Assembly: GCA_903875215.1 (NCBI GenBank)
Contig: CAIQVH010000031.1
Span: 310,001-374,000, forward strand
DNA: 64,000 nt
Reading direction: 5' to 3'
From: an uncultured Anaerolineae bacterium
Lineage (GTDB): Bacteria > Chloroflexota > Anaerolineae > Anaerolineales > Villigracilaceae
This document shows positions 1 through 64,000 of the stretch, piece by piece (position 1 is the first letter of the stretch; each line of letters begins with the position of its first letter). The translations under genes were made by a program, and so were the position numbers. The notes beneath the pieces were generated by a model, which saw only the letters and a program-made list of their open reading frames with translations, had not been told where the DNA came from and searched no databases.

Positions 1-692
1 GCAAGAGGAATGGGATTGACCCGCTCGTCACGGGCGACAAAAAGCAGATCAATATCAGAGCTGTAATTGAGTTCGCGCCCGCCGAGTTTTCCCATGGCGA
101 GAACGACAAAGCCATCCTCCGAAATGCCGGTTTGGCGCGCGGCCAGGTTGAGACAGACGCGAATCAGGCCAATGGCCAGCCGCGAAATCTGTGAGACGAC
201 TGCAGGCAAATCGTACAGGCCGAGGAAATCACTGGAGCCAATCCGCAGGAGTTCGCCGCGCTGGTAGCGGCGCAGGGCGTCCTTCTTTTCTTCCTCGCTG
301 GAGGCCTGGCGCAGGGCCGCTTCGGCTTCCGACTGAAATTGCTCGAGAGTTTTCCGGTGAGTTAATTGCTGTCGGTCGAGCAACAGGGCCAGGGAGTTCG
401 GATTCCGAAGCAGGATCTCGGTCAGAAACTGGCTGGCCGAGAAGAGCGTCACCAGGATTTCAACCACACGCGGATTCAGTTCGAGAACGCGAATCAGGCC
501 GGAGCCGTAATTCTCCGCAAAGCGCTCAAAGTTGACCAGCGAGCGATCGGGGTCGGCTGCAGTGGCCAGCGCGCCAAGCAGGCCCGGTTTGATCGCTTCA
601 AAACCGGCATGGTGCGCAGAAAGACGCTCCAGCGCGGCCATGGCGGAGCGGGGTTCGCTAAAGCTGGGGTCGTCGAGTGGGAAGTCGGGCAC
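1..692 (-). CDS. glnE: Glutamine synthetase adenylyltransferase, N-terminal part (cut by window edge)
   Basis: GlnE adenylylates and deadenylylates glutamine synthetase according to nitrogen status. The visible 230 codons read leftwards from a GTG at 692-690 and run off the window. They hold the N-terminal part, including the nucleotidyltransferase signature GKLGGRELNYSSDIDLLF near residues 205-222, typical of the first (adenylyl-removing) domain. The GTG was chosen because a perfect TATAAT lies six bases upstream, which places the transcription start on the G of GTG; there is no Shine-Dalgarno site. The gene diverges from glnA, whose product carries the target tyrosine, so the assignment is strong. 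The remaining two thirds of the protein lie outside the window. Confidence 0.93.
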   Translation of the reverse strand, partial: MPDFPLDDPSFSEPRSAMAALERLSAHHAGFEAIKPGLLGALATAADPDRSLVNFERFAENYGSGLIRVLELNPRVVEILVTLFSASQFLTEILLRNPNSLALLLDRQQLTHRKTLEQFQSEAEAALRQASSEEEKKDALRRYQRGELLRIGSSDFLGLYDLPAVVSQISRLAIGLIRVCLNLAARQTGISEDGFVVLAMGKLGGRELNYSSDIDLLFVARDERVNPIPL

Positions 693-698
693 GCAGGA

Positions 699-704
699 AT
701 TATA
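699..704 (-). promoter_or_regulatory. -10 box of glnE, predicted leaderless transcript
   Basis: The minus strand reads TATAAT, then six bases, then GTG. Transcription starting about seven bases after the -10 box would begin at the start codon. The -35 region is weak (about TTAATC). Confidence 0.6.
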
Positions 705-760
705 CCTGACCTCTCGCAGTGATTAAATGTGCCCGGAATCAAGATACTCCATTTGGGTAA

Positions 761-789
761 TGGACGCCGAATCTGCCCATCCGTATAAT
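761..789 (+). promoter_or_regulatory. glnA promoter
   Basis: TGGACG (761-766, four of six matches to the -35 consensus), a 17-base spacer and a perfect TATAAT (784-789). The predicted leader is about 37 bases and carries the GGAG ribosome site of glnA. It is back to back with the glnE promoter in a 140-bp gap. Confidence 0.7.
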
Positions 790-832
790 CTGGCCTGAAA
801 TTTTGACGCAATTCAATAAAGGAGAGTTAAGT

Positions 833-2245
833 ATGGCCAAGACTGTTGCAGATGCACTCGCGCTGGCAAAGAACGTCAAGATGGTTGATATCCGTTTCAC
901 CGACCTGCCCGGACAGTGGCAACATTTCACCATTCCCGTACGCCGTTTCGATGTGGAATTCTTTGAAGAAGGCATCCCGTTTGACGGCTCTTCCATCCGC
1001 GGTTTTCAGGAAATCCACGAATCGGATATGCTGCTCAAACCGGATCCAGAAACCGTTTTCATCGACCCGGTCGCCAACATTCCCACCCTGGTTGTGACCT
1101 GCGACGTCTACGACCCGATCACGCTCCAGCCCTACGCGCGGGATCCACGCTATGTGGCCCGTAAAGCCGAGGCCTATCTCAAGCAGACCGGCATCGCCGA
1201 AACAGCCTTCTTTGGCCCCGAAGCGGAATTTTTCATCTTCGACAATGTCCGCTACTCCAGCAACACCTACGAATCCTTCTACCATATTGATAGCGAAGAA
1301 GGCTGGTGGAACAGCGGGCGCGCCGAGGGCAAAAACTTTGGCGGACAGATTTCACCCAAGCGCGGCTACTTCCCCGTGCCCCCGGCGGATACGCTCCAGG
1401 ATATCCGCTCGAAGATCGTCATGGCGCTCGAAGACGCCGGGGTGGAAATGGAAGTCCACCACCACGAAGTTGCCACCGCCGGCCAAACCGAACTGGGGAT
1501 GCGCTTCACCACCCTGACCCGCATGGCGGACAGCCTGCTGCTCTATAAATACATCGCCAAAAACGTGGCCCGCCAGAACGGCAAGACCGTGACCTTCATG
1601 CCCAAACCGCTTTTTGGCGACAACGGCTCTGGCATGCACGTCCATTCCTCGCTCTGGAAAGGCAATACCAACGTCTTCTACGATGCCTCCGGATACGCAG
1701 GCCTCTCAGACACCGCCAAATATTACATTGGCGGCCTGCTCAAGCATGCCCCTGCCCTGTTGGCGTTGACCTCGCCGACGACCAACTCTTTCCGCCGGCT
1801 GGTACCGGGCTACGAAGCACCCGTCAACCTGGCTTACTCGCAGCGCAATCGCTCGGCCATCTGCCGTATTCCCGTCACCAAAAGCTCGAAAGCCAAGCGC
1901 GTTGAATTTCGCGCCCCGGATCCTTCCAGCAACCCGTATCTGTGCTTCTCCGCGCTCCTCATGGCTGGTCTCGATGGTATCCAGAACCGCATCGACCCGG
2001 GTGATCCGCACGACAAGGATTTATACGAGCTGCCCGCCGAAGAAGCCAAGTTGATCAAGCAGGTGCCCGGCTCGCTCGGCGCTGTGCTCGAAGCCCTGGA
2101 AGCCGATCACGAATTCCTGCTCAAGGGTGACGTCTTCACCATGGACATGCTCGAAGCCTATATCGACTACAAACGCATCAACGAACTCGACCCGATCCGC
2201 ATGCGCCCGACGCCCTACGAATTCACGTTGTATTTCGATATTTAG
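833..2245 (+). CDS. glnA: Glutamine synthetase, type I-beta
   Basis: This 470-residue enzyme makes glutamine from glutamate, ammonia and ATP in the cytoplasm as a dodecamer. The ATG at 833 follows AAAGGAGAG at good spacing; a TTG 30 bases upstream is less likely. The beta-grasp N-terminus ([20 protein letters not shown]), the GPEAEFFIF metal-site strand, the [14 protein letters not shown] and GSGMHVH motifs and the [12 protein letters not shown] active-site segments are all present. Tyr398 lies in DLYELPAEE, the adenylylation loop, which marks the GSI-beta class regulated by GlnE; glnE is the divergent neighbour. The length is normal for the class. Confidence 0.98.
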
Positions 2246-2282
2246 ACCCCGGGCGTTTTCCCACCTTTCACGACCGCCGACA

Positions 2283-2332
2283 ACTGACCGCCGACCCTCA
2301 CTGGCCTGTGCGGTCAGCGGTCGGCGGTCAGT
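2283..2332. repeat. Palindromic GACCGCCGAC-type intergenic repeat
   Basis: ACTGACCGCCGACC (2283-2296) is perfectly inverted at 2319-2332 around a 22-base loop, and further copies of CCGCCGAC (2275-2282) and GGTCAGCGGTC (2312-2322) flank or overlap it. It lies between glnA and the LysE-type gene. There is no T-run, so it looks more like a dispersed palindromic element than a simple terminator, though as RNA it could also end or protect the glnA mRNA. Confidence 0.6.
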
Positions 2333-2351
2333 AATTCACAACAGGCAATCC

Positions 2352-2972
2352 ATGACATCCCTGTTCATTTCATCTTTTTTTCTGGGCATTGCCTTTTGCG
2401 CGCCTCCGGGCATTGTCGCTGCCGAAACCATCCGGCGTGGACTGGCGCACGGTTTCCGTTCGGCGTTGCTGGTACAGTTCGGCTCACTGGTCGGTGATTC
2501 GACCTGGGCGGCCATCGCACTGACCGGGCTGGCGTTCATCATCCAGAACTGGCTGGCGCGCAGCCTGCTTATGCTGGTGGGGCTGGTGTTGTTGACCAAG
2601 CTGGCGCTGGAGGCTTTACGCGATGCCTGGCAGGGAACCAACCCGCCAGCCAGCCCCGACTCGCAACGAGGAGATTTCGCCACCGGCGCAGTTCTGTCGC
2701 TGAGCAATCCCATGAACATCATCTTCTGGACAGGGATCGGCGCGACCGCCTTTGCCAGCCTGCCCGGAACTCCTCAGCCGATTCATTTCGTCGTGTTCTT
2801 CATTGCCTTCCTGTCCGGTTCCTTCGTTTGGTGCTTTTTCCTGGCCGGGTTGGTGGCCTGGGGCCGGCGCTACATCACGCCGACATTTTTCCGCGCCATC
2901 AACCTGCTCTGCGGGCTGTTGCTCGGCTATTTTGGTTTGCAGCTGGGCTGGCAATTGCTCATGGCGGCCTGA
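2352..2972 (+). CDS. LysE/RhtB-family amino-acid exporter
   Basis: This 206-residue polytopic protein has about six hydrophobic segments. The start MTSLFISSFFLGIAFCAPPG with a Gly/Pro pair near residue 20, and the later SLSNPMNIIFWTG segment (near 117-129), are hallmarks of the LysE/RhtB superfamily, which exports basic or other amino acids or small metabolites by proton exchange. I chose the ATG at 2352 because the longer frame would run back through glnA and the palindromic repeat; the ribosome site is poor (CAGGCAATCC). The substrate cannot be told from sequence. It stands between glnA and a sensor kinase with no clear operon partner. Confidence 0.85.
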   Translation: MTSLFISSFFLGIAFCAPPGIVAAETIRRGLAHGFRSALLVQFGSLVGDSTWAAIALTGLAFIIQNWLARSLLMLVGLVLLTKLALEALRDAWQGTNPPASPDSQRGDFATGAVLSLSNPMNIIFWTGIGATAFASLPGTPQPIHFVVFFIAFLSGSFVWCFFLAGLVAWGRRYITPTFFRAINLLCGLLLGYFGLQLGWQLLMAA

Positions 2973-2998
2973 GCGGTCGGAACAAGGGGCATGTTACA

Positions 2999-5341
2999 AT
3001 GCAGAAAACTACCAGGATAATGCTGATGAGCCTGCCCCCAACTCTTACCCCCGAGGAAGCTGATGCGCGTCTACTGGAAGCGCTTGCCAGCCTGAACCAG
3101 ATCAGCGGCACCATCAACCGCATCGGGTCCGCCGAAGTCATCAGCAGCGCAGACAGCTTGCAGCTGATCGTCGAAAGCGCCATCCGCGTGGTGCCTGGCT
3201 CGGCGGCAGTCATCCACATTTACGATGAATCCCGTGGTTGTTTTGAGAGTGGGTCGCGCGTGGCAGCCGAACCAGGCGGCGAGACGACCCGCTCTTCCGA
3301 GCTGGAGGCTGATTTTCCACGCCCCAACGGCATTGGGATGAGGGCCATCCAGCGCCGGCGCAAAGTGCTTTCCTATGATGAAACCGATATTGACGTGCAC
3401 CCCTATCACGCCGCGCGCGGGGTGCAGGCGCTCGGTTGTTTCCCGCTGATCGTGGTGGAACAGGTGGTCGGGGTATTGTATGTTTATCTGCGCGAGGCTC
3501 GCAGCTTCACCCGCCTCGAACTGCTGATGCTTGATAATTTCGTCAATCAGGCCGCCATGGCCATTTACCACACGCGCCGCCTGGCCACCATTCGACGCGA
3601 CCTGGCGCGCAAAGAAGATGAACTCAACCGTCTGCACCGCGCCGGAATGCTGATTTCCTCGCGCCTGCGCCTGGAAGAGACGCTTGAATCCATTTTGCAG
3701 CTGGCGTTGGAAATGACCAATGCCCACTATGGCATTTTCCGCCTGCTCGATCGCAGCGGTGAAAACCTGATCACGCGCGCCTTTGCCGGGACCGGGTTAA
3801 GCCGCCCGCAGATTGAAACCCTGCCGCTCCGCACCAGCAGCGTCATGGGGCATGTCGCCCGCAGCCGCCAGCCGATCCTGATTCCGGATTTGCAGGCAGA
3901 ACCCTGGTCTGCCATCTATTACCCGCTCGATGCCGGGCTGAAAATGCGCTCAGAGCTGGCCGTGCCGCTCATCAACGCCAGCGGGCGACTGGAGGGCGTG
4001 CTCAATCTCGAAAGCCCCGAGCCAGGCGCCTTCGACGATAATCACAGCCACATGCTGCAATCTCTGGCTACTTATGCCGTCACTGCCATTCAGGAAGTGC
4101 GCTTGCTGGATGTTCTGCAGGAAGTGGCGCGCCAGATTTTAGATCAACCCTGCCAGCAGGTGCTCAACCATCTGGCCGGCCTGGCTTGCGACTTGTTGAA
4201 CGCCTCCGCCAGTGCGCTCTGGTTGCTGGAGGAACCTGCGCCTGCCAGCGCAGATGCGGCCCAACTGCGGCTGCAAGCCTCCAGCGGCGGTCACCGGCAC
4301 GGCGAGCGCATGCCCGTGGAGGGCAGCCTGACGGGGCAGGCCATCCTGAAGCGTGAAGCGGTCATCGCAGAAGATGTTCAAACCGATGAGCGCTTCCATC
4401 GCCGCGATCTGGCCCGGGAGCAAAAATGGACCCGCGCACTGATCGTGCCTCTGCTGACGCAGGCCCCCGCCGGGCAGCGCCCGCTGGGTGCTTTTGGGGT
4501 CTACTCCGCCGAAAATGACCTTGCTCACGGCGCCCTGCAGCGCAGCTCTGACTGGGACAAAAAAGTGCTGACCTTCCTGGCTCATTACGCCGTCCTGGCG
4601 CTGCAAAATGAGAACCGTCAGCAAGCCTTGCGCGCCGCCCAGGAACAACGCTCGGTGGCCGAAACATTTGCCGCCGTCGGTGACATCGCCTCCAACCTGT
4701 TGCACCACCTTAATAACAAGGTCGGCACTATCCCGGTACGTGTCCAGAGTCTGCAAGACAAGTGCGCCCCGGCCCTGGCCGCCGACCCGTACCTTGAAAA
4801 TAACCTGGCCGAAATTGAGCGCTGCGCCAGTGAAGCCATGCAGACTGTCCGCGACAACCTCTCTCACCTGCGCCCCATCCGGCTCGAACCGGTGTATGCT
4901 GCCGCGCGCGTGGCCGACGCTCTGCACGCCGCCCGGCTCCCAGCGGGCATTCGCGTCCAAACGGAAAGCCTGGATCACCTGCCAGTGATCATGGCCGGTG
5001 GTCAAAGCCTGACCTTCGTCTTTACCAACCTGCTTGAAAACGCTTCAGATGCAATGCATGGCAATGGCCTGATCCTGATCAAGGGGCGAATCATCTCCGG
5101 CTGGGTGGAAATCACCGTCAGCGACAGCGGCCCGGGCATTCCCCCCGCGTTGCATGATAATATCTTTGAATTGAATTACAGCGGGCGCGCCAGCAGCCGT
5201 CCCGGGAAACTTGGATTCGGTCTGTGGTGGGTCAAAACCCTGATGACGCGCCTGGGCGGCTCCATTGGCATCGAAAGCGACGGCCAACACGGCACCACCT
5301 TCCGTTTGCGCCTGCCGCGTGCCAGTCAGGAGGGCGCATGA
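2999..5341 (+). CDS. Triple-GAF sensor histidine kinase
   Basis: This soluble protein of up to 780 residues has no membrane segment. Three GAF-like domains can be read at roughly 45-200, 215-370 and 375-550. They are followed by a non-classical H-box (GDIASNLLHHLNNKVG, His569/His570) and a GHKL ATPase domain at about 650-775 with N-box NLLENASDAM, G1 box DSGPGIPP and G2 box KLGFGLWWVK. It probably senses a small cytoplasmic ligand or redox state and phosphorylates the next gene's product; the two genes overlap by four bases (ATGA). The start is uncertain: TACAAT at 2995-3000 overlaps the ATG at 2999, so ATG 3020 or 3026 may be the real start. Confidence 0.88.
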   Translation: MQKTTRIMLMSLPPTLTPEEADARLLEALASLNQISGTINRIGSAEVISSADSLQLIVESAIRVVPGSAAVIHIYDESRGCFESGSRVAAEPGGETTRSSELEADFPRPNGIGMRAIQRRRKVLSYDETDIDVHPYHAARGVQALGCFPLIVVEQVVGVLYVYLREARSFTRLELLMLDNFVNQAAMAIYHTRRLATIRRDLARKEDELNRLHRAGMLISSRLRLEETLESILQLALEMTNAHYGIFRLLDRSGENLITRAFAGTGLSRPQIETLPLRTSSVMGHVARSRQPILIPDLQAEPWSAIYYPLDAGLKMRSELAVPLINASGRLEGVLNLESPEPGAFDDNHSHMLQSLATYAVTAIQEVRLLDVLQEVARQILDQPCQQVLNHLAGLACDLLNASASALWLLEEPAPASADAAQLRLQASSGGHRHGERMPVEGSLTGQAILKREAVIAEDVQTDERFHRRDLAREQKWTRALIVPLLTQAPAGQRPLGAFGVYSAENDLAHGALQRSSDWDKKVLTFLAHYAVLALQNENRQQALRAAQEQRSVAETFAAVGDIASNLLHHLNNKVGTIPVRVQSLQDKCAPALAADPYLENNLAEIERCASEAMQTVRDNLSHLRPIRLEPVYAAARVADALHAARLPAGIRVQTESLDHLPVIMAGGQSLTFVFTNLLENASDAMHGNGLILIKGRIISGWVEITVSDSGPGIPPALHDNIFELNYSGRASSRPGKLGFGLWWVKTLMTRLGGSIGIESDGQHGTTFRLRLPRASQEGA

Positions 5342-6420
5342 GTCACCCGAGCTCAGCGCGCGCGCTGGTCGTCGAGGACGACCCTGCCTGGCAGCAGATC
5401 CTTGGAGAAATCCTGGCCGATTGCGGCCTGGCCGTCGACGTAGCCGGCAGCCTGCCTGGCGCCATCACGGCAATACAGTCACAGCCGCACCGCCTGGCCG
5501 TGGTCGACCTGTCTCTATCGCCAGCCGATCACAACAACACCGACGGTCTGCGCGTCCTCGAAGCCGCCCGGCAACGTGATCCGCACTGCCTCACCCTGCT
5601 GCTAACCGGTTTCGCCACCGTCGAACTGGCCGTTTCGGCGCTGACCCAATACGGCGCGCTGACCTTTCTGCGCAAGGAAAACTTCCACCGTGGACAATTC
5701 CGCACACTGGTCAACCAGGCCCTGGCCAGTGCGCCTGTCGGCGCCCCCTCCAGCCGGCCGGCCGTTTCAACGGTTTCTGGCGCCGCCCGGTCTTTGCCGC
5801 CCGCCCGGCCAGCCTCCGCGGCTGGAAAAGCCCTCGTAGTAGAAGATGACGCCGGCTGGCGTGGCATCCTCGGTGAATTGCTGGCCGATGCTGGTTTTGC
5901 CGTGCGCACCTGCAGCAGTTTTGGAGACGCCCTCGGCGCTCTGCGCCGCGAGAAATATGCCCTGGCCGTGATAGATCTCTCCCTTAACGGCCGCACCTGG
6001 GAGCCGGAAAATGCCCCAGATCAGATGGAGGGCTACCCGCTGCTGGAGAGCACCCGCGCCAACGGCATCCCTACCATCGTGGTCAGCGGTCTGGCCTCCC
6101 CGGCCGAAATCGAGCGCACTTACACCGAGCAGGGCATCTTTGCCTACCTGGAGAAGCAGACCTTCGAGCGGGCTGCCTTTCTGCGCCTGGTGGAAGAACT
6201 GCGCCGCCAGCGCAGCGCAGAAACAGAATTCGCGGCCCTGACTGAGCGAGAGCGCGAAGTGCTGGATCTGTTGGCGCAAGGCCTGACAAATAAAGAAATT
6301 GGGGAAAAGTTATTCATTACCGCCAATACCGTCAAGCGGCATCTCAAGGCGGTCTTTGAAAAATTGGATGTTCACACCCGCGCCGCAGCCGCAGCGCGGG
6401 CCCTGGCTGAAAAAAATTAA
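5338..6420 (+). CDS. Response regulator: two receiver domains plus LuxR-type HTH
   Basis: This 360-residue protein has a receiver domain at about 8-125 (acidic pair VVEDD, phospho-acceptor Asp57 in VVDLSLS), a Pro/Ala-rich linker, a second receiver at about 163-290 (VVEDD again, Asp213 in VIDLSLNG) and a C-terminal LuxR/FixJ helix-turn-helix at about 296-355 (LTEREREVLDLLAQGLTNKEI). Two receivers in tandem on one DNA-binding output are less common than one and could integrate two inputs or act as a phosphate sink. Its start overlaps the stop of the kinase gene, so translational coupling and partnership are likely. Targets are unknown. Confidence 0.92.
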   Translation: MSHPSSARALVVEDDPAWQQILGEILADCGLAVDVAGSLPGAITAIQSQPHRLAVVDLSLSPADHNNTDGLRVLEAARQRDPHCLTLLLTGFATVELAVSALTQYGALTFLRKENFHRGQFRTLVNQALASAPVGAPSSRPAVSTVSGAARSLPPARPASAAGKALVVEDDAGWRGILGELLADAGFAVRTCSSFGDALGALRREKYALAVIDLSLNGRTWEPENAPDQMEGYPLLESTRANGIPTIVVSGLASPAEIERTYTEQGIFAYLEKQTFERAAFLRLVEELRRQRSAETEFAALTEREREVLDLLAQGLTNKEIGEKLFITANTVKRHLKAVFEKLDVHTRAAAAARALAEKN

Positions 6421-6923
6421 TCGCCGTTTTCGGGCGCCGGGTAGAGAAACACCTGGTACGTGAAGCGGTGACCGCGCTTCGAAAAAGCTTCTCCGCGCGA
6501 CTGGAAACCATGCCGCTCCAGACTGAGAGACAGCACATTTCTGGAACTGCGCGAGACACAATACACGCCCTGCCCTGCCGCTTTTTGCATCAGCCGTCCC
6601 AGCAGGCTGGAAGCGATGCGCCCCCCGTTGACTTCATCGAGAATCAGCAGCCAGCCAAACTCCAGGGGATAATTGCCCGCCCATTCGGGTGGCAAACCGG
6701 CTTTGTGAAAAACCCCCTTGCGGTAGCCTTCCGCCGGGCGCTTCAGCGCTGCTATGGCGCATAATTCCTTCTTGTCGTCATATTGAAACGCCAGCCAGGC
6801 CGCCTGCGCAATCCGTTCTGACAGACCTTGCTCGCCTTCCTGCTCGCTACTCAGCAGGAAATGCTTGAAGTTTTCCAATTCTTTCGGTTTGCAGGCCTGC
6901 GGGGTTTTGACGCTCTGGGGCAT
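6417..6923 (-). CDS. GNAT-like acetyltransferase, small
   Basis: This 168-residue cytoplasmic protein was assigned by the pattern of a GNAT fold: a central strand with FGWLLILDEVNGGRIASSLLGRLM (strand 4 and the acyl-CoA loop region) followed by VYCVSRSSRNVLSLSLERHGFQ, like the usual strand 5 and helix 4 with a final GF. The classical R/Q-x-x-G-x-G/A loop is degenerate (VNGGRIA). Start ATG 6923 follows GAAAGAGA; a longer frame back to 6992 lacks a ribosome site. It converges on the response regulator gene with a four-base overlap at the stops. The substrate is unknown. Confidence 0.6.
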   Translation of the reverse strand: MPQSVKTPQACKPKELENFKHFLLSSEQEGEQGLSERIAQAAWLAFQYDDKKELCAIAALKRPAEGYRKGVFHKAGLPPEWAGNYPLEFGWLLILDEVNGGRIASSLLGRLMQKAAGQGVYCVSRSSRNVLSLSLERHGFQSRGEAFSKRGHRFTYQVFLYPAPENGD

Positions 6924-6995
6924 GACAGTCTCTTTCAGTGGGAAGATGGGATGACAACTCAGGATCAGTATACCGTTAAAAACACCCTGCAAGGT

Positions 6996-7550
6996 CTACG
7001 CGCGCTTCCAAAACCAGAGTACTGCCAGCAGCACGCCCCAAACCCAGAACCAGGCCCAGCCCCCAGGGTCGCTGGCTCCACTGCCCGGGCCAAGTGGATG
7101 GAAACGCAGCAGCGGCAGATCGGCGGAGCGTTTCATCAGCTCCACATCACTGATCGTGAAAGGGTTATATCCCTCGAAAAACCCTGCAAAACCGGCATTC
7201 TTCAGCACTTGGCGAATGATCAGTCGGCGTGTTTCAGGGTCAGTCACCGGTTCCATGCGAGCAAACAATGTCCCGGTAGGCAATATCAATTCCGCCTCGG
7301 GAGTTGCAAGCAGGTTGCGGTACCAATCCGAGGTCTCGCGCCCGCCGGAGAGACAGTAGATTTCTCCCTTCCAAATGGCGTAATTCACCGGGGCATAACG
7401 CACCTGCCCGGTCTTGCGCCCAATGACCTTGAGCACCATAATGTAACCGCTGACCGGACTGACCACCAGCCGCCCCAATCCAAGCCGAAAAAGCGGCACC
7501 ATAAAATAACGATTTAGAAACCAGAAAAAGCGCCTGAGATACGGGGGCAT
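6996..7550 (-). CDS. Deazaflavin-dependent nitroreductase (Ddn) family protein
   Basis: This 184-residue protein has the split-barrel signature of the Ddn/DUF385 family: VLKVIGRKTGQVRYAPVNY (residues 39-57) followed by the GGRETSDWYRNLLATPEAEL segment. Family members bind F420 or FMN and reduce quinones or nitro compounds. A C-terminal hydrophobic stretch WAWFWVWGVLLAVLWFW (about 166-182) should anchor it to the membrane, which is not the usual case. Start ATG 7550 follows GGAGACAGT. It diverges from the MATE gene and sits 72 bases upstream of the small GNAT-like gene, which may be co-transcribed. Confidence 0.82.
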   Translation of the reverse strand: MPPYLRRFFWFLNRYFMVPLFRLGLGRLVVSPVSGYIMVLKVIGRKTGQVRYAPVNYAIWKGEIYCLSGGRETSDWYRNLLATPEAELILPTGTLFARMEPVTDPETRRLIIRQVLKNAGFAGFFEGYNPFTISDVELMKRSADLPLLRFHPLGPGSGASDPGGWAWFWVWGVLLAVLWFWKRA

Positions 7551-7600
7551 ACTGTCTCCATCCGAAAGTGTGGGATAATGACGCACCGAGGACCCGAATT

Positions 7601-9001
7601 ATGCCAGATAAACAACCCCTGCGCCAGCGCCTGACGACTTTTTATGCCGACCCGGAGTACTATCGACTGCTATTTACCATCGCCCTGCCGATCATGCTGC
7701 AGAACCTGCTGATGTCGTCGCTCAATATGGTCAGCAGCGTTATGATTGGCCAGTTGGGTGAACAATCGGTCGCCGCGGTTGGGTTGGCTGGGCAGATATT
7801 CTTCCTGCTCAACCTGGTACTGTTTGGCATCATGAGCGGATCGGCAATCCTGACAGCACAATTATGGGGCAAAGGTGATGTGGAAAACGTGCGGCGCGTG
7901 CTGGGGTTTGCGGTCAAATTTGGGCTGGCCATTGGCCTGCTGTTTTGGGCGTTGGCCATTTTTTATTCCGGCCCGGTGCTGGGCCTGTATACCAACGACT
8001 CGGAAGTCATCCGCCAGGGCGGTGATTTCTTGAAGATCTTCGGCTGGTCTTATCCCCTGTTCGCCGTGACTTTTGCGTACGCGATGGTGATGCGCACCAC
8101 CGGCAACGTACGCACTCCCCTGCTGGTCAGCGTGACCGCGCTGGGGCTCAATACCTTGCTGGCCTGGCTGCTGATCTTTGGAAAATTTGGCCTGCCCGCC
8201 CTCGGCATTGCCGGGGCCGCCTGGGCCGGGCTGATAGCACGCCTGCTTGAATTCCTGCTGATGCTGCTCGCAACCTATTCCCGGCCCGACAATCCAACTG
8301 CCGCGCGGCCTGGCCATCTTCTCGATTTCGATACCGCCTTCGTCGGCGCCATCCTCAAGCCGGTCTTGCCGGTCTTTTTCAATGAACTGCTCTGGTCTTT
8401 GGGAATTACCACCTACAACGCCATTTATGCTCATATTGGCACTGACGCAATCGCCGCCATAAACCTGGTCTCCCCGGTCGACCAGCTGGCCTTCGTCGCC
8501 TTTCTTGGCATTGGCAACGCCACCGCCATCCTGGTCGGCAACCTGATTGGCAAGAATGAACTCGAGTCTGCCCAACGCTACGCCGGGCGCTCACTTGGTC
8601 TGCAAATGGCTGGCGGTGCGCTGATGGGGATGCTGGTGTACCTGTTTGGCCCGCGCTTCTTCAGCCTGTACAACGTCGCGCCTGTCGTGATCGAAAATGC
8701 CGGTCGCATCCTGGCGATCCTGAGCGCAGCCATGTGGATGCGCGCCTCGAACCATATCATCATCATCGGCATCCTGCGCGCCGGCGGCGATACGCGCTTC
8801 TCCCTCATCTTAGACGGTTTCGTCATCTGGCTGGTGGGCGTCCCACTGGCCGCGGCGGGCGCTTTTTTACTGCATCTGCCCGTCTATTGGGTTTACGCCC
8901 TGGCGCTGGCCGAGGAAGCCACCAAATTTGCCTTTGGCCTGGCGCGCTACTTCTCAGGGAAATGGATCAACAACCTGACCAGCGTCGTGGAAACGGCTTA
9001 A
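7601..9001 (+). CDS. MATE-family multidrug/cation efflux protein
   Basis: This 466-residue membrane protein has about twelve hydrophobic segments in two homologous halves. The N-terminal PIMLQNLLMSSLNMVSSVMIGQLGEQSVAAVGLA is the typical MATE opening, and the second half repeats it (PVFFNELLWSLGITTYNAIYAHIGTDAIAAINL). MATE proteins export organic cations using Na+ or H+ gradients. The ATG at 7601 follows GAGGACCCGAATT, a fair ribosome site. The stop overlaps that of the convergent aminotransferase by four bases. Confidence 0.93.
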   Translation: MPDKQPLRQRLTTFYADPEYYRLLFTIALPIMLQNLLMSSLNMVSSVMIGQLGEQSVAAVGLAGQIFFLLNLVLFGIMSGSAILTAQLWGKGDVENVRRVLGFAVKFGLAIGLLFWALAIFYSGPVLGLYTNDSEVIRQGGDFLKIFGWSYPLFAVTFAYAMVMRTTGNVRTPLLVSVTALGLNTLLAWLLIFGKFGLPALGIAGAAWAGLIARLLEFLLMLLATYSRPDNPTAARPGHLLDFDTAFVGAILKPVLPVFFNELLWSLGITTYNAIYAHIGTDAIAAINLVSPVDQLAFVAFLGIGNATAILVGNLIGKNELESAQRYAGRSLGLQMAGGALMGMLVYLFGPRFFSLYNVAPVVIENAGRILAILSAAMWMRASNHIIIIGILRAGGDTRFSLILDGFVIWLVGVPLAAAGAFLLHLPVYWVYALALAEEATKFAFGLARYFSGKWINNLTSVVETA

Positions 9002-9828
9002 ATGCAATCGGCCCGGCGGAAAACTTTGGCCTCATAGGCCGCCCGCAGCGAGCGCGCCACCTGGCCCACCTGCCCGTTGCCCACAGGTCTTGCTTCAATC
9101 TCCGTCACCGGCAGAACGCCGCGCCCGCTGGAAGTAATGAACGCCTCGTCAATCGTGGTCAGCTCCTCCAAACGCAGTGGACGAAAATCAATCTCCAACC
9201 CCTGCGCGCGCGCCAGCCGCAGCACATAGCGGCGCGTAACGCCCAGCAGGATGCCGGCGCGGGCGGTAATCAGCGTCGCCCCTCGCACAGCATAAAAATT
9301 GCTCGTCAGCCCTTCCAGGATGCGCCCATTACGCACCATCAACGCTTCGTAAAGACCGCTTTCCTGGAGCAAAGCCCGCGCCCCGGAACTGCTCCCGATA
9401 AACGAAGTCGTCTTCAGCCGGGGCGTTTTCCGCTCGACCAGCGAAAGACCCACCCGCACGCCGCGCTGGTAAAGCGCTTCCTGCGGCGCATGCAGCGGCT
9501 CGAGCGCCAGGAACACCGCCCCGGCCTGTTCCGTGGTCGCGAGCGTAATCCGTACCCGCGCCTCCCCCGCCCCTAAATCGGCCAGAGTTTCCCGCAGCGC
9601 GGCGCGCAGCTGGAGCGGAGAAACTGCCGGGGAAACAGAAAGCGCAGCCAGTGGAGCATACAGGCGGGCCAGGTGCAGTTCCAGCCCGAGGACTTTCGTT
9701 TTCCCGGCATATGTCCGGAAGGTTGAATACAATCCCTGTGGCAGCTGGCGCGAAACCACATCCAGCGAGCTCAGGTCAGCCAGTTGCAGTTCCAGCGGCG
9801 CGGGAGAAAGTGCGTAGAGTTTGAGCAT
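8998..9828 (-). CDS. Class IV PLP-dependent aminotransferase (BCAT / aminodeoxychorismate lyase family)
   Basis: This 276-residue fold-type IV PLP enzyme has the Schiff-base lysine Lys139 in RLKTTSFI and the cofactor-binding Glu172 in ILEGLTSNFY, and SSGRGVLPVTEI binds the phosphate region near the C-terminus. It could be a branched-chain or D-amino-acid aminotransferase or a PabC-type lyase; the sequence alone does not decide. I start it at ATG 9828, not further upstream, because TATAAT lies exactly six bases before it, predicting a leaderless mRNA. No Shine-Dalgarno site is visible. Confidence 0.87.
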   Translation of the reverse strand: MLKLYALSPAPLELQLADLSSLDVVSRQLPQGLYSTFRTYAGKTKVLGLELHLARLYAPLAALSVSPAVSPLQLRAALRETLADLGAGEARVRITLATTEQAGAVFLALEPLHAPQEALYQRGVRVGLSLVERKTPRLKTTSFIGSSSGARALLQESGLYEALMVRNGRILEGLTSNFYAVRGATLITARAGILLGVTRRYVLRLARAQGLEIDFRPLRLEELTTIDEAFITSSGRGVLPVTEIEARPVGNGQVGQVARSLRAAYEAKVFRRADCI

Positions 9829-9834
9829 GGAACA

Positions 9835-9840
9835 ATTATA
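9835..9840 (-). promoter_or_regulatory. -10 box of the class IV aminotransferase gene, predicted leaderless
   Basis: The minus strand reads TATAAT, six bases, then ATG (9828): the same geometry as glnE, mutS and the phosphodiester glycosidase gene. Confidence 0.6.
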
Positions 9841-9863
9841 GCTGGCAATCCCCAATCCGCGTC

Positions 9864-9907
9864 TTGACAGGTTTTGGGCGCTGGTGATAAACTACTTTAA
9901 AGTAGTT
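9864..9907 (+). promoter_or_regulatory. Promoter with overlapping 18-bp perfect palindrome (operator)
   Basis: A consensus -35 box TTGACA (9864-9869) is followed after 16 bases by GATAAA (9886-9891). The perfect palindrome AACTACTTTAAAGTAGTT (9890-9907) covers the -10 edge and the predicted transcription start, the usual place for a dimeric repressor such as a MarR or HxlR-type protein. No regulator gene is adjacent on this strand. Confidence 0.7.
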
Positions 9908-9934
9908 CATTTTACAGAAAGGAGGTCGCACTTC

Positions 9935-10018
9935 ATGAAGAAATTCTCGCTTTGCAATGGTTCTGTCACCCGCCCAGCGGGATTCAGCCCTTCTCGAAGT
10001 GCGCCTGTTGACTTGTAA
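9935..10018 (+). CDS. 27-codon leader ORF upstream of the ABC exporter pair
   Basis: The ORF reads MKKFSLCNGS, then VTRPAGFSPSRSAPVDL, then TAA. It is preceded by AAAGGAGGT (9918-9926) eight bases before the ATG, the best ribosome site in the window, so translation is likely. It matches no family I know. The bases around its start (CGCACTTC, 9927-9934) are complementary to its own 3' part (GAAGTGCG, 9996-10003). Its last codons hold TGACTT (10009-10014), identical to the 3' arm of the terminator downstream. This looks like a regulatory leader peptide. Confidence 0.6.
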   Translation: MKKFSLCNGSVTRPAGFSPSRSAPVDL

Positions 10019-10085
10019 GCGTCAACCCTTCTGTGTCTTTTTCCAGTTCAAAGTCACGGCGCCCAAACAGTGTCGTGACTTTTTT
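10007..10085 (+). terminator. Transcription attenuator: competing hairpins and intrinsic terminator
   Basis: GTTGAC (10007-10012) can pair with GTCAAC (10021-10026), with the leader ORF stop in the loop. A terminator follows: AAAGTCACG (10050-10058) pairs with CGTGACTTT (10074-10082) and runs into six T (10080-10085). TGACTT at 10009-10014 can instead pair with AAGTCA (10051-10056), the terminator's 5' arm, forming an antiterminator. The exporter genes start 65 bases later, so this terminator must be overcome for their expression from the upstream promoter. Confidence 0.65.
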
Positions 10086-10149
10086 ATTCTCTATTGGTGG
10101 AATAGCCAGGTTCAAAAAACGCCCGGCTGCTCCCAAGGAAACAATTCGT

Positions 10150-11997
10150 ATGGCAACCCTGGCACCCTCGCAACCCTCTACTTATTTTGATTTCCGCAAC
10201 GCGATCGTGGACAACCGTCTGCAAGGTTTATGGCGCGTCATGACTGGATATCACCTCGCGTATGGCGGCGCCGTCCTGACGCTGGCCGTTTCTGCGCTTT
10301 CCAAGACTGCTACCCTGTTTGTGCTGCGCTACTTTGCCGACCTGGTGAGCGGCAATGCCAAACCGATCGGCGCTGACCTGGGACAGACTTTCCTGTTGAT
10401 CGGGCTGGCCTTTGTCGGGTTTGCGGCAGTGGAAGGTGGTTTCGCTTTCATCTCAGGCCAGATGGCGGCATATACGGCCGAAGGCATCACCCGGCGCATG
10501 CGCAACTTTTTGTTCGATCATATTCAACGCCTGGGCTTTGCCTACCACAGCAAGACTCCCACCGGCGACCTGATCGAGCGCGTCACTTCGGATGTGGATG
10601 CTCTGCGGCGCTTTTTCAGTGAACAGGCCATCGGCGTTGGGCGCATCATCCTGTTGTTTGTCATCAACTGGATCGCAATTCTGAACCTGAGCGTCAAACT
10701 GGGCCTGATCTCTGTCATCTCCATCCCGCCCATTCTGTTGGTTTCGCTGTGGTTCTTCAAGCGCGTCACCAAGGCCTATGAGAAATACCAGGAACAGGAA
10801 GCGGCGCTCTCCACCACCCTGCAAGAAAACCTGACCGGGGTGCGTGTCGTCAAGGCTTTTGCGCGGCAGGATTACGAAAAAGGCAAGTTCGAAAAAGATA
10901 ACTGGGAGAAATACCTGCGCGGCAAGCTCCTGCTGCTGATGCATTCCCTCTTCTGGCCGCTTTCAGATATTGTCCTGGGCCTGCAAATGCTCGGCGGGTT
11001 TATTTTTGCCGCGCTGATGGTGATCAACAAGGAAATCAGCGTAGGCACCTACCTGGCTTATGTCGGTCTGGTCGTCTGGCTGATCTGGCCGATCCGTAAC
11101 CTGGGCCGGCTGATCGTGCAAACTTCAACCGGGATGGTCTCTTATGGCCGCCTGGTGGAGATCATCAAACAGGAGCGTGAAGACCTGCTGGGTGGAAAAG
11201 TGCAGCCCGGCGCACCTGTCAGAGGCGAAATCCGCTTTGAGAATGTCTCTTTTCAGTATACAGATGGAGAAAATGAAGTTCTCAAGAACATCACCTTCAC
11301 TGTCGAATCGGGAAAATCGGTTGCCCTGCTCGGCTCGACCGGCTCGGGCAAGACCTCGCTGGTCAACCTGTTGCCGCGCTTCCACGATTACATCGGTGGG
11401 CGCATTCTGATCGATGGCATTGAACTGAAAGATTTCCCGCGCAAAACCCTGCGCCAGCTGATTGGGATTGTCGAACAGGAACCGTTTTTGTTTAGCCGCT
11501 CAATCCGCGAGAACATCGCCATCGGCGTTGACCGGCACGTGACTGACGAAGAAATCGAAACAGCCGCGCGCGCAGCCGCCATCCATGATGTGATTGCAGG
11601 ATTCCCGGATGGCTACCAGACCATTGTCGGCGAGAAGGGTGTGACCCTTTCGGGCGGGCAGAAGCAACGCACCACCATTGCGCGCACCCTGCTGAAGAAT
11701 CCGCGCATCCTGATCCTGGATGACTCCACCTCCAGCGTGGATACTGAAACCGAAGCGGAGATCCGCCAGGCCCTGAACAGTCTGATGGAGAACCGCACCA
11801 CGTTCATTATCGCGCACCGCATCCAGTCGGTGATGAATGCTGATTTGATCATCGTGCTGGATAAAGGAGAAATCATCCAGATCGGTACCCACGCTGAACT
11901 GATCCGCGTTGAAGATGGAATGTACCGCAAGATTTACGACATCCAGACGCGGGTGGATGATGAACTGGCGCAAGAAATTCAGCAAAGCGAAAATTGA
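10150..11997 (+). CDS. Heterodimeric ABC exporter subunit, degenerate ATP site (pair 1, first gene)
   Basis: This 615-residue half-transporter has six membrane segments in residues 30-320 and an ATPase domain at about 360-600. Walker A is GSTGSGKT (395-402) and the signature LSGGQ (500-504). The catalytic Glu after Walker B is replaced by Asp525 (LILDDSTSSVD), as in the degenerate-site subunit of exporters such as TM287/288, LmrCD and BmrCD. The start ATG 10150 follows AAGGAA; a GTG at 10033 would overlap the terminator and is rejected. The gene lies 26 bases upstream of its partner and behind the attenuator leader. The likely substrate is a drug or lipid-like compound. Confidence 0.92.
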   Translation: MATLAPSQPSTYFDFRNAIVDNRLQGLWRVMTGYHLAYGGAVLTLAVSALSKTATLFVLRYFADLVSGNAKPIGADLGQTFLLIGLAFVGFAAVEGGFAFISGQMAAYTAEGITRRMRNFLFDHIQRLGFAYHSKTPTGDLIERVTSDVDALRRFFSEQAIGVGRIILLFVINWIAILNLSVKLGLISVISIPPILLVSLWFFKRVTKAYEKYQEQEAALSTTLQENLTGVRVVKAFARQDYEKGKFEKDNWEKYLRGKLLLLMHSLFWPLSDIVLGLQMLGGFIFAALMVINKEISVGTYLAYVGLVVWLIWPIRNLGRLIVQTSTGMVSYGRLVEIIKQEREDLLGGKVQPGAPVRGEIRFENVSFQYTDGENEVLKNITFTVESGKSVALLGSTGSGKTSLVNLLPRFHDYIGGRILIDGIELKDFPRKTLRQLIGIVEQEPFLFSRSIRENIAIGVDRHVTDEEIETAARAAAIHDVIAGFPDGYQTIVGEKGVTLSGGQKQRTTIARTLLKNPRILILDDSTSSVDTETEAEIRQALNSLMENRTTFIIAHRIQSVMNADLIIVLDKGEIIQIGTHAELIRVEDGMYRKIYDIQTRVDDELAQEIQQSEN

Positions 11998-12023
11998 ACC
12001 AAAAAAACTATGGAGACTGATCC

Positions 12024-13847
12024 ATGTCTGATGAATTGATCGAACTCGAAGAAGAAGAACATACCAGCCCGCTCACCGGCCCGGTGCTGCGACGCATTAT
12101 CCGCCTGCTCAAACCGCACTGGCAGTGGGTCGTCGGCTTTATCCTGACCATCGGGCTGACCTCGGTGCTGGACTCGCTCTTTACCTACATCAACAAGACC
12201 ATGATTGACAAGGGCATAATGCTGGGTGATACCGGCACACTCTACCGGCTGGGAATGTATTACGCCATCCTGCAAGTAATTCAGGCCGGGCTGGTCTTCA
12301 CGTTCATTTACCTGGCCGGTGTACTCGGAGAGCGCCTGCAATATGACCTGCGCAAACTGATGTTCGTCCATCTGCAAGATCTTTCGCTGTCTTACTACTC
12401 CCAGAACGCTGTGGGCCGGCTGATGGCGCGCGTCACTTCCGATTCTGGCCGCGTGGCCGACTTGATGACCTGGGGCCTGATCGATGTCACCTGGTCTTTT
12501 ATGAACATCACCACCGCCACGATCTTCATGATGATCATCAACTGGCGGCTGGCCCTGGTCGTTTTCGCCATTGTACCCATCCTGCTGACGATTGCCGTCC
12601 AATTTCGCAAGAAGATTCTGGTCGAGTTTCGCGCTTCGCGGCGTGCCAATAGCAAGATCACCGGCGCGCACAATGAGAATATCCAGGGTGTGCGCATCGT
12701 CAAGGCGCTTGGACGAGAAGATGAAAACTTGAAGGAATTCCAGGGCCTGACCGACAAAATGTACAGCGCCTCCTACCGCGCGGCCTGGCTTTCGGCGCTT
12801 TTTCTGCCGACGGTACAGGTCATTTCGGCTGTAGCGCTGGGCGTCATCGTCTGGTATGGCGGCTTCCAGGCGGAAGCCGGGCTGTTGACCATCGGCGGCA
12901 TCCACGCCTTCGTCTCGTACCTGACCTTCATCATGTGGCCGATTCAAGACCTGGCGCGCGTCTATGCTGAAATGCAGCACTCCATCGCCTCCGCTGAGCG
13001 GATTTTCAAACTGCTCGATACGGAACCCGAAGTTCATAACAAGCCAGACGCGATCGACGCAGACACCCTGCTCGGAGAAATCGAATTTGACCACGTTAAC
13101 TTTTACTACGAAGATCGCAAACCCGTGTTGTCAGATTTCACCCTGAAGGTACAGCCCGGCGAAACCATTGCCCTGGTCGGCCCGACCGGCGGAGGCAAGT
13201 CCACCATCGTTAACCTGCTTTGCCGTTTCTACGAACCCCGCGAAGGGCAGATTCGCATCAACGGGCGCGATTACACCGATTACACCCTGCACAGCATTCA
13301 CAACAAAATCGGCATCGTGCTCCAGACTCCCCACCTGTTCAGCGGAACCGTGCGCGAGAATATCCGCTATGGGCAGTTAAACGCCACCGACGCGGAAGTG
13401 GAACAGGCGGCCCGCATCGCCGGGGCACATGAATTTATCAGCGTGCTGGAAAAAGGCTACGGCCAGAATGTCGGTGAAGGCGGGAACCTGCTTTCAGTCG
13501 GACAGAAACAGCTCATCAGCCTGGCGCGCGCCGTCCTGGCAAAGCCAGAACTGTTCATCATGGATGAAGCCACTTCCAGCGTGGATACGCTGACCGAGGC
13601 GCTGATCCAAAAAGGAATGGAAAGCCTGATGCAGGGCCGTACCAGTTTCGTCATCGCCCACCGTCTCTCCACCATCAAACGTGCCAACCGCATCGTCGTC
13701 ATCGAAGGAGGCCGCATCGCCGAAATGGGCACACACTCCGAGCTGCTGCGCCAGAAGGGCCATTACTACCGCCTCTATACCCAACAATTCAAATTTGAAC
13801 GCGAACTGGAATACAGCGCCGCAGCGCTGGTGCCGGTCATTGAATAA
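12024..13847 (+). CDS. Heterodimeric ABC exporter subunit, canonical Walker B (pair 1, second gene)
   Basis: This 607-residue half-transporter has transmembrane segments in residues 30-310 and an ATPase domain at about 350-590. Walker A is GPTGGGKS, and Walker B ends with the catalytic Glu515 (IMDEATSSVD). Its signature is the altered LSVGQ (490-494), which in heterodimers faces the degenerate site of the partner. The complementary defects in the two subunits strongly support one working heterodimer with one hydrolytic site. It has an acidic N-terminus (DELIELEEEEH). A GGAG ribosome site precedes the ATG; the genes are 26 bases apart and end at a strong terminator. Confidence 0.92.
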   Translation: MSDELIELEEEEHTSPLTGPVLRRIIRLLKPHWQWVVGFILTIGLTSVLDSLFTYINKTMIDKGIMLGDTGTLYRLGMYYAILQVIQAGLVFTFIYLAGVLGERLQYDLRKLMFVHLQDLSLSYYSQNAVGRLMARVTSDSGRVADLMTWGLIDVTWSFMNITTATIFMMIINWRLALVVFAIVPILLTIAVQFRKKILVEFRASRRANSKITGAHNENIQGVRIVKALGREDENLKEFQGLTDKMYSASYRAAWLSALFLPTVQVISAVALGVIVWYGGFQAEAGLLTIGGIHAFVSYLTFIMWPIQDLARVYAEMQHSIASAERIFKLLDTEPEVHNKPDAIDADTLLGEIEFDHVNFYYEDRKPVLSDFTLKVQPGETIALVGPTGGGKSTIVNLLCRFYEPREGQIRINGRDYTDYTLHSIHNKIGIVLQTPHLFSGTVRENIRYGQLNATDAEVEQAARIAGAHEFISVLEKGYGQNVGEGGNLLSVGQKQLISLARAVLAKPELFIMDEATSSVDTLTEALIQKGMESLMQGRTSFVIAHRLSTIKRANRIVVIEGGRIAEMGTHSELLRQKGHYYRLYTQQFKFERELEYSAAALVPVIE

Positions 13848-13858
13848 ACACACCGCAG

Positions 13859-13897
13859 AAAAAAGCGCCGCCGTGAAACTCACCGCGGCGCTTTTTT
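13859..13897. terminator. Strong intrinsic terminator after ABC pair 1
   Basis: AAAAAAGCGCCGC (13859-13871) is inverted at 13885-13897 as GCGGCGCTTTTTT, and the loop contains a further GTGA/TCAC pair. The A and T tracts on both sides make it usable in either direction. Confidence 0.9.
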
Positions 13898-13940
13898 GCC
13901 AGTTTCCCGTATACTTACATTGTCAATCAATGGAGGAACC

Positions 13941-15800
13941 ATGCCCAGAACCATTCAAATGGTAGAAAAATACGAGCGCAACAACTGGCCATCCATTCCG
14001 CGCCCCGACGTGAGCCCTCCGCCCGGCTGGAACCTGGCCGCGCTGACTGCATTAAAACGAGTACGCAATCATCAACTCTCTCCAGATGGAAACCGGATCA
14101 GCTTCATCTGGGATACAGACGACCTCTCAGAGATTTACCAGCTCCCGGCCTGCGGTGGCTGGCCCCAGCCGCTTTCGGTGGACCGGGCCGCCACCCTGTT
14201 TTGGAACGATGAAATCCCGCAGTGGTCGCCGGATGGAACCTGGCTGGCCTACACTGCCCACGGCGCAGTCCAGATCGTCCCCGCCGCTGGCGGCCTGCCA
14301 CGCCCACTCAGCGAGATCCTGACCGGCAGTTGGAGTCCGCGCTGGATGCCCGATTCTCGCCACTTGATCATCAACCTGGAACGTCACGGCGCCGACCAGC
14401 TTGCCCTGCTCTCACTGGATGGGGCCACCCTGCGCCAGCTCACCCACCGCAGCGACGGTGACCACTGGGACGCCCGCCCCGCCCCGGATGGAAACAGCCT
14501 GGCCTTTGTCTGGCGCCCTTTCGACGATCTGAACCGCATGGACATCTGTCTGCTCGATCTCGCCAGTGGCGAAATCCGCAGCCTGTACGGCCACCCCAAA
14601 ACTCGCGCCTGGTCGCCGCGCTGGTCACCCGATGGCGCCTGGCTGGCATTTCTCTCCCAGCAAAACGGCCACGACGACATCTGGCTGATCCGGCCAGATG
14701 GCTCCAGCCTGCACCCGCTTCCCCGCCCCGGCGGTGAATATGTCGAATTCGCCTGGTCACCCGACGGGCAATCTCTCGCCGCCTGCCTGAATCGCGCCGG
14801 CTCGCATGAACTATGCCGCATCCACCTCGCCACGGGCGAATATCAAAGCCTGCGCAGCCAGCCAGGCCTGCACAGCAACCCCAACTGGGGGCCGGATGGC
14901 AGTTTCATCACTTTTGAGTACGAAAGCCCGACCTGCCCGCCTGACCTGTACCGGCTGCAACTTGACTCCGGCGCCCTCACCCGCCTGACCAATTCCACCC
15001 CACCCTGGCTGGCTGCCGTCAAGCGGGTGATGCCACAGCCGGTCAGCTACCCCAGCTTCGACGGGCTGACCATTCCCGCCCTGCTCTTCCCGCCCGAAAA
15101 GCCCAACGGCGCAGCGCTTGTAAGCGTGCACGGCGGCCCATCGGCGCAATACAATCTGGCCTGGGATGACCTGTTGCAATATTTTGTGGCCAAAGGCTAC
15201 ACCGTTTTAGCTCCCAATTACCGCGGCTCCACCGGCTACGGCGTCGAATTTGAGCACCTCAACTACGGAGATTGGGGCGGCGGTGACCAGCAGGATTGTC
15301 TGTACGCTGCTGACTATCTAAAAACCCTGCCCGGCCTCGACCCGGCGCGCTTAGCCATCCTGGGCGGCAGCTATGGCGGCTACATGACCAACTGCTGCCT
15401 GGCCCGTGACCCTCTTCAGCGCTACGCCTGCGGAATTTCCAAGTACGGCGATGGCGATCTCGTCAATTCATGGGCGCTCTGTTCGCGGGAACTCCGCTAC
15501 TATACGGAAATCTTTCTTGGGCATCCGGCTAAAAATCGTGCCGCATACGACCTAGGCTCCCCCATCCGGCAAGTGGCCGCAATTCAAAAACCCATGCTCA
15601 TCCTGCACGGCCTGCGCGATGACATTGTTCCACCCGAAGCCTCCGAAGCCTGGGTTGAAGCGCTCAAACGCGAAGGAAAAGCCTACGAATACAAAACCTA
15701 CCCCACCGAACCGCACGGCTTCGTCCATCGCGGCCCGAGATTGGATGCTTATGAGCGCATGGAGCAGTTTTTGGATTGGTTTTTATTCCCTTTTAGTTAA
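13941..15800 (+). CDS. S9-family prolyl oligopeptidase-like serine peptidase
   Basis: This 619-residue protein lacks a signal peptide, so it is probably cytoplasmic. Residues about 40-370 form a TolB/WD40-like propeller with repeated (S)PDGxxLAF-type strands. Residues about 390-619 are the alpha/beta-hydrolase domain with the nucleophile Ser477 in GGSYGGY, acid Asp560 or Asp561 in GLRDDIVPP and His592 in EPHGF. The oxyanion segment SVHGGPSAQ is also present. The family cleaves short peptides, often acylaminoacyl- or dipeptidyl-type. ATG 13941 follows ATGGAGGAACC. A TATACT box lies at 13910-13915. It is monocistronic or leads into the creatininase-type gene 69 bases on. Confidence 0.92.
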   Translation: MPRTIQMVEKYERNNWPSIPRPDVSPPPGWNLAALTALKRVRNHQLSPDGNRISFIWDTDDLSEIYQLPACGGWPQPLSVDRAATLFWNDEIPQWSPDGTWLAYTAHGAVQIVPAAGGLPRPLSEILTGSWSPRWMPDSRHLIINLERHGADQLALLSLDGATLRQLTHRSDGDHWDARPAPDGNSLAFVWRPFDDLNRMDICLLDLASGEIRSLYGHPKTRAWSPRWSPDGAWLAFLSQQNGHDDIWLIRPDGSSLHPLPRPGGEYVEFAWSPDGQSLAACLNRAGSHELCRIHLATGEYQSLRSQPGLHSNPNWGPDGSFITFEYESPTCPPDLYRLQLDSGALTRLTNSTPPWLAAVKRVMPQPVSYPSFDGLTIPALLFPPEKPNGAALVSVHGGPSAQYNLAWDDLLQYFVAKGYTVLAPNYRGSTGYGVEFEHLNYGDWGGGDQQDCLYAADYLKTLPGLDPARLAILGGSYGGYMTNCCLARDPLQRYACGISKYGDGDLVNSWALCSRELRYYTEIFLGHPAKNRAAYDLGSPIRQVAAIQKPMLILHGLRDDIVPPEASEAWVEALKREGKAYEYKTYPTEPHGFVHRGPRLDAYERMEQFLDWFLFPFS

Positions 15801-15869
15801 GAATAGGGTAGTAAATTGCTATTAATTTAATGGCTACGCGAATAATAAGGAAATTTCAGGAGATTTTCG

Positions 15870-17009
15870 ATGACCGATTTTTTCACCTTTGATGAATTAA
15901 CCTGGCCAGAAGTCGCCGCCTTGCCGCGCGATCTTCCCCTGGTTCTTCCTCTTGGAAGCGGCTACCCACTTAACCAGCTTGCCGAGGCCCTTTCTGCGCC
16001 GGAGCGGATTGGCCTGCTGCCGCCCTTTCCGTTTGGGTGGCGTGCTTCCGGGTTGGAAGTGCCCGAAGCCGTGCTCGCAAACACCCTCGGCAACCTGCTC
16101 AAATCCCTGCGCGACGATGGCTTTTCACGCGTTTATGCGCTCACGCCCCAGGAGGTGGACCTGCACCTCGGCGCAGACCAGCTGCGGATGAAGTTGCCTC
16201 CCTCTGCCCCGGCAGCGCTTGTCCCTGATGCGACGAAGGATAAAGTCTTGCTGGCTCCCATTGGGCACACGGAGCAACATGCGTACCACCTGCCCCTCTC
16301 AGTGGACACGTTGATCATCGAAGCGATTGCCCGGGGCGCGGCACAGGCAGTCCCAGAAAAAGCCTTCTGTCTGCCAGTCATGCCGTATGGCGTCAGCATG
16401 CATCGCTCCTCTTTTGCCGGGACGCTGAACGTTGGCGGGCGGGCCTTCGAAGATTTCTGGTTGGAAGTCGTTAACAGCCTGGTGCTGCGTGGCTTTGATC
16501 GTTTCTACCTGATGAGCGGCCACGGCGGCAACATGTCGTTTCTGGTCAATATCATCAAGTATGCCGGCGATCAGCACAAGCGCATTTTCTGCGCGACAGC
16601 CTTCCTGCACACTGCAGGCTCACGCGGAGCGGCAGCGCTGGAAGAATATCGTGAGTCCAAAATCGGTGGGATGGGTCATGCCTGCGAGTTGGAAACTTCC
16701 ATGATCCTGGCACTGCGCCCGGAGCTGGTGCACATGGATCGGGTGGTGGATGATGTGGATTTCGTCGCCACGCCGAATTATTACATGGATTGGATCGAGG
16801 GCGGCGCCCTCGTGGCGAATCCGCCCTGGGAGGATGATACCGTTTCGGGGGCGTATGGAGCGGGAAGTCTTGGAACAGCGCAAAAAGGCCAGCGATGGCT
16901 GGAGGCTGCCATCGCGGAAAAAGTCGACCATATCCACGAAATTCACGATCAGCAGCGCCAACGCGAGGCGCGCCGCCAGGCTGGTTTTGGCCGGTGGGGC
17001 CAAAAATAA
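15870..17009 (+). CDS. Creatininase-family amidohydrolase with an extra N-terminal half-domain
   Basis: Residues about 125-360 form a complete creatininase/FAPy-deformylase-type domain. The metal ligands expected in the family are visible: Glu135 and His137 in GHTEQHAYHLPLSVD, Asp146, His218 in SGHGGN, and Glu273 in GHACELET. The protein has 379 residues against the usual 240-270. The additional N-terminal 120 residues (DELTWPEVAALP, then LPLVLPLGSGYPLNQLAEAL) resemble the opening of a second creatininase domain that has lost the ligands. Substrate candidates include creatinine-like amides and formamidopyrimidines. A ribosome site (TCAGGAGATTTTCG) precedes ATG 15870. Confidence 0.8.
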   Translation: MTDFFTFDELTWPEVAALPRDLPLVLPLGSGYPLNQLAEALSAPERIGLLPPFPFGWRASGLEVPEAVLANTLGNLLKSLRDDGFSRVYALTPQEVDLHLGADQLRMKLPPSAPAALVPDATKDKVLLAPIGHTEQHAYHLPLSVDTLIIEAIARGAAQAVPEKAFCLPVMPYGVSMHRSSFAGTLNVGGRAFEDFWLEVVNSLVLRGFDRFYLMSGHGGNMSFLVNIIKYAGDQHKRIFCATAFLHTAGSRGAAALEEYRESKIGGMGHACELETSMILALRPELVHMDRVVDDVDFVATPNYYMDWIEGGALVANPPWEDDTVSGAYGAGSLGTAQKGQRWLEAAIAEKVDHIHEIHDQQRQREARRQAGFGRWGQK

Positions 17010-17015
17010 AGGACT

Positions 17016-17045
17016 CAGCCGGGCATAGTTTCCGCTGCCCGGCTG
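17016..17045. terminator. Hairpin between convergent genes
   Basis: CAGCCGGGCA (17016-17025) is perfectly inverted at 17036-17045. It lies between the stops of the creatininase-type gene and the RIO-type kinase gene. No T-run follows on either side. Confidence 0.6.
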
Positions 17046-17048
17046 GGA

Positions 17049-18071
17049 TTAACGCCCGTTTTTCTGTTTCTGCCAGAGCGCCCGATCCTGGGGATCATCG
17101 CCATCCAGCAGGCGAACATCCAGCTCGGGGCGGGTTTGATAGCCATGACGCTGCCACAGATCAGAAGCCAGCTGGCGCGGGTTGGAGCGCACGCCCTGCC
17201 GGGTAAAGTAGTCGCAGATGCGGGTGACGTCGCGTTCGAAGATTTTGTAGGCGCTGCGGTTTCCCGTGGGTGAGACAACCTGCGGAAAGTCAATCAGCTT
17301 GATTTCCCCTTCCCAATACAGGATGTTGTAAGCCGACAGGTCGCCGTGAATGCGCTGTTGGCTGAGCATGATTTCAATATTGTCCAGAACACGCTTAAAT
17401 AGCTGGCGGGCTTCGCCAGTTTCAAGTGAAATTTCGCCCAGAGCAGGGGCTGGAGCGCCCAGATCGCCGATGTAATCCATCAGGATGGCGTTGCGAGTCA
17501 TGGCGTGGGCTGCCGGAACATCTGCCCCGGCGGCGCGCAAGTTTTGCAAGGTGGTGAACTCGTGGGCAATCCACGAGGTGTGGCGGAGATCTTCGCCATA
17601 GGCAGTGCGTTTTTGCATGGCATGAACATCGGCATCCTTAAACAAGCTGTTGCCCTCATCGTTCAAGTCGACGCGGCCTTCTCGGTAGATGGCATCATTT
17701 TTGAGGTTGCGTAACATGCGCGGACGATAAACCTTGGCGGCCAACAGCCCGCCAGACGCGACCGCCGCGCCTGCCTGGCACTGGTAAACCGAGGCTTCCT
17801 TGCCACCTTTGACCCGCCGCAACACGTCGGCTACCCACTGGTGTTCGTAGAATTCTCCCAGCGAATCGAGCAGCCACCAGGCTTCGAAACGGGCGGCTTT
17901 ATAGGTAAATTTGAAGGCGCGGCGCGTGTCATCTTGCTGTTGCACGAAGGCTTGTAAGCTGAGCGGCACCTTTTTGGAGTGCCCGTGGGAATGGGTTTTG
18001 GAAGGCCGCTGGCGGCTATTTTCTGCATTTTCGAGGTCGTCGTATTCTTCAAAATCGTTAATGGTTTTCAT
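17049..18071 (-). CDS. RIO1-type serine kinase-like protein
   Basis: This 340-residue protein has a charged N-terminus (about 1-40, with HSHGHSKK) followed by a RIO-kinase fold. GGKEASVYQCQAG is the glycine-rich loop, AAKVYRP holds the ATP-binding lysine, HGDLSAYNILY is the catalytic loop with its Asp and Asn, and KLIDFPQVV is the metal-binding DFG-equivalent. All catalytic residues are present, so it should be active. Bacterial RIO proteins are poorly understood; archaeal and eukaryotic ones act in small-subunit ribosome maturation. ATG 18071 is preceded by a roughly 230-base leader with a hairpin and a small ORF. Confidence 0.87.
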   Translation of the reverse strand: MKTINDFEEYDDLENAENSRQRPSKTHSHGHSKKVPLSLQAFVQQQDDTRRAFKFTYKAARFEAWWLLDSLGEFYEHQWVADVLRRVKGGKEASVYQCQAGAAVASGGLLAAKVYRPRMLRNLKNDAIYREGRVDLNDEGNSLFKDADVHAMQKRTAYGEDLRHTSWIAHEFTTLQNLRAAGADVPAAHAMTRNAILMDYIGDLGAPAPALGEISLETGEARQLFKRVLDNIEIMLSQQRIHGDLSAYNILYWEGEIKLIDFPQVVSPTGNRSAYKIFERDVTRICDYFTRQGVRSNPRQLASDLWQRHGYQTRPELDVRLLDGDDPQDRALWQKQKNGR

Positions 18072-18144
18072 AATCTTGTCTTTTGTAGAAAAGTCTTTAA
18101 AGCGAATCGCCACAGAAAGGACAGATTCTGCGGCGAAAATAAAT

Positions 18145-18169
18145 GCCGCAGGTGCGGGCCACCTGCGGC
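18145..18169 (-). promoter_or_regulatory. Leader hairpin upstream of the RIO-type kinase gene
   Basis: GCCGCAGGTG (18145-18154) is perfectly inverted at 18160-18169 with a five-base loop. It lies 74 bases before the kinase start on the minus strand and is followed by ATTTATTTTCGCC, an imperfect T-rich tract, so it could act as an attenuator or an mRNA-stability element. Confidence 0.5.
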
Positions 18170-18193
18170 TGAAAGTCGGGGAAAGCGGGGAGG

Positions 18194-18259
18194 CTAGATC
18201 GCCATCCCGGCAGGAGGCACACAAAATACAAGCTGGGCTGAGGTTGTGACTTGTTTCAT
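18194..18259 (-). CDS. Possible 21-residue leader ORF before the RIO-type kinase gene
   Basis: ATG at 18259-18257 opens an ORF MKQVTTSAQL, then VFCVPPAGMAI, then TAG. AAAGGAGG lies 12 bases upstream, which is a little far but otherwise a strong ribosome site, and TAGAAT at 18298-18303 could be the -10 box. The ORF ends 25 bases before the leader hairpin. It may be a regulatory peptide; there is no family match. Confidence 0.35.
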   Translation of the reverse strand: MKQVTTSAQLVFCVPPAGMAI

Positions 18260-18323
18260 TGGATTACGGTGCCTCCTTTCGTAAAGTAAGATAATCAGAT
18301 TCTAGTCCCATGGCTGGAAAACG

Positions 18324-19754
18324 TCAAGGCCGGGCAGCGTGGCGATCGATGAAGGCTTCTCCTCTGGCAAGCAGATCGTCGTGGTCGGCAGGGATGGGGG
18401 CGGTTTCGAGCAGGCGCAGGGTATTGTCGCGCAGCACCTGGCCGGCGCTGGGCTGACCGACAGCCTGCCATTTTTCCATGCTGTAATGTGGAAAGACGGG
18501 GCTGGCGTAGTAACCGTTTTTGAAGCGCTGGCGTGTGGAAGGCGCCGAGAGAAAACTGCCGCCTGGGCCGACTTTTTCGATTTCCGAAAGAACTGCCATC
18601 TGGTCATCCAGTTGGAAGCCGGCGACAAAGCGTCGGGTTTGTTCGATGATCTCGTGGACGTACACCAGAGTCAGCGGGGAAATGGCTTTTGATGTCAGGG
18701 TATCGCCCACAAACGGAGCCAGGCCACCGCGCGTCAGGCTGTAGGTCAGCGTGTTCATCCAGTAAGTATCCGCGGCGATCAAATCTGCGCCCCAGCCGGT
18801 GCCACTGCCGGAAGTGCCGCAGTGTGGCAGGTTGTAATAAGCCAGCATTTCGGCGCAGGCCAGGTTTATTAAAAGGCTTTGCGGGTCATAAAAATTGACC
18901 ATGGTTTTCATGTCGAAGTAGACGGGCAGCATGCCCAGTAAAATGGGCGCACCTTCCCGCAGGAACTGGCTGACAATCAGCCCAGCCAGCAGTTCGGCCA
19001 GCAGCAGCGCCAGCGTTCCGGCTGGTGTGATGGGCGTAGAGGCGCCAGCCATGCTGTAATTGGAAAAAATCACCGGCAGGCCGCGCTGAATGGCGGCCTG
19101 CATTTTCTCCAGCGTCCCGGTGTTAAGCACCAGTGGGGAAACCGGGTTGAAGTACGGCAGGATGAAGGGTTTTTCGCCCAGATCGCCGACTAAATGCTCG
19201 AACATCTCCAGGATGGGCGGGAAATTGGCTTCGTCGGAAGCCAGCAATACCAGCGGCCGGGTGGTGTTGGCGATCATCTCCAGGCTGCCGTATAAATCAG
19301 AGAGTCGGGCAGGGACATCCTGAAGCACGCCAACCGTCGAAATCACCTCGTAATGCGGCAGAGCGCTGCCCAGGCGCACCATATCGCGCATGTTGGCGCG
19401 CGAAAACGGGGTCAATTGGTCGCTGCGCGGATCCTGGTAGTAGAGCGCGGTCACGCCGACTCCGAAGTGCGTACGCGAATCGGCCAGTTGAAAAGCCTGG
19501 TTGCCGGTGCGGTCAAAGATTTGGAGATTGGCGGGAGCGCTCTTCAGCGCCCACTCCACCACTTCGGCTGGAAAGCGCACCCGGGCCGAATCGACCCAGC
19601 CGGGGCCAAGCTTCCGTTCCAGCAGTTTTTGCACCCTGTCCGAATCGATCCGCACCCCGGTCTCCGCCAGGATTTTGAGAGCGTAGCGATGCACCTGTTC
19701 CTTCTGCTCGGTATTTAGCAGGGATAGGTGCGGTAGAACGTTGTTGGCTGTCAT
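18324..19754 (-). CDS. Trimethylamine methyltransferase (MttB) family protein
   Basis: This 476-residue protein is of the MttB/MtgB corrinoid-dependent methyltransferase superfamily. The motifs are SMAGASTPITPAGTLALLLAELLAGL, LLASDEANFPP and the C-terminal PAPADH/DDLL-type helices (PIPADHDDLLARGEAF). No in-frame amber codon is seen, so it is of the non-pyrrolysine type, like glycine-betaine methyltransferases. No corrinoid protein or reductive activator is encoded in the window. It is the last gene of an operon with MarR and two ABC exporter genes. The start is the ATG at 19754, five bases after the stop of the ABC gene; a TTG at 19763 overlapping that stop is possible. Confidence 0.85.
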   Translation of the reverse strand: MTANNVLPHLSLLNTEQKEQVHRYALKILAETGVRIDSDRVQKLLERKLGPGWVDSARVRFPAEVVEWALKSAPANLQIFDRTGNQAFQLADSRTHFGVGVTALYYQDPRSDQLTPFSRANMRDMVRLGSALPHYEVISTVGVLQDVPARLSDLYGSLEMIANTTRPLVLLASDEANFPPILEMFEHLVGDLGEKPFILPYFNPVSPLVLNTGTLEKMQAAIQRGLPVIFSNYSMAGASTPITPAGTLALLLAELLAGLIVSQFLREGAPILLGMLPVYFDMKTMVNFYDPQSLLINLACAEMLAYYNLPHCGTSGSGTGWGADLIAADTYWMNTLTYSLTRGGLAPFVGDTLTSKAISPLTLVYVHEIIEQTRRFVAGFQLDDQMAVLSEIEKVGPGGSFLSAPSTRQRFKNGYYASPVFPHYSMEKWQAVGQPSAGQVLRDNTLRLLETAPIPADHDDLLARGEAFIDRHAARP

Positions 19755-19759
19755 TGGGT

Positions 19760-21556
19760 TCAATCCTGGAAACCGGTTTTGTAAAGGTCGTAGTACATGC
19801 CCTGGCGGGCGAGCAGATCGGCGTGGGTGCCCTGCTCGATGATTTTCCCGTCATGGATGACGACGATCAGGTTGGCATTGGTGATGGTGGAAAGGCGGTG
19901 GGCGATGACAAAACTGGTGCGGCCCTGAAAAAGGGTGGCCAGCGCGCGCTGGATGACCTGCTCGGTCTGGGTATCCACGCTGGAGGTGGCTTCATCCAGG
20001 ATAAGAATGCGCGGGTCGGCCAGCAAGGCGCGGGCAAAAGAGATTAATTGGCGCTGGCCAACACTGAGCATCACCCCGCCCTCCTCCACGGAGGTTTCGT
20101 AGCCGTTGCGCAGGCTAGAGATGAACTCGTGCGCGCCGACCGCCTGTGCCGCGGCCTGCACTTCCGCTTCGGTGGCATCCAGCCGGCCAAAGAGAATATT
20201 CTCCCTGACGCTGCCATTGAAGAGGAAGGGATCCTGCAAGACAACACCCATCTGCGAGCGCAGGCTGGCCTGGGTGACGGTGCGCAGATCGCAGTCATCC
20301 ACCAGTACGCGGCCCGCGGTGGGATCCATGAAGCGTGATATCAGCTTGACGAGCGTGGTTTTCCCGGCGCCGGTTTCACCAACCAAGGCGACGGTCGCGC
20401 CGGGGGGAACGCTGAGATTAATCTGCTCCAACACCAGGGCCGGGTCATCGGAATAGTGGAAAGATACTTCGTCAAACGTGACCTGACCGCGGATGCGCGG
20501 CAACTCCCGGGCAGATTCAGCGTCACGCACGTCAATTTCCGTATCCAGCAGGGCCAGGATACGTTCTCCGCCCGCCATGGTGGATTGCAGGGTGTCGTAG
20601 CGCCGCGAGAGGTCGCGAATCGGGTCGAAGTAACGATCAATGTACAATACAAACGCGACCAGCACACCCGCAGTGATCGATTCTCCCAGCACCGCCGCGC
20701 CGCCAACCCACACCACCGCGGCAGTTGCCAGCGCACCCAGCACATCCACCACCGGGACAAAGCCCGCGGCCACTTTGGCGGCGTTGATCAATGTTTGCAA
20801 GTGATAGCGATTCGTGAAATCGCTAAATTTGTTGTAATTGTAAGCCTGGCGGCTGAAAGCCTGCACAACGCGAATACCGTTGATATTCTCTGCCAGCACG
20901 GAATTAACCCACGAAATGGCAGCCCGCACCCGCCGGTAGGCAATCCGCGCCGTGCGGCGGTAGATGACCGTGGCAAGGATCATCAATGGCAGGGTGGCAA
21001 AAGTGATCAGCGACAGGCGCAAATTTAGCGCCAGCATGGCCAGGATGATGCCAGCAATGGCGAACAAATCTCGGGCGATGGCCAGGACGGCCCAGATGAT
21101 GAAATCGCGCAGTGTTTCGACGTCATTAATGACACGGGTAATGACGCGCCCCACGCTGTATCGGCTGTAAAAACCGAGCGAGAGCTTTTGCAAATGAGCA
21201 AAAAGCAGTTTGCGCAAGTCGTAAATGATCGACTGCCCCACCCAGGCCATCAGCCGTACGCGCAGATAAATAAAACCCCAGCGCACCAGCGCGGCCAGCA
21301 GGTAGAGCAGGACGGCATTTCTCAGGGCAGAAAGGTTGCCAGCCGTTAACCCGTCATCAATCGCAACCTTGACCAGGTACGGGCCAATGACGGTGGAAAA
21401 GGTCGAGACAAGCATCAGAATGCCCGCCAGCAGCATCTGCCACTTGTAAGGGGCCACAAAGCCCGCCAGGCGGCGCGCCACCTGCGGGTCGAGAGCCTTG
21501 TCGTACAGCTCTTCCGATTCGGTTACATAGGCGGGAGGAGTAATCGTAGTCATCAT
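19760..21556 (-). CDS. Heterodimeric ABC exporter subunit, canonical Walker B (pair 2, second gene)
   Basis: This 598-residue half-transporter has six membrane segments in residues 35-320 and an ATPase domain at about 355-590. Walker A is GETGAGKTT, Walker B carries the catalytic Glu522 (LILDEATSSVD), and the signature is the altered LSVGQ, just as in the second subunit of pair 1. ATG 21556 (or the adjacent ATG 21553) lies seven bases after the stop of the upstream subunit gene. The ribosome site is weak, which suggests coupling. The partner is the product of 21564-23387. Confidence 0.92.
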   Translation of the reverse strand: MMTTITPPAYVTESEELYDKALDPQVARRLAGFVAPYKWQMLLAGILMLVSTFSTVIGPYLVKVAIDDGLTAGNLSALRNAVLLYLLAALVRWGFIYLRVRLMAWVGQSIIYDLRKLLFAHLQKLSLGFYSRYSVGRVITRVINDVETLRDFIIWAVLAIARDLFAIAGIILAMLALNLRLSLITFATLPLMILATVIYRRTARIAYRRVRAAISWVNSVLAENINGIRVVQAFSRQAYNYNKFSDFTNRYHLQTLINAAKVAAGFVPVVDVLGALATAAVVWVGGAAVLGESITAGVLVAFVLYIDRYFDPIRDLSRRYDTLQSTMAGGERILALLDTEIDVRDAESARELPRIRGQVTFDEVSFHYSDDPALVLEQINLSVPPGATVALVGETGAGKTTLVKLISRFMDPTAGRVLVDDCDLRTVTQASLRSQMGVVLQDPFLFNGSVRENILFGRLDATEAEVQAAAQAVGAHEFISSLRNGYETSVEEGGVMLSVGQRQLISFARALLADPRILILDEATSSVDTQTEQVIQRALATLFQGRTSFVIAHRLSTITNANLIVVIHDGKIIEQGTHADLLARQGMYYDLYKTGFQD

Positions 21557-21563
21557 AGCAGCG

Positions 21564-23387
21564 TCATCCGGTTTGTCCGTTCTCCTTCGGCATGGCATGG
21601 GGTTTATCCGCAGTCAAATGCGCCTCTGGCTCCGGCTCCGGCGCGTTATGGACCAATTGCAGATCGTGGATTTCGCGATACAGCCCACCCTGCGCCAACA
21701 GCTCGGCATGTGTGCCCTGCTGGACAATCTGGCCGCGATCCATCACCACAATCAAATCGGCGCGGCGGACGGTGCTCAGGCGGTGGGCAATCACAAAAGT
21801 CGTGCGGCCCTCCATCAACCGGTCAAGCGCCTCCTGAATCAGCTTTTCAGTCTGTGTATCCACGCTGGAAAGCGAATCATCCAAAATCAAAATGCGCGGA
21901 TCCATCAACAAAGCACGCGCAATCGCCACGCGCTGGCGCTGCCCGCCCGAAAGCGTCACCCCACGCTCGCCCACCATCGTTTCATAGCCTTTCTCAAACT
22001 CCAAAATAAACTCATGCGCCTGGGCAGCCCGCGCCGCGGCAAAAATCTCTTCCTCGGTAGCCTGCGGGCGGCCGTAAGCAATATTTTCACGGATGCTGTC
22101 TGAAAACAGCAGCGAGGTCTGCAACACCAGCCCAATCTGGCGGCGCAGACTGGGTAAATCCACCTCGCGGATATCGCGCCCATCCACCAACACCGCGCCA
22201 TCCGAAACATCATAAAAACGGGGGATCAGGTTTACCAGTGACGTTTTCCCGCTGCCGGTAGCGCCAATCAGCGCGACAAGTTGATTGGGAGCCACCCGCA
22301 GGCTGACCTCCGTTAGAGAATCCTTTTTCTCATCCTGATATTTCAACGAAACCCCGCGGAATTCGACCTCACCGCGCAGCGCAGGCAAATCCTGCGCCTG
22401 AGCCGGCGACCGGATCTCCGACACAGTATCCAAAATCTCCAACACCCGCCGCGCCCCCGCCGATGCCTCCCCTGCGGCATTGACCAGACCCGTCAGCTGC
22501 TGCGCCGGGTTGGCCAGCATCATTACATAGGCATTAAACGCCACCAACTCCCCAATGGTCAGTTGACCTTTCAACACCAGCAGGCCGCCAAACCACAAAA
22601 TCAAGATGGTGCACAGCGTGACAAAAAAATCGGTGGTCGGCATGACGATGGCCCAATTGCCGATGACCGCCAGACGCGCCTGAAAATACTCGCGGTTGAC
22701 CACGTCAAAACGCTTCATCTCGTAATCTTCGCGGGCAAAGGCGCGAATGACCTGCACCCCGCTGACATTTTCCTGCAAGTGCGCCGAAAGATCCCCCAGC
22801 ACATTATCCACCCGAAAAAACAAGGCCGTGATGCGATTACCGAAATCAAAAGTCATCCACACCATCGGAAATATCGGCAAAACGGCAATCAAGGTCAGCT
22901 GCCAGTTGGCCGCCAACATGATTCCGAGCGCCCCCAGAAGCAGAAAAACCATCTGAATCAGGTCGCCAATCGCGCCGCCAATGAAATTCTGCACCGCGCG
23001 CACATCTTCGATGCAGCGCGAGATCAACTGGCCGGTCTGGGCATGATCATGATACGAGAAAGACAGGTTCTGAATATGGTCATACATGCGATTGCGCAGA
23101 TCATACCCGATGTGACCGCTGATCCATTCAGAAGTGTAACGCTGCAGAGCGTTCAACGCCGCGGTCAGTAGGCCCAGCCCGAGCAACAAAAAAGCGCTGC
23201 GCACCAAATAAGGCAGATCGGAGCGGGCAATGCCCACGTCAATGACGCCACGGATAATGCGCGGAATAGTCAGCCCGAGCGTGGTCAACAACAGCAGGGT
23301 CAATATGGAAAGCAGAATTTGCGGCAGGTAAGGCCTGGCCGCAAAACGGAGCCGAATTAAGGGATGGTTCATATCAGGGTTGCTCAT
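21564..23387 (-). CDS. Heterodimeric ABC exporter subunit, degenerate ATP site (pair 2, first gene)
   Basis: This 607-residue half-transporter has an intact Walker A (GATGSGKTS) and signature (LSGGQRQRVAIARALL), but Asp504 replaces the catalytic Glu (LILDDSLSSVD). It is therefore the non-hydrolysing half of a heterodimer with the next gene. The C-terminal tail is extended and acidic/proline-containing (EPEPEAHLTADKP). The ATG overlaps the stop of the marR-type gene by four bases, so the repressor and exporter are translationally coupled. Confidence 0.92.
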   Translation of the reverse strand: MSNPDMNHPLIRLRFAARPYLPQILLSILTLLLLTTLGLTIPRIIRGVIDVGIARSDLPYLVRSAFLLLGLGLLTAALNALQRYTSEWISGHIGYDLRNRMYDHIQNLSFSYHDHAQTGQLISRCIEDVRAVQNFIGGAIGDLIQMVFLLLGALGIMLAANWQLTLIAVLPIFPMVWMTFDFGNRITALFFRVDNVLGDLSAHLQENVSGVQVIRAFAREDYEMKRFDVVNREYFQARLAVIGNWAIVMPTTDFFVTLCTILILWFGGLLVLKGQLTIGELVAFNAYVMMLANPAQQLTGLVNAAGEASAGARRVLEILDTVSEIRSPAQAQDLPALRGEVEFRGVSLKYQDEKKDSLTEVSLRVAPNQLVALIGATGSGKTSLVNLIPRFYDVSDGAVLVDGRDIREVDLPSLRRQIGLVLQTSLLFSDSIRENIAYGRPQATEEEIFAAARAAQAHEFILEFEKGYETMVGERGVTLSGGQRQRVAIARALLMDPRILILDDSLSSVDTQTEKLIQEALDRLMEGRTTFVIAHRLSTVRRADLIVVMDRGQIVQQGTHAELLAQGGLYREIHDLQLVHNAPEPEPEAHLTADKPHAMPKENGQTG

Positions 23388-23827
23388 TGAAAGATTTTTT
23401 GAAGCAGTTGCATTGCAGCCAAAAGCTGCGCCAATTCTTCAGGAGTCAGCGACTGGAATTTTTCTCCCAACCAGGATTCGGCTTGAGAAAAGACGGCTGT
23501 AAGCAGGCGCTGGCCTTCCTCCGTCAGAGTCAGATGAATGTGACGGCGATCCTGCTCGTCAGTCAGGCGCGTCACCAGGCCTTTGTTTACCAGCGCATCC
23601 ACAGCTTTGCTGACGGAAGAGCGGCTGGTGCGGTTGGCTTCTGCCAACGCGCTGACCGAAGCAATCCCCCGGCGGATGCGCCTTAGCACCTGGAACTGCT
23701 CGGTAGTCATTGAATACTTAACGGCGGCAACGTGCCGGATATAAGCCCGCGTATTATGCCAGGCTGGCGGGACACTTTCCCAGTATTTCTCAATAACCTC
23801 GTTGATTTCCGTCGTTTGGGTGGACAT
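23384..23827 (-). CDS. MarR-family transcriptional regulator
   Basis: This 147-residue winged-helix protein has a recognition region at about 60-85 (SVSALAEANRTSRSSVSKAVDALVNKGLV) and a wing RLTDEQDRRHIHLTLTEEG, both typical of MarR. It is the first gene of the MarR-ABC-ABC-MttB operon. CTGGAGGCTGA before the ATG is a strong ribosome site. A palindrome over the likely promoter suggests it represses its own operon and is released by a transported compound; this is inferred from how such operons usually work. Confidence 0.93.
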   Translation of the reverse strand: MSTQTTEINEVIEKYWESVPPAWHNTRAYIRHVAAVKYSMTTEQFQVLRRIRRGIASVSALAEANRTSRSSVSKAVDALVNKGLVTRLTDEQDRRHIHLTLTEEGQRLLTAVFSQAESWLGEKFQSLTPEELAQLLAAMQLLQKIFQ

Positions 23828-23841
23828 TCAGCCTCCAGATA

Positions 23842-23856
23842 GTTTTCCGGGAAAAC
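23842..23856 (-). promoter_or_regulatory. Operator-like palindrome upstream of the MarR operon
   Basis: GTTTTCC, one base, GGAAAAC (23842-23856) lies just downstream of TACAAC (minus strand, about 23859-23864), a possible -10 box, and just before the ribosome site. Position and symmetry fit binding by the MarR dimer encoded next to it. Confidence 0.55.
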
Positions 23857-23934
23857 AGTTGTACAATGAAACCATTTTAGCTTTGGAACCGAGCGTCTGT
23901 CAAGGTCTGTGACCAGAAACGTGATTTTTGTCAA

Positions 23935-23963
23935 TTGCCGCAAATCACAATTCGCTCTATACT
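23935..23963 (+). promoter_or_regulatory. panB promoter
   Basis: TTGCCG (23935-23940), a 17-base spacer and TATACT (23958-23963). The predicted start is about 33 bases before the ATG. GTGATTT (23921-23927) and AAATCAC (23942-23948) form an inverted repeat around the -35 box that might bind a regulator. Confidence 0.65.
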
Positions 23964-24003
23964 GGAGGGTGTCAAGAAGTATAAATTCTACTTGGAGGCT
24001 TGA

Positions 24004-24936
24004 ATGACCGAAACACGCAAGAAAATCTCCTTGCCCTACCTGTTCGACAAAGTCAGCAAAGGCGAACCGATCACCTGGCTGACCTGTTACGATTACCCGA
24101 CTGCCTACCTGCAGGAGCAAGCCGGAATCGAAATGATCCTGGTCGGTGACAGCCTGGGCATGACCATGCTCGGCTATGAATCGACTCTGCCTGTGACGAT
24201 GGACGACATGATCCGCCACGCCCAGGCTGTGAGACGCGGCGCTACGACCGCTTTTGTCGTCGGCGACATGCCTTACATGACCTACCAGCCCTCGGTTGAA
24301 ACCGCCATCCGAAATGCGGGGCGTTTCATGGCCGAGGCCGGCTGCGACGCGATCAAGCTGGAAGGCGGTGCAGCCATGGCCGACCGCATCCGCGGAATAG
24401 TGGATTCTGGCATCCCGGCTATCGGGCACCTGGGCCTGACTCCGCAATCCGTTTCGGCGCTGGGCGGCTTCAAAGTTCAGGGCAAGGATGCGCGCCTTGC
24501 CAAGAAAATCCTGGATGATGCCAAAGCGCTCGAAAAAGCCGGGGCATTCATGATCCTTCTGGAGATGGTTCCCGACCGGCTGTGCAAGCTGATCACCGAG
24601 CAAGCTGAGAATTGCATCATCATGAGCCTCGGCTCGGGGCCGGATGCCCATGGTCAGCTTTTAATCTATCACGACATGTTTGGCCTTTACCCGCGCTTCA
24701 AGCCAAAAATGGCCAAGGTTTTCGGTAATGCAGGCGAAGTCATCTTAAACGGCCTGAAGGGCTACCACGATGAGGTGATTGGAAAGCAATTCCCGCAGCC
24801 CGAGAACTGGTTTGGGATGAAGGATGACGAATTTGAAGAACTGGGCAAACTGATCGAAGCCGATAAAAACGCTAAATGCGATTGCGACTGCAATTGCGAC
24901 TGCAATTGTGACTGCTGCAAAACCGAGAAGAAATAG
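24004..24936 (+). CDS. panB: 3-methyl-2-oxobutanoate hydroxymethyltransferase with Cys/Asp-rich tail
   Basis: PanB transfers a hydroxymethyl group from methylene-tetrahydrofolate to 2-oxoisovalerate, the first step of pantothenate and CoA synthesis. The 310-residue protein keeps the expected active-site residues: Asp49 and Ser50 (VGDS), Asp88 (VGDMPYM), Lys118 and Glu120 (IKLEGG) and Glu187 (LEMVP). The usual IGIGAG segment is changed to MSLGSG. Residues 292-305 read CDCDCNCDCNCDCC, eight cysteines in 14 residues, followed by KTEKK. This tail is not part of the known PanB fold and is encoded by a short tandem repeat. A GGAGG ribosome site precedes the ATG. No panC or panD is nearby. Confidence 0.88.
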   Translation: MTETRKKISLPYLFDKVSKGEPITWLTCYDYPTAYLQEQAGIEMILVGDSLGMTMLGYESTLPVTMDDMIRHAQAVRRGATTAFVVGDMPYMTYQPSVETAIRNAGRFMAEAGCDAIKLEGGAAMADRIRGIVDSGIPAIGHLGLTPQSVSALGGFKVQGKDARLAKKILDDAKALEKAGAFMILLEMVPDRLCKLITEQAENCIIMSLGSGPDAHGQLLIYHDMFGLYPRFKPKMAKVFGNAGEVILNGLKGYHDEVIGKQFPQPENWFGMKDDEFEELGKLIEADKNAKCDCDCNCDCNCDCCKTEKK

Positions 24937-24945
24937 ACTGGCAAA

Positions 24946-24974
24946 GAGGGCGCTGCGAAACTGGCAGCGCCCTC
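24946..24974 (+). terminator. Hairpin between panB and the next gene
   Basis: GAGGGCGCTGC (24946-24956) is perfectly inverted at 24964-24974 with loop GAAACTG. No T-run follows, and the ribosome site of the next gene lies 10 bases on, so it may be a processing or stability hairpin between co-transcribed genes. Confidence 0.55.
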
Positions 24975-24993
24975 AACGCTTTAAGGAGAAAAA

Positions 24994-26259
24994 ATGGATT
25001 ATCCCTTCCGACAGCTATTGCAAATCCCGCCTTCCCGTTTGGACGAGATCAACAACGTCCTGCTAAACTCCGATTCGAAAGTGATGAATAATTTCATCGC
25101 GGTGGTCGCCAAATATGGCACACCAGAAGAAATTAATGCCAAACACAAAGCCGCGCGCAAGCTCGACAACCTGATGAGAATCGTCGAAGAGCGCGCGCCC
25201 GCTCACATTGCCGATCTGAATTGGTTAATGGAACAACGCAAAAGCGGCGCATTCGCCTCGCTGGCGGAATATCGGCGCAAGGTGTTGGGCGCCAAAGCGG
25301 AGAAAATGTCCTTCGCTGAATCCACCCCTGTCACGCTGGAAGTATCTGCCCTGCAATATTTCCCCTGGGTGCGGGAAATGTGCGAGCGGGCCATCAAAGA
25401 CCGGACTCTGGTTCCCGGCCGCTTTATCGCTGTGCGAAAGATGAAAGAAAGCGAGCTGGATGGCGACCTGCCGGCCATTGTGGCGGCGCTGGATATTATG
25501 GGCGCCTCGTTTGTGGAGACGCTCGACACCAAGGGCACCGATGGCTCAAACCCGCACCTGGGCGGCCCGGCAACCATCACTGGCTATTTTGGCGGCATCG
25601 GCCAGCCCAACGATCACGCCCTGATGTGGCTGGACGAGTTTTTGTATTACTACACCAATTACGGCGTCCAGCATGTGCTGAACTTCAACGCCGGGACGAT
25701 TTTGCTCGGTTTCCTGCTGTATAAACTCGGTGTGGATATCCAGTTCAAGATTTCGGTCTTTTTCGGCTCCGACAACCCCTACCACGCCCTGTGGATTATG
25801 ACCGCCGCCAAGCTGTTCAGCCGCGACGATGGAACTTCCCCGCTGATTGGCTTCAACTGGTCGAACTCGATCAATAACGAGACCATGGAACTGACCGCGC
25901 AATTCCGCAAACAGCTTGGCTTTGAGGATGTGGTGCGCTTCGAACACCATATCACCGAGGCGTACAAAAGCATCATCCTGCAACCCTATGATCGGCGCAA
26001 CGAACTGGTGGCAATTGCCGACCACGTGGCGAATATTTCTGCCAAGCACGAAGGCGGCTTGCCGAGCACAGAAACCACTCGCGAGCACACATCCGACATT
26101 TTGGATTACTTCCGCGCCAAAGATGAAGTCATCGCCAGCGGGCATTGGGACGCGCTGAAGCTCAATTTTATGGACAAGGTCGACGCCTGCAACTCTTCGG
26201 CGCAGATGTTGACCGAGGCCGGGCTCAGCTTTGTGGCGGCGAAAGAATTACACCGCTAG
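24994..26259 (+). CDS. Unrecognised 421-residue protein downstream of panB
   Basis: I do not recognise this family. The protein is soluble, with no signal peptide or membrane segment. Residues 1-120 are helical and charged. The core is rich in glycine/aromatic motifs that look catalytic: VETLDTKGTDGSNPHLGGPA (about 176-195), GYFGGIGQPNDHALMW, HVLNFNAGTILLG, FFGSDNPYHALW and GFNWSNSINNETME. The C-terminal part has conserved-looking histidines (RFEHHITEAYKS, AKHEGGLPSTETTREHTSD). An enzyme acting on a small acid or nucleotide-like substrate is plausible but unproven. TTAAGGAGAAAAA gives a strong ribosome site. It follows panB by 57 bases and ends at a terminator, so the two form an operon. Confidence 0.8.
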   Translation: MDYPFRQLLQIPPSRLDEINNVLLNSDSKVMNNFIAVVAKYGTPEEINAKHKAARKLDNLMRIVEERAPAHIADLNWLMEQRKSGAFASLAEYRRKVLGAKAEKMSFAESTPVTLEVSALQYFPWVREMCERAIKDRTLVPGRFIAVRKMKESELDGDLPAIVAALDIMGASFVETLDTKGTDGSNPHLGGPATITGYFGGIGQPNDHALMWLDEFLYYYTNYGVQHVLNFNAGTILLGFLLYKLGVDIQFKISVFFGSDNPYHALWIMTAAKLFSRDDGTSPLIGFNWSNSINNETMELTAQFRKQLGFEDVVRFEHHITEAYKSIILQPYDRRNELVAIADHVANISAKHEGGLPSTETTREHTSDILDYFRAKDEVIASGHWDALKLNFMDKVDACNSSAQMLTEAGLSFVAAKELHR

Positions 26260-26282
26260 CGCGCCCTGCTTTGAAGAAATAG

Positions 26283-26310
26283 AAAAGGCGCGGGGGCTCC
26301 CGCGCCTTTT
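26283..26310. terminator. Bidirectional terminator between convergent operons
   Basis: AAAAGGCGCGGG (26283-26294), loop GGCT, CCCGCGCCTTTT (26299-26310). It serves both the panB operon and guaB. Confidence 0.9.
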
Positions 26311-26329
26311 GATTCTCATCAATTCCAGG

Positions 26330-27781
26330 TTACAACCGGCGCACATCGTGCGATCCGCTCTCGCGAATCCCTGCCGGGGTGATTTCGACAAATTCAGCCT
26401 CTTCCTGTAATTGCCGGATATTGTGCGCCCCGCCATAACTCAACCCGGAACGCAGCCCGCCTACCAGCTGGTGCAACACCTCGGCTACATGTCCACGATA
26501 CGGCACGACGGCTTCTACACCTTCCGGAACCACTTTGTCCCAATCTTCCGGACTTTCAGCCGATTCTTCGTTGCGCTCGGCAGCACGCCGTCCCATGGTG
26601 GCCGCCAAAGAGGCCATACCGCGCACCACCTTAAATTTCTGTCCATCACGGATGACCGCCGAACCGGGCGATTCCTCGGTGCCGGCGAACAGGCTGCCGA
26701 TCATAACTGTTTCTGCGCCTGCCGCCAGTGCCTTAACAAGATCCCCGCCTTTTTGTATGCCGCCATCAGCAATCAGCGGCAGGTCACGCCCTGAGTCGCG
26801 CACCCCTTCCAGGCTGTCCAGAATGGCCGTCAACTGCGGCACGCCAAACCCAGTCACCATGCGAGTTGTACAAATAGACCCCGGCCCGATACCCACCTTG
26901 ATGGCATCCGCGCCGGCCTCCGACAACTCGCGCGCGCCTTCACGCGTGGCCACGTTCCCGGCAATAATTTGAGCAGACGGGAAATGCTGGCGAATGGCGC
27001 GCACCATCTCCACGCAGTGATCGGCATGCCCATGGGCGATATCCAGCACCAGCACATCCGCGCCGGCAACCAGCAATGCTTCGGTGCGCTCCATCTCGCC
27101 ACGCGTCACACCGATGGCCGCGCCGACACGCAAATGACCTTTCTCATCCAGCGCCGCGCTGGTTTCCGGGCGGATGATGTCCTGGGCAGTAATTAACCCG
27201 TGCAGGTTGCCCTGCTCATCAAGCACGGGCAGCTTCTCGAGACGGTGAGCATACAACAAGGCGCGAGCATCATCCAACGTGACACCTGGTCGGGCACTGA
27301 TGATCTTCTCACGCCCGGTCATGACCTGGTGCACAAATTGCATTTCCGGCGGAGCAAGCAGCAAATCGCGACTGGAAACGATTCCGGCAAAGTGGCCATT
27401 CTCATCTGTAACCACCAACCCGCCGACTCCGTGTCGCCGCAATGCTTCAGCCGCCTCAGCCACGGAAGCCTGGGCTCCGACCGAATAAGGTTTTTCAACG
27501 ATAAACCCACGCGCCCGCTTGACCTTCTGCACCTGTCGGACCTGCTGGTCGATGGTCATAAAGCGATGCAAGATGCCGATACCTCCGCTCTGCGCCATGG
27601 CAATCGCCATGCTGGCTTCGGTGACGGTATCCATATTGGCGCTGATCACAGGAATATTGAGTTGAATGCTGGCTGTCAGACGGGAGACCGTCGAAACATC
27701 GTTGCGAGACTTGATGGAGGAACGGCGCGGAACCAGCAGAACATCATCGAAGGTCAAGGCTTTGGTAGGGCGGATTTTCAT
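26330..27781 (-). CDS. guaB: IMP dehydrogenase (CBS-domain containing)
   Basis: This enzyme oxidises IMP to XMP with NAD+, the committed step to GMP. In 483 residues the TIM barrel carries the catalytic Cys304 in GPGSICTTR, the substrate loop [35 protein letters not shown] and the terminal [10 protein letters not shown]. Residues about 90-200 are the inserted CBS pair ([16 protein letters not shown] and [18 protein letters not shown]). Start ATG 27781 follows AAAAGGATCCCGTC. The SYGGA segment differs from the usual G(Y/M)xG, so a GuaB-like paralogue such as the actinobacterial GMP reductase GuaB1 cannot be excluded. Confidence 0.88.
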
Positions 27782-27883
27782 TGACGGGATCCTTTTCAGA
27801 AACAACACATTCCCGGGGCATCCCCCGGGAGTTTTCGCAACATTGTACCAAGATTTTAGACTTTTCTCGAATCAACAGGTGCG

Positions 27884-28114
27884 TTAAATTTCCACAGCGA
27901 GACAGGTTAAGGTCTCTTCCACACCCGGAATCGGCTGGATGGCCCCGGCCAGGATATTTCCCAGGTCATTCAAATCTTTGGATTCGATGACAGCGACGGC
28001 ATCATAAGGGCCGAAGGTCATGTTGACTTCACGCACCTGTTCCACCCTGCGCATCTGGCGCACCACATCACGGACTTCACCCGTACGAATGTTGATCAAA
28101 ACGTATGCTTTCAT
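27884..28114 (-). CDS. Stand-alone RAM domain (Lrp/AsnC ligand-binding) protein
   Basis: This 76-residue protein (KAYVLINIRTGEVRDVVRQM opening, FGPYDAVAVIE core) consists only of the alpha/beta RAM domain of Lrp/AsnC regulators and lacks the DNA-binding helix-turn-helix. Such proteins assemble as dimers or higher rings and bind amino acids. ATG 28114 follows GGAG at good spacing; a longer proline-rich upstream frame is rejected. TATAAT lies at 28151-28156 on the minus strand. The role is unknown; it might tune another Lrp-type regulator. Confidence 0.85.
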   Translation of the reverse strand: MKAYVLINIRTGEVRDVVRQMRRVEQVREVNMTFGPYDAVAVIESKDLNDLGNILAGAIQPIPGVEETLTCLAVEI

Positions 28115-28150
28115 CGCTGCTCCGTAAACCAATTGGATAGTCTGATAAGA

Positions 28151-28156
28151 ATTATA
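28151..28156 (-). promoter_or_regulatory. -10 box of the RAM-domain gene
   Basis: The minus strand reads TATAAT 36 bases before the ATG; a GGAG ribosome site lies between. Confidence 0.55.
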
Positions 28157-28267
28157 TTGCGGAGGCGGCGGCGGGCATAATTCCATTCGTCACAAGGCGG
28201 GCATACCATTCATCACTGACACACGTGACAATTTCCTACGTGCCGATTAGCCAACTGACTCCTGCCG

Positions 28268-29293
28268 CTAGCGCCTGATTCGCGCGCTGGCGGTTAGAAA
28301 GCCGGCCAGCAACAGCGCTGTCAATACGATCGCGCCAAGAATAGGCAAAGAGGCATTCTGCGGCGCCACAGCAACCTTGGGCAACGGTGTAACAGTCAGG
28401 GTAGGCGAAGGTAGGGCAGTCCAGGTGGGCACCGGGGTATAGGTAGGCGGGGCGGTCGGGGTGATGGTTGAAGTCGCCGTCGGTAGAGGGACGATCTTGA
28501 CGAGCAGTTTTGTCTGCGGATAAATGTTGGCGTTTTCGGCCAGGTTATTCAGCTTACGGATTTCAGCCACTTTCACACCGTAGGAAATAGCGATCAACCA
28601 GAGCGTTTCGCCAGGCTGGACAATGTGGAACAGCTTGCCATCCGAATCAGGGGTGGACGGGAGGATGGTGCTGGCCAACGGGCCGGCAACCACTTCCGGA
28701 GTGTAGGTACTGCCCGGGGTTCCGCCGGGCAGGGTCGGAGCGGGAACGGAGGTTGTCTGTGGCGCAGAACTGCCGGAGGGCCGGCTGCAGTCGATCACAT
28801 AATAAATATAATCCCCCACCTGCGCTGCGCCCGCGCCAATTTCGGTCAGGTTTCCAGAAAGCATGGTGTTCAAATGGGGGGCGTCACCCTGCCATTCCTG
28901 AACTGCCTGCAAGGGTGTTTTGTTTACCCCGGCAGTGATATTTTCAGAGAAAAAGCCTCCCAGGCTCAGATCACCACCAACCGGGTAGCCGGCATTCAGT
29001 GCGCGCTGGTAAGGCCTCGTTCCGCCATAACCGTAATGCGAAACCCCGTTGGCCGCCATGTATTCGGCGTGTTGTTGGGCGATGCTCATCAAAATCGTAT
29101 TTATGGAATAGCCCGGCAGGCCATTTGCGGCGCGTAGCGCGTTGACCTGATCGATCAGCCCATAAGCATCGGCAAAAGTGCCGCCCGGTTGACGAACCGG
29201 AGGCTGATCGGGCGCGGCATGCACCCTGCCTGGCTGTGAAATGCCCACGGGGAGGAATAAAAGCGCGAACAAGAGAAATATACGCAGTTTCAT
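28268..29293 (-). CDS. Exported CAP-domain protein with LysM domain and C-terminal anchor
   Basis: This 341-residue protein has a signal peptide (MKLRIFLLFALLFLPVG, cleavage near residue 26, VHA). A CAP/SCP-like domain spans about 40-170 (INTILMSIAQQHAEYMAANGVSHYG; the family's metal-site His is present). A LysM domain sits at about 225-270 (FHIVQPGETLWLIAISYGVKVAEIRKLNN), followed by a Thr/Pro-rich spacer and a C-terminal membrane segment with RIRR. It is therefore probably held at the cell surface and binds cell-wall glycan. TACAAT lies ten bases before ATG 29293, giving a nearly leaderless mRNA, and a CRP-like site lies upstream of that. Confidence 0.88.
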   Translation of the reverse strand: MKLRIFLLFALLFLPVGISQPGRVHAAPDQPPVRQPGGTFADAYGLIDQVNALRAANGLPGYSINTILMSIAQQHAEYMAANGVSHYGYGGTRPYQRALNAGYPVGGDLSLGGFFSENITAGVNKTPLQAVQEWQGDAPHLNTMLSGNLTEIGAGAAQVGDYIYYVIDCSRPSGSSAPQTTSVPAPTLPGGTPGSTYTPEVVAGPLASTILPSTPDSDGKLFHIVQPGETLWLIAISYGVKVAEIRKLNNLAENANIYPQTKLLVKIVPLPTATSTITPTAPPTYTPVPTWTALPSPTLTVTPLPKVAVAPQNASLPILGAIVLTALLLAGFLTASARIRR

Positions 29294-29303
29294 GGCAGGT
29301 TGT

Positions 29304-29350
29304 ATTGTACCAATTATTTTTGTCCGGGGTATTTGTGACATTTCTCACAA
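29304..29350 (-). promoter_or_regulatory. CRP/FNR-type site and -10 box in front of the CAP-LysM gene
   Basis: TTGTGACATTTCTCACAA on the plus strand (29333-29350) is a perfect TGTGA-N6-TCACA, the core of the CRP consensus. TACAAT (minus strand, 29304-29309) predicts a start near 29297-29298, placing the site centre at about -44, close to class II activator geometry (-41.5). The next gene on the plus strand is 183 bases away, so the minus-strand gene is the better target. Confidence 0.6.
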
Positions 29351-29475
29351 TATACTCCCCCCATCCAGTGCTAGAATGCTAGTTGGTCGTTTTCTGCTGT
29401 CTGTTCGCGAAAAATGAGGACATTCCGCTAAAAAAACGGTGACTTGTGCCGGGCTGTCTTTACAAGCTAATCTTG

Positions 29476-29481
29476 TATAAT
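29476..29481 (+). promoter_or_regulatory. -10 box upstream of the acyl-CoA synthetase gene
   Basis: TATAAT 52 bases before the ATG; no good -35 box is seen at 16-18 bases. GAAAGGA before the ATG is the ribosome site. Confidence 0.5.
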
Positions 29482-29533
29482 TACCGGATCGATTTTATCT
29501 ACTTTAAGCTATCATAGCTCTTGAAAGGATTTT

Positions 29534-32290
29534 ATGAACCCCATACCCACCTCCTCCACCGGGCGCGACTCATTTGACCCGGCGCACGATGTCTACCATT
29601 ATACGGATAATCCGCTGACGAGCATTTTCGCCCCCAAGAACGTGGCTGTGATTGGCGCCACGGAAAAAGAAGGCAGCGTTGGCCGCACCATCTTGTGGAA
29701 CCTGATCTCCAGCCCGTTTGGTGGAGCCGTATTCCCGATCAACCCCAAACGGCCCAGTCTGCTTGGCATCAAGGCCTATCCAACCATCACAGATGTCCCC
29801 GATCCGATTGACCTGGCCGTTGTGGTGACGCCTTCCACCTCCATCCCTGGCATTATCGCTGAATGCGGCGAACTGGGCGTCAAGGGTGCGATCGTCATCT
29901 CGGCAGGCTTCAAAGAAATCGGCCCGGATGGTGTGGAACTGGAGCGTCAGCTGCTGGAAAATGCCCGCAAGTATAAAATGCGCATCGTCGGCCCGAACTG
30001 CCTGGGGGTGATGAGCCCAATCAGCGGGTTAAATGCCACCTTTGCAGCCGGGATGGCGCGCAAGGGTAAGGTTGCTTTCATCAGCCAGTCCGGGGCGCTG
30101 TGCACTTCAGTTCTTGACTGGTCATTCAAGGAAAATGTCGGTTTTTCGTCTTTTGTCTCGGTCGGTTCGATGCTGGATGTGGATTGGGGCGACCTGATCT
30201 ATTACCTGGGGAACGATCCGCACACCGAAAGTATCGTCATGTACATGGAAACCATCGGCGATGCGCGCTCCTTTATGTCAGCGGCACGCGAAGTGGCTCT
30301 GACCAAGCCGATCATTGTCATCAAGCCGGGCCGCACAGAAGGTGCTGCCCGCGCTGCGGCCAGTCACACCGGCTCGCTGACAGGCTCGGATGAGGTGCTG
30401 GATGCCGCTTTCCGCCGCTGCGGTGTGCTGCGCGTCAACACCATCGGCGAAATCTTCTCAATGGCTGAAGTGCTCGGCCGCCAGCCACGCCCCAAAGGCC
30501 CGCGCCTGACCATTTTGACCAATGCCGGCGGCCCCGGCGTACTCGCCACCGACACACTGCTTACGACCGGCGGCGAACTGGCGCCCATCTCCCCCGAGGC
30601 GATGGCCAAATTCAACGAGTTTTTGCCCGCCTCCTGGAGCCACAACAACCCGATAGATATCATCGGCGACGCCAGCCCGGAACGCTACGCCAAGTCGCTC
30701 GAAGTCGCCGCCGAAGACCCCAACAGCGACGGCATGCTCGTCATCCTGACGCCGCAGGCCATGACCGATCCAACGGCCACTGCCGAATTGTTGAAGAATT
30801 ACGCCAAAAAATTTGACAAGCCCCTGTTGGCCTCCTGGTCTGGCGGGCAGGAAGTTGCCGCTGGAGAAGCCATCCTGAACAAGGCCGGCATTCCCACCTT
30901 TGAATATCCGGATGCCGCTGCGCAGGCCTTTTCGTTCATGTGGCACTCCTCCGATAACCTGCGCACCCTCTACGAAACCCCCACCCTGCCCGACGACTCA
31001 CTCGGCGCGCCAGACCGCGCCAAAGCTCGCGAAATCCTTGAGCATGTGCGCGCCACCGGGCGCGATCTGCTGACCGAAGCCGAATCCAAACAGCTGCTGG
31101 CTGCCTATGGCATCCCCACCACGCCAACCGTGGTAGCCACCACCGCCGCCGAAGCTGCCCAAACCGCCGCGCAGATGGGTTTCCCGGTCGTACTCAAACT
31201 CCACTCTGAAACCATCACCCACAAAACCGACGTTGGCGGAGTCAAACTCAACCTGAAAGATGCCGCCGCAGTGGAAGCCGCCTTCAACGAGATCAAGGCC
31301 TCGGTCAGCGAAAAAGCCGGCGCGGAACATTTCCTCGGCTGCACCGTACAGCCCATGATCAAAATGGAAGGATACGAACTGATCGTCGGCTCCTCCATCG
31401 ACCCGCAGTTTGGGCCGGTTCTGCTCTTTGGAACCGGCGGCCAGCTGGTGGAAGTCTTCAAAGACCGTGCCCTGGCGCTGCCGCCGCTTAATACGACCAT
31501 CGCCCGGCGCATGATTGAACGCACCAAAATCTACAAAGCTCTGCTCGGCGTGCGCGGACGCCAGCCCGTGGATCTGGACGCACTCGAAAAACTGATGGTA
31601 CGCTTCAGCCAGCTGATCGCCGAACAACGCTGGATCAAAGAACTGGACATCAACCCACTGATTGCCGCGCCTGAAGGCATCCTGGCACTCGACGCGCGCG
31701 TAGTGCTGTTTGACCGTCAGACCCCCGAAAGCGCCCTACCCAGACTGGCCATCCGCCCCTACCCGAACAAATATGTGGCCCCGTGGACCATGAAAGATGG
31801 CCGCCAGGTCATCATCCGCCCAATCCGCGCCGAGGATGAACCGCTGATGCGCAAATTCCATGTTGGCCTCTCAGATCGCACGGTCTACCTGCGCTACCTT
31901 TCGCCAATGCTGCTCAGCCAGCGTGTCACCCATGAGCGCCTGGCACGCATGACCCATAACGACTATGACCGGGAAATTGCCCTGGTGGTGGAAGGCGAAG
32001 ATAATGACGAGCGCGCCATTTACGGCGTGGCGCGGCTGAGCAAACTGCGCGGCGAAGAAACAGAAGCGCGCCTCTCCATGCTGGTCAGCGACCGCTTCCA
32101 GGGCCAGGGACTGGGCCACGAATTAATCCGCCGCATCATCGAAGTTGCCCGCAGCGAACAAATCAAACGCATCATCGCCGGAATGTCCCCCGAAAATGAA
32201 ACCATGCGCCAGCTATGCCGCAAAGCCGGCTTCTCAACCATCGCCACCAACCCTAAAACCGGCATGGTGGAAGCAGTCATGACGCTCTAA
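29534..32290 (+). CDS. ADP-forming acyl-CoA synthetase fused to a GNAT domain
   Basis: This 918-residue protein has the architecture of Pat/PatZ-type proteins. In order: CoA-binding Rossmann domain (about 30-160, [14 protein letters not shown]), ligase/succinyl-CoA-synthetase-like domains (to about 480), ATP-grasp domain (about 500-720, [22 protein letters not shown]) and GNAT acetyltransferase (about 750-915, [15 protein letters not shown] acyl-CoA loop). His278 in ASHTGSLTG matches the phosphohistidine of active ADP-forming acetyl-CoA synthetases, which, as I recall, is lost in the enterobacterial acetyltransferase Pat. The enzyme may make ATP from acyl-CoA, acetylate proteins, or both. It is read alone and ends at a terminator. 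Confidence 0.9.
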
Positions 32291-32296
32291 CTGACC

Positions 32297-32321
32297 CAGG
32301 GGCGGGCAAAACCCGCCCCTG
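32297..32321 (+). terminator. Terminator after the acyl-CoA synthetase gene
   Basis: CAGGGGCGGG, loop CAAAA, CCCGCCCCTG (32312-32321), followed by a weak T-rich stretch (TTGATTT). Confidence 0.75.
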
Positions 32322-32338
32322 TTGATTTAATCGCCAAG

Positions 32339-32983
32339 ATGACCGCCAACCACTACCAAATCCGCGTTTGCGATAACCCAACCTGTGGATTACGCTACCC
32401 GCTGGTTGCAGGCCACCCATTCGGAGAACGCTGCCCGCTCTGCCTGGCCAGCACCCATATTGCGCTGGAACATGCCCTCGAGCGGGAAACTGTCAGCCCG
32501 CCGGGGCCGGTTTCCGCACCCGTGCTGGAAGCCCTGCTGGATAATATCCGCTCGGCCTGGAACGTTGGTGCCATCTTCCGCAGCGCCGATGGGCTGGGAG
32601 TATCGAAGCTGTATCTGGGCGGCATCACCCCCACCCCAGAAACTGCCGGCGTGGCGAAAACTGCGCTTGGCGCGGAGCTCTGCCTGCCGTGGGTGGCCGC
32701 CCGCAACGCGCTGACTCTGGCTGAAGAACTAATCAGCTCTGGGGTGCGTCTGTGGGCGCTGGAACAGGATGCCCGCGCCGTGCCAGTCGAGACAGAATGG
32801 CAGCCAGACCAGCGGCGTGTGGTGTTGATTGTCGGTAACGAGGTGAGCGGTGTGGATCCGGCTTTGCTGGATCTGTGCGAGCGGATTGTTTTTATCCCAA
32901 TGCAGGGCCGGAAACGCTCCTTAAATGTGGAGGTCGCTTTCGGTGTGGGGGTTTCGGCGCTGAAAAATGCCTGCCGCAGGTGA
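32339..32983 (+). CDS. SpoU/TrmH-type RNA 2'-O-methyltransferase with N-terminal zinc ribbon
   Basis: This 214-residue protein has a C-terminal SPOUT domain with the three SpoU motifs: LDNIRSAWNVGAIFRSADG (about 67-85), IVGNEVSGV and IPMQGRKRSLNVEVAFGV. It should methylate a ribose in tRNA or rRNA using SAM. The first 35 residues carry CDNPTCGLRYP and GERCPLC, four cysteines that look like a zinc ribbon, an uncommon N-terminal addition that may bind RNA. There is no clear ribosome site before ATG 32339; TTTAAT seven bases upstream might be a -10 box for a leaderless mRNA. Confidence 0.87.
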   Translation: MTANHYQIRVCDNPTCGLRYPLVAGHPFGERCPLCLASTHIALEHALERETVSPPGPVSAPVLEALLDNIRSAWNVGAIFRSADGLGVSKLYLGGITPTPETAGVAKTALGAELCLPWVAARNALTLAEELISSGVRLWALEQDARAVPVETEWQPDQRRVVLIVGNEVSGVDPALLDLCERIVFIPMQGRKRSLNVEVAFGVGVSALKNACRR

Positions 32984-32995
32984 GTTTCCTGTCGC

Positions 32996-34108
32996 TTAAT
33001 TCTGTTCCTTTTTCAGGCTCTGCAAGATGGCCTGCCAACCTGGGGTGTCGTGCAGGCTGAGTAGGTGTTTTGAACCAACGATACTTTCGTAATCATCAAA
33101 ACCACGTTTCACGGCTTCTGCCAGGTAATGCAAAGCCTTTTCGCTGCGGCCCAGCAAGGCGGCATCACAGGCTGCGCCCCAGTAGGCCCAGTCGGGGACG
33201 TCGCCAAGCGGGAAGGCTTTTTCGTAAAACTCGAGGGCCTGGGCGTATTCCCCGCGGCCGTGGGCGAAGTAACCATTGCTGGCCAGGTTTTTTGCATCGT
33301 CAAACCAGCCCATGAAGGCCGGATAGTCGCTTATTTTTTCGAACCCGGTCTTCAGCGCGGTCGCTCCCGAACCGATATTGGTGGCGCTGCAATGCCACCC
33401 GATGCGGGCCACGTCGCGCGAACGGGCCAGTTCGATGAAGGCGGAGGCCAGCAGCGTGGCAAATCCGCGGCGCTGGTAATCTTCATGAGTCGCAATGCCA
33501 ACTTCGCAGCGATGACGCGTGTTGTACTCGGAAAGGCACCACCCGACGATTTGGTCGGCACGCACCAGGCACAAACCAAAGCTTTTGGCAAGGAAATCTT
33601 CCACAGAATCGCGTTCAGAGATCATCTCGTCGGTGAGGAACTCCAGGTTTTGCCAGGGTTCTTTCAGCAGTTGGGCATTGACCTGGCGGATGGAAAACCC
33701 GGCCGGGAGCAGGCTTTTCCATTCAATGGAATTGGCTTTTAGGGAAAAGTAGGAGCGCTGGGTTTTGATGGGATATTTCTGCGCCAGCATGGCGGTGATA
33801 AACGGTTCCCACTCTTCGGTGGGGTAATTCACCACATAAGAATCTATCCCGGACTGCCAGGCTTGCAAGGCATAGACGCCAAAGAAAATTTTCCTTGCCT
33901 GGGCGACCATTTCAAGATTGCCAGGTGCGCCGGCCAGGTAAAAGCGATGGCCGGTCCACGTCAGGGCGGTTTGAGGACGCAGGGTGTTATCCACATAAAT
34001 AGGCGCGGAGATGTCTCCGGCCAGAATGGCTTGCAAGGGCAGGTGCAAATCCTGTTTCCGAAACAAGGGCCGGACTCGTTCATAATCTGAGAGATCAATT
34101 GGGTACAA
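32996..34108 (-). CDS. GNAT-type acetyltransferase with C-terminal TPR-like region
   Basis: This 370-residue protein has an N-terminal portion resembling large GNAT_acetyltran proteins. The acyl-CoA loop region is HEDYQRRGFATLLASAFIE (about 212-230), with strand signature CEVGIATHEDYQRRGFA and terminal ALKTGFEK. Residues about 290-365 look like tetratricopeptide repeats (ARGEYAQALEFYEKAFPLG and LGRSEKALHYLAEAVKRG). The start is a TTG at 34108, supported by CAGGAGA seven bases upstream; no ATG fits. The substrate is unknown. It follows the FAD/Fe-S oxidoreductase gene by 27 bases and is probably in its operon. Confidence 0.78.
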   Translation of the reverse strand: MYPIDLSDYERVRPLFRKQDLHLPLQAILAGDISAPIYVDNTLRPQTALTWTGHRFYLAGAPGNLEMVAQARKIFFGVYALQAWQSGIDSYVVNYPTEEWEPFITAMLAQKYPIKTQRSYFSLKANSIEWKSLLPAGFSIRQVNAQLLKEPWQNLEFLTDEMISERDSVEDFLAKSFGLCLVRADQIVGWCLSEYNTRHRCEVGIATHEDYQRRGFATLLASAFIELARSRDVARIGWHCSATNIGSGATALKTGFEKISDYPAFMGWFDDAKNLASNGYFAHGRGEYAQALEFYEKAFPLGDVPDWAYWGAACDAALLGRSEKALHYLAEAVKRGFDDYESIVGSKHLLSLHDTPGWQAILQSLKKEQN

Positions 34109-34135
34109 GGTTTTTCTCCTGAAAAAGGGAACCGC

Positions 34136-37081
34136 TCAGCGTTGACCGATGAGCATTTTATCGGCCAGAACGACCGCGTGGGCCGCCTGCATACCGGTGC
34201 CGTCCAATATTTGGGCGCGGCAGGAGGTGCCGGCGGCGGCGACCAGCACAGGCTGTCCGCCGGCTCCTGTTTTGCGAATGGCCGGGAAGAGGGCCAGTTC
34301 ACCGACTTGCATCGAAACGGGGTAATGTTCCGCTTCGTAACCAAATGCGCCTGCCATGCCACAGCAACCGGAGGAAATGACTTCAGGGGCATATCCGGCG
34401 GCTTGCAGCAACGCGGCAGAAGCATTGACGCCCACCGGGTAGCCATCCACACGCGGCGGCTGGGCTTTTTGATAGCAATGCCCGTGCAGCAGGATTTTAG
34501 GCGACTCGGTTTGGGTCAGCCAATCGGCCCGGCTGAGGCGCGCCGCGGATGAATTGGCGGCAGGGCGAATGAGGAATTCATCGATCATCCAGGCGCGGGC
34601 TGCCAACGCTTGAGCCTCCTCTTTCCGGGCGGGCAGCAGGGCCATAAATTCATCACGGAGAGTGTAGATCTCGGAGGGTTCCAGGCCGACAACGGGAAGT
34701 TCGCCTCGCGGGTCGAGGCGCTGAATTTCATCGAGCAGGCGCGCGGCATGGCGGCGGGCGGGTTCGATGAAACCTTTCGAAAGGAGAGTGCGTCCGGCGC
34801 CGGGCAGAGATATCGGGCGGACATCCACCTGGCAGGCGGCCAGCAAATGCAAGGCGGCTGATTCGATTTCAGGCTCAAAGTAGCGGGAAAAGGTATCAGA
34901 TAAGAAAAGGATTTTTTCAACGGGAGCGCGAAACAGCACCGGGCGGACATCCGCCCGGTGAAACTGCGGAAGTGGGCGCTGGGATGCGATCCCCACCGAT
35001 CGAGCCATCCAGCGCGCGAGGGGCAGTTTTCCAAGCCGGTTAATCAACCCGCCCAGCGGCGCTCCAAGCGGGGCCAGCTGGTTGATATAACCAAAGAGAT
35101 AATCGCGCAGCGGGCGACGATGGGTCTGGTAATAGTGATTTTGGAATTCGTACTTTAGCCGGGCCATATCGACGCCGCTCGGACATTCTGCCTGGCAGCC
35201 TTTGCAGGCCAGGCACAAATCGAGTGCCGGCTTAACCTGCTCCGCCGGCAATCCGGCCTCCCCAAGCCGAATCATAGCGCGCAGCAGATTGGCGCGTCCA
35301 CGCGTGGAATGCAATTCGTCACGAGTCGCCTGAAAGGAGGGGCACATCACCCCAGAGTCCTTGCGGCAGACGCCCTGGCCGTTGCACTGTTCGATGGCTG
35401 TCGCGAGACCGCCGGGAAACTGCAAGGCCGCCGGCCAGGCCTCCGATTGGTACCCGGCGCCGTATCGCAGGTTGGCATCGATGGGCGGAGGTGCAATGAT
35501 TTTGCCAGGGTTAAGCAAATTTTGTGGGTCGGCGGCGCGCTTGAGGGCGGTCATGGCCTGCACCAATTCATCGCCATAGGTTTCGCGCAGCCAGGCAGAG
35601 CGCGCCAGCCCATCGCCATGCTCAGAAGACATGGATCCGCCCAGGCGCAGTGTGAGCGCCAACACCTGCTCGGAAATGGACCGCAACGCGCGCACCCCCT
35701 GCCCCGTGCGCAGGTCAATCAGCGGGCGGATGTGCAGACAGCCAGCTGAAGCATGGGCGTAAATGGCAGAAGTCGTGCCATGCTCAACCAGCAGGCGCTC
35801 CACTTCGCGCACAAAATCGCCCAAATGTTCGACCGGAATGGCGCAATCTTCAATAAAGGCGATTGGGCGCGCCGCCGCGGGACGCGAATCAAAAATGCCA
35901 AGGCCGACTTTTCGAACGTTCCAGATTTGATTCTGCGCTGTTACTGTGGTGGCTACCCGAATATTTTCTCCAAGCTGGCGAGCGCGACGCTCCAACTGAG
36001 CCAGATCTGAGCCTGAAAACTCAACCGCCAGCAGCGCGGCGGGATCGCCTTCCACAAAATTCACCTGGGCGGCGTAGGCCGGCACCCCGCGGGCCAATTG
36101 AATTAACATTCGCGGTATTAATTCCACGGCCGAGGGGGAATATTTGAGCAGGCGCGGGACATCATCGCAGGCAGCGGCGAGGCTATCATATTGCAACAAG
36201 GCCAGGACGGTCTGGCGCGGCTTGGGAACGAGATTCACAGTCACGCGGCGCAAAACGGCCAGGGTGCCTTCAGATCCGGCCAGCAGCGGGGCGAGGTTGA
36301 GTCTTCCTGGAGATATCGGGGGATAGGTGGTCTCTCCGGCGCCACTGCGGTTTTCGCCCCCCGAAAATTGGGATGGTAGTGATGGCGACCAGGGCAATAG
36401 ATAATTCAGGCGGTAGCCGGCTGAATTGCGCCAGGATTGCGGCCAGCGGGCGCGAATTGCGGCGGCGTGCCGTTCGCGTATCGCGAGGATGGTTTGCAGG
36501 AATGGCTGGCGGGCGGCTTCGAGGCTGGCCTGAGGAATCGACATTTCCTGCCACGTGGCAAGGCGGCCGTCGGCCTGGATGACATCGGCAGAGAGGAGAT
36601 GGTCGGCGGTCATGCCATAAAGAATGGAATGCGCGCCGGTGGCATTGTTGCCAACCACGCCTCCCAGCGTGGCGCGCTCAGCCGAAGCAGGATCGGGGCC
36701 GAATTGGAGGCCATTCTGGGCAGCAGCTCGATTCAGCCGGGCAAGAATGACGCCCGGTTCAACGGTGGCAGTGCGAGCCTGTGGATCAATTTCGAGGATC
36801 TGATCAAGATAGCGGGAGCAATCGAGGATCAACGCCGGGCCGATGGCCTGCCCGGCCAGACTGGAGCCAGATCCGCGCGGCAGGATGGGAATTTGATAGT
36901 GGGCGGCCAGTTCTACCGCGGCGTGTAAATCTTCCTGGTTTTTCGGTAGAACCACACCAAGCGGCTCGATCTGGTAGATGGATGCGTCGGTGCTATAAAG
37001 GCTGCGAGTGACACGATCCAGGCGGATATCGCCAGAAAAGCGGCGGCGCAGGTCGGAAATAAACTCGGGAGGTAAAGTCAT
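34136..37081 (-). CDS. FAD-linked oxidoreductase fused to Fe-S/CCG domains (D-lactate/glycolate dehydrogenase-like)
   Basis: This 981-residue cytoplasmic or membrane-associated protein has a PCMH-type FAD domain (about 35-210, ILPRGSGSSLAGQAIGP; ATLGGVVGNNATGAHS) and an FAD-oxidase C domain (to about 530, ending SMSSEHGDG...LLNPGKI). A ferredoxin-like region has two Cys clusters (CNGQGVCRKDSGVMCPSF and CLACKGCQAECPSGVD, about 575-665). A C-terminal CCG region (HGHCYQKAQ; SSGCCGMAGAFGYE) follows. This single-chain fusion of GlcD- and GlcF-like parts oxidises a 2-hydroxy acid, probably D-lactate or D-2-hydroxyglutarate, and passes electrons on to a quinone or other carrier. The start ATG 37081 lacks a strong ribosome site. 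Confidence 0.9.
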   Translation of the reverse strand: MTLPPEFISDLRRRFSGDIRLDRVTRSLYSTDASIYQIEPLGVVLPKNQEDLHAAVELAAHYQIPILPRGSGSSLAGQAIGPALILDCSRYLDQILEIDPQARTATVEPGVILARLNRAAAQNGLQFGPDPASAERATLGGVVGNNATGAHSILYGMTADHLLSADVIQADGRLATWQEMSIPQASLEAARQPFLQTILAIRERHAAAIRARWPQSWRNSAGYRLNYLLPWSPSLPSQFSGGENRSGAGETTYPPISPGRLNLAPLLAGSEGTLAVLRRVTVNLVPKPRQTVLALLQYDSLAAACDDVPRLLKYSPSAVELIPRMLIQLARGVPAYAAQVNFVEGDPAALLAVEFSGSDLAQLERRARQLGENIRVATTVTAQNQIWNVRKVGLGIFDSRPAAARPIAFIEDCAIPVEHLGDFVREVERLLVEHGTTSAIYAHASAGCLHIRPLIDLRTGQGVRALRSISEQVLALTLRLGGSMSSEHGDGLARSAWLRETYGDELVQAMTALKRAADPQNLLNPGKIIAPPPIDANLRYGAGYQSEAWPAALQFPGGLATAIEQCNGQGVCRKDSGVMCPSFQATRDELHSTRGRANLLRAMIRLGEAGLPAEQVKPALDLCLACKGCQAECPSGVDMARLKYEFQNHYYQTHRRPLRDYLFGYINQLAPLGAPLGGLINRLGKLPLARWMARSVGIASQRPLPQFHRADVRPVLFRAPVEKILFLSDTFSRYFEPEIESAALHLLAACQVDVRPISLPGAGRTLLSKGFIEPARRHAARLLDEIQRLDPRGELPVVGLEPSEIYTLRDEFMALLPARKEEAQALAARAWMIDEFLIRPAANSSAARLSRADWLTQTESPKILLHGHCYQKAQPPRVDGYPVGVNASAALLQAAGYAPEVISSGCCGMAGAFGYEAEHYPVSMQVGELALFPAIRKTGAGGQPVLVAAAGTSCRAQILDGTGMQAAHAVVLADKMLIGQR

Positions 37082-37153
37082 GGCTGGCGCGCGCCTTTCC
37101 AGGACTGGGGGATGGGGTGGCTTGTTGGGTGCATCGGGGGCCGCCTTTCACGA

Positions 37154-37184
37154 AATCAGCCTGACCAGAACGGTCAGGCTGATT
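37154..37184 (-). terminator. Terminator-like hairpin after gpmA
   Basis: AATCAGCCTGACC (37154-37166) is perfectly inverted at 37172-37184 with a five-base loop. It follows the gpmA stop on the minus strand and lacks a T-run. Confidence 0.7.
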
Positions 37185-37200
37185 GTACTTGACTTTTCCT

Positions 37201-37956
37201 CTACTTGGCCTTGCCCTGGTTCGCGACCGCGGCAGCGGCTTTAGCCACGGCCTCGGCGTCACCCAGGTAGTAGCGGGTGACCGGCTTGAGATCGGCATCC
37301 AACTCATAGACGAGCGGAATGCCGGTGGGAATGTTGAGCTCAGTGATTTCGGCGTCGGAAATGTTGTCGAGGTATTTGACCATGGCGCGCAGGGAATTGC
37401 CATGGGCGGCTATCAGCAGGCGCTGCCCGGATTTGATGGCAGGGGCCAGGGTAGTGTGCCAGTAGGGCAAAACCCGCTCAAGTGTGATTTTGAGCGATTC
37501 GGTGGCAGGTGTTTCAGCGGCGGTCAGGCCCGCGTAGCGGCGGTCAAAGCGTGGGTGACGTTCGTCGCCTAATTCCAGCGCCGGAGGCGGGACATCGTAG
37601 CTGCGTCGCCAAAGTTTGACTTGCTCTTCACCGAACTTGACAGCCATTTCGGCTTTGTTCAAGCCTTGCAGGGAGCCATAATGGCGTTCATTCAATTGCC
37701 AGGCGCGGATGACGGGCAGCCATTCGAGTCCCATTTCTTCCTGGATGATCCACAAGGTTTTGATGGCGCGCTTTAGAACGGATGTGTAGGCAATGTCAAA
37801 TTCGTAGCCGCCATCCTTTAGCAATTTTCCGCCAGCTTTGGCTTCGGCCATGCCTTGTTCGGTCAGGTCAACGTCTGTCCAGCCGGTGAAGCGGTTTTCG
37901 AGGTTCCAGGTACTTTGACCGTGGCGAACCAGAACCAGTTTGTATTTTGCTTCCAT
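37201..37956 (-). CDS. gpmA: 2,3-bisphosphoglycerate-dependent phosphoglycerate mutase
   Basis: This 251-residue glycolytic enzyme interconverts 3- and 2-phosphoglycerate through a phosphohistidine, His12 in [11 protein letters not shown]. The second histidine lies in [14 protein letters not shown] and the catalytic glutamate in [14 protein letters not shown]. The long [14 protein letters not shown] segment marks the cofactor-dependent GpmA type rather than a generic phosphatase. AAGGAGAAATCAG precedes the ATG. Palindromic hairpins flank it on both sides. The C-terminal tail is Ala/Lys-rich. Confidence 0.96.
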
Positions 37957-37978
37957 GTCTGATTTCTCCTTTACGCAA

Positions 37979-38010
37979 GCATAGGGGCGACCGACTGGTC
38001 GCCCCTATGC
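37979..38010 (-). terminator. Hairpin between the ABC ATPase gene and gpmA
   Basis: GCATAGGGGCGACC (37979-37992) is perfectly inverted at 37997-38010 with loop GACT. This 14-bp stem has no T-run and ends 22 bases before the gpmA start; it probably terminates the ATPase transcript. Confidence 0.75.
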
Positions 38011-38027
38011 AGTTGGTGCTGTTTCGG

Positions 38028-39128
38028 CTAGCGAACCGCCATCTCGGTTTCTGGATCGAAGATGTGGAAATTGTCCATGTTGAAAGCGATTTGGACCTCT
38101 TCGCCGACCTTGAAGGAAGTGCGCGGGTCAACGCGGGCAACGAAGTTGTTTCCGCCGCTGACCAGGTACAGGAAGATTTCGTTACCCATCAATTCAATCA
38201 CGTCCACCTTGCAGCCGAAGGTTTCGGCATGGATGTTGGGCGGGAGGAACTTGGGATTGTGAATGTCTTCCGGGCGAATTCCAAAGACAACCTTTTTCCC
38301 ATCCATGTCCTGATAAGGCTTGGCGCGTTCCGCAGGAATGGGCAGGGCGAAGGAACCGGTATCAACAAAGAAGGTGCCCGATTCTTTGCGGATTTTTCCG
38401 GGGAAGAAGTTCATCGCGGGAGAGCCGATGAAACCAGCCACAAACATGTTGGACGGGCGATCATACAGCGACTGGGGTGTATCCAACTGCTGAAGTTTTC
38501 CCTTGTTGATGACTGCAATGCGCGAGGCCATCGTCATCGCTTCGACCTGGTCGTGGGTGACGTAAATGAAAGTGGTCTGCAGGCGCTGATGGAGTTTGCT
38601 GATATTGGCGCGGGTCTCAACACGCAGCTTGGCATCCAGGTTGGAAAGCGGTTCGTCGAAGAGGAAGACTTTCGGGTGGCGCACAATTGCGCGGCCGACG
38701 GCCACACGCTGGCGCTGTCCACCGGAAAGCTGCCGCGGTTTACGATCGAGAAGTTCATTGATGCCCAGCAACTCGGCCGCTTCGCCGACACGCTTTTTGA
38801 TCTCCTCCTTGGGAGTGCCGCGCAGCTTGAGGCTGAACGCCATATTATCAAAAACGGTCAAGTGCGGATACAGCGCATAGGACTGGAACACCATGGCAAT
38901 ATCACGATCTTTGGGAGCAACATCATTGACCGTGCGATCACCGATCAAAATCTGTCCTCGGGAAATTTCTTCCAGCCCGGCCAACAAACGCAGGGCCGTC
39001 GTCTTACCACAACCAGACGGGCCAACAAAAACCAGGAATTCCTTATCCTGAATCTCCATGTTCAGGTCATTGACAGCCAGAACATTGCCGAATTCCTTTG
39101 TTACATGATCGTAAGTTACAGCAGCCAT
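38028..39128 (-). CDS. Sugar-type ABC transporter ATPase (MsmX/UgpC class)
   Basis: This 366-residue protein has an ATPase domain at 1-235 with Walker A GPSGCGKT (about 36-43), signature LSGGQRQRVAVGRAIV, Walker B VFLFDEPLSNLD and switch His in YVTHDQ. The C-terminal MOP/TOBE region (about 240-366) is typical of carbohydrate importers. No permease or binding-protein gene is nearby, so it may be a shared ATPase serving several sugar systems, as MsmX does in Bacillus. Its promoter carries a direct repeat. Confidence 0.94.
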   Translation of the reverse strand: MAAVTYDHVTKEFGNVLAVNDLNMEIQDKEFLVFVGPSGCGKTTALRLLAGLEEISRGQILIGDRTVNDVAPKDRDIAMVFQSYALYPHLTVFDNMAFSLKLRGTPKEEIKKRVGEAAELLGINELLDRKPRQLSGGQRQRVAVGRAIVRHPKVFLFDEPLSNLDAKLRVETRANISKLHQRLQTTFIYVTHDQVEAMTMASRIAVINKGKLQQLDTPQSLYDRPSNMFVAGFIGSPAMNFFPGKIRKESGTFFVDTGSFALPIPAERAKPYQDMDGKKVVFGIRPEDIHNPKFLPPNIHAETFGCKVDVIELMGNEIFLYLVSGGNNFVARVDPRTSFKVGEEVQIAFNMDNFHIFDPETEMAVR

Positions 39129-39162
39129 ATCAGTCTCCGTTTCTTGAAAGTTTAGTGCCCTG

Positions 39163-39210
39163 ATTATAAAACAATTTTAGTTTCATGTAACATGATTTTT
39201 AGCATGTAAC
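39163..39210 (-). promoter_or_regulatory. Promoter of the ABC ATPase gene with two CATGTAAC direct repeats
   Basis: On the minus strand the -35 box GTTACA (39186-39191) and TATAAT (39163-39168) are 17 bases apart. CATGTAAC occurs at 39184-39191 and again at 39203-39210, spaced 19 bases (about two helical turns), one copy overlapping the -35 box. Confidence 0.65.
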
Positions 39211-39264
39211 GAAAAGAAACAATCCGAAAGACACGGAATATTTCCCGATTTTCGAGATACGTTG

Positions 39265-39270
39265 TAGAAT
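39265..39270 (+). promoter_or_regulatory. -10 box of mutS, predicted leaderless
   Basis: TAGAAT, then six bases, then ATG. There is no ribosome site. The -35 region is poor. Confidence 0.55.
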
Positions 39271-39276
39271 CAGCCC

Positions 39277-41844
39277 ATGCCCACCGACGATGTCACCCCT
39301 GTCCGCCAGCAATATCTCGACACCAAGCGCCAATATCCGGATGCGATTCTGTTCTTCCGCCTGGGCGATTTCTACGAAACCTTCGACGAGGACGCCGAAA
39401 TTGTCTCGCGCGAACTCGACATCGTCCTAACCTCGCGCCCGGTCGGAGGCGGCATGCGTGTGCCGTTGGCGGGCATCCCCTATCATGCCGTCGACAACTA
39501 TCTCTCCCGGCTGATCGAAAAAGGCTACCACGTCGCCATCGCCGAACAGGTTGGCGATCAGCCCGCCAAGGGCATTTTCCCGCGCAAAGTGGTACGCGTC
39601 GTCACCCCCGGTACGCTGATCGAGCCGAATCTGCTGCCTGGCGATGCCAACAACTATCTCGCCGCAATTGTCATCGACGACCAAAAAGCCGCCGTCGCTT
39701 ACGCCGACATCAGCACCGGCGAATTTGCCGTCACCGAGCTGGATTACGCGGACGGCGCCCCGCTGCGCGCCGAATTGACGCGCCTGCGCCCGGCTGAAAT
39801 CATCCATCCTGATAATCTTGTGCTCCCCAACGGCAGCGGCGGACACACCAGCCCGTTCCCTGCCTGGCGCTTTGAGCCGGGGCGCTGCACCGAGAGCCTG
39901 CTCACCCACTTCAACACATCCACGCTCGAAGGCTTCGGGATGAAAAGTACCCCACTGGCGATTCGTGCGGCGGGCGGCATTCTTCAGTATCTCAAAGAGA
40001 CCGAACCAGCTGCGCTCGCCCTGCTCACCAGCCTGCGCCTGTACAGCCTGAACGAATTCATGACCCTCGACGCCGCCACGCGCCGCAACCTAGAACTGAC
40101 CGAAACCCTGCGCGGCGAAGTCAAAGGCTCGCTGCTCGGCGTGCTGGATGACACCATCACGCCGATGGGCAAACGCCTGTTGCGCGCCTGGGTCAGCCAG
40201 CCGCTGCTCGACCTGCCAAAAATCCACAATCGCCAGAACGGCGTGGAGTTTTTCTTCGCCAGCGGTATGCTGCGCGCCGAACTGCGCGCCACGCTCAAAC
40301 CGCTGGCCGATCTTGAACGTCTGACCAATCGCATTTTAAGCGGACATGCGCAGCCGCGTGATCTGGTGGCTTTGCGCGAAACCCTGAAGCGGATTCCTGC
40401 CATTCTGGCGGTCCTGCCCTCCGGGGCTGCGCCGATTCAAACCACGCTCAAGCTTTTGTCGCCGTGCAGCGAAGCCCTAGCCCTGCTGGAAGCTTCCATC
40501 GCGGATGACCCGCCAGCCACCACTCAAAATACCGGCATGATCCGCCCCGGTTACTCCGCCGAGCTGGATGGCGTCATCAGCGCCTCGGCCCACGCCCGCG
40601 ACTGGATCAACAACCTGGAAGCCATCGAGCGCGACCGTACTGGCATCAAAACGCTCAAGGTTGGCTACAACAAGGTTTTCGGCTACTACATTGAGATTTC
40701 CGCCGGGCAGGCCGCCAACGCCCCTTCAAACTACATCCGCAAACAAACGCTGGTCAACGCCGAGCGCTACATCACGCCTGAGATGAAAGAGTACGAGACG
40801 CTGGTGCTGAACGCCGAGGAACGCATCCGCGAGATTGAACTGCGCCTGTTCAAGGAAGCCTGCGCGCAGCTGGCAAGTTTTACCGCCCAATTGCTCAATA
40901 CCGCCCGCGCCCTGGCCGAACTGGATTGTCTCTCAGCGCTGGCAGAGGCCGCCGCGCTGGGCGGTTACACCCGCCCCGAAGTCCTCGCCGAGGATGTGCT
41001 TGAAGTCCGCGATGGCCGGCATGCCGTCGTGGAAAACCTGCTCAAAGGCGAAAGATACGTCCCCAACGACATCATCTTCGAGCCGGGAGAACGCGTCCGC
41101 GTCATCACCGGGCCGAACATGTCGGGTAAATCCACCTATTTGCGCCAGGTGGCGCTGATTACATTGATGGCGCAAATGGGCAGTTTTGTCCCCGCAGCCT
41201 CCGCCAAAATCGGTCTCGTCGACCGCATCTTCACCCGCATCGGCGCCCAGGATGAAATTCACGCCGGGCAATCGACCTTTATGGTTGAGATGATCGAGAC
41301 GGCCAACATCCTGCATCACGCCACGCCGCGCTCCCTGCTGATCCTGGACGAAATCGGCCGCGGCACCAGCACCTATGACGGTGTTTCCATCGCCTGGGCG
41401 GTGGTGGAACACATCCACAACCATCCACACCTGCGCGCCAAAACACTTTTTGCCACACATTATCATGAATTGACGCAGCTGGCCGATTTGCTGCCCGGCG
41501 TGAGAAACTACAACGTGGCGGTCACCGAGGCGGAGGGTAGGGTGGTTTTCCTGCACAAAATCATCCCCGGCGGCGCGGATCGCAGCTACGGCATCCACGT
41601 TGCCCAACTGGCAGGCCTGCCCCGCCCCGTCATCCAACGCGCCGACGAAATCATGTCCGAGCTGGAAAAAACATCCGGGCGGGCGGTCAAAATTAACCCC
41701 GTGGCAGCGCAGCAAGTAGCGCTCTTCCCAGAAACCAATCCGCTGCTGGATGAGATCAAGGGGCTGGATATCAATTCGCTCTCGCCGATTGAAGCATTGA
41801 ACAAGCTGTTTGAGTGGCAGAAGAAGTACAATGCGCAGAAATAA
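39277..41844 (+). CDS. mutS: DNA mismatch repair protein MutS
   Basis: This 855-residue protein scans for mismatches. Domain I carries the mismatch-reading Phe-x-Glu (Phe32, Glu34 in GDFYETF). The connector, lever and clamp domains follow. The ATPase domain has Walker A GPNMSGKST (612-620), LLILDEIGRGTSTYDG (Walker B and signature) and the TLFATHYHELTQL switch. The length and start fit the MutS1 family. The C-terminal region NKLFEWQKKYNA matches the usual ending. No mutL is in the window. The first gene of the glycan cluster follows 20 bases later. Confidence 0.97.
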   Translation: MPTDDVTPVRQQYLDTKRQYPDAILFFRLGDFYETFDEDAEIVSRELDIVLTSRPVGGGMRVPLAGIPYHAVDNYLSRLIEKGYHVAIAEQVGDQPAKGIFPRKVVRVVTPGTLIEPNLLPGDANNYLAAIVIDDQKAAVAYADISTGEFAVTELDYADGAPLRAELTRLRPAEIIHPDNLVLPNGSGGHTSPFPAWRFEPGRCTESLLTHFNTSTLEGFGMKSTPLAIRAAGGILQYLKETEPAALALLTSLRLYSLNEFMTLDAATRRNLELTETLRGEVKGSLLGVLDDTITPMGKRLLRAWVSQPLLDLPKIHNRQNGVEFFFASGMLRAELRATLKPLADLERLTNRILSGHAQPRDLVALRETLKRIPAILAVLPSGAAPIQTTLKLLSPCSEALALLEASIADDPPATTQNTGMIRPGYSAELDGVISASAHARDWINNLEAIERDRTGIKTLKVGYNKVFGYYIEISAGQAANAPSNYIRKQTLVNAERYITPEMKEYETLVLNAEERIREIELRLFKEACAQLASFTAQLLNTARALAELDCLSALAEAAALGGYTRPEVLAEDVLEVRDGRHAVVENLLKGERYVPNDIIFEPGERVRVITGPNMSGKSTYLRQVALITLMAQMGSFVPAASAKIGLVDRIFTRIGAQDEIHAGQSTFMVEMIETANILHHATPRSLLILDEIGRGTSTYDGVSIAWAVVEHIHNHPHLRAKTLFATHYHELTQLADLLPGVRNYNVAVTEAEGRVVFLHKIIPGGADRSYGIHVAQLAGLPRPVIQRADEIMSELEKTSGRAVKINPVAAQQVALFPETNPLLDEIKGLDINSLSPIEALNKLFEWQKKYNAQK

Positions 41845-41864
41845 TTACACTCCAGGAAAGCAAT

Positions 41865-43034
41865 ATGCCCGGTAAAGGTATTGAAAAGTCAGAAATCGAG
41901 GTGAGTCTGGTCCTGCCCTGCCTGAACGAAGCTCGCACAGTGGGAACCTGCATCCGCAAGGCTAAAAAATTTTTGGAGGCGAACCAGATTGCCGGTGAGG
42001 TGATCATCGCCGATAACGGCAGCACCGATCAGTCAGTGGAAATCAGCGCCGCGCTGGGAGCGCGCCTGGTCCACATCCAGGAAAAAGGGTATGGCAACGC
42101 CCTGTGCGGGGGCTTTGCGGCGGCGCAGGGAAAATTTATCCTGATGGCGGACGCAGATGACAGTTATGACCTGGAAAATCTGCTTCCGTTCGTAATAAAA
42201 CTGCGCGAAGGATACGATCTGGTGATGGGCAACCGCTTCAAGGGCGGCATCGCCAACGGAGCCATGCCCTGGCATCACCGCTACATTGGCAACCCGATCC
42301 TGTCTTTTCTTGGCAAACTGTTTTTTCATTCCCCAGCCAATGACTTCCACTGCGGGCTGCGCGGCTTTACCAAAGAGGCTGTTGAAAGGATGAATTTGCA
42401 GACCACCGGGATGGAACTGGCCAGCGAAATTGTGATCAAAGCCTCCATTTTGGGCATGCAAGTCTGCGAAGTGCCAACACGCCTGTCGCCGGACGGCCGC
42501 GATCGGCCGCCCCACCTGAATAGCTTCCGCGACGGCTGGCGGCATTTGCGCTTTCTGCTGCTCTACAGCCCGGCCTGGCTGTTCCTTTACCCGGGCGCTT
42601 TCCTGGTGCTGGCAGGCGGCCTGCTCAGCCTGGCGCTTTTCTTTGGCCCGGTGGATATCGGTTTCCGTTATATTGATTTTCACACCTTTATTGCAGCAGG
42701 ATCTTTGACCTATCTCGGCTTGAACATGCTCTCCTTTGGCGCCATCACCCGCATCTATGCCTACTATCAGGGATTGCTGCCGCGCAGACCGCGTTTTTTC
42801 CCATCCTTTCGATTTCTCAACCTGGAAAAAGGCCTGCTGGCAGGCTTTATCCTGACCTTGCTCGGCCTTGGGTTGATGATCCGTGCGCTGGTGCTTTCAT
42901 CCGGCTTTGAGCAAATCGGCTTCGACAACAGTGTTCGCCTGGTTTTTGGCGGGAGCCTGGCGTTTGTCAGCGGATTACAGATTATCTTGACCAGTTTTGT
43001 GCTTAGCATGCTGGGCTTAAATGCCGGCCGATAG
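41865..43034 (+). CDS. Family 2 glycosyltransferase with C-terminal membrane segments
   Basis: This 389-residue protein has a GT-A domain at about 8-235 with VSLVLPCLNEARTV, IIADNGSTDQS, the DxD-type ADADDSYD and the acceptor region MGNRFKGG. Four hydrophobic segments follow (about 240-385). It resembles dolichyl/polyprenyl-phosphate sugar transferases (DPM1/GtrB-like) that load a sugar onto a lipid carrier. I start at ATG 41865 (CCAGGAAAGCAAT upstream) rather than a frame overlapping mutS. It opens a run of five same-strand genes. Confidence 0.88.
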   Translation: MPGKGIEKSEIEVSLVLPCLNEARTVGTCIRKAKKFLEANQIAGEVIIADNGSTDQSVEISAALGARLVHIQEKGYGNALCGGFAAAQGKFILMADADDSYDLENLLPFVIKLREGYDLVMGNRFKGGIANGAMPWHHRYIGNPILSFLGKLFFHSPANDFHCGLRGFTKEAVERMNLQTTGMELASEIVIKASILGMQVCEVPTRLSPDGRDRPPHLNSFRDGWRHLRFLLLYSPAWLFLYPGAFLVLAGGLLSLALFFGPVDIGFRYIDFHTFIAAGSLTYLGLNMLSFGAITRIYAYYQGLLPRRPRFFPSFRFLNLEKGLLAGFILTLLGLGLMIRALVLSSGFEQIGFDNSVRLVFGGSLAFVSGLQIILTSFVLSMLGLNAGR

Positions 43035-43065
43035 ATTTCCCCACCACCCATGATTTGGAGAAGAA

Positions 43066-43905
43066 ATGATCAATCGCGGCGATTTGGTGCAATTCTTACG
43101 GGTATATAGTTTTCAACCAGCGACAGCATTCTGGCGGGCTGTGGAAGTGCCCGTGTTGAGGCAATTTCTCCCGACGCAAGGCATCTGTCTCGACCTGGGC
43201 TGCGGCGATGGGAAATTGACCGCCATCGCATTTGGCGACCCCCTCGCCCCGGGTCTGACCCTGGTCGGAGTGGATGTAGACGCAGATGAAACACTTCAGG
43301 CCGCCCGGCGAAGTCTATATACGCGCATCCACACCTGCCCGGCTGCACAAATTCCCGAACCGGCACTGAGTTTTGACTGCATTCTCTCCAATTCAGTGCT
43401 GGAACATATTCCAGAGATCGAGCCCACCCTGGCATCAGTGGCGAACCTGCTCAAACCAGGCGGCCATTTTCTCTTCACCGTCCCCACTGAAGGGTTTCAC
43501 CAGGCCCTGGCGGGGCCGCTCAATCCACGCATCACACGGGAAACCTACCTGCTGGAAATGGATCGGCGCCTGGCGCATTTTCGCTATTGGGGCGCTGGCG
43601 AGTGGCGCGATCATCTGGCAGCACACGGGTTGGAGGTTGTCAGGATGGTGGAGTATTTTGACCCCGCGGAAGTGCGCCGCTGGGAGAACATCTCGCGCCT
43701 GACCGCCGGCATCCTGTACGCACTGGGACGGCGCCAGCACGCCCCCATCCAAGTCCAGAAAAAGCTGGGGCTGCGGCAAGCCCAAAATGCCCTGACCTTG
43801 CCGGCCTGGTTTGCAGCCGGGCTGGCCGCCCTTCTATCCGCCGGGATGCGGCCCGCCTCCGGGCCACAGGCCGGGCTCTTGATCGTCGCCCGCCGCCAGG
43901 CTTGA
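43066..43905 (+). CDS. SAM-dependent class I methyltransferase
   Basis: This 279-residue protein has motif I LDLGCGDGKLTAI (about 39-51), motif II VGVDVDADE and motif IV FDCILSNSVLEHIPEI, all of the UbiE/Methyltransf_11 type. The Gly- and Pro-containing LLKPGGHFLFTVPTEGF completes the fold. Its place between a GT2 gene and a sugar-dehydrogenase gene suggests a sugar or lipid-linked glycan as substrate (inference). GGAGAAGAA lies just before the ATG. Confidence 0.88.
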   Translation: MINRGDLVQFLRVYSFQPATAFWRAVEVPVLRQFLPTQGICLDLGCGDGKLTAIAFGDPLAPGLTLVGVDVDADETLQAARRSLYTRIHTCPAAQIPEPALSFDCILSNSVLEHIPEIEPTLASVANLLKPGGHFLFTVPTEGFHQALAGPLNPRITRETYLLEMDRRLAHFRYWGAGEWRDHLAAHGLEVVRMVEYFDPAEVRRWENISRLTAGILYALGRRQHAPIQVQKKLGLRQAQNALTLPAWFAAGLAALLSAGMRPASGPQAGLLIVARRQA

Positions 43906-43915
43906 AGGAAAACTC

Positions 43916-44989
43916 ATGACTGCTTCGAAAAAGATTAATCTCGCTGTAATCGGGCTGGGTTGGGTGGCTACCAATCGGCACATCCCAATCATCCTGCGCC
44001 AGCCGCAGCTGAATTTCTACGGAGTGATCGACAAACGTCCGGAACGAATTCAACGTCTGGCAGAGAAATTCCCAGAGATCAAGACATCCATCTCAACTAG
44101 CGGGGAAATGCCCTGGGGCGATGAGGTCCAGGCAGTGCTGATTGCCACCGATCCACTCACTCACTTTCCGCTGGCCCGGCAAGCACTCTTAAACGGAAAA
44201 CATGTGCTGATGGAAAAACCATTTACCATGACTCCAGCAGAAAGCGAGGAGCTGCAAGAAATGGCCGCGCGCAACGGGCGGGTGTGTTGCGTGGTGCATA
44301 ATTTCCAGTTTGCGCGATCCACGCTTAAACTGCAGGCCCTGATCCGTAGTGGGCTGTTGGGTGAACTGCAGAGCATTGAAGCCGTGCAATTCTCCAACCC
44401 GCGCCGGCGACTGCCAGCCTGGTATGAGCAGTTGCCCTGCGGATTATTTTATGATGAATCTCCGCATATGTTCTACATGCTGGAAGCGCTCGCCGGGCAG
44501 ATGATGCAGCCGGTCGCTTCCACCCTGGTCGGCCGAGCCGGGCAGAATACACCGGTCAGTGTCAGCGCGCAATACCAGGTCGGAGGACTTCCCATCCGCT
44601 TGAATATGAACTTCGAGGCGGCGCTCAGCGAATGGCACATCACCGTCATGGGAACCAAAGGTGTCGGAATTGTGGACCTGTTCCGTGACATCCTGGTGAC
44701 CCTGCCCAATGACGGCGGTCACGGCGCACGGGAGATTCTGGCCAGCAGCGGCGCGGTTATTGCTTCCCACCTAGCAGGCTTCGCCGCCTCCGGTCTGCTG
44801 CTGGCACGCGGCCAGTTATTCTACGGGGCCGACCTGGTCTGGAAAAAGTTCATACATGTGCTGCAGAGCGGTGAATCGGCGGGGCAGATTTCGGCAGCCA
44901 GTGGAGCGCGCGTGGTTGCCATGCAGCACCAGCTAATGGGTCAGAGCGCCCGCTTTGAGTTACCAGCGCATGCGCATCACGACGTTTAG
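43916..44989 (+). CDS. Gfo/Idh/MocA-family oxidoreductase
   Basis: This 357-residue protein has an N-terminal Rossmann domain (LAVIGLGWVATNRHIP, about 8-23) and a C-terminal alpha/beta substrate domain. The motif LMEKPFTMTPAESEEL near residue 99 has the EKP of the family, which oxidises or epimerises sugars or inositol with NAD(P). It lies ten bases after the methyltransferase gene and overlaps the next glycosyltransferase start by 20 bases, so it probably makes a nucleotide-sugar for the cluster. AAGGAAAACTC precedes the ATG. Confidence 0.9.
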   Translation: MTASKKINLAVIGLGWVATNRHIPIILRQPQLNFYGVIDKRPERIQRLAEKFPEIKTSISTSGEMPWGDEVQAVLIATDPLTHFPLARQALLNGKHVLMEKPFTMTPAESEELQEMAARNGRVCCVVHNFQFARSTLKLQALIRSGLLGELQSIEAVQFSNPRRRLPAWYEQLPCGLFYDESPHMFYMLEALAGQMMQPVASTLVGRAGQNTPVSVSAQYQVGGLPIRLNMNFEAALSEWHITVMGTKGVGIVDLFRDILVTLPNDGGHGAREILASSGAVIASHLAGFAASGLLLARGQLFYGADLVWKKFIHVLQSGESAGQISAASGARVVAMQHQLMGQSARFELPAHAHHDV

Positions 44990-46088
44990 CAATTATTTTC
45001 CCGAACACGCTGGCGGAATTGAATTTGTGGCACTGAATCTTACCCAGCGCTGGCGGATGCATCACCCGGTGCTGTGGGTGGCCTGCGATGACCAGAAACG
45101 GCCTCACAGCCCAGGCGCGGAGGATTTGGCTCTGCATGCATGGAATTTTACCGAGCAGCGCCTGGGCTTTCCGTACCCTCTTCCGCTGGGGAAATCCGTC
45201 TTTCAAATCTTCCAGGCTGTCCGCCAAAGCGAAATTGTGCACCTGCATGACTGCCTGTATGCCGCCAATTTTCTCGCCTTCCTGGCAGCGCGCTGGTATC
45301 GCAAGCCGGTGGTTGTCACCCAGCATGTCGGGCCTGTCCCCTATGTGGAAAAGTACAAGAACCTGCTTCAGGCCTGGGCCTATCGTGGACTCGGCAGGCT
45401 GATTCTCGGAAACGCCGAGCAAGTTGTTTTCATTAACGAGCGAGTTCGGCGCGGGTTTGAAGAACAAATGCGCCTGCGCCGACCGGGCCTGCTCATCCCC
45501 AACGGGGTGGATCATGCCCTCTTCCGCCCGCCTGTGCCCGCCGAACGGGACGAACTGCGCGAGCGGCTGGGATTTGCGCACGGCGAGTGCATCCTGCTTT
45601 TCACCGGGCGGTTCACTCAGAAAAAAGGCCTGCACCTGATCCGCCAGCTGGCGCAGGCGCGCCCTGGCTTGCGCTGGGTGCTGATTGGAGGCGGCGAAAT
45701 TGACCCGCAGACGTGGCAACTGCCCAATCTCAACGTACTACCGCCACAGGATCAGCTGGTTCTGCGGGAATATTTCGCCGCCTCCGACCTGCTGATCCTG
45801 CCCTCCGTCGGTGAAGGGTTTCCACTCGTTGTGCAGGAAGCGCTTTCGTGCGGCCTGCCGGCGGCTGTTTCCAGCGAGACACATGCCCAACTACCGGATG
45901 CGCCGCTCATCGCCCTGAATCCAACCGATCTGGATGGATCACTCACTACATTGGACACGATCTGCTCCAGCCCGGAGCAGCTATCCCGCCTGCGAAGCTC
46001 AGCGTTGAGCTACGCCGAACGCTGGGATTGGGACCAGGTCGCGAACCAGTATGAAGACCTATTCTCCCGCCTGCTGGCCTTCGACTGA
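44970..46088 (+). CDS. Family 4 (GT-B) glycosyltransferase
   Basis: This 372-residue protein has N-terminal FSNYFPEHAGGIEFVALNLTQRW (acceptor loop of GT4) and the C-terminal donor motif E-x7-E within SVGEGFPLVVQEALSCGLPA (about 277-296). LLFTGRFTQKKGLHLIRQLA starts the second Rossmann domain. It retains anomeric configuration and should add a sugar from a nucleotide donor. The ATG at 44970 is preferred; a TTG at 44955 is possible. It overlaps the preceding gene and ends 11 bases before the next one. Confidence 0.9.
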   Translation: MRITTFSNYFPEHAGGIEFVALNLTQRWRMHHPVLWVACDDQKRPHSPGAEDLALHAWNFTEQRLGFPYPLPLGKSVFQIFQAVRQSEIVHLHDCLYAANFLAFLAARWYRKPVVVTQHVGPVPYVEKYKNLLQAWAYRGLGRLILGNAEQVVFINERVRRGFEEQMRLRRPGLLIPNGVDHALFRPPVPAERDELRERLGFAHGECILLFTGRFTQKKGLHLIRQLAQARPGLRWVLIGGGEIDPQTWQLPNLNVLPPQDQLVLREYFAASDLLILPSVGEGFPLVVQEALSCGLPAAVSSETHAQLPDAPLIALNPTDLDGSLTTLDTICSSPEQLSRLRSSALSYAERWDWDQVANQYEDLFSRLLAFD

Positions 46089-46099
46089 ATCGCTACAAC

Positions 46100-48178
46100 A
46101 TGCGCCCAACCCTGAAAAACACGTTACTTACCGCCGCCTGCCTGGCCTGGGGAATTCTCACCCTGGCATTATCGGCTTTCGCCAACCGGCCCGGCCACGT
46201 CCAGATTGCCAGCCTGACCGCCTGGCCCTCGCTGGCCGGGATCAACACGCTGAGCTACGGGCTCGAACTGCTTGCAGCATTGAGCGGGGCGGGAGTTTTT
46301 TCCCTGGCTTGCTTTCTGCTCGGGCTGAGGTTGATTGGCCCTCTGACTGATTCCAGCAAATCCAGGTTGGCTCTGGCTGCCAGCGCATTCGTGACCGGAG
46401 AAATCGTCTTCTCGCTGTTATTTCTGGGCCTGATCAGCCTGGTCAGGTTGACTCCACCGATGGTAGCCGGACTGCTGATCGGCGGAAGCCTGGCAGGTCT
46501 ACCAGCCTTGAGAGCTTTCATCGCCCGGCCTCTCCGCTGGCGCCTGCCGGACGAATTCTCCGCGGCTGAGCAGCTGATCGCCGCCTTGCTCCTCAGTCTC
46601 CTGCTCCTGGCCCTGCTTTACTCAACCGCGAGGCTGAGCTACGACTCTCTCGTTGAATATTTCTCCCATGCCCGCATCATGGCCGTCACCCGGCAGGCCA
46701 TTTTCTTCTACTACAAAGACTCGTTTGTGGTCAGTTCGTTTCACCCCGGAATCCTGTTTACGGCCCTAATCCAACTCTTTGGCGACCAGGCTGCGCGCCT
46801 TTTCTCATGGGTCAACGGGCTGACTATTCTGATCCTGGGCTTGGCCCTGGCCCGCGAAACCGGCCTGCGCCCGCGCGCCCAACTCTATTTCCTGACACTG
46901 ATGCTGTCCAGCACCGCCTTTGTCGACCTGCTCGGGGATGGCAAAATCGAATTAATCAGCACCGCCCCAATCCTGGCTGGCATTTACTGGATGCTGCTCA
47001 GCCTGAAAAACCCCACCCGCTCAACCTTCACCCTGATCGGTCTGCTGGTGGGCTTCGCCCTGATTGCGCGCCCCTACAACCTGTTCCTCGTCACCCTGTT
47101 CGTTGGCATTTTTTACGCCTTTAGCACCACGAACCTCTGGCGCACCAACCCGCAGAAATTCAAAACACTGCTCGCCACCGGGCTTTGGAGCCTGCCCCCC
47201 CTGCTGGCTCTCGGTTTGTTCCACCTTCAGCAAAACTGGATCTGGCTGGGTAGTCCGCTCGCCCCCCTGACCTATGCCCGCGAACTGGGCGCTAAGGACT
47301 GGCAATGGCAATTCGACCCGGCCACGCTGACCACGCTGCGCCTGTTTTACCCGCTAACCGTCAGCTTTTTCAACTCACCACAAAGCCTGGGCACCCTTTC
47401 ACCCCTGCTGGTAGGATTTCTGCCCTTTGCCCTGATGAAAGATCTGCGCCGAAACCTGTTTAAAAGCCCCAGTCTCCAATCCCTGACTGTTCCCGCCCTA
47501 TTGACGCTTACCACCTGGGTGGCGCTCTTCTTCACCATCGTGGAAATCCGCTACGTCTTCTTCCTGTGGATTCTGCTCTTCCTTGTCGTCGCCTGCTGGC
47601 TGGAAACCCTGCTGACCCCCGGCTTGCTTCTCATGCGCCCAATCTTCTCCAGCCTGATTGTCCTCACCCTGGCTGGCGCCGGTTTCAGAATCCTGCTCAT
47701 CGCTGCTGAAACCTACTCTCCCCAAGACTCAACCGGTAACGCCCATTGCACCACTCTGCACTTCTGCACCTTTTTTGACCCGCTCAACCAGGATGCCACC
47801 CCCGGCGAACGCATCCTGGCCCTCAACGCCTATCGCTACTATTTACGCCCAGACCTGTTCGCCTGCTCTGCGCGCGCAGAAGAATATCCCCAACTGGAAG
47901 CGCTTGCGCAAAAGAATTCCGGCGAATTCTGGGTCGCCGCCTACCGCATGGGATTTCGCAGCCTGTTGTACGAAAAGAACTTCGCCCAATTCCACTCCCG
48001 TTTCGGCACCCTGCCCGACCCCAAAACTGCCCCCGCCTGGCTGAGCGTGACACTGCTTTCCACTAATTCCTACGACGATACCATCTACCGGCTGGAAGCG
48101 CACAACCCTCCATTTCAGCCCGAAAAAACCTGTCAATTGGATGACCAGTCACTGTGGCAAGTCATCCCGACGAATTAA
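46100..48178 (+). CDS. Polytopic membrane protein, probable lipid-linked-sugar glycosyltransferase
   Basis: This 692-residue protein has about twelve to fourteen hydrophobic segments up to residue 545 and an outside-facing C-terminal domain. SYDSLVEYFSHARIM (about 180-195) and FHPGILFTALIQLFGD resemble the first extracytoplasmic loop of GT-C/PMT_2-type transferases, which take sugars from polyprenyl phosphate. The neighbouring GT2 could supply that donor. The specific enzyme cannot be named. The start has no good ribosome site but lies 11 bases after the previous stop. Confidence 0.72.
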   Translation: MRPTLKNTLLTAACLAWGILTLALSAFANRPGHVQIASLTAWPSLAGINTLSYGLELLAALSGAGVFSLACFLLGLRLIGPLTDSSKSRLALAASAFVTGEIVFSLLFLGLISLVRLTPPMVAGLLIGGSLAGLPALRAFIARPLRWRLPDEFSAAEQLIAALLLSLLLLALLYSTARLSYDSLVEYFSHARIMAVTRQAIFFYYKDSFVVSSFHPGILFTALIQLFGDQAARLFSWVNGLTILILGLALARETGLRPRAQLYFLTLMLSSTAFVDLLGDGKIELISTAPILAGIYWMLLSLKNPTRSTFTLIGLLVGFALIARPYNLFLVTLFVGIFYAFSTTNLWRTNPQKFKTLLATGLWSLPPLLALGLFHLQQNWIWLGSPLAPLTYARELGAKDWQWQFDPATLTTLRLFYPLTVSFFNSPQSLGTLSPLLVGFLPFALMKDLRRNLFKSPSLQSLTVPALLTLTTWVALFFTIVEIRYVFFLWILLFLVVACWLETLLTPGLLLMRPIFSSLIVLTLAGAGFRILLIAAETYSPQDSTGNAHCTTLHFCTFFDPLNQDATPGERILALNAYRYYLRPDLFACSARAEEYPQLEALAQKNSGEFWVAAYRMGFRSLLYEKNFAQFHSRFGTLPDPKTAPAWLSVTLLSTNSYDDTIYRLEAHNPPFQPEKTCQLDDQSLWQVIPTN

Positions 48179-48251
48179 TATCCTGCCAACAATGGATACA
48201 ACCCCATGCCTGAGCGATGGCAAAATTTTTCATGAAAGCTGAAACAGATTC

Positions 48252-50123
48252 TCAGCTGGAGCCGGGCCGGCTGGCGCGATTCTCCAAGGCCGCCGCCATA
48301 ATTTGCTGCACACGCTCAACCATGCTGGATGGATCCGGGTGCAGACCTTCTACCAGCAGTGCGCTTTCGTAAATCTGCTCGATGATCAGGTGCTGTAAAT
48401 CGGAACCAGGCTCGAGCGTGATCAGATCTTTTAGCATGACGTGTCCCGGATTAAGCTCTAAAATCTTTTTTGGAGCCTCAAATTCTTCCCCCAGGTATTT
48501 ATAGACGCGCTGCATTTCGGGGTTAGGCGCGCCTTCCGGATCGACCAAACGCGCCACAGACTGGGAAAGCCGCTGGCTGGCGCGCACGCCGCTGACGCGC
48601 TCCCCGAGCACTTCCTTGAACTGAGTCACCAGTGTGGTGAAATCTTCATCGGCAAGGCGGGACGATTCCGGGCTGGAATCAGGGCTGGAGGCTGGTGGAA
48701 GGTCGGCCTGGGCGACGTTTTCCAGCGGGTAATCCTTGTAAGAGCGCAGACCCATCAGCATGAATGCGTCCAGCGGATCGGTCAACAGCAGAACTTCGGT
48801 TCCCTGCGCATGGAAATATTCCAGGTGGGGACTGCGCAGAACGGAAGCTGGAGCATCGCCGACAATGTAGTAAATGACTTTTTGCCCGTCCGGAATGCGG
48901 CCCAGGTAATCATCCAACCCTGTCCACGATTCAGGGCGCAGGTTGGTCTTGAAGCGCAGTAAAGGCTTGAGCCCTTCGGTTTCTGACGGATTGGCGGCGA
49001 TACCCTGCTTGAGGTATCCGCCAAATTCCTGCCAGAAGGTGGCATATTTCTCAGCCTCATTTTTTGCGAGCGACTCCAATTCCTTCATCACCTGCCCGGC
49101 CAGTACTTTTCTCAGTTTGGGCATCAGGCCGCTCGATTGCACCGTCTCGCGAGAAACATTCAGCGGCAGGTCTTCCGAATCGACCACCCCCTGAACAAAA
49201 CGAAAATGTTCAGGCAACAGCGCCTTGTTATACTCGTCAATCAGAATGTTGCGTGAATATAACTTCAGCCCGTCCTCTTTGCGCAGCGAAAAGACTCCGC
49301 GTTCTCCCTTGCCAGGGATGTAGAGCAGCGCGTACAACTGCACCGGCGCGTCGGTTTGGGTATGCAGGTGCAGCAGCGGAGACTCAAAATCGAGCGTCAG
49401 CGTGCGATAAAAATCCTGGTACTGCTCCTCCGTTACAGACTGCCGGGAGGTGCGCCACAACGATGCCTGCTTGTTAACCGGCTGGGGCTCCTCGCCAAGG
49501 TAGATGGGGAACCCGATGTAATCAGAGTGCTTGCGGATGATGGCTTTCAGGCGATATTCATCTGCAAATTCCCAGGCATCTTCCTTCAACTGGATTTCGA
49601 TGCGGGTGCCGCGCGTGGACATTTCTGCCGCACCGACCTCGAAATGATCTTCCCCGGTGGCGAACCAGCTGACCGGTTCCGCTTCCTGTTTGAAAGAGCG
49701 GGAACTGACCCGCACCGACTCGGCCACCATGAAAACCGAATAGAATCCCACGCCAAATTGCCCAATCACCTGAGAAAAATCGGACTGCTGATTTTTCGCC
49801 GCCTCGATGAATTTGCGCGCCCCTGATTGTGCAATCGTACCAAGATGCTCGATGATTTCTTCCCGCGTCATGCCAAGCCCGGTATCTTCAATCACCAGCC
49901 GGTGATTCTCTTTATCCGCACTCAAGCGGATGCACAATTCGGCGCGCGGATCGAGCACCTCGGCATTGGTCAACATCTCAAAGCGCAGGCGGTTGAGCGC
50001 ATCCGAAGCATTGGAAAGCAGTTCGCGCAGAAACACCTCGCGATCCTGGTAAAGGGAATGGATCAGGATGTTGAGCAGTTGTTTGGTTTCAGCTTTAAAG
50101 GTAAAAGATTGAGATTCTGTCAT
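48252..50123 (-). CDS. htpG: Hsp90-family molecular chaperone HtpG
   Basis: This 623-residue chaperone has an N-terminal GHKL ATPase domain with LLSNASDALNRLRFE, DTGLGMTREEIIEHLGTIAQSG and GQFGVGFYSVFMVAE, a middle domain containing the catalytic-loop arginine region (PLNVSRETVQ) and a C-terminal dimerisation domain. It folds or remodels client proteins with ATP. TCAGGAGCCAGCC precedes ATG 50123; the upstream in-frame extension is rejected. It stands alone, 123 bases past the end of ABC pair 3. Confidence 0.96.
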   Translation of the reverse strand: MTESQSFTFKAETKQLLNILIHSLYQDREVFLRELLSNASDALNRLRFEMLTNAEVLDPRAELCIRLSADKENHRLVIEDTGLGMTREEIIEHLGTIAQSGARKFIEAAKNQQSDFSQVIGQFGVGFYSVFMVAESVRVSSRSFKQEAEPVSWFATGEDHFEVGAAEMSTRGTRIEIQLKEDAWEFADEYRLKAIIRKHSDYIGFPIYLGEEPQPVNKQASLWRTSRQSVTEEQYQDFYRTLTLDFESPLLHLHTQTDAPVQLYALLYIPGKGERGVFSLRKEDGLKLYSRNILIDEYNKALLPEHFRFVQGVVDSEDLPLNVSRETVQSSGLMPKLRKVLAGQVMKELESLAKNEAEKYATFWQEFGGYLKQGIAANPSETEGLKPLLRFKTNLRPESWTGLDDYLGRIPDGQKVIYYIVGDAPASVLRSPHLEYFHAQGTEVLLLTDPLDAFMLMGLRSYKDYPLENVAQADLPPASSPDSSPESSRLADEDFTTLVTQFKEVLGERVSGVRASQRLSQSVARLVDPEGAPNPEMQRVYKYLGEEFEAPKKILELNPGHVMLKDLITLEPGSDLQHLIIEQIYESALLVEGLHPDPSSMVERVQQIMAAALENRASRPGSS

Positions 50124-50246
50124 GGCTGGCTCCTGATAGGCTATATTTCGGAATACGGGAATTTTATAACCTCTATATCCGGTTGTGTGCAAGAAAAATA
50201 TTAGAAAATATGCTACTCAGTCCAACCTGATCCTGAGAAATTTTGC

Positions 50247-52073
50247 TCAAATCGCATTCCCCTTAAACTGGCTCATATACAACGCATAGAAAAATCCCTT
50301 CATCGCCAGCAGCTCGGAATGCTTGCCGCGCTCGATGATCTCCCCGTCCTTGATCACCAGCACCTGGTCGGCATCGCGGATGGTGGACAGGCGGTGGGCG
50401 ATCACAAAACTGGTGCGGCCTTCCATCAGCTTGAGCAGCGCCTGCTGGATGCGCACCTCGGTGCGCGTGTCCACGCTGGATGTGGCTTCGTCCAGGATCA
50501 AAATGCCTGGGTCGGCCAAAATCGCGCGCGCAATCGCCAGCATCTGGCGCTGGCCCTGGCTCAGGTTGGCGGCGCGCTCCGAAAGCACAGTCTGGTATCC
50601 GTGCGGGAACTGGCGGATAAAGTGGTCAGCGTCGGCCATTTTGGCGGCCTCGATCACCTCATCGTCGCTCGCGTTCAGCCGCCCGTAGCGGATATTCTCC
50701 ATGACCGTATCGGCAAACATGAACGTATCCTGCAAGACCAGCCCCAACTGGCGGCGCAGGTCGGCGCGGCGGATGTCGCGCAGGTCATGCCCGTCGATGC
50801 GGATCGAACCGCCGTCGATGTCGTAAAAACGCGTCAGCAGGTTGGTGATAGTCGTTTTCCCCGCCCCGGTCGGGCCAACCAAAGCAATTGTCTGTCCCGG
50901 CAAAGCCTCCAGCGTCATATTTTTGATGATGGGATGTCCCGTTTCGTAGGAGAAATCCACCGCCTGGAATTCGACGTGACCCTGGATATTTTCCAGCGAG
51001 ACCGCCCCGGAAACGTCTTCCGTTTCAGAAGCCGTGTCAATCACCTCGAAGACCCGCTCCGCGCCCGCCAATGCAGCCTGGATGGCGTTATAGATATTGG
51101 CAAGCTGGCGCAGGGGCGAGATAAATCCGTGGGCGTAACTGATAAAGGTGGCGATAATGCCCACGGTCACGAGTCCCTTCAAGGCCAGCCATCCGCCCAA
51201 TCCCGCTAAAACGATGACAAACAGGTTGCCCAACTGGTTGGTGAGCGGCATCAGCATCATGGCGTAAGTGTTGGCGAAAACGCCCGCCTTGAACACGTCC
51301 GCGTTGACCCGCTGGAAGTTCTCGACCGAGGTTTCGTTGCGGCGAAAAGCCTTGACCACGCGCTGCCCGCTGATGGACTCTTCCATTACGCCGTTCAGTT
51401 CGCCCAGGCTTTTTTGCAGATCGCGGAAGCCCTTGCGGGTCGATTTGGCGATAAAGTCCGTGAACCAGACCATGATCGGCACAACGATGACCGAAGCCAG
51501 CGCCAGCCAGAAATTGAGCACAAACATCGCCACCACAAACCCGACCAGCGACAGCACGCTGCCCAGCATGGCGATGACGTTTTGCGAAACGGCCTGGTTG
51601 ATGGCTTCGATGTCGTTGGTCAGGCGGCTCATCAATTCCCCGGCGTTGTGCGTGTCGAAAAACTTGAGCGAAAGCTCTTGCAGGTGCGTGAACAAGTCGC
51701 GGCGCAGGTCTTTGAGCGCGCGCTGCGAGACCCCGGCCATCGTCCACGCCGAAAGTGCCTGGAGCGCCTGGTTGCTGATGTAAACACCGAGCAGCAGCAG
51801 CGCCATTTGGGCGAGTCCCGCCAGATGTTTGTCGCTGATATATTGGTCGATAGCGCGCCCCATCAGGTACGGCCCGAGCAAATCCAGAGCGGTGGTGACG
51901 AGGATGAGAATAAAAACAAGAATAATCGCCGCCCGGTAATGGCTGAGATACGGAATCAGCCGGGCGAGCGCCTTGCGCGGGTCGGCTGCTTTTTCGATTT
52001 TTGCCGGGCGAATGGCTCCGCGTTGGGCCAGGTTTGCGCGAACTTGTTGTTGGGAGGATGTTTGTTGGGTCAT
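50247..52073 (-). CDS. Heterodimeric ABC exporter subunit, canonical Walker B (pair 3, second gene)
   Basis: This 608-residue half-transporter has an unusual Gln-rich N-terminus (TQQTSSQQQ), membrane segments in about 45-330 and an ATPase domain at about 370-600. Walker A is GPTGAGKTT, and Walker B ends in the catalytic Glu529 (LILDEATSSVD). The signature is LSQGQ rather than LSGGQ. It pairs with the product of 52185-53981, from which it is separated by a 111-base gap filled by a palindromic repeat. Confidence 0.92.
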   Translation of the reverse strand: MTQQTSSQQQVRANLAQRGAIRPAKIEKAADPRKALARLIPYLSHYRAAIILVFILILVTTALDLLGPYLMGRAIDQYISDKHLAGLAQMALLLLGVYISNQALQALSAWTMAGVSQRALKDLRRDLFTHLQELSLKFFDTHNAGELMSRLTNDIEAINQAVSQNVIAMLGSVLSLVGFVVAMFVLNFWLALASVIVVPIMVWFTDFIAKSTRKGFRDLQKSLGELNGVMEESISGQRVVKAFRRNETSVENFQRVNADVFKAGVFANTYAMMLMPLTNQLGNLFVIVLAGLGGWLALKGLVTVGIIATFISYAHGFISPLRQLANIYNAIQAALAGAERVFEVIDTASETEDVSGAVSLENIQGHVEFQAVDFSYETGHPIIKNMTLEALPGQTIALVGPTGAGKTTITNLLTRFYDIDGGSIRIDGHDLRDIRRADLRRQLGLVLQDTFMFADTVMENIRYGRLNASDDEVIEAAKMADADHFIRQFPHGYQTVLSERAANLSQGQRQMLAIARAILADPGILILDEATSSVDTRTEVRIQQALLKLMEGRTSFVIAHRLSTIRDADQVLVIKDGEIIERGKHSELLAMKGFFYALYMSQFKGNAI

Positions 52074-52086
52074 ATTTCAAAACCTT

Positions 52087-52180
52087 TTTGGACACGGATT
52101 GCACGGATTTACACGGATAGAGCTCTTAAGAATTAAAAGATCCGTGTTTTTCCGTGGCATCCGTGAAATCCGTGTCCAAA
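52087..52180. repeat. CACGGAT-type palindromic repeat between the genes of ABC pair 3
   Basis: TTTGGACACGGATT (52087-52100) is perfectly inverted at 52167-52180, and inside are further copies of CACGGAT (52102-52108, 52112-52118) and ATCCGTG (52140-52146, 52159-52165). The whole gap between the two subunit genes consists of this 94-base imperfect palindrome. Such cACGGATTt repeats are known to me as dispersed intergenic elements in several bacterial groups. Confidence 0.75.
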
Positions 52181-52184
52181 GCTC

Positions 52185-53981
52185 TTAATTCACGCCATTC
52201 CCAAGCTGGGAAGCGAAAATTTCCTGGTAAATCGGGCTGGATTGGATCAGCTCGCTGTGCGTGCCTTCGGCGGCGATGCGGCCGCCATCGATCACGATGA
52301 TTTTGTCAGCGTTGAGCACGGTGCTGATGCGCTGGGCGACCATGAAAGTGATCATGCCATCAGCTTTCGACCACATTTCCATCGCATCATGGATTTTTGT
52401 CTCGGTTTCGACATCCACCGAACTGGTGGAATCATCCAAAATCAGAATGGCCGGGCGCAGAATCAAGGCGCGGGCGATGGCGATGCGCTGTTTCTGCCCG
52501 CCGGAGAGATTGACGCCGCGCTGGTTGACGTGGGTGTTATACCCGTCAGGCAGTTTTTCAATAAAATCGTGCGCCTGTGCCGCCTGGGCCGCCGCGATGA
52601 TTTCATCATCCGATGCGTCGGTTTTGCCGTAGCTGATATTGTCGCGCACCGTGCCTGAGAACAGCACCGTTTCCTGCGGCACGATGCCAATCTGCGCCAG
52701 CAGACTGGATTGCGCCAGTTCGCGCACATCCGTGCCATTGATGCGGACGCTGCCGCTGACGGTGTCGTAAAAGCGCGGAATCAGGTTGATTAGCGTCGAT
52801 TTGCCCGAGCCGGTCGAGCCGAGAATTGCCACGGTCTGGCCCGGTTCGGCGCTCAGGTTGATGCCTTCGAGCACCGCGCCGTCGTTGGTGCCGGTGTAGT
52901 GGAAGTAGACGTTGTCGAAGGAAACCCTCACCCCCCGCCCTCCCCCGGCGGGGGCGGGGGCTAATTCCCATCTCCCACCGGGAGATGGATTAGGGGTGAG
53001 GGCTTTCACTGCGGGCGCATCCTGCACTTCTGGTACCGTTTCTAGCACCTCGTTAATTCTCTCTGCCGAAGCCGTCGCCGCGGCGATGATATTGGAGAGC
53101 ATGACCATGATGCCCAGCGGCCCCAGAATGGTTTGCAAATAATTGATGAAGGCCACAATCTGCCCGATGGTCACATCGCCTTGGATGGCCTGGATACCGC
53201 CGTACCAGATGACCGTCACGATGCCAAAGTTGACCATCAGCGTCAGCGAGGGGGCCATGGAGGCCATGAACTGCATAACCTTGATGTTCCTGTCGGCAAA
53301 ATCGTCATTGGCCACGCCAAAGCGTTCCACTTCGCGGGCATCGCGCACAAAAGCCTTGATCAATCTCACCCCGGCGATGTTTTCCTGCAAGATGCTGTTC
53401 AGCCGGTCGAGGCGCTGCTGCACTGTCAGGAAGAGCGGGCCCATTTTGGATGTGAAAAAGACAATCAGCGCACCGGAAACGATCAGGATGGGGAGCATGA
53501 CGGTCGCCAGTTTTGCGTCGGTGTTGTACATCAAGATCAGGCTGCCGACCATCAGCAGCGGGGCGCGCGTGCCGATGCGCAGGAAAACCTGCGTCAGGCG
53601 CTGGAAAACCGTCGCGTCACTGGAAAGGCGCACCATCAGCTGGCCGGTGTTGAGCCGGTCAAGGTTGCCATGCGAAAACGACTGGATCTTGACGAACATC
53701 GCCTCGCGCAGGTCGCGCGCCACGCTCTCGCCCGCCACAATCGACAGGTAGTTGTTGCCCAGGGCCAGTAAAGTGCTCGTAAGCGAGATGACAAGCATCA
53801 GGGCGGCGGTTTGGTAGACCACGGTATAGTTTTGGGCGCGGATTCCATCGTCAATGATGCGCTGGACAAGGCGGGGAATCGACAAATCCAAAAAAACGAC
53901 GATGGTCAGCAGCACCAGGGAAGCGACCGCCGGTTTCCAGTAGGGTTTGATGAAGTGGAATAGTTTTTTGATGTGGTTCAT
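52185..53981 (-). CDS. Heterodimeric ABC exporter subunit, degenerate ATP site, with in-frame repeat insertion (pair 3, first gene)
   Basis: This 598-residue half-transporter has Walker A GSTGSGKST and signature LSGGQ, but Asp517 replaces the catalytic Glu (LILDDSTSSVD). Between the membrane domain and the ATPase domain, residues about 327-352 read ALTPNPSPGGRWE then LAPAPAGGGRGVR. They are encoded by a 78-base palindromic repeat that keeps the frame. The linker is a surface-exposed site, so the protein may stay functional. The start lies one base after the stop of the BadF-type gene, suggesting an operon with it. Confidence 0.91.
   Translation of the reverse strand: MNHIKKLFHFIKPYWKPAVASLVLLTIVVFLDLSIPRLVQRIIDDGIRAQNYTVVYQTAALMLVISLTSTLLALGNNYLSIVAGESVARDLREAMFVKIQSFSHGNLDRLNTGQLMVRLSSDATVFQRLTQVFLRIGTRAPLLMVGSLILMYNTDAKLATVMLPILIVSGALIVFFTSKMGPLFLTVQQRLDRLNSILQENIAGVRLIKAFVRDAREVERFGVANDDFADRNIKVMQFMASMAPSLTLMVNFGIVTVIWYGGIQAIQGDVTIGQIVAFINYLQTILGPLGIMVMLSNIIAAATASAERINEVLETVPEVQDAPAVKALTPNPSPGGRWELAPAPAGGGRGVRVSFDNVYFHYTGTNDGAVLEGINLSAEPGQTVAILGSTGSGKSTLINLIPRFYDTVSGSVRINGTDVRELAQSSLLAQIGIVPQETVLFSGTVRDNISYGKTDASDDEIIAAAQAAQAHDFIEKLPDGYNTHVNQRGVNLSGGQKQRIAIARALILRPAILILDDSTSSVDVETETKIHDAMEMWSKADGMITFMVAQRISTVLNADKIIVIDGGRIAAEGTHSELIQSSPIYQEIFASQLGNGVN
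52925..53002. repeat. Palindromic GC-rich repeat inserted inside an ABC exporter gene
   Basis: The 78-base element runs from CCCTCACCCC (52925-52934) to GGGGTGAGGG (52993-53002), its perfect inverse, with an inner CATCTCCC/GGGAGATG hairpin (52969-52986) and an inner CCCCCGCC-type stem. Its length is a multiple of three and it contains no stop in the coding frame. It encodes the LTPNPSPGG peptide typical of such dispersed repeats. Confidence 0.8.
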
Positions 53982-53982
53982 T

Positions 53983-54987
53983 TCAATCCGCCTTGATGAG
54001 CGCCCCGGTCGAGGCGATCACCGTCTCACGACAGGCATAGGCTTGCGCGCCCAGGATTTTTTCCATCCCCATCAACACAGCCCCAATCACAGGAGGAGCT
54101 TCGAAGCGAAAGAACTGCGCCGCCGGGGCGAGAGCGCGCACCGTTTCCTGAAGGGAGGCCTGCATCAACGGATGACCGCTAAACAAACTGCCAATCAGCA
54201 CCACCTCGACCGATTCTTTTTCCAGTTCCAGCTGGCGAATCACGCCGCAGGCCATCTGTCCAAGCTCATCCCCGGCCCAGCGCAGCACATTCAGCGCTTC
54301 CGGGTCACCCTGCGCGGCGACTTCAAAAAACTTGAACAAGGCGGCGGTTTCCAGCTCGTACCGTTCAACATACATGCCTTCAACCAATTCTGACAAATTC
54401 GTGGCGCCGGTCAATTCCAGGAATGCCGGGCTGAGCGCCGTGGCAGGACCGCGTTTATTCCATTCGAAGGTGACGGCGCGCATGGCGCGCGCGAGAATAT
54501 CGCCCGCGCCCGCATATTCACCCGACCAGTGAGGGTAACCGCCCACCATCCGGCCTTCCCGGCCGCCAGATTTTCCACGGCCGCGGCAGTTGCAGCCGGT
54601 ACCAGCCACCACAGAAACGCCCCACCCTGCCGAAGTCCCGGCAAAAATACCCAGCGTGGCATCGTTGACAATTTCCAGCGCGCCGCCCAGGTTGAGCGGT
54701 TTGATCGCCTTCAACAACATTTCGCGCTGACTGGGCCAATCGTACCCGGCCAGACCCATTCCACTCCCCGAGAGCTGGCCCGCTTCCAACCTGGCCATGG
54801 TGCAGGCCTGAGAAACGGCCGTTTGCAGAGTGAGCGTCAAGCCATCTAGGCCAATGCCTTCCCAGTTGCCACGCCCGGCGCGCCCAAACCCAACCGCGCG
54901 CCCGGTTTCATCCACAACCAATGCGTGGGTTTTGGTCCCACCCGCATCAACACCTAAAAAATATCGAGTCATACCCTTTACACCCAT
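53983..54987 (-). CDS. BadF/BadG/BcrA/BcrD-type ATPase, probable N-acetylglucosamine kinase
   Basis: This 334-residue protein of the actin/Hsp70/sugar-kinase fold has phosphate-1 motif FLGVDAGGTKTHALVVDE and the phosphate-2 segment SVVAGTGCNC, followed by EYAGAGDILARAM and a C-terminal PPVIGAVLMGMEKI helix, as in N-acetylglucosamine kinase-like members. The family also includes benzoyl-CoA reductase activators, but no reductase genes are near. Next to a ChbG-type deacetylase, amino-sugar phosphorylation is plausible. TAGAAT inside a hairpin lies eight bases before ATG 54987; the second ATG at 54972 is also possible. Confidence 0.83.
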   Translation of the reverse strand: MGVKGMTRYFLGVDAGGTKTHALVVDETGRAVGFGRAGRGNWEGIGLDGLTLTLQTAVSQACTMARLEAGQLSGSGMGLAGYDWPSQREMLLKAIKPLNLGGALEIVNDATLGIFAGTSAGWGVSVVAGTGCNCRGRGKSGGREGRMVGGYPHWSGEYAGAGDILARAMRAVTFEWNKRGPATALSPAFLELTGATNLSELVEGMYVERYELETAALFKFFEVAAQGDPEALNVLRWAGDELGQMACGVIRQLELEKESVEVVLIGSLFSGHPLMQASLQETVRALAPAAQFFRFEAPPVIGAVLMGMEKILGAQAYACRETVIASTGALIKAD

Positions 54988-54994
54988 CCAACAA

Positions 54995-55022
54995 GATTCT
55001 ACCGGGTTGTCCCGGTAGAATC
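54995..55022 (-). promoter_or_regulatory. Perfect hairpin overlapping the -10 box of the BadF-type gene
   Basis: GATTCTACCGGG (54995-55006), loop TTGT, CCCGGTAGAATC (55011-55022). The promoter-proximal arm contains TAGAAT on the minus strand (54996-55001), eight bases from the ATG. It could be an operator, or the terminator of the upstream deacetylase gene without a T-run. Confidence 0.6.
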
Positions 55023-55051
55023 GATCTTCGTACTAATGGAATTCGCTCAGA

Positions 55052-55942
55052 TTATTGCCGCAGCGCTTCACGCAGGGAACGATAGCCAATCAACTGAATG
55101 CCAGAGGTTTGAATGAAATCCTTAACCTCCTGGCTCATAAAAGCATGATAGTTCGCCACACGAGCATGCCAGTCCGGGGCAATGGCGCGCAGTTCGGGAG
55201 TATCCACCGCAGGGTGCAGAATAAAATGGGTTATACCAGCCGGCACTTCGCCCAACAGTTTCTTGGCCAGACCAATGTGATCTTCATCATGGTCAAGCGG
55301 CATGGCTAACAAACCGTCGAGCATCGGTAAGCCCTGGGATTCCAGTTGATTCAGGATAGGTGAAAAAACTGACATTTCATCCGGGCTGACGCCCATCATC
55401 CCAAAGCCGATGGCACTGGCACGCGGCAGCATGGCTGGCAGTTGGCGGCTGTGGGCTGCGTTGACGTAGGATTGAACAAAATTCGGATGCAGAATCGTCC
55501 CCATGTGAGAATCAACATGCGTGACCGCAATCCCCGCTGACAATGCCCGCTCCACCTGGGCATTGACTTCCGTTGCAACCGCTTCCGGCCTGGCATTCTC
55601 ATAAACCGCCTGATGCCATTGATGGAAGTATCCATCCGGGTCGAGCAGGCCGCTCTGAGGGTCGCGCGTCGAAAGCGGCCCCCAACGGTAACTGTCCCAC
55701 TCGGCGTTAAGTGTGGCGTGAACACCCATATCCATCTGCGGATTTTCGCGGCACATTCGGGCCGTCGCCGGAAACCAGGGGCACGGTACCATCGTCGCGC
55801 CTGAGGAGATCGTGCCGAAGTCCCAGAGATGCTCAAAAGCCGTCAACGAGGCCTGGCACATGCCAATATCATCCGTGTGAACGATGACCAGGCGTTCATC
55901 CACTGAAAAACCAAGTTTTTTTAGAAGCGGGTTGGGGGCCAT
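55052..55942 (-). CDS. ChbG/YdjC-type carbohydrate deacetylase
   Basis: This 296-residue protein has the family metal site HTDDIGMC (His22, Asp24, Asp25), GVHATLNAEWDSYRWGP and VDSHMGT. Members remove N-acetyl groups from chitin-derived disaccharides or similar glycans. No signal peptide is seen, so it acts in the cytoplasm. GAAAAAGGAAAAAATCC provides the ribosome site. It precedes the BadF-type kinase gene by 64 bases; together they may degrade amino sugars. Confidence 0.9.
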   Translation of the reverse strand: MAPNPLLKKLGFSVDERLVIVHTDDIGMCQASLTAFEHLWDFGTISSGATMVPCPWFPATARMCRENPQMDMGVHATLNAEWDSYRWGPLSTRDPQSGLLDPDGYFHQWHQAVYENARPEAVATEVNAQVERALSAGIAVTHVDSHMGTILHPNFVQSYVNAAHSRQLPAMLPRASAIGFGMMGVSPDEMSVFSPILNQLESQGLPMLDGLLAMPLDHDEDHIGLAKKLLGEVPAGITHFILHPAVDTPELRAIAPDWHARVANYHAFMSQEVKDFIQTSGIQLIGYRSLREALRQ

Positions 55943-56028
55943 GGATTTTTTCCTTTTTCCAGATCAAAAGCTGGATGTGTAATATTCGTATTGTATCAGC
56001 AGTGCGGACCCTGGCGATCAATTCTCCG

Positions 56029-56895
56029 TTACGGCTTGGCAAGAATTCCCAGATGATTGCCAACTGCCCGCTCACGACCAGGGAGATAGCGGTCGATGGG
56101 CGAATTCATCACCTTTTGCCCTTCGCCCGGCCAGTCGATGACCAGGGTGGAAGAGCCACCGCCATCCAGCAGGATGGCATTATCGCCCCCGTAAGTGAGC
56201 ATCAGTTCAGCGGTTTCGGCAATTGTCGCACCTTCACTGTAGAAAGGCTGGCGGCCATCCACCACGATCAGGATCAGGCGCGTGCCAGGGCCATCCAACC
56301 CAACGGCAGTACGCGGTGCTTTGCGGGTATCGTTCAGATCCTCAATCACCTGGCGCTCATGCACCAACCAGTTCGTGCCCGAAATGGCATTGTAAATTTT
56401 GCCGACCGGCGTTCCAAAACTGGCTTCGCCCCTCTCATTGATAAAAAGCGTGATCTCGTCCGCATCGCGAGAGCCATATTCCTTGCGTCCGGAAGCGGCA
56501 AATCCGTTCGGAGAAACCGCCTCACCGGGGCGCGGATAATAATCCCAAGGAGTATTCGACCACCAGGGGGTGAATCCATCGCCGTTGATGGCCACCTGCG
56601 TCCCAAATTCGCTGGCGAATTGGGATGTAGTGCGCGCCCGCAATGGATTTTCCTTGTCACCTTTTTCGGGCGGAGTGATGACAGTAGTGATGTTCTCACA
56701 ACTTAAATCAACGGTAACAATATGCGCAATCATCAGGCGAGGTTGGGTATGTACCCGGCGGTAGTAGACCACACACGGGTAAATCTCTTCGCGCATTTCC
56801 AGCGGGGTAGGACGCCCAAAATAGTAGAAAAAAGTTCCAGCGGCGAGAAATATCCCCACAGCCGCCATCCAAACCAGCAGGTTTTTGTATTTCAT
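56029..56895 (-). CDS. Membrane-anchored phosphodiester glycosidase (NAGPA/DUF2233 family)
   Basis: This 288-residue protein has an N-terminal membrane segment (about 8-27, VWMAAVGIFLAAGTFFYYF), so it is exported and anchored. The catalytic family domain (about 60-285) has INGDGFTPWWSNTPWDYYP, FINERGEASFG, TAVGLDGPGTRLILIVVDGRQ and GGDNAILLDGGGSSTLV, which match phosphodiester alpha-N-acetylglucosaminidase relatives that hydrolyse sugar-phosphate diesters, for example in wall polymers. TACAAT lies exactly six bases before ATG 56895, predicting a leaderless mRNA. Confidence 0.88.
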   Translation of the reverse strand: MKYKNLLVWMAAVGIFLAAGTFFYYFGRPTPLEMREEIYPCVVYYRRVHTQPRLMIAHIVTVDLSCENITTVITPPEKGDKENPLRARTTSQFASEFGTQVAINGDGFTPWWSNTPWDYYPRPGEAVSPNGFAASGRKEYGSRDADEITLFINERGEASFGTPVGKIYNAISGTNWLVHERQVIEDLNDTRKAPRTAVGLDGPGTRLILIVVDGRQPFYSEGATIAETAELMLTYGGDNAILLDGGGSSTLVIDWPGEGQKVMNSPIDRYLPGRERAVGNHLGILAKP

Positions 56896-56901
56896 ACTTA
56901 A

Positions 56902-56907
56902 ATTGTA
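56902..56907 (-). promoter_or_regulatory. -10 box of the phosphodiester glycosidase gene, predicted leaderless
   Basis: The minus strand reads TACAAT, then TTAAGT, then ATG. Confidence 0.6.
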
Positions 56908-56946
56908 GCAGTTTCGGCCGGGTCCGGACTCACCCGTTTGGATGAA

Positions 56947-56977
56947 AAAACCGCGGCAGAACACAAGCCGCGGTTTT
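56947..56977 (-). terminator. Intrinsic terminator after yqhQ
   Basis: AAAACCGCGGC (56947-56957) is inverted at 56967-56977 with a nine-base loop; on the minus strand the stem is followed by six T. Confidence 0.88.
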
Positions 56978-57000
56978 CAATATCCAGAATGCTGCCTCAA

Positions 57001-57960
57001 TCAGGCATTTTCTTCGGCCAGACGCATTTCGTTGAAGGCGCGAATGGCCACCTCCAATTGCGCCAGATCCGGTTCGCGCGTGGTCAGACTTTGCAAGGCC
57101 AGGTTGGGGCGAATCATGGCGCGCACCACGGAAGAATCGAGATGGTTGGCGGTCCAGCGAATGTACTCCAACGCGATGCCTGCCAGGATGGGGATGAACA
57201 AAATCCGCCCAAGCACCTGCCAGACCCAGGCCAGCGGATGCAGCAAGCTGAAGGCAAAAATGGAAAGGATCACCAGGGTCAACAGAAAGGAAGTCCCACA
57301 GCGCGGATGTTCCAGCGGATACCGCGCCACGTTTTCAGGGGTCAGTTCAATTCCGGCTTCGAAGGCGTTGATTGTTTTGTGCTCCGCGCCGTGATATTGA
57401 AAGACCCGCTGAATATCAGGCACACGGCCAATCGCCCAGATGTAGCCAACAATGAGCGCAAGACGCGTCACGCCTTCAATGGCTGCCGTCACCCAGATAT
57501 TCGTGGCGAATTGGTTGGAATCTCCCAGCCCGGCCAGCGACACACCCGCCACAGCAACTCCAGCCGAAGGCGCATTCGCAGCAGCCAGGCCTGCCAGCCA
57601 CTGAATCAGCTTCGCGGCGCCGTAAGGAGCCAGGAAGAAGAGCCCAATCCCAAAAGCCAGAGAAATAAACAACGTCAGATAGAGTGCCGGGCCTTCCAGC
57701 TTCTCATCCTCGCCGGTCTGCGTGTTGGCGGCGCGGATCAGTGCCTTCATCCCAAGCGATAGAGCATCCGACAGCAAAATTATTCCGCGCAAAAAAGGAA
57801 TTTTGGCCAACCGGGATTGATACAGCCCGGATAATTTTTCGGTATGAACAACTATTTCCCCGTTTGGGGCGCGCATGGCCAGCGCCAGAGCTTTTTGTCC
57901 GCGCATCAAAACGCCCTCGATGACCGCCTGGCCGCCATAGGTTATGATTCGATCTTCCAT
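57001..57960 (-). CDS. yqhQ: YqhQ/DUF1385 family membrane protein
   Basis: This 319-residue protein opens with YGGQAVIEGVLMRGQKALALAMR, the hallmark of DUF1385. It has several membrane segments (about 55-75, 96-125, 150-180, 205-265) and AEHKTINAFEAG, a conserved motif near residue 193 whose His/Glu could bind a metal. The molecular function is not established. The start lies three bases after the stop of the upstream unknown gene; GACAGGATAAAAA supplies the ribosome site. It is the last gene before a terminator. Confidence 0.9.
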   Translation of the reverse strand: MEDRIITYGGQAVIEGVLMRGQKALALAMRAPNGEIVVHTEKLSGLYQSRLAKIPFLRGIILLSDALSLGMKALIRAANTQTGEDEKLEGPALYLTLFISLAFGIGLFFLAPYGAAKLIQWLAGLAAANAPSAGVAVAGVSLAGLGDSNQFATNIWVTAAIEGVTRLALIVGYIWAIGRVPDIQRVFQYHGAEHKTINAFEAGIELTPENVARYPLEHPRCGTSFLLTLVILSIFAFSLLHPLAWVWQVLGRILFIPILAGIALEYIRWTANHLDSSVVRAMIRPNLALQSLTTREPDLAQLEVAIRAFNEMRLAEENA

Positions 57961-57963
57961 TTT

Positions 57964-58512
57964 TTATCCTGTCGAATTTCCGGGCTGAAAACACCCGTAT
58001 AAATACCAATATTCCTGCGCCGGAAAAACCGGCTGATAAAGCCCTTCCCAAATAAAATCGCCTGGCACAAACCCGGCGCGCAACAGTACATCCAGTTCAG
58101 CCAGGGCGGTCTGACGCGCGGAATTGGGGACTTCCCGCAGCAGCAAGCCCAGGATGACCCTGCCCTGGACATTGGCGGCATATACAGCTCGTCCCGGCCC
58201 GGAGTCCGCCCCGCTCTCACCCAGAAACTGTGACCAAAGCCTGAGCCGGTTATCCGTTTCGCGGGCCACTTTCTGCTCCCAGGCCACCGCCCACTGCCTG
58301 CGGATCAGGTCCATTTTCTCGCGCAGCTCACGCGCTTCAGCCGGTTCCGCCGCTGAAAGCCGAGTCAGCGCCAGCAGGATGTTCCCCGGCGTCAGACGCG
58401 GTACACCGCAGCTGATGGCCCAGTACAATTCGCCAGAGAGCAGGTACTCCTGCAGCTGCGGCAAACTTTCGTCCAAAAAAGTTTGATCAAGTTGAACCGA
58501 AAAAAGGGTCAT
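57964..58512 (-). CDS. Unrecognised 182-residue protein between SBP and yqhQ
   Basis: I do not recognise this protein. It is soluble, helical and without a signal peptide. Residues 1-60 (FSVQLDQTFLDESLPQLQEYL) are amphipathic; a middle charged region (AEPAEARELREKMDLIRRQW) and an aromatic C-terminus (FIWEGLYQPVFPAQEYWYLYG) follow. Its ATG overlaps the stop of the solute-binding protein gene (ATGA), and yqhQ starts three bases after its own stop, so all three are translated as a unit. A longer start at 58557 is rejected because it lies inside the upstream gene. Confidence 0.75.
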   Translation of the reverse strand: MTLFSVQLDQTFLDESLPQLQEYLLSGELYWAISCGVPRLTPGNILLALTRLSAAEPAEARELREKMDLIRRQWAVAWEQKVARETDNRLRLWSQFLGESGADSGPGRAVYAANVQGRVILGLLLREVPNSARQTALAELDVLLRAGFVPGDFIWEGLYQPVFPAQEYWYLYGCFQPGNSTG

Positions 58513-60191
58513 GGAACCTGTGTTTGTTCCAAGGTGCGGCGCGTGACCAGATACCAATCGGGCAGGGTCAAAAACCGGTCGCTGGTATCGAACAACGGCG
58601 GAACCTGCACACCCAGCACATTCGGGCTGGCGCCGAAAGAATAAACGGGGAAAAAGAGAGGCAGCGCGGGCAATTCCTTCGAGAAAACCACCTGGAAGTT
58701 ACGATACAGGCGCGCGCGGACGGTAAAATCGGGATTAATACGCGCCTGCTCGATGTATTCACTTGCGGAGCGGTTATCCCATTGACTGTAGTTTTGCCCG
58801 CCCGTGACCTCGGATTGATGCCAGAAAGGGTACGGGTCAGGGTCGGGAGTGCGCGTCAGGTTAATGTCAAGCAGCGCGGCCTGGTAGGTGCGCGGAATCA
58901 GCCTTTCATTGACCAGCGCATCATACGGCATGGCTTCGAGGTTGACCTGCACCCCAATCCGGGCCCAATTTTTCTGGATGAACTGCGCCAGGGCGGTATG
59001 CAATTCGTCGTCAGGATGCAGCAGGGTAAAGCTGAGCAGTTTGCCATCTTTGTCGGCACGCACCTCTCCACCGCTGGCCGGGATGGTATAGCCGCTGTTT
59101 TTCAGCAACGCTATGGCTCCATCGGGGTCATAGACGAGATGCTCAAGGCCATCATAATAAGCCCAGGTCCCCGGGAACAGGGGGCCATCCGCAATGATGC
59201 CCTGACCAGCGAGTAGTTTATCCACCATCTGCTGGCGGTTGAGGCCCATGAGAAGCGCCCGGCGCAGCTGGGCATCCTGTAAAAACGGCACTTCCGGGTT
59301 ATTCAAATTCAGGTACACCAGACCAAGTTCGGGCAGGCGGCCGGTATAGATATTGAGATTCGGTTCCGCCAAGGCCTGTGGTATCACATCCGTGGTCAGC
59401 TCGCCCACCGCCAGCACCTGTCCTTGCCGAAAAGCATCCAACGCCGCCGCGGAGCTAGGATAATAGCGAAAGATAACCTGATCCATATAAGCGCGCCGCT
59501 GGTAATATTTTTCAAACGAACGCAGCTCCACCCCCATCACCTGGCCGTTCTCCACAATCAGGCGCTCGAAGCGGTAAGGGCCACTGCCAATTGGCGCCAG
59601 GTTAAACGCCGAAGCCTGGATCTGGTCAGGAGGCGTGGTCTCCAGTAAGTGGCGGGGAACGATGCCAAAGGTCAGATAATCCAAAAAGGGCGCAAACGGC
59701 TCGGGCAGGATAAATTGCAGCGTCGAGTCGTTCAACTGCTTGATCTGCACCTGCTTCCACATCTCGCGCACATCCGCCGGGAACAGGGATGAATCGCTCT
59801 TGATCAGGTCAATCGTGAAAAGCACATCCGCCATGGTCACCGGCTGGCCGTCGTGCCAGAAGACATTGGTGCGCAGAGCAAAGTTGTAGATGGTGCCATC
59901 CTGTGAGACGCCCCAAGATTCTGCCAGGTCGGGGGTCGGCATGCCGCGCGCGTCGAATCGAATCAAACCGCTGAACAGCAGGCGGTTGATGTCACGGTCG
60001 GCAGGATTATTTTGGTCGAGCAGTGGGTTCAGGCGCACAAACGACCCAACCAGGCCCTCGGTGTAAATTCCGCCGGAGGCTGGCTGGGGAGCAAAGACCT
60101 GCTGCCCGGGCTCCTGGGTCAGCAACAACGCTCCGACCACCACCAGGGTAATTACGATGACCAAAATTTGCCAGCGAAGTTTCTTGATCAT
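58509..60191 (-). CDS. Family 5 extracellular solute-binding protein (peptide/nickel type)
   Basis: This 560-residue protein is anchored by an N-terminal hydrophobic segment (about 7-25, WQILVIVITLVVVGALLL). SBP_bac_5 features include LNPLLDQNNPADRDINRLLFSGLIRFD, PTPDLAESWGVSQDGTIYNFALR, FWHDGQPVTMADVLFTID, GSGPYRF and LRRALLMGLNRQQMVDKLL. It should bind peptides or similar ligands outside the membrane. No permease or ATPase gene is adjacent. The ATG at 60191 directly follows nine T of the upstream terminator; a GTG at 60227 reads through that T-run in frame. Confidence 0.88.
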   Translation of the reverse strand: MIKKLRWQILVIVITLVVVGALLLTQEPGQQVFAPQPASGGIYTEGLVGSFVRLNPLLDQNNPADRDINRLLFSGLIRFDARGMPTPDLAESWGVSQDGTIYNFALRTNVFWHDGQPVTMADVLFTIDLIKSDSSLFPADVREMWKQVQIKQLNDSTLQFILPEPFAPFLDYLTFGIVPRHLLETTPPDQIQASAFNLAPIGSGPYRFERLIVENGQVMGVELRSFEKYYQRRAYMDQVIFRYYPSSAAALDAFRQGQVLAVGELTTDVIPQALAEPNLNIYTGRLPELGLVYLNLNNPEVPFLQDAQLRRALLMGLNRQQMVDKLLAGQGIIADGPLFPGTWAYYDGLEHLVYDPDGAIALLKNSGYTIPASGGEVRADKDGKLLSFTLLHPDDELHTALAQFIQKNWARIGVQVNLEAMPYDALVNERLIPRTYQAALLDINLTRTPDPDPYPFWHQSEVTGGQNYSQWDNRSASEYIEQARINPDFTVRARLYRNFQVVFSKELPALPLFFPVYSFGASPNVLGVQVPPLFDTSDRFLTLPDWYLVTRRTLEQTQVP

Positions 60192-60200
60192 AAAAAAAAA

Positions 60201-60256
60201 GAAAGGCGTCTCCCCCTGCCGGTCCACGATGGCCGGGCCAGAGGAAACGGCCTTTC
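60201..60256 (-). terminator. Intrinsic terminator after secG, abutting the SBP start codon
   Basis: On the minus strand GAAAGGC (60256-60250) pairs with GCCTTTC (60207-60201) through a long stem with wobble pairs, followed by nine T (60200-60192) that touch the ATG of the next gene. Confidence 0.75.
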
Positions 60257-60273
60257 AAGCATCAAAACGCGGA

Positions 60274-60504
60274 TTAGCTGAAACGATAGACCAGGATGGC
60301 GAGGATCGCCAGGACAAAGAACAGTACCGACAGTCCAATCGTGACATAGAACAACGTTCGTTCCACGCCGCGCCGGGCCGAGAAAACGGTACCACTATCA
60401 GAGCCAGTCAGGCCGCCCAGGCCAGCGCCCTTGCTCTGCAAAATCACACTCGCGATTAACGCGATGGATGTGATCACCAAACCAATTTCGATGTAAGTAG
60501 CCAT
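60274..60504 (-). CDS. secG: Preprotein translocase subunit SecG
   Basis: This 76-residue protein has two membrane helices (about 5-22 and 50-72) joined by a loop with SKGAGLGGLTGSDSGTVFSARRG, the SecG signature. It assists SecYE in protein export. A GGAGG ribosome site nine bases before the ATG fixes the start; the longer reading frame upstream is rejected. Confidence 0.96.
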   Translation of the reverse strand: MATYIEIGLVITSIALIASVILQSKGAGLGGLTGSDSGTVFSARRGVERTLFYVTIGLSVLFFVLAILAILVYRFS

Positions 60505-60538
60505 TCTTCTGTATGCCTCCTGCAAATTTAACGGCTGG

Positions 60539-60544
60539 ATTATA
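60539..60544 (-). promoter_or_regulatory. -10 box of secG
   Basis: The minus strand reads TATAAT 34 bases before the ATG. The divergent PHP gene has TAGAAT at 60588-60593. Confidence 0.6.
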
Positions 60545-60587
60545 TCATTCCTTTCTGAAAAATCATGCACAAAAGCCGCTCTGCGGG

Positions 60588-60593
60588 TAGAAT
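60588..60593 (+). promoter_or_regulatory. -10 box of the PHP-domain gene
   Basis: TAGAAT 28 bases before the ATG; GAAAGGAACCCAA lies between as the ribosome site. Confidence 0.5.
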
Positions 60594-60621
60594 TGGCAAA
60601 TTGAATTCGAAAGGAACCCAA

Positions 60622-61692
60622 ATGGCCGAATTTCACGAACTGGTTGTCAACCTGCACATGCACACCACCTACTCCGATGGGAGCGGCTCACACCAGGATA
60701 TTGTGCGCGCCGGGTTCCGCGCCGGGCTGGATGCCGCCATTGTCACGGATCACAACGTCCTGGTCAGCGGCCCGGAAGGGTATTATAAAGATGGGAAAAA
60801 GCGCCTGCTACTGCTGATCGGCGAAGAAATTCACGACCAGGCCCGTCAGCCGCAACAAAATCACCTGCTGGTGCTCAACGCCAACCGTGAACTGGCGGCC
60901 TTCGCCTCAGACCCGCAAAACCTGATCGACAATATCCGCCGCGCCGGCGGGCTGAGCTTCATCGCACATCCGTATGACCCGGAGTGCGCTCCCATAAAGG
61001 AAAGCGACATTTCCTGGGTGGATTGGCAGGTTCAAGGCTATACCGGGCTGGAATTATGGAACATGCTGAGTGAATTGAAAGTTCGCGTAAAAAACTACCC
61101 CCAGGCGGTCTTTTATGCCATTTTTCCACGCTTTCTACCGCTTCAACCGCCCGTTCAACACCTCAATAAATGGGACGAACTCCACAGAAGCGGGAAAAAA
61201 GTGGTCGCCATTGGCGGTTCGGATACTCATGCCCTCCCGGTTAAAGCCGGGCCATTTCGCCTGCTGATCTACCCTTACGAATTTCAGTTCCAGACGATTA
61301 ACACTCACCTACTGATTGCCTCCCCTCTGACCGGCGAGGTGGCGACCGACAAAAAAATGATCTACGAGGCCTTCACCGCTGGTCACTGCTTCGTCGCCTA
61401 CGACCTGCCCTCTTCGACGCGCGGCTTCCGCTTTTCCGCGCAGGGGCGTGATAAAAATGCGCTGATGGGCGACGAACTTCCCGCTGCTGGCGGGGTGACC
61501 CTCAAAGTGTGGCTTCCTCAGGTGGCCGAGTGCCGTCTTCTCAAGGACGGGCAGGTGATCCAGACCTGGAAAAAGACTCAGAGCTGCACCCACATCACCA
61601 CCGAGCCGGGTGTTTATCGGGTGGAAGTCTGGCGCCCTTACCTGGGCCGGCTGCGCGGCTGGATCTTTAGCAACCCGATCTATGTGCGTTAA
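60622..61692 (+). CDS. PHP-domain metal-dependent phosphoesterase
   Basis: This 356-residue protein has PHP motifs in order: NLHMHTTYSDGSG (about 10-22), VTDHNV, IGEEIH, FIAHPYDPE and GGSDTHALP, all metal ligands of the polymerase/histidinol-phosphatase family. A C-terminal domain of about 90 residues (GVTLKVWLPQVAECRLLKDGQ, then EPGVYRVEVWRPY) looks like an immunoglobulin-like beta-sandwich. It is probably a phosphodiesterase or phosphatase for a nucleotide or sugar phosphate; no substrate can be read from the sequence. Confidence 0.88.
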   Translation: MAEFHELVVNLHMHTTYSDGSGSHQDIVRAGFRAGLDAAIVTDHNVLVSGPEGYYKDGKKRLLLLIGEEIHDQARQPQQNHLLVLNANRELAAFASDPQNLIDNIRRAGGLSFIAHPYDPECAPIKESDISWVDWQVQGYTGLELWNMLSELKVRVKNYPQAVFYAIFPRFLPLQPPVQHLNKWDELHRSGKKVVAIGGSDTHALPVKAGPFRLLIYPYEFQFQTINTHLLIASPLTGEVATDKKMIYEAFTAGHCFVAYDLPSSTRGFRFSAQGRDKNALMGDELPAAGGVTLKVWLPQVAECRLLKDGQVIQTWKKTQSCTHITTEPGVYRVEVWRPYLGRLRGWIFSNPIYVR

Positions 61693-61924
61693 CTGCCTCG
61701 AAGCGTGATTCTGCCTGTGCTGTGGTGCGTTTCCGGCTGGAATCAGGGCGCCGCCTTACGGCTACGCGATTATTTTATACCAGAGACCTTCCCAATTCGA
61801 GAATTCTCGGCTAAAATAAAACCCGTTAAATTAAATAGTCGCGCGTCACGCGTGACTCCTTCCGCTTTCGGCTTTACCCACGGTATTTGACCGGAAGCAT
61901 TCCCGAGGAAAGGAGGTTTTCCCT
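61693..61924 (+). promoter_or_regulatory. Leader region of the rpsF operon
   Basis: These 232 bases hold no gene. TAAAAT (61812-61817) may be a -10 box, next to the perfect palindrome CGAGAATTCTCG (61798-61809). A second one, GTCACGCGTGAC (61845-61856), lies in the predicted transcript. Further down CTTCCG (61859-61864) can pair with CGGAAG (61892-61897), and GGAAA (61916-61920) within the ribosome-site region can pair with the adjacent TTTCC. The rpsF leader of many bacteria binds the S6:S18 complex; this could be such a site. Confidence 0.4.
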
Positions 61925-62209
61925 ATGCGTAATTATGAGTTGGTTTGCATTGTCCACCCCGACCTGGATGAAAACGCGTTCAAAGGCGTCGTCGAAAAGG
62001 TCAGCACCTGGGTTACGGATGCAGGCGGCAGCGTGGATAAGCTGGATGTTTGGGGCCGTCGTCGCATGGCCTACACGATCAACAAGCAGCGTGAAGGTCA
62101 GTATGCGGTGCTGAGCATCAGCATGGCCCCCGCCGCTACCGCAGAACTGGAGCGCAACATTCGCTTCCAGGAGTCGATTCTGCGCTCGATGCTCACTGTG
62201 GTTGAGTAA
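61925..62209 (+). CDS. rpsF: 30S ribosomal protein S6
   Basis: This 94-residue protein has the typical opening MRNYELVCIVHPDLDE and the GRRRMAYTINKQREGQYAV strand that contacts 16S rRNA and S18. AAAGGAGG precedes the ATG. It is the first gene of the conserved rpsF-ssb-rpsR operon. Confidence 0.97.
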   Translation: MRNYELVCIVHPDLDENAFKGVVEKVSTWVTDAGGSVDKLDVWGRRRMAYTINKQREGQYAVLSISMAPAATAELERNIRFQESILRSMLTVVE

Positions 62210-62254
62210 GTCTATAAATCCTTTCGGTAGAATTGGTTGATAAGGAGTATGGAG

Positions 62255-62677
62255 ATGAGCCGAGGTTTGAATAAAGTGATGATCATTGGCCACCTGGGAC
62301 GCGAGCCTGAAATGCGTTACACACCTTCAGGGCGCCCGGTGACAACCTTCAGTGTAGCGACCAGTCGCTCCTGGAACACCGTGGATGGCGAACGCCACCA
62401 GGAAACTGAGTGGTTCAATATCGTTGCCTGGGGCAACCTGGCCGAAATCTGCAAGCAGTATCTGACCAAGGGTCAACAGGTCTACATTGAAGGCCGCCTG
62501 CAAACCCGCAAATGGGAAGATAAGGAAGGCAACAAGCACAGCAGCGTCGAAATCGTGGCGAACGAGATGATGATGCTGGGCGAACGCCGCGAAGCAGGTT
62601 CAACGAATCATGCCACCCCAGACGAAGCCGAATCTTCTGAAATGACCTCTACCGACGAGGATGAATTCCCCTTCTAG
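62255..62677 (+). CDS. ssb: Single-stranded DNA-binding protein
   Basis: This 140-residue protein has an OB fold at about 1-105 (NKVMIIGHLGREPEMRYTPSG; TEWFNIVAWGNLAEICKQYLTKGQQVYIEGRLQTR), a short linker and the acidic C-terminal tip DEDEFPF that recruits repair and replication partners. GGAG eight bases upstream favours ATG 62255 over the ATG six bases earlier. It lies between rpsF and rpsR as in many bacteria. Confidence 0.97.
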   Translation: MSRGLNKVMIIGHLGREPEMRYTPSGRPVTTFSVATSRSWNTVDGERHQETEWFNIVAWGNLAEICKQYLTKGQQVYIEGRLQTRKWEDKEGNKHSSVEIVANEMMMLGERREAGSTNHATPDEAESSEMTSTDEDEFPF

Positions 62678-62719
62678 CACTGTGCGGCCGCTTCAACGCC
62701 GCAGATGGAGTAATGTACT

Positions 62720-63001
62720 ATGGATGACTATCGCGATCGCGAACGGGAAGAAGGCGGGCAGTCTGGTGAGCGCCGCTACTTCTCTCGCCCCAAAATTTGC
62801 CAGTTTTGTGCTGACAAAAACCTGAAAATGGATTACAAAAACCTCGACCTGCTCAAGCGCTTTGTGACCGAAGAAGGCAAGATCCGCCCGCGCCGCCAGA
62901 CCGGTTCCTGCGCCAAGCACCAGCGCGAAATCTCCGGGACGGTCAAGCGCGCCCGACACATCGCCCTGCTGCCCTATGTCAGCGGTGGACGCGAAGATTA
63001 G
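62720..63001 (+). CDS. rpsR: 30S ribosomal protein S18
   Basis: This 93-residue protein carries [10 protein letters not shown] (Cys27 and Cys30 region) and SCAKHQREI, giving a Cys/His zinc-binding form of S18. The acidic/arginine-rich N-terminus is a usual lineage-specific extension. It ends the rpsF-ssb-rpsR operon, followed by a terminator. Confidence 0.96.
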
Positions 63002-63007
63002 TGTACA

Positions 63008-63043
63008 CAGGGGCATGGGTTCAACCCCATGCCCCTGATTTTT
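63008..63043 (+). terminator. Intrinsic terminator of the rpsF operon
   Basis: CAGGGGCATGGG (63008-63019) pairs with CCCATGCCCCTG (63026-63037), followed by ATTTTT. Confidence 0.88.
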
Positions 63044-63066
63044 GTACGTCAAGCAAGTGAGACACC

Positions 63067-64000
63067 ATGTCAAAAGATAAAATTCAAAATAAACGACACA
63101 CTGCCCACCTGGAAGTCGTCCGCCGCCAGGAACGCGCCGTGCTGATCAGCGCCATTGTCATCGCCGTGGCAGTGATCGTCATCGTGGCGTATGGTCTGCT
63201 GAGCGGCACGGTTTTCCTGCAGTACCGGGCGGTTGCCAAAGTAAACGGCGACACGATCCGCGTAGGCGAATTTCAAAAAATGGCCAAAATGCAGCGTCTG
63301 CAACTGATCAGCCGCTTCAGCCAATATTACCAGTTCGCACAGATGTTTGGCTCAAGCGACCCACTCAACGACCCGAACTTCGGGGCAGCGCTTTCGCAGA
63401 TTCAACAACAGCTTAACTCACCAGCCACCCTTGGCCAACAGGTGATTGACAGTCTGATCGAGGATCGGTTGATCCGCCAGGAATCCAAACGCCGCGGCAT
63501 TACCGTAAGCGCCGAAGAAATTGACAAGGGCATGCAGGAAGGCCTGGGTTACTACGCCAACGGAACGCCAACCCCGGCCCCGACGGCCACTGAATTCAGC
63601 CTCCCGGCTGCAAACCCGACCTCACTGGCGATCGTAACCATCACCCCGACCGCCACCGCCATCGTCCCCACTGCAACCGCCACACTGGATCCGAACATCA
63701 CGCCAACGGCCACCGCCACTCTCGAGCCAACCGCCACCGCCGGGCCGACCGCGCTGCCCCAACCCAGCCCCACGCCCTACACACTGGAAGGCTACACGGC
63801 CGCATTTGACAAGAGCTTCGAGAATATTGCCAAACAAACCGGCATGACATTGGACGATTACCGCCTTCTGTACGAAAGCATCCTGCTGCGTGAAAAACTG
63901 CTCGCGGAAATCACCAAGGATCTGCAGCCCGCCGAAGAACAGGTCTGGGCGCGGCACATCCTGGTAGCCGATGCCACACTGGCCAAGTCCATTTCGGACA
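63067..64000 (+). CDS. Membrane-anchored SurA/PrsA-like peptidyl-prolyl isomerase (cut by window edge)
   Basis: The visible 311 codons encode a membrane anchor (about 26-50, AVLISAIVIAVAVIVIVAYG), a SurA_N-like chaperone region (KVNGDTIRVGEFQKMAKMQ; QQVIDSLIEDRLIRQESKRRGI) and a Pro/Thr-rich insert of about 60 residues (178-240). The helical region then continues, and the first strand of a parvulin domain appears at the edge (EEQVWARHILVADA). Such proteins help exported proteins fold. The Pro/Thr-rich insert in the middle of the chaperone domain is unusual. The ribosome site is weak (GTGAGACACC). Confidence 0.87.
   Translation, partial: MSKDKIQNKRHTAHLEVVRRQERAVLISAIVIAVAVIVIVAYGLLSGTVFLQYRAVAKVNGDTIRVGEFQKMAKMQRLQLISRFSQYYQFAQMFGSSDPLNDPNFGAALSQIQQQLNSPATLGQQVIDSLIEDRLIRQESKRRGITVSAEEIDKGMQEGLGYYANGTPTPAPTATEFSLPAANPTSLAIVTITPTATAIVPTATATLDPNITPTATATLEPTATAGPTALPQPSPTPYTLEGYTAAFDKSFENIAKQTGMTLDDYRLLYESILLREKLLAEITKDLQPAEEQVWARHILVADATLAKSISD

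Follow-up and report, generated by a model that had tools for sequence, protein, structure and literature searches.

A paralogue of panB in an uncultured Anaerolineae bacterium encodes, behind a complete ketopantoate hydroxymethyltransferase domain, a C-terminal tail in which eight cysteines alternate with aspartate and asparagine. Our preferred reading, to which we give a probability of about one in two, is that an intact PanB-fold enzyme of uncertain substrate carries a Cys-Asp tail that is flexible and disordered and serves to bind metals of the soft or borderline kind. The gene, here called PanB2, lies in the window (the whole stretch of DNA that was analyzed, 64,000 nucleotides) with the following features.

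24004..24936, plus strand: panB paralogue (PanB2), 310 aa, with an intact ketopantoate hydroxymethyltransferase domain at residues 8-265 and a C-terminal tail
24859..24936, plus strand: C-terminal extension past residue 285, near which most of the paralogue group ends
24877..24918, plus strand: Cys-Asp/Asn run CDCDCNCDCNCDCC, residues 292-305, read directly from the DNA

The PanB2 domain and its tail

The open reading frame scored 330.7 bits against PF02548 (cut-off, 28.7), 324.1 against NF001452 (272), and 288.6 against TIGR00222 (207.55), all above the curated cut-offs for membership in the PanB family. In an alignment of the paralogue group (alignment A2, 66 rows chosen from 106; alignment A1 has 53 rows chosen from 76), D49, D88, K118, E120, and E187 occupied invariant columns, and they aligned with the same residues of Escherichia coli PanB (1m3u). 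We take them to be the metal-ligand and catalytic residues, with the roles that they have in the E. coli enzyme, and the view of the initial annotation that the catalytic part is intact at these five positions was thus upheld.

The AlphaFold2 model of PanB2 had a mean pLDDT of 82, with values of about 48 over residues 291-310. Compared with six PanB entries, it gave Z scores from 27.2 to 34.0 with the tail outside the matched ranges, the best matches being 1o68_B (Z 34.0, rmsd 2.2, 250 aligned) and 1m3u_A (Z 33.1, rmsd 2.4, 252 aligned). By this model comparison PanB2 has the PanB TIM-barrel fold, and the tail is most likely disordered and outside the folded domain. Known PanBs are decamers. 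PanB2 is therefore like known PanB (PF02548, TIGR00222) in its whole domain, fold, and active-site residues but differs from it in the extra Cys-Asp tail; in the five matched PDB PanBs, no more than 11 residues follow the matched part.

The genome, a 38-contig assembly, has two panB genes. The canonical one, on contig 18, stands directly before panE (itself over the TIGR00745 cut-off) and reached 390.9 bits with NF001452 versus 324.1 for PanB2, to which its product is 49% identical. Because the genome has this second, canonical panB, the tailed PanB2 is a paralogue, and since it is the canonical gene that adjoins panE elsewhere, PanB2 may, although its active site is intact, act on another substrate. 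The PanB2 group was found at E ≤ 1e-110 in 87 of the 152 genomes of the window's family. The paralogue of one genome, G038 (L022 / L057), has an in-frame stop at about residue 221.

Residues 292-310, the C-terminal end of the protein, read CDCDCNCDCNCDCCKTEKK, and the DNA at 24877-24936 reads, in the PanB2 frame, TGC GAT TGC GAC TGC AAT TGC GAC TGC AAT TGT GAC TGC TGC AAA ACC GAG AAG AAA TAG. Eight Cys fall within the 14 residues of CDCDCNCDCNCDCC, alternating with Asp/Asn, a metallothionein-like density of Cys in CxC and CC motifs. TRF detected a 12-bp tandem repeat at 24877-24915 (approximately 3.2 copies, 92% matches) that encodes part of the tail, and because this repeat is still recognizable, part of the window tail looks recent. 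Direct reading, frame, and TRF together confirm the earlier description of an eight-Cys alternating tail encoded by a short tandem repeat. No Pfam family matched two tail peptides and no PDB chain matched the window tail, short queries such as these (23-26 residues) being a weak test in both cases.

Two other origins of the run were considered. Pooled over 42 open reading frames of the window (mechanical six-frame calls of at least 250 aa, some surely not genes), Cys made up 0.75% of residues; the last 30 residues of PanB2 have 8 Cys and those of the runner-up 2. On this composition, and on the existence of a second tailed species, a chance Cys run was rejected. Readthrough of a stop codon into intergenic DNA is not favored either: PanB2 is separated from the next gene by 57 bp (median, 64 bp), and in the nearest untailed relative the stop is not followed by a Cys-codon run. 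In G025, which has the other Cys tail, the gap is only 2 bp.

Tails among relatives and their history

The survey of tails covered Chloroflexota-centered searches and PDB PanB matches. It was summarized over 108 distinct proteins of the PanB2 group at 60% identity or more, a count that includes the window's own protein and a few that are cut or interrupted; 96 have 280-289 aa, 5 have 290-299, 6 have at least 300, and 1 is truncated. Six family rows stand outside this set (G032, G121, G124, G181, the second G153 copy, and the partial G145 copy), and their genomes yielded no match to C[DN]C[DN]C[DN]C. Long tails occur in 6 of the 108, two of them Cys-rich and four Lys-rich; 101 proteins end without one, and the remaining one is truncated.

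The second Cys-rich tail, ACDCGCCDDDDCDCDCDCCKKD, belongs to G025, a genome of another genus, whose PanB paralogue (L004) is 87% identical to PanB2 over residues 3-308. It has nine Cys in its last 30 residues, likewise ends CDCDCDCC-K, and sits at the same position as the window's tail with different codons. An identical protein is found in record MNXJ01000057.1 (Anaerolineae bacterium CG2_30_57_67; L047), among the best 80 of 308 relatives; neither Cys tail has been seen in more than one species. G034, the closest relative of the window gene at 93% identity, is without a tail. The comparison of related PanBs proposed by the initial annotation therefore did not find the tail absent from all close relatives, a relative from another genus having a Cys-Asp tail. 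Lys-rich tails of similar length stand at the same position in four others (L007/L035, L016, L018/L043, and L168; proteins of 307-311 aa), so the composition of the tail turns over. No tailed PanB was found in print, judged by paper titles, which is not proof of absence from the literature.

In a DNA tree of 34 genes (from 42 rows chosen out of 106, 8 being skipped for a different anchoring motif; G171 not among them), the window gene (G000), untailed G034, Cys-tailed G025, and Lys-tailed G006, G009, and G002 formed one clade (83/91). Five of the six long tails thus fall in a clade of six rows, the sixth being untailed, and the window gene was nearest to that untailed row, G034 (96/93). The gene of G002 (L043) was flagged in this tree for its unlike letter make-up. 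The protein tree, with 107 of the 108 proteins (one truncated protein out), also placed G034 beside G000 (98/73), in a three-row clade with G025 (90/81) that had Lys-tailed G006 next to it (82/76); Lys-tailed G009 and G002 stood elsewhere (82/80) and Lys-tailed G171 far away. The clustering of five tails is consequently a feature of the DNA tree, since the protein tree puts G009 and G002 elsewhere. The probability that two random rows of 107 fall in a given three-row clade is 0.0005, for a clade that was picked after seeing it.

On the DNA tree, a sister relationship of the two Cys-tailed genes was not rejected by an AU test (p 0.404), which is compatible with one origin of the Cys tail or with two. 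Between the window gene and that of G025, 60 of 121 fourfold sites are different, so an ancestral tail free of selection should be much altered, and the tail was either kept or arose twice. Judging from this divergence, a functionless tail would hardly have kept its alternation, and two separate gains are possible. If the DNA tree is followed, an extension of 22-26 residues may have arisen once in the small clade and then diverged in composition, becoming Lys-rich in three members and Cys-rich in two and being absent in one. The Cys run of the window species seems to have been partly expanded via the short 12-bp repeat.

Neighborhood of the gene and spread of the motif

Downstream of PanB2 lie two further features.

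24946..24974, plus strand: strong hairpin between PanB2 and the next gene, 11-bp stem and 7-base loop
24994..26259, plus strand: conserved downstream gene, 421 aa, with a model that looks TIM-barrel-like

The predicted RNA fold of 24934-24996 has an energy of -27.8 kcal/mol (z -5.88), and 0 of 200 shuffles were as stable. By eye, G/C-rich inverted repeats are seen at the same place in L005 and L008. In 83 of the 108 distinct cases (the window's own counted) the 421-aa gene comes after PanB2 on the same strand, with a median gap of 64 bp; there was no match to it in 23 cases with at least 1300 bp downstream, and 2 contigs were too short to tell. No Pfam or NCBIfam family was found for its product, and its profile matched no PDB sequence up to E 1. 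The best Foldseek match of the model was 5a6k_B (E 3.5e-4, TM 0.35), and the best with VIA was 5zmu_D (Z 12.3, rmsd 3.3, 216 aligned), although numerous unrelated barrels scored nearly as well; the model hints at a TIM-barrel-like protein and nothing more specific. The three neighboring proteins that were scanned are a MarR-like regulator, an ABC-transporter-like protein (in both cases by matches under cut-offs), and an IMP dehydrogenase (over cut-off), and no metal-related or redox-partner neighbor was recognized among them.

The motif itself was sought more widely. C[DN]C[DN]C[DN]C was present in 6 of 152 genomes of the family and its backwards control in 0 of 152 (counted by eye). Seven family loci were read, and those that looked coding, as judged by eye, were PanB in G000 and G025, a radical-SAM protein in G025, and a frame in G016. 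C[DN]C[DN]CC occurred in 32 of 400 genomes of the order versus 7 of 400 for the backwards control (control counted by eye); within the 30 loci read of 33 places (the other three being in G180, G189, and the second in G197), nothing looked coding apart from the two PanB tails and the G016 frame. Phylum-wide, C[DN]C[DN]C[DN]C was found in 9 of 400 genomes, against 7 of 400 backwards (control counted by eye), so outside the window's family it barely exceeds background, and none of the 10 new loci looked like a gene tail. The window genome has 20 matches to CxCxCxC, of which four overlap one another in the PanB2 tail, versus 18 for the backwards control, with no recognized enzyme tail among the 16 further loci. 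We see no general Cys tag system in these pattern searches.

Some of these loci deserve mention in their own right. The radical-SAM protein (PF04055; L120, G025 contig 74) has CDCDCDCACG near its N terminus and comes from the same genome as the other Cys-tailed PanB. The G016 frame (L115 / L207, contig 4), 78 codons as first read and about 73 aa as a protein, has a dense Cys stretch ending CNCDCDCC; it had no Pfam family over cut-off and is possibly metallothionein-like. L234, in the window genome, may, with its CLCCCCC run, be a membrane protein.

Role of the tail and rival explanations

On our preferred reading, which agrees with a suggestion of the initial annotation, the tail would bind Zn, Cu, Cd, and the like through its thiolates (and carboxylates), in the manner of SlyD with its variable metal-binding tail or as a genetically encoded analogue of phytochelatin. 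We infer metal binding from the density of Cys and its alternation with Asp/Asn, the similar tail found in a second genus despite the divergence at fourfold sites, the PanB fold, the invariant active site, and the predicted disorder of the tail; which metals are bound, and whether activity is affected, is inferred likewise. Against this reading stand the presence of a Cys tail in only 2 of the 108 proteins, its absence from the nearest relative, the Lys-rich tails of four others at the same position, the want of a recognized metal-related neighbor among the three scanned, and, as a weak test, the want of Pfam or PDB matches to the tail peptides.

Several known systems offer precedents. According to PMC7055735, the unstructured tail of SlyD is rich in His, Cys, Asp, and Glu, varies among species, and goes with nickel binding that reversibly inhibits enzyme activity. 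PanB2 would resemble it as an enzyme domain with a variable, unstructured tail rich in metal ligands; unlike SlyD, a PPIase whose tail is also His-rich, PanB2 has no His in its tail, and its metal binding is putative. For plant HMA4, PMC6255694 describes di-Cys motifs in the C-terminal extension that contribute to zinc binding. The PanB2 tail is also like phytochelatins and the synthetic (Glu-Cys)20 peptide EC20, which in PMC4611968 serves to chelate several metals, in that Cys alternates with acidic residues; it differs in having Asp/Asn for Glu, ordinary peptide bonds, and eight Cys and in sitting on an enzyme. PMC6821194 reports a heavy under-representation of Cys in the low-complexity regions of prokaryotes and argues that it is poorly tolerated there, which makes a careless Cys run less likely; in the same paper the metal-linked low-complexity signature is mainly His and Asp, not Cys, which counts against metal binding.

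The serious rival is near-neutral drift, in which a dispensable, exposed C terminus tolerates low-complexity extensions and a 12-bp slippage repeat happened to encode Cys-Asp/Asn with no selected function. We consider it quite possible, if on balance doubtful. Its weight comes from the rarity of long tails (102 of the 108 proteins are without one, the truncated protein included), from their variation, Lys-rich, Cys-rich, or absent even inside one small clade of the DNA tree, from the untailed nearest relative, and from the recognizable, at least partly recent repeat in the window tail. Drift fits less well with Cys-Asp tails in two species despite the divergence at fourfold sites, with the 16 further CxCxCxC loci of the window genome, none recognized as an enzyme tail, and with the scarcity of Cys in prokaryotic low-complexity regions, as reported in PMC6821194.

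The initial annotation had also proposed that the tail senses redox state, a suggestion that gained no support beyond the presence of the thiols. Such a switch, with disulfides formed within or between subunits to gate activity or assembly, would make use of the eight closely spaced thiols and their CxC and CC spacings, but it lacks a recognized redox partner among the three neighbors scanned, and alternation of Cys with acidic residues is nearer to chelating peptides than to known redox switches; we regard it as improbable. An error of sequencing or assembly, for which the short tandem repeat in a 38-contig assembly might speak, would be highly improbable: the other genus has a Cys-Asp tail at the same position in an independent assembly and with different codons (L004; identical L047), the frame is open through the repeat up to the stop, and the repeat, at 39 bp, is shorter than an ordinary read.

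PanB2 and the 421-aa protein point to an unassigned two-gene unit, frequent within the window's family and also represented in other parts of the order. In a bolder version of the metal-binding reading, which we think unlikely, the PanB-fold enzyme of this unit would have acquired a ribosomally encoded phytochelatin-like tail, and soft metal bound by the tails in the oligomer would regulate or supply the enzyme, acting as a metal-responsive switch on one-carbon or branched-keto-acid chemistry. If the tail does bind metal, a metabolic enzyme would here carry a compact chelating tag of Cys and Asp that is natural in origin, and together with the Lys-rich tails at the same position this tag would form a small natural series in which the emergence of metal-binding tails on enzymes could be followed.
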